Positions 1-10,681 of a stretch of DNA of 10,681 bases are shown piece by piece. Within the stretch, counting starts at the first letter, position 1; the number at the start of each line of letters is the position of its first letter. Made by a program: the position numbers and the translations under genes. The notes under the pieces are model-generated. The model was given only the letters and a program-made list of their open reading frames with translations. It did not search any database and was not told where the DNA came from. Source of the stretch: Methylomarinum sp. (GTDB lineage: Bacteria; Pseudomonadota; Gammaproteobacteria; Methylococcales; Methylomonadaceae); contig WTAG01000060.1 in NCBI GenBank assembly GCA_013139755.1, forward strand, positions 1 through 10,681, given 5' to 3'.

Positions 1-775
1 AAGCTAATGGATCATTATGTAAATCGATGCCATTGTCTTTTTTAAATTCGTCTGATAGGAAATCAATAATTCTTAAATCAAAATCTTCACCACCTAAGAA
101 TGTATCACCATTAGTGGCCAATACTTCAAACTGATGCTCACCTTCAATTTCTGCAATTTCGATAATAGACACATCAAATGTACCACCACCCAAGTCATAA
201 ACCGCAATGGTTGTATCACCTTTTGGTTTATCCATACCAAAAGCTAATGCAGCAGCTGTAGGCTCATTGATAATACGTTTTACATCTAAACCGGCAATAC
301 GACCAGCATCTTTAGTTGCTTGACGCTGTGAATCGTTAAAGTAAGCAGGTACTGTAATAACAGCTTCCGTTACTTCTTCACCCAAAAATGCTTCTGCATC
401 TTTCTTCAATTTCATCAATACACGAGACGCAACTTCAGGGGATGCCATTTTCTTACCATGACACTCAACCCAGGCATCACCATTATCGGCTTCAACAATC
501 TTGTAAGGCACCATTTTGATGTCTTTTTGCACTTCTTTATCTTTAAAGCGACGACCGATTAAACGCTTAATCGCAAACAATGTATTTTCAGGGTTAGTCA
601 CCGCTTGACGCTTGGCAGACTGACCTACTAAGACTTCATCATCACCACTAAAAGCGATAATAGATGGTGTAGTACGTGCACCTTCACTATTTTCAATTAC
701 ACGAGAAGTTCCATTCTCCAAAACTGCCACACATGAATTTGTGGTTCCTAAATCGATTCCAATTATTTTAGCCAT
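1..775 (-). CDS. dnaK: Chaperone DnaK (Hsp70), N-terminal part, cut by the window edge
   Basis: DnaK is the cytoplasmic Hsp70 chaperone. It binds and releases unfolded polypeptides in an ATP cycle driven by DnaJ and GrpE. About 258 residues are present, covering most of the nucleotide-binding domain; the rest lies to the left of the window. Reading the minus strand from the ATG at 775 gives [18 protein letters not shown], containing the phosphate-1 motif DLGTTNS. Further on are [20 protein letters not shown], the connect-1 stretch [11 protein letters not shown] and the phosphate-2 motif [10 protein letters not shown], then GGEDFD. All are hallmarks of bacterial DnaK. A good Shine-Dalgarno (GGAG) lies just upstream of the ATG. 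The gene follows grpE by 65 bases on the same strand and is probably co-transcribed with it from the sigma32-type promoter at 1554-1581. No frameshift is seen. Confidence 0.98.
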
Positions 776-840
776 TAAATTCTCCAGATTTTTTAGTATT
801 ACTTTATTTGTCTATTAATATAAGGTTGTTTAAACTAATT

Positions 841-1515
841 TCAAGCCTGTTCATCTAAGTTTATTGAATCATCTTCTGATTTAGATGTCTCACCTGCCTT
901 TGAAACAACAACCATCGCTGGACGAATTAAACGACCATTTAATATATAACCTTTTTGAAATACATTAAGCACTGTATTAGGCGCAACATCAGTACTAGGG
1001 TGCATAGTCATTGCCTGGTGTAATTCCGGGTTAAATGCTTCCCCTGTTGGGTCCAATGCTTCAATATTAAATTTTGCAAACACTGATTCAAACTGCTTGA
1101 TAGTCAGCTCACTACCTTCTCTTAAAGTCACAACCTCAGGATCATTACTGGTAGACGCTTGAATACCCAGCTCCAAACTATCAATAACAACAAGCAATTC
1201 TTTAGCGAACTTCTCCAAGCCATATTTATGAGCATTTTCTAAATCTTTTTGCGTTCGTTTTTTTAAATTTTCCATTTCAGCCTGAGTACGAACGGCTTTA
1301 TCCCAATTTTCTGCTGCTTTTTTTTCTGCTCGCTTCAGTTGCTTTTGAAGTTCTTCTATGGATACTTCATTCACTTGCTCTTCACTTTCAACACCCTCAA
1401 GCTCTACTTCTGCAGCTTCGGCTTCATCAGTATCAGTTTCGACTGCTTGCTCAAGCACCTCATCAATCAGTTCACTATCCGACTTACTTTCAGGTGTCCC
1501 CTGTTCATTGCTCAT
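841..1515 (-). CDS. grpE: Nucleotide exchange factor GrpE
   Basis: GrpE is the dimeric cytoplasmic exchange factor that releases ADP from DnaK. The 224-residue product has an acidic, probably disordered N-terminal tail (about 1-50, rich in Glu/Asp). A long charged helix with coiled-coil character follows (about 52-118, with RTQAEMENLKKR). The C-terminal beta domain contains the family signature around residues 185-204 (VFQKGYILNGRLIRPA). The length is normal to slightly long for the family because of the acidic tail. The ATG at 1515 has a GGAG Shine-Dalgarno seven bases upstream. The gene lies 50 bases after hrcA and 65 bases before dnaK on the same strand. The sigma32-like promoter at 1554-1581 would start transcription just ahead of it, so grpE-dnaK can be heat-induced independently of hrcA. 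Confidence 0.97.
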   Translation of the reverse strand: MSNEQGTPESKSDSELIDEVLEQAVETDTDEAEAAEVELEGVESEEQVNEVSIEELQKQLKRAEKKAAENWDKAVRTQAEMENLKKRTQKDLENAHKYGLEKFAKELLVVIDSLELGIQASTSNDPEVVTLREGSELTIKQFESVFAKFNIEALDPTGEAFNPELHQAMTMHPSTDVAPNTVLNVFQKGYILNGRLIRPAMVVVSKAGETSKSEDDSINLDEQA

Positions 1516-1553
1516 TCATAAACTCCACTATTCTACTTAATCAATGCTTTTTA

Positions 1554-1581
1554 ACATGGGGACTTTCATTTAGGATTCAAG
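1554..1581 (-). promoter_or_regulatory. Sigma32-type heat-shock promoter for grpE-dnaK
   Basis: On the minus strand, CTTGAAT (1575-1581) is followed after 13 bases by CCCCATGT (1554-1561). The sigma32 (RpoH) consensus is CTTGAAA, an 11-16 base spacer, then CCCCATNT. The match is therefore nearly complete, with one mismatch in the -35 box. The -35 box lies in the last codons of hrcA and the -10 box just past its TGA, about 40 bases before the grpE start. Position, orientation and target genes all fit RpoH control of grpE-dnaK. Confidence 0.8.
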
Positions 1582-2630
1582 GCTGACCCTAATAATTTTG
1601 CCGTTACATCAACAAATGGAATGACTTTCTCATAGGCCATTCGGGTTGGACCTATCACACCCAACACTCCCACTGTTTCATTGTTTATCGCATAAGATGA
1701 TGTCACCAAACTACAGCAATCAAATGCTTGATACCCTGACTCTTCACCAATATATATCTGTACACCATCCGCCACCAAACACTGATCCAACAAATGAATC
1801 ACACCTTGCTTTTGGCTAAAAGCATCAAACAACTTCCTTAACTGCCCCATATCCGACAACTCATTAAAGCCCATCAAATTGGTTTCGCCAGACAGCACAT
1901 AATCTTCTTTTGGCTGCTGTTCAAACGCCATCTGCGCCATGTTGACAGCATCAATCATCCCCTGGTCAACTTGTTTTTGATTCTGCTGCAACTCATTAAA
2001 TACAGATTCTCGCACAGAAGATAAACTACGCCCAGAATAGACTGAATTCAAGTAATTTGCAGCCTGCACTAACTCAGCCTCAGTGAATTTTCTTGAGGTA
2101 TTAATAATTTTATTATGTACCTCTTGCTCATTAGTGACAAAAATCACTAATACCCGCGTATTTGATAAGGCTAAAAATTCGATATGTCGCAAACTCAGCA
2201 CTTCTCGTTTAGGCAGTGTAACAACCCCCGCCATCTGTGTAACCTCAGACAATAGTTTTGACGCTCGGTTAACCATATCAGCAGAATTTTCAGCCGTATT
2301 TAGCTCATTATTTAGTTGACTGACTGCTTTTAAATCCAAAGGTTTGACTGTAAGCAATGAATCAACAAAAAAACGATAACCACTCACTGTCGGTACTCGA
2401 CCCGCCGATGTATGAGGAGAATGAATCAAACCAAGCGCCTCCAAATCTGCCATTACATTCCGAATGCTAGCTGGACTGAGCTTAACCCCTGCATTTTCTG
2501 ACAATACCCGCGAGCCTACAGGCTGACCATCTTGAATATACCGCTCAACCAGTGTTTTTAACAGATGAAGCGAGCGTTCATTTAAACCCAGATTTTTTTT
2601 CACTGCTTTCCCATGGTGCGATCTACTCAC
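1566..2630 (-). CDS. hrcA: Heat-inducible transcription repressor HrcA
   Basis: HrcA is a cytoplasmic DNA-binding repressor that holds down class I heat-shock operons, usually by binding the CIRCE inverted repeat, with GroEL keeping it active. The 354-residue product is full length. The N-terminal winged helix is clear: LNERSLHLLKTLVERYI near 16-32, the recognition helix SPASIRNVMADLEALGLI near 52-69, then the family hallmark SPHTSAGRVPT..GYRFFVD at 71-90. The GAF-like and insertion domains follow, ending in MAYEKVIPFVDVTAKLLG near 331-347. The called start is GTG at 2630 with only a weak ribosome binding site. The conserved fold begins near residue 16, so the exact start is uncertain. It is the first gene of the hrcA-grpE-dnaK cluster. 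No CIRCE element is visible upstream, so its target is probably elsewhere, for example groESL, or it is a non-CIRCE site. Confidence 0.97.
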   Translation of the reverse strand: MSRSHHGKAVKKNLGLNERSLHLLKTLVERYIQDGQPVGSRVLSENAGVKLSPASIRNVMADLEALGLIHSPHTSAGRVPTVSGYRFFVDSLLTVKPLDLKAVSQLNNELNTAENSADMVNRASKLLSEVTQMAGVVTLPKREVLSLRHIEFLALSNTRVLVIFVTNEQEVHNKIINTSRKFTEAELVQAANYLNSVYSGRSLSSVRESVFNELQQNQKQVDQGMIDAVNMAQMAFEQQPKEDYVLSGETNLMGFNELSDMGQLRKLFDAFSQKQGVIHLLDQCLVADGVQIYIGEESGYQAFDCCSLVTSSYAINNETVGVLGVIGPTRMAYEKVIPFVDVTAKLLGSALNPK

Positions 2631-2658
2631 ATTAATTTATCCAACAATCTTGCTGAGA

Positions 2659-2687
2659 AAATTATCAGCAGATCTTTTTTTTGTCAA
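2659..2687 (-). promoter_or_regulatory. Putative sigma70 promoter of hrcA overlapped by an inverted repeat
   Basis: On the minus strand, a perfect -35 box TTGACA (2682-2687) is followed by 17 bases and TAATTT (2659-2664). An alternative -10, GATAAT (2661-2666), has a spacer of 15. The -10 region lies inside an imperfect 20-base palindrome at 2651-2670 with arms TGCTGA and TCAGCA, a plausible operator position. The promoter call rests on the -35 box, the spacing and its location about 30 bases before the hrcA start. Confidence 0.5.
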
Positions 2688-3003
2688 TCTGAAGCTGTAC
2701 TAAACTTAAAAGGCACTCAATGCATAATAAAAAGCATATTATTAAAAATTAAATAACGACAATAATAACTTAACATCTTCATTATTATTAGATTAACAAG
2801 ACCAACTCCAAATGCATTCAAAAAAGCCTAAATATTAAGGTAGCCTATATACTTACAGTTATTAATTTCCCCTTATTTTCATAAGATATAACAGGTTAAA
2901 CCATTAGATCTGCTACTCTAAATCCACGTACTTAAAGATCCCTATATTAAAAGATTTAATTTAAAAGTCACTTAGCTTAGTCTACAATAACCTTACTAAT
3001 GTA

Positions 3004-3019
3004 ATTGTATGCTTACAAT
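3004..3019. promoter_or_regulatory. Perfect inverted repeat upstream of the PstS-like/porin pair
   Basis: ATTGTA (3004-3009) and TACAAT (3014-3019) are exact reverse complements separated by TGCT, 36 bases before the ATG at 3056. The right arm also resembles a -10 box, so the site could be an operator overlapping the promoter of the two-gene unit. No good -35 box is seen at the right distance. In AT-rich DNA such a repeat can arise by chance. Confidence 0.3.
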
Positions 3020-3055
3020 CAAGCAGGGTATTAATACCTTTTCCAACTTCACTCT

Positions 3056-3520
3056 ATGCTCTCAATAATTAAAAATATATTACTGTTATTTTTTTTAATG
3101 CTAAGCAATCATTGCTTTGCAAAGGAGAGCAAAGAAACACAACCCGCACCTCTTGTTGTCGTTGTTAACCAACAATTAAAACAAGACACCATTTCCAGAC
3201 ATGGTCTTAGTGCTATTTTTAAAATGCGCTTACACAAATGGAAAGATAACACGCCAGTCACTGTTTTTGTACTTGCTGACAACCAACCACTACATAAAGT
3301 CTTTTGCAAAACCATACTAAATGTGTTCCCCCACCAAATGCGTAGATCATGGGACAGGTTAGTCTTTAGCGGTTCGGGGCAAGCCCCAATTCAACTAGAT
3401 AGCAAAGAAGAAATGATTAAAATGTTATCATCTACTTCTGGCTCTATTGGCTATTTAAGAACAAGTGACATCAAAGAAGGTATTAAAACCCTTCAGATTC
3501 AATCAGGACGAAACAATTAA
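3056..3520 (+). CDS. Exported short PstS-like (PBP-like) periplasmic protein
   Basis: The 154-residue product starts with a Sec signal peptide: K6, a hydrophobic core around 8-17, and likely cleavage after CFA at residue 22. The mature part matches the short single-lobe proteins related to the phosphate-binding protein PstS. It has a VVVVNQ strand, then a helix with the LSAIFKMRLHKW pattern. Next come VTVFVLADNQPLHKVFCKTIL, WDRLVFSGSGQAP and a terminal SGSIGYLRTSDI. Such proteins are about half the length of true PstS and are often annotated as phosphate ABC transporter substrate-binding proteins without a linked transporter; no permease or ATPase is seen here. The ATG at 3056 lacks a clear Shine-Dalgarno. 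The stop is one base before the porin start, so the two are almost certainly co-transcribed and probably act together in the envelope. The ligand is unknown. The cysteine at 20 is not in a lipobox. Confidence 0.8.
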   Translation: MLSIIKNILLLFFLMLSNHCFAKESKETQPAPLVVVVNQQLKQDTISRHGLSAIFKMRLHKWKDNTPVTVFVLADNQPLHKVFCKTILNVFPHQMRRSWDRLVFSGSGQAPIQLDSKEEMIKMLSSTSGSIGYLRTSDIKEGIKTLQIQSGRNN

Positions 3521-3521
3521 T

Positions 3522-4745
3522 ATGAATTTCTTTAATCTCAAAAAAAACAAAAGATCTCTTGTATTTAGCTTAGCTTTTTTTGCCTATGCATTTACTGCAT
3601 CAAATACTGCACAAGCAACTGAAGACTGGCTAGGCTTTAAGCTACCAAAATCAGTACAAATTCATGGATTCTTATCCCAAGGTTTTATCCACACCTCAGA
3701 TAATAATCTATTCGGTCATAGTGACGACAGTATTTCAACCGATTTCCGCGAATTAGGTCTTAATGGTTCATGGCGAGTCATGCCTGAATTACAGTTAGCC
3801 TTACAGGTTGTCTGGAGAGATGCAGGACAGACCGACGAAGATGATTTACGGATTGATTATGGAGTTATTGATTACAACTTCTATTCTTCAGAGTCTACTT
3901 CATTAGGTATTAAAGCAGGCAGAGTTCCCACCCCCCTCGGCTTTTATAATGAAACTCGAGATATTGCTTCAACTAGACCCAGCATATTATTACCACAATC
4001 AATTTATTTTGACCGAAACAGAAATATGGCTTTATCTGCTGATGGAGGATATTTCTACGGTGAACAACGATCAGATTATGGCGACTTTTTATTTACTATA
4101 GGGGTAGTAAACCCACGTACCGACGACCCAAGCTTTAAAAATGCTATTGTAGGTAATGATAGGGGTGAAATGAAAGGTGATGCTTCATGGATAACCCGCC
4201 TGATCTATGAATGGCAAAGCGGGCTAGTTAGACTGGCTGTCACTTACGGTGATTTAAATGCTCATTACTCCCCTAACTCTGGGGCAACATTCTCAGCTGG
4301 TTCATTTAGGTTTAATCCACTTATCTTTTCCGCGCAATACAATGCAGAAAACTGGTCCTTAACATCCGAATATGCACACAGAAAAATGCGCCTAACAGAT
4401 TTCGGCGCATTCCCTAATATAAAATCAACAGGAGAAAGCTTTTACATACAAGGCACATATAAACTTTCTCGTTATTTAGAAGCTCTAGCACGCTACGACC
4501 AACTTAGCGTGGATAAAAACGACAAGAATGGTGATAATTTCGCATCTAAATCTAACGCAACTAATTATTCGCGATTTGCTAAAGACTGGACTTTTGGCTT
4601 CAGGTCAAACATCACATCCTCTCTTTTAATCAGCGCAGAATATCACCGAATTAATGGTACAGCCTGGCTATCTAACTTAGAGAACACAACACCAACGACT
4701 CAACACTGGGATTTATACACTTTACTCATTTCGTATAATTTTTAA
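3522..4745 (+). CDS. Outer-membrane beta-barrel porin-like protein
   Basis: The product is 407 residues from the ATG at 3522. A GTG at 3465 in the same frame would extend it into the upstream gene, but the ATG is immediately followed by a proper signal peptide (KKNKR, hydrophobic core, cleavage after AQA at residue 32) and has CAGGA upstream. The mature protein has alternating hydrophobic strands, aromatic girdles and short polar turns (LQLALQVVWRD, SLGIKAGRVPTPLGFYN, WTFGFRSNITSSLLISAEY). It ends in LLISYNF with a terminal Phe, the usual BAM recognition signal of outer-membrane barrels. The length fits a 16-stranded porin. GRVPTPLGFYNETRD resembles the segment of anion/phosphate porin-like families that follows the first strands, but the substrate cannot be read from the sequence. 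It is paired with the PstS-like gene one base upstream, suggesting joint uptake or sensing of a small solute. Confidence 0.85.
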   Translation: MNFFNLKKNKRSLVFSLAFFAYAFTASNTAQATEDWLGFKLPKSVQIHGFLSQGFIHTSDNNLFGHSDDSISTDFRELGLNGSWRVMPELQLALQVVWRDAGQTDEDDLRIDYGVIDYNFYSSESTSLGIKAGRVPTPLGFYNETRDIASTRPSILLPQSIYFDRNRNMALSADGGYFYGEQRSDYGDFLFTIGVVNPRTDDPSFKNAIVGNDRGEMKGDASWITRLIYEWQSGLVRLAVTYGDLNAHYSPNSGATFSAGSFRFNPLIFSAQYNAENWSLTSEYAHRKMRLTDFGAFPNIKSTGESFYIQGTYKLSRYLEALARYDQLSVDKNDKNGDNFASKSNATNYSRFAKDWTFGFRSNITSSLLISAEYHRINGTAWLSNLENTTPTTQHWDLYTLLISYNF

Positions 4746-4781
4746 CCCTATGATTTAGAATAATAAACTTAGCAGTTCTAA

Positions 4782-5363
4782 CTAACCAGTTTTTAACTGC
4801 TTAAACATACTCCAACCTTCTCCCAAGTCAATTTCCATCAAATTTAATTCCATAGGAATACCTTGATTAAATTCAACATTTTTAGTTAATACAATTTTAG
4901 CATCCATTAGCCTCTGATAAGACCTGATATGTTTATTCATTAATGCACATAAACATATAGTACATCCAGCTTCTATCAACAATTCGAACGCCTTAGAAAT
5001 TAAATCAACAATCAACATCCGACTGCCTCTGAAAGAAGAAATAGTAGCCAGTCGCCATGAGGATCCCAGATTATATGAGTCTGCTCTCCTATACTCATCA
5101 ACCTCATTTTTAAACCAATTTTCTATATTCAACCCCACACTACTATCCACTGTTGCAGTAATAGTACCAATAATTTCACCTTTCAACTCTGCAATTACAA
5201 TAATTGTGTTGGGATGATTATCTAAGTGAGGACACGTATTGATCATTCCATCACCTTGAGGCAGTATTTCCCCAGATAAAACAAACGCATCATGTGTCAA
5301 CCGATAAATTTCATCCAACCGTGAATAATCACTTAAAACCGATACTGTATAATCTTTTTTCAC
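4782..5363 (-). CDS. FeeM-like N-acyl amino acid synthase (GNAT fold)
   Basis: The 193-residue product belongs to the branch of the GNAT superfamily that includes FeeM and resembles acyl-homoserine lactone synthases. FeeM joins a fatty acyl chain, donated by acyl-ACP, to the amino group of an amino acid such as tyrosine. Visible landmarks are IYRLTHDAFVLSGEILPQ (19-36), PHLDNHPNT (45-53) and the central strand pair IIVIAELKGEIIGTITATVD (54-73). They continue with WFKNEVDEYRRA (83-94), SSWRLATISSFRGSRM (101-116) and a C-terminal YQRLMDAKIV near 149-158. The canonical acetyl-CoA loop (Q/R-x-x-G-x-G/A) is not obvious, which fits an acyl-ACP user. Start is GTG at 5363 with GGGAAGAG upstream. It lies 197 bases after the halogenase-like gene on the same strand. 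Whether it shares that transcript or uses its own promoter (weak candidate at 5408-5434) is open. Acyl donor and acceptor are unknown. Confidence 0.7.
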   Translation of the reverse strand: MKKDYTVSVLSDYSRLDEIYRLTHDAFVLSGEILPQGDGMINTCPHLDNHPNTIIVIAELKGEIIGTITATVDSSVGLNIENWFKNEVDEYRRADSYNLGSSWRLATISSFRGSRMLIVDLISKAFELLIEAGCTICLCALMNKHIRSYQRLMDAKIVLTKNVEFNQGIPMELNLMEIDLGEGWSMFKQLKTG

Positions 5364-5407
5364 AAGCTCTTCCCTTAACCCTCCCTTTATCTACTTTTTA
5401 AAAATAA

Positions 5408-5434
5408 GTTATAAGGTTAAATTAATCTATTCAA
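5408..5434 (-). promoter_or_regulatory. Weak candidate promoter for the FeeM-like gene
   Basis: On the minus strand, TTGAAT (5429-5434) is followed after 15 bases by TATAAC (5408-5413), about 45 bases ahead of the GTG start. Both boxes are fair matches to sigma70, but the spacer is short and the region is very AT-rich. The rest of the 197-base gap (5364-5560) shows no gene and no clear terminator, only a five-pair hairpin without a T-run. Confidence 0.3.
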
Positions 5435-5560
5435 AATAAAGATCGAAACTCTGATTTAATAAAATAAATACATTTTGAGAGGGTAATTACTAAATACCAT
5501 GCTTATCAAGCACTTTGACAACCTCTAAAACACGTCAATCAACTCGTTACACCAGAAGCA

Positions 5561-6787
5561 TTAAACATAGGTACGTATTTTATTACAATGGAACTCATCC
5601 ACGCCACGAACCATAAAACTAGCAAGCTTATCTATTGGAAATTCCAAATTGCCCGCTTGTGTTGAAAGATGATCAGTAGAAAAACCATCATATATTTTTA
5701 CATCTGGAGTGGTGTACCGACCTCCTAGAGCAACGCGACTACGATCGGAATTATTACCGTAAGATGCATGGCAAACCATAGAGGAAAAAATAATCGCTTG
5801 CCCAGCTTTCATTGGATATGATTTTACCTCAAAACCATCAAATAACCATTCCAGATAATTTACTGCCTCTTTTAATATACAGTATGCTTTATGAAAAATA
5901 TTAGGCGAAAACATTAATACCTTCAGATTACTGTACATTTCTTCATCGGTTTTATCTTTCATAAAATATGCGATATTATCCAAATACTCATAAATAAACT
6001 TTTCAAAACAGTCATGAGCATGGCTACCTGGTAAAAACTGCATACAGGCATTTGTTTCATCAACATCTTGTAACGCCACCCACGCAGTAAGCTGCCCCAT
6101 TCTTGGATCCATACCAGATGGAAATTTTAATTTCTCTTTTTTCGAAGTTTCTTTAAATGCACTTGCCTGATGCCAAAAAGTACCTGTCTGCTCTGGCTTA
6201 ATTTCAAAAATCTGAGATCGCCAGCACATTAGATTATTACCCAATAAACTTGCCAGCCTATCCGTAATTTCTTTTCTAGAAAAAAGGTCTCTATACTCTT
6301 TACAATTAAGCGCTTGCCAAGCACCGGCATAATTTAATGTCCAATTATTACTCTCTTTAAGCCTATGTTTAAACTCCTCACCTAATAGAAAATTATCTTC
6401 AAACTCATTTTCAAACATTTCATATGTTTTAGAATACAGCTGCTCTGCCTGCTCAGCAGAAATCACATCAAATGGCCCCACAATACCATCTCGTGTAAAT
6501 TCATTTACCTCTTCAGCTGACAATGAAAACTCATTATGTATTGACTTGTCTTGCGCTTCTTTTCTTATTTGCAGAGGTTTAAGGTTTGGTGCATATTCTG
6601 TAGCAGGAGTGATTCTTTTTGTTTCCAAAACACCTCCCGTTATATCTATATATTTTCTATATAATTTAATACCTTCCATAACCTTGAGTAATTTTTCTTC
6701 TTCTTTATCAGCTAACTTATACGTTTTCTGCAATAAAGTAAGATCATCAAAGCTATCCAGCATTTTCTGTACGGTTATATTTGGCAT
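5561..6787 (-). CDS. Fe(II)/2-oxoglutarate-dependent aliphatic halogenase-like enzyme (PhyH fold)
   Basis: The 408-residue product has a PhyH-type double-stranded beta-helix at about 97-370. The first metal motif reads TGTFWHQASAF (201-211), with His206-Gln-Ala208. In hydroxylases the third position is Asp or Glu. Ala there opens a halide-binding site on iron and defines the SyrB2/CytC3/BarB1-type halogenases. Other family marks are DGIVGPF (100-106), QLTAWVAL (232-239), MQFLPGSH (249-256) and PMKAGQAIIF (325-334). The distal ligand is His340 in VCHASYGN, and Arg351, eleven residues on, is the expected 2-oxoglutarate contact, followed by GGRYTTPDVKIY. These features predict radical halogenation of an unactivated carbon. 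The protein is about 90-100 residues longer than typical members because of an N-terminal charged helical region (1-85) plus a helical insert near 261-320. The ATG at 6787 has a strong AAGGA site. It follows the GGDEF/EAL gene by 39 bases. Alternatives are an inactive or repurposed PhyH protein. Confidence 0.8.
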   Translation of the reverse strand: MPNITVQKMLDSFDDLTLLQKTYKLADKEEEKLLKVMEGIKLYRKYIDITGGVLETKRITPATEYAPNLKPLQIRKEAQDKSIHNEFSLSAEEVNEFTRDGIVGPFDVISAEQAEQLYSKTYEMFENEFEDNFLLGEEFKHRLKESNNWTLNYAGAWQALNCKEYRDLFSRKEITDRLASLLGNNLMCWRSQIFEIKPEQTGTFWHQASAFKETSKKEKLKFPSGMDPRMGQLTAWVALQDVDETNACMQFLPGSHAHDCFEKFIYEYLDNIAYFMKDKTDEEMYSNLKVLMFSPNIFHKAYCILKEAVNYLEWLFDGFEVKSYPMKAGQAIIFSSMVCHASYGNNSDRSRVALGGRYTTPDVKIYDGFSTDHLSTQAGNLEFPIDKLASFMVRGVDEFHCNKIRTYV

Positions 6788-6826
6788 AAATTTCCTTTTA
6801 CTAATTTATCATATTCATTATCACTT

Positions 6827-9667
6827 TCAATGAAACTCCGGATAAGGCATAGGCTTCCCAATACCATACCCCTGTGCATAATCAACACCTATATCTGACA
6901 ATACTTCAAGAATTTCATCATTCTCTACAAATTCAGCAATACTTTCAATATTCATACCCTGCCCAACTTCATTAATCGCATTAACAAACAAGCGATCTTC
7001 ATGAGTATTGGAAAGGTTTTTAATAAACTCTCCATCTATTTTCAAATACTGTACTGGTAACCTTTTTAAGTAATTCATTGATGAAAAACCTACGCCAAAA
7101 TCATCTAACGCAAACTTACCTCCTATTGCAGTGAATTGAGAAATAAAACTATTAGCCGATTTTAAGTTAGAGACAGCCTTCGTTTCAGTCACCTCAAAAA
7201 TAAATTGTTCCGCCTTAACCCCATAACTCTCTAACAATGAAGTACAAATTTGAAATGCTTCAGGATTAGAAAGCAATTCACCTGACATATTAACAGACAA
7301 GACAATATTTAAACCTTTATCCATAAACTGTTTTTGATGCTGAAAAGCCATTTCCAGCACCATTTTATCGATATATTTAATTAACCCCGTTTGCTCAGCC
7401 ACACAAATAAAAGGACCTGGCGGTATAATATCGCCATTCTCACCTACCATTCGTAACAAACATTCATAATGCGAGATACTCTTATCGGCTATGCGCATAA
7501 TTGGTTGAAAATACAATACAAAACGCTCCTCCGCTAAAGCCTTTTCTATCTTTGACTTCCAGTTCACACGGTACTTCACTTCATCTCTGTCCAGGTCACT
7601 AGGTGATGCCAGACACCACATTCCCCTACCCAATTCCTTGGCCTTATACATAGCAATATCTACACTTGCCATTAAATCCTGCCCTGTATAGCCTTCTACG
7701 GGGAACATAAGCAAGCCCGCACTTATACTCACTTTGTGTAACACTTCACCCAGAACAACTTCCACATCCATTACCTGACTAAATACTTTATTAATCAGTG
7801 ATTCAGCACCTTCCTGCGTAATCTGTGGCGATAACACTACAAATTCATCCCCCCCAAATCGAGCGATGATATCGGTCTTACGCACTGCCAGCTTTAATTG
7901 TTCAGCAATTTTTGATAATAACTGATCACCGACCTTGTGTCCGCTACTATCATTGATATATTTGAACTGGTCGACATCAAAAAAAATTAATGCGCAATTA
8001 TGCTTAAACCTTTCCGCCTCAATAAGAACACGATGCAACTCATTGTCAAAACGACGCCGATTAAACAGCCCCGTTAAAGGGTCGTGATCAGCGAGCCAAG
8101 CCAACTTAGTTTCAACCGCACGCCTTTCTGTTAAATCTAACCCTACAACTAAAATCTCAGGCTCTGCATCAACATTATGAATCACCGTAAAAAACCATGA
8201 GATATAGAGTTTATCGCCTTTCAACGAGGACAGCGCACTATCATGCTTATAAGTGGAATATTTTTTATCAAGCAAATCAGGGATAACACCATCAAGTAAG
8301 TCTTCACTTTTATTATCGTAAATCAAATCAGTAAATAAGTATTTACTGACCAATACCTCTTCATCATAGCCAGTCAGTTTTTTACCATACTGATTAATTG
8401 AAAGTATTTGCCCTAATTGATCTAGCCTCATAATAATAACCTGGGCAGTATCCAGTATATTGGAAACAAAGTTACGTTCGTTTTGTAACTCATTACTACG
8501 CTCAAGCAATGTTAAATTTCTCTGCTCAACGTCACTATCAAGCTTAGTGAGTGTGGCAATCAAATGATGCGCTGCTGAATCTAACACATCAATTTCATCA
8601 GCCAGTAGCCTTCTCTCCTTTAATTCAGGAAGTGATTGCTCCACTTCGCTGTATTTTTTTTCCGCCAAGAGAGGTAACAAGTTAATAATTTTCTTTAATT
8701 TAGCCGTTGGCCTGATAAACAATAAGAAAAGTATAATCCCTGATAACAAAATACTCGACAATCCACTAACGACATACAAATCCACAGCGTTTTGTTTTTC
8801 TAATAACTCTTGAGTGATATTGTCAATAACAACCAATTTAGCCAGAGATGCATCATCCCCAAAAGGAATGATAAAAATATCATAAGTCTTATCATCAAAA
8901 ACATAGGAAATGCTTTTGTCCGGGATAGCTTTGGGATAGCTACGTTGCAATGCTTCTAGCAAAGTGTAATTTTTAGAAAAGTTAGTTAATGCGGGGATTT
9001 TTAATGACCACAATGGCAAGCTTGATTGCTGTTGCTCATAAGGTGTATTGCTTGCCTTAATCAAAATACCAATATCTGCCTTGGTAATTTCTTTCATCTG
9101 CAAAACAATTTCATTAATACTTGATGCAAAAATAAAAACACCCGCAAACTCGCCATTATGCAAAAAAGGTATTGCATGATATTGAAAGCAATTAGTATCA
9201 CAAACTATTTTATTATGTGACTGCTCATCATCAATAACATCTTTAAGCCATGTGGAAAGTAACGCTTGCCGATGAATTATCCCACCCCACTCACCTTTTA
9301 ACTGCCCTACTGCATCAAAAAGAAAAATTGATTGAATATCTGATTCCAGCTCAATCTTGAACCAGTTATTATTAATAAGACGAGTAATTTCTGTTAAAGC
9401 CTTTTCTCTGGGAATATCCGCATTGATAAATGATGGGATCAACCAGCCCAATTCAGTTTCTTTTTGTTTTAATTGGGTAATAACGCTGGAAAAAGCCTGT
9501 TCATATTGTTGATGTCTACTATCAATTCTCTGCGCATGGTTCTTGTTATAAATATATTGACCCAACACAAATATACAGCCTGAAGCCAATACTGTTGATA
9601 TTGTCACTGCAAACAGTGCCTTCCATATCAAACCAAACGAAATATTTTTTTTTATAAACTTCGACAA
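6827..9667 (-). CDS. Membrane-bound sensor-PAS-GGDEF-EAL cyclic-di-GMP enzyme
   Basis: The 946-residue inner-membrane protein probably makes and/or breaks c-di-GMP. It has a TM helix at about 14-38, then a periplasmic Cache-like sensor region (39-293) with two close cysteines (C156, C160) that could form a disulfide. A second TM follows (about 296-318), then a HAMP-like/coiled-coil linker (320-398) and a PAS domain (about 399-515, ending DLTERRA). The GGDEF domain (522-685) has FGGDEF at 604-609 and an RxxD inhibitory site (R596-D599), five residues upstream. The EAL domain (700-946) has the signature as E735-C-L. The other catalytic positions look present: N793, E825, D855-D856, K876, E912 and Q932. 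Both activities are therefore possible. Start is TTG at 9667, supported by GGAG seven bases upstream and by the immediately following TM; no in-frame ATG lies near. It is 39 bases before the halogenase-like gene, so the two are probably co-transcribed. Confidence 0.93.
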   Translation of the reverse strand: MSKFIKKNISFGLIWKALFAVTISTVLASGCIFVLGQYIYNKNHAQRIDSRHQQYEQAFSSVITQLKQKETELGWLIPSFINADIPREKALTEITRLINNNWFKIELESDIQSIFLFDAVGQLKGEWGGIIHRQALLSTWLKDVIDDEQSHNKIVCDTNCFQYHAIPFLHNGEFAGVFIFASSINEIVLQMKEITKADIGILIKASNTPYEQQQSSLPLWSLKIPALTNFSKNYTLLEALQRSYPKAIPDKSISYVFDDKTYDIFIIPFGDDASLAKLVVIDNITQELLEKQNAVDLYVVSGLSSILLSGIILFLLFIRPTAKLKKIINLLPLLAEKKYSEVEQSLPELKERRLLADEIDVLDSAAHHLIATLTKLDSDVEQRNLTLLERSNELQNERNFVSNILDTAQVIIMRLDQLGQILSINQYGKKLTGYDEEVLVSKYLFTDLIYDNKSEDLLDGVIPDLLDKKYSTYKHDSALSSLKGDKLYISWFFTVIHNVDAEPEILVVGLDLTERRAVETKLAWLADHDPLTGLFNRRRFDNELHRVLIEAERFKHNCALIFFDVDQFKYINDSSGHKVGDQLLSKIAEQLKLAVRKTDIIARFGGDEFVVLSPQITQEGAESLINKVFSQVMDVEVVLGEVLHKVSISAGLLMFPVEGYTGQDLMASVDIAMYKAKELGRGMWCLASPSDLDRDEVKYRVNWKSKIEKALAEERFVLYFQPIMRIADKSISHYECLLRMVGENGDIIPPGPFICVAEQTGLIKYIDKMVLEMAFQHQKQFMDKGLNIVLSVNMSGELLSNPEAFQICTSLLESYGVKAEQFIFEVTETKAVSNLKSANSFISQFTAIGGKFALDDFGVGFSSMNYLKRLPVQYLKIDGEFIKNLSNTHEDRLFVNAINEVGQGMNIESIAEFVENDEILEVLSDIGVDYAQGYGIGKPMPYPEFH

Positions 9668-10008
9668 AGAATCACTCCATGAAATGATATAACAAACATA
9701 CCCATAAATACTGCGCTAACAAAACTTAGCAGCTTTCTAAACAATTACAAGCAACAAAAAAATATCGCGACTATTTAAGGAGCCTCTGATCAAGTCATGA
9801 ACTCGTACCTTATGCTCAGAATATCCAGCTTCTGCGTTAAAAATCTTCGCAATAGCCTGCTATTACGTGCGATTTTTGCCTTGAATCTAAATATACTGAA
9901 CATAATTTACTTCGCCCAGACTTAATCAGAGGTTCCTTAAATCATACTTAATAGATGGGCTGAATATATGGAATAGGCTACATAACAAGTCTAATTAATC
10001 AAAAAAGA
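9668..10008. other. Intergenic region carrying a palindromic MITE-like element
   Basis: This 341-base gap lies between the exported His-first protein and the GGDEF/EAL gene, both leftward. Nearly half is the palindromic element at 9779-9936, described separately. Between that element and the TTG start are about 110 AT-rich bases that should hold the GGDEF/EAL promoter. TTGTTA-N16-TATGTT is a weak candidate there. I see no gene. Confidence 0.6.
9779..9936. mobile_element. MITE-like palindromic element with TTAA target duplications
   Basis: The ends form an inverted repeat: left 9774-9796 and right 9919-9941 match at 21 of 23 positions when the right is reverse-complemented (left end of the element GGAGCCTCTGATCAAGTC, right GGAACCTCTGATTAAGTC). 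TTAA lies directly outside both ends (9775-9778 and 9937-9940), as expected for a 4-base target duplication. The interior is also an imperfect palindrome, with AAAAATC/GATTTTT and AATAG/CTATT arms closing on a CCTG loop at 9856-9859, exactly at the element's centre. There is no transposase gene. Ends beginning GG and a YTAR-type target recall IS5-family elements, so a non-autonomous derivative is my inference. Confidence 0.75.
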
Positions 10009-10014
10009 TTAATT
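9993..10014 (-). terminator. Weak candidate hairpin at the end of the His-first protein gene
   Basis: AATTAATC (9993-10000) and GATTAATT (10007-10014) are exact reverse complements around a six-base loop and overlap the TAA stop. The stem is entirely AT-rich except one pair, and no T-run follows on the minus strand. It is a weak terminator at best, or chance in AT-rich DNA. Confidence 0.25.
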
Positions 10015-10614
10015 TTCTTTCGGTTTAAACACTCGCATTATTACCACAGCGATAATAGCCACAATGATTAAAACCATAACAATCATAAATGTAAAACCAC
10101 TCGACTCAGGTTCGACTCCAACAGAAAAAGGCAGATGAGAATCCAACTTTTCCCCTTGATGTACGATAGTTACATGTGCTAAATAATCACCAGCACCATA
10201 TTGACTAAAATCAACTTTGGCATCCATGCTACCTTTTTTAATTTTCTCAGGTTTTTGATAAAAAACACGTGTTGCTTCTGGCTCTTTTGTTATTTCAAAT
10301 TCAACTGTGGTATTGCGTAACTTCTTGCCTTCATAATCGAATACCAAATGAGTCAACTCAACATCAGGTATATAATGACAATACCCTGTACCCCCTGTAG
10401 ATTTTGGTGTATATGCTGAAAAATGAATCACCTCGCTACCGACTGAAAACCGGCAGGTATCCACTTCATTTTTTGCACCTCTATGCGCACTCGCAGTCGA
10501 TGACAACATAAAACCCAAAAACAACACAGATACCAACATATAAAACTTGTCCACAGTATATCTATGTAATCTAGAAGATGAGTTTATAACCCTCAACACT
10601 TTCATTTCTTTCAT
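10009..10614 (-). CDS. Exported, C-terminally membrane-anchored protein with predicted mature N-terminal His
   Basis: I do not recognise a characterised function. The 201-residue product has a long basic n-region, a hydrophobic core (about 26-40) and a clear signal peptidase site STASA|HRG, so the mature protein would begin with His44. The soluble part (44-170) looks like a beta-sandwich, with two cysteines (C54, C79) that could pair and further histidines at 64, 80, 89, 147, 152 and 160. A single TM helix (about 174-193) and a basic tail RVFKPKEN anchor it with the body in the periplasm. A free N-terminal His plus other His residues is the arrangement used in copper histidine-brace proteins; the link here is inference only. 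The ATG at 10614 has GAGGA close upstream; a second ATG at 10602 is less well placed. The gene lies 72 bases upstream of the MITE-like element, in the same direction as the c-di-GMP gene. Confidence 0.75.
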   Translation of the reverse strand: MKEMKVLRVINSSSRLHRYTVDKFYMLVSVLFLGFMLSSTASAHRGAKNEVDTCRFSVGSEVIHFSAYTPKSTGGTGYCHYIPDVELTHLVFDYEGKKLRNTTVEFEITKEPEATRVFYQKPEKIKKGSMDAKVDFSQYGAGDYLAHVTIVHQGEKLDSHLPFSVGVEPESSGFTFMIVMVLIIVAIIAVVIMRVFKPKEN

Positions 10615-10681
10615 TTTTCTTCCTCTCTTAAATACAGACTATCTAATAACACAACATAAAACACTGACAGCAAACTACGCT

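Follow-up and report, generated by a model that had tools for sequence, protein, structure and literature searches.

The window analyzed here, a 10,681-nucleotide stretch of a Methylomarinum sp. contig, carries a leftward run of three genes encoding a GGDEF/EAL protein, a halogenase-like protein and a FeeM-fold acyltransferase. Comparison across genomes shows that the conserved and co-inherited unit is the pair of GGDEF/EAL and N-acyltransferase genes, rather than halogenase and FeeM, and that in close relatives another family of N-acyl amino acid synthase (NAS) type stands beside the same GGDEF/EAL gene. Of the three genes, the halogenase is the one that is not conserved, being a narrow, lineage-specific insertion.

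The gene run and its products

The ORF listing confirmed the three leftward genes of the original prediction and the spacing between them, with 39 bases (6788-6826) separating GGDEF/EAL from halogenase and 197 bases (5364-5560) separating halogenase from FeeM, and strong Pfam matches for every one of the three exclude chance ORFs. The run is part of a larger syntenic block that includes plus-strand PBP-like and porin-like genes (Table 1). The PBP-like gene is convergent with the run here, and in several other gammaproteobacteria it points the same way as GGDEF/EAL; its neighbor, probably a porin judging from context, matched no Pfam or NCBIfam model. The three leftward genes may be co-transcribed. 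The 197-base gap before FeeM is space enough for a separate promoter; a promoter/terminator scan placed no minus-strand site inside it and gave site counts equal to those of shuffled sequence. An Rfam search of the window returned nothing. Visual inspection had suggested an inverted repeat at about 9780-9945, but follow-up gave no confirmation, and a pattern search through 247 loci turned up no example.

Table 1. Genes and active-site motifs located in the window
Feature	Position	Strand	Basis
c-di-GMP sensor gene	6827..9667	minus	ORF listing, 946 aa; Pfam
Halogenase-like gene	5561..6787	minus	ORF listing, 408 aa; Pfam
FeeM-fold acyltransferase (GNAT) gene, GTG start	4782..5363	minus	ORF listing, 193 aa; Pfam; fold
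PBP-like periplasmic protein gene, syntenic block	3056..3520	plus	PF12849 27.3 bits, cut-off 27
Porin-like outer-membrane protein gene, syntenic block	about 3522..4745	plus	ORF + synteny
GGDEF active-site motif	7841..7855	minus	motif scan
Halogenase His-Gln-Ala (HQA, residues 206-208)	6164..6172	minus	sequence, alignment
Halogenase distal His340 to Arg351	5735..5770	minus	alignment
FeeM-like protein Ser101-Ser102-Trp103-Arg104	5052..5063	minus	alignment

Judged from its sequence, the first gene encodes an intact dCache-PAS-GGDEF-EAL protein. Pfam and hydropathy place a first transmembrane segment at residues 9-39, a periplasmic dCache_3 domain at 51-287 and a second transmembrane segment at 294-324, followed by PAS, GGDEF and EAL domains (E-values: EAL 1.7e-64, GGDEF 1.7e-42, dCache_3 1.6e-20); the PAS match, at 20 bits, lies under its cut-off of 22.6. 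All the motifs of a bifunctional GGDEF-EAL protein (GGDEF, I-site, ExLxR, DDFG, KID, ExVE and Q) are present, as RKTD (I-site, residue 596), GGDEF (605), ECLLR (735), DDFG (855), LKID (875), EFVE (912) and QGY (932).

The second gene is predicted, by motif and modelled fold, to encode an Fe(II)/2-oxoglutarate halogenase of the SyrB2/CytC3 type. Its product matches PhyH in Pfam (1.1e-22) and carries an HQA motif with the iron-ligand His and, where hydroxylases have Asp/Glu, an Ala, leaving the site without the carboxylate. This alanine (A208) is invariant among the 8 closest relatives, while three distant ones (L050, L051, L055) keep Asp. His340 and Arg351, which we take to be the distal iron ligand and the 2-oxoglutarate-binding arginine, are both invariant in 17 of 17 sequences. 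With the HQA motif, these residues and a predicted fold like that of SyrB2, the halogenase call of the original prediction is borne out. The protein scored 142.1 bits against a cut-off of 226.3 for the TIGR01762 chlorinating-enzyme model, and we therefore place it outside TIGR01762 and call it halogenase-like on the strength of its site and fold. It also differs from SyrB2, CytC3 and, for acyl-carrier chains, HctB in its identity (~28% over the aligned fold), in ~85 extra, mostly helical N-terminal residues, and in a window without a carrier-like or NRPS gene, no ORF of 50-130 aa there having the carrier-type motif searched for. One distant relative (L005) adjoins an AMP-binding/PP-binding/aminotransferase protein. 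No named free-amino-acid halogenase was found among the best 50 VIA-align matches listed, a result that carries no weight.

The third protein matches the FeeM model PF21926 (1.5e-21; 77.3 bits, cut-off 27), as do all ten members of the FeeM-like set A2 at E 0.001, and fold comparison ranked FeeM first, with BjaI, LasI and TofI among the further matches. The proposal of a FeeM-type synthase thus stands as to fold, and is weakened as to synthase because the catalytic glutamate is missing. Unlike known FeeM, the window protein has Ser101 at that position, and Ser, Ala, Val or Thr replaces Glu in all 15 subfamily members, next to a Trp-Arg that is invariant in the same 15. The profile alignment is ungapped there, with Glu counted as residue 96 of the listed chain, one off the published number. 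No NCBIfam model, TIGR03694 (exosort_acyl) included, matched at E 0.1. The fold is related to that of LuxI-type AHL synthases, but PF00765 (Autoind_synth) gave no match. Searches with FeeM found no relative on plasmids or on viral contigs, where 71 pattern matches were returned.

Pairing of GGDEF/EAL with N-acyltransferases

A strong link between the acyltransferase and c-di-GMP genes is supported by gene order across loci and by correlated identities. In two Methylococcales-order genomes (L142 and L143) GGDEF/EAL is followed by FeeM after 26 and 22 bases respectively, with starts called mechanically, and in four distant gammaproteobacteria (L094, L095, L098, L112) FeeM lies immediately downstream of GGDEF/EAL, its identity verified by Pfam for L094, L095 and L112. 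GGDEF/EAL and FeeM were also matched on contigs of 53674 and 5706 bases, where linkage is read from equal contig sizes in separate gene searches. All 15 loci with a GGDEF/EAL score >900 bits, the close relatives, have a NAS-type gene, at a distance of at most 171 bases in 14 and 1754 bases in one. In 13 of them this is a TIGR03694 (PEP-CTERM/exosortase-associated acyltransferase) gene above cut-off and upstream of GGDEF/EAL, whereas in the other 2 it is FeeM and downstream, so that the two families do not occupy strictly the same slot. The five TIGR03694-type proteins aligned retain the Glu that is Ser in the window protein. Exosortase-linked NAS were reportedly described by Craig et al. in 2011. 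GGDEF/EAL linkage is not shared by 26 of 30 sampled PF21926 loci (1.5 kb flanks).

Loci were not sampled at random but chosen according to how their dCache-PAS part ranked by score. G239 was left out, the second G269 match entered only with the third set (as L186), and G207 and G222 had turned up earlier in the FeeM search. Six loci (L109, L157, L172, L184-L186) have no GGDEF/EAL above threshold; scanned separately, L109 has a TIGR03694 gene and the other five none. L157 stops inside the GGDEF/EAL gene, and L100, L108 and L111 are close to the ends of their contigs.

Across the identity matrices (10 pairs), FeeM correlates with the GGDEF-EAL part at r = 0.92 and with dCache at r = 0.91 (permutation p = 0.0001, the lowest value that 9999 permutations can give). 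Since the correlation is equally high with the cytoplasmic part, it points to vertical co-inheritance, not to ligand matching. In a third, lower-scoring GGDEF/EAL set, a NAS gene occurs in 1 of 20 loci (L182, seen only by a custom TIGR03694-type profile built from 10 study loci), so the sensor block does not need NAS. In this set PBP and porin are both present in 7 of the 20 loci, and porin in 3 more, among them the NAS-bearing L182.

Distribution of the halogenase

Halogenase and FeeM, originally expected to be a recurring pair, were found together once more, on a contig of 10330 bases on which all three genes were matched, as read from equal contig sizes across separate gene searches. As a conserved unit the two are ruled out by L142 and L143, where FeeM lies beside GGDEF/EAL and the halogenase is absent; by 201 sampled genomes of the family, which hold no full-length halogenase and 2 weak partial matches only; and by 55 distant halogenase loci, none with FeeM of this type within flanks of up to 10 kb each side, less on short contigs. 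Nor was such a FeeM found elsewhere in 16 genomes holding distant halogenases, by a query that does detect it in other genomes. Relatives in the genome collection are at most 40% identical and mostly from other phyla, with varied contexts among those read. On plasmids, 27 records have halogenase-like matches, all <60% identical, and 15 of the 20 matches listed are named "chlorinating enzyme". One halogenase cluster, 89% identical, is on a contig of 21850 bases, a size shared by no FeeM or GGDEF/EAL cluster. Between two carriers the halogenase is 88% conserved and FeeM 65%, meaning that the two genes evolve differently. To our knowledge, no halogenase has been described with such a NAS-c-di-GMP unit.

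This distribution, from the loci and family genomes that lack the gene to its distant relatives, the 21850-base contig and the unequal conservation, favors a horizontally moved enzyme that acts on a free or carrier-bound substrate of its own elsewhere and was inserted between the pair by chance. We regard that as a serious possibility, though less likely than not: the halogenase is co-directional with its neighbors, lies inside the pair just past GGDEF/EAL, has been kept with both partners on the 10330-base contig if contig size is a good guide, and matches FeeM in GC (0.351 and 0.347).

Possible function of the unit

The explanation that we favor, with confidence close to even, couples a c-di-GMP sensor to an acyl-amine synthase and has a halogenase joining the two in a single lineage of marine Methylococcales-like bacteria. 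At its core would stand GGDEF/EAL and an acyltransferase with the LuxI/FeeM/exosortase-NAS superfold, next to the PBP-like/porin-like pair. The acyltransferase would most likely use acyl-ACP as donor and attach its fatty acyl group to an amine such as an amino acid. The product may have a cell-surface role or be a signal, and its pathway would be linked to the c-di-GMP state that the dCache-PAS-GGDEF-EAL protein sets. Chlorination or bromination by the halogenase would most likely fall on the acyl-ACP substrate ahead of transfer or on the acyl-amine after it.

Coupling may instead run through output, with GGDEF/EAL setting c-di-GMP for biofilm or exopolysaccharide and the acyltransferase making a needed surface-active lipid that is not itself sensed. 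This is somewhat unlikely. According to PMC11072679, a distinct polysaccharide band is lost in an ExoAT mutant of LW13; that gene may, however, not be the GGDEF/EAL-linked copy, as 3 TIGR03694 copies over cut-off occur in each of 5 of 22 searched genomes (G269, G475, G509, G549, G524). The NAS-PilZ fusions Nas343 and Nas354 (PMC4897644) tie NAS to c-di-GMP as the window does and suggest its control by c-di-GMP; in them the tie is made by fusion to a c-di-GMP-binding domain, whereas in the window it is a neighboring enzyme that makes or breaks c-di-GMP. Nucleotide control of such enzymes does occur, 7 of 10 scanned PF21926 proteins having a fused cNMP-binding domain, but a Pfam scan of the window FeeM-like protein showed no PilZ or other c-di-GMP-binding domain.

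A signal-receptor loop, in which a diffusible or periplasmic N-acyl amine is sensed by the PBP/porin pair and dCache and changes c-di-GMP, with the halogenase conferring a private dialect, we consider unlikely. The putative receptor would be a membrane GGDEF/EAL protein and not LuxR as in LuxI-type systems. Against it, blocks of PBP, porin and GGDEF/EAL without a nearby NAS are common (the 7 third-set loci), three of them (L179, L181, L183) lie in genomes that also hold a NAS-linked block, and divergence tracks the cytoplasmic part as closely as dCache. Such a loop is a special case of the explanation we favor, with the arrow running from synthase to sensor. Its fullest form, in which acyl-ACP-dependent N-acyltransferases, drawn across Gammaproteobacteria from one or the other of two synthase families, make a signal that is read by the periplasmic dCache and turned directly into c-di-GMP, and the inserted halogenase chlorinates or brominates it into a private variant in one marine methanotroph lineage, is improbable.

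A literature search, with most subscription papers outside its reach, found no pairing of a diguanylate cyclase with an N-acyl amino acid synthase and no description of the three-gene set, passages of PMC4897644, PMC11072679 and PMC12479983 included. That two NAS-type families recurrently accompany one c-di-GMP sensor gene makes a direct genetic test possible in methanotrophs. A halogenase in such a unit would give methane-oxidizing communities a way to make halogenated lipids, and in this lineage the inserted chlorinating-type enzyme may modify a lipid that serves as a signal or at the cell surface.

Gene content of the window and the sensor protein

The original prediction described a leftward run of three genes, a GGDEF/EAL gene, a halogenase-like gene 39 bases on and a FeeM-like N-acyl amino acid synthase (NAS) gene after a further 197 bases, and the ORF listing of the window contains both the genes and these gaps. 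On the plus strand, a PBP-like gene followed by a porin-like gene converges on the run; the PBP-like assignment comes from a Pfam match (PF12849) barely above cut-off. The rest of the window holds hrcA (identified with Pfam) along with what we take, from the ORF listing, to be a partial dnaK and grpE. Upstream of the run lies a 201-aa protein that had no match in Pfam or NCBIfam.

Features of the window
Feature	Coordinates	Strand	Remarks
PBP-like and porin-like pair	3056-4745	plus	
FeeM-like	4782-5363	minus	
Halogenase	5561-6787	minus	
GGDEF/EAL	6827-9667	minus	
Possible imperfect terminal inverted repeat	9780-9945		upstream of GGDEF/EAL; seen by eye, none reported by repeat finder
201-aa protein	10009-10614	minus	same direction as run; hydrophobic segments at N- and C-terminus

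By Pfam and hydropathy, the GGDEF/EAL protein carries a dCache_3 domain flanked by two hydrophobic segments, followed by a weak PAS match, GGDEF and EAL. Motif inspection found the main EAL residues intact, as well as the GGDEF motif and, five residues ahead of it, the RxxD inhibitory site. Because these positions are intact, the protein is likely to function as a bifunctional enzyme controlled from the periplasm. Methylomarinum vadi (61% identity) and Methylobacter (52%) supply its named relatives, so the source of the window is most probably related to marine Methylococcales.

Joint inheritance of the sensor and FeeM-like genes

Across 201 sampled genomes of the family, the window's FeeM type has a strong match in two (G575 and G541) and a weak match in two. 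All three genes appear to lie together on one 10330-base contig, and GGDEF/EAL and FeeM together on contigs of 53674 and 5706 bases; these assignments come from homologue clusters sharing an identical contig size and indicate co-location only. Two fetched loci, L142 and L143, have PBP and porin genes and then, convergent to them, FeeM and GGDEF/EAL with spacings of 26 and 22 bases respectively and no halogenase. In four loci from distant gammaproteobacteria (L094, L095, L098 and L112), porin, GGDEF/EAL and FeeM are co-directional, with a PBP-like gene ahead of the porin in the first three; the L112 sequence ends near its porin. GGDEF/EAL adjoins 4 of 30 sampled loci of the FeeM family (PF21926), and all four belong to the subfamily in which an invariant Trp-Arg stands beside the position of FeeM's catalytic Glu and the Glu itself is replaced.

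For ten FeeM/GGDEF-EAL pairs, three of them joined through identical contig size, identity matrices were strongly correlated, at r 0.91 between FeeM and dCache and r 0.92 between FeeM and GGDEF-EAL (p 0.0001, 9999 permutations). Such correlated divergence shows that the genes have long been inherited together; it does not show ligand matching. When the window is compared with the 10330-base contig, identity is 88% for the halogenase, 83% for GGDEF/EAL and 65% for FeeM, making the acyltransferase the fastest-evolving of the three genes in this comparison.

Some FeeM proteins of Gammaproteobacteria (L197, L201, L202, L204, L205, L208 and L210) carry a fused cNMP-binding domain and have no Glu at the aligned catalytic position. 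At the place of the window's HQA, halogenase relatives in L003-L013 (Aquimarina, Roseivirga, Plesiocystis, a Polyangia MAG and a Saprospiraceae MAG) have HQT, HQN or HQS, and so have no carboxylate, yet not Ala/Gly either. In the Roseivirga MAG (L005:6363-12347), an AMP-binding/PP-binding/aminotransferase protein, a halogenase relative and a P450 are encoded consecutively and may form a pathway to a halogenated lipid.

A second acyltransferase family at the same sensor gene

Outside the FeeM loci, a second acyltransferase family, the exosortase-linked TIGR03694, accompanies the same sensor gene. It lies upstream of GGDEF/EAL in L093 and L144-L156, directly after it in L104 and L109, and close to the PBP gene in other loci; among the loci listed in the comparison, none had the FeeM and TIGR03694 types together. 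Three sets of 20 loci were picked by score rank of the dCache-PAS part, not at random. A NAS-type gene was found within ~2.2 kb in 14 loci of the first set (4 FeeM and 10 TIGR03694, the ten having been checked), in 16 of the second (2 FeeM, 14 TIGR03694) and in 1 of the third, lower-scoring set, and it was present in 15/15 loci with GGDEF/EAL above 900 bits. Since, in a class-wide sample of 274 genomes, TIGR03694 exceeds its cut-off in 32, the adjacency in 15/15 loci is not due to chance, though the 15 genomes are related and the events not independent.

In the third set, with its single NAS-type gene among 20 loci, 7 loci had both the PBP-like and the porin-like companion of the sensor gene and 3 further had porin, so this block often occurs without a NAS-type gene. 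Taking the best TIGR03694 gene per genome, PBP-porin lay within 1.5 kb in 5 of 30 genomes. The PBP-porin pair was seen beside dCache-GGDEF-EAL genes in many fetched gammaproteobacterial loci, co-directional with GGDEF/EAL in most distant loci and convergent in close relatives; L179, L181 and L183 are examples with no NAS nearby.

Possible function

The distinct polysaccharide band of Methylomonas LW13 depends on an exosortase-type NAS (PMC11072679), which may or may not be the GGDEF/EAL-linked copy. PilZ-NAS fusions (PMC4897644) also link NAS to c-di-GMP, but through a fused c-di-GMP-binding domain and not a neighbouring GGDEF/EAL gene. The lipid may be sensed by the dCache domain, or may just be made under c-di-GMP control. 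By analogy with HctB, which acts on carrier-bound non-amino-acid moieties (PMC6218459), the halogenase could act on acyl-ACP; its target could also be the finished lipid, or something unrelated.

The original prediction is right in what it observed. Its three-gene system is a narrowly distributed extension of a more widespread pairing of GGDEF/EAL with an acyltransferase, which the prediction missed. What can be said most firmly is that this clade inherits a c-di-GMP sensor together with an enzyme of an acyl-amine-forming type, and that the halogenase joined the sensor-acyltransferase pair within a narrow lineage.
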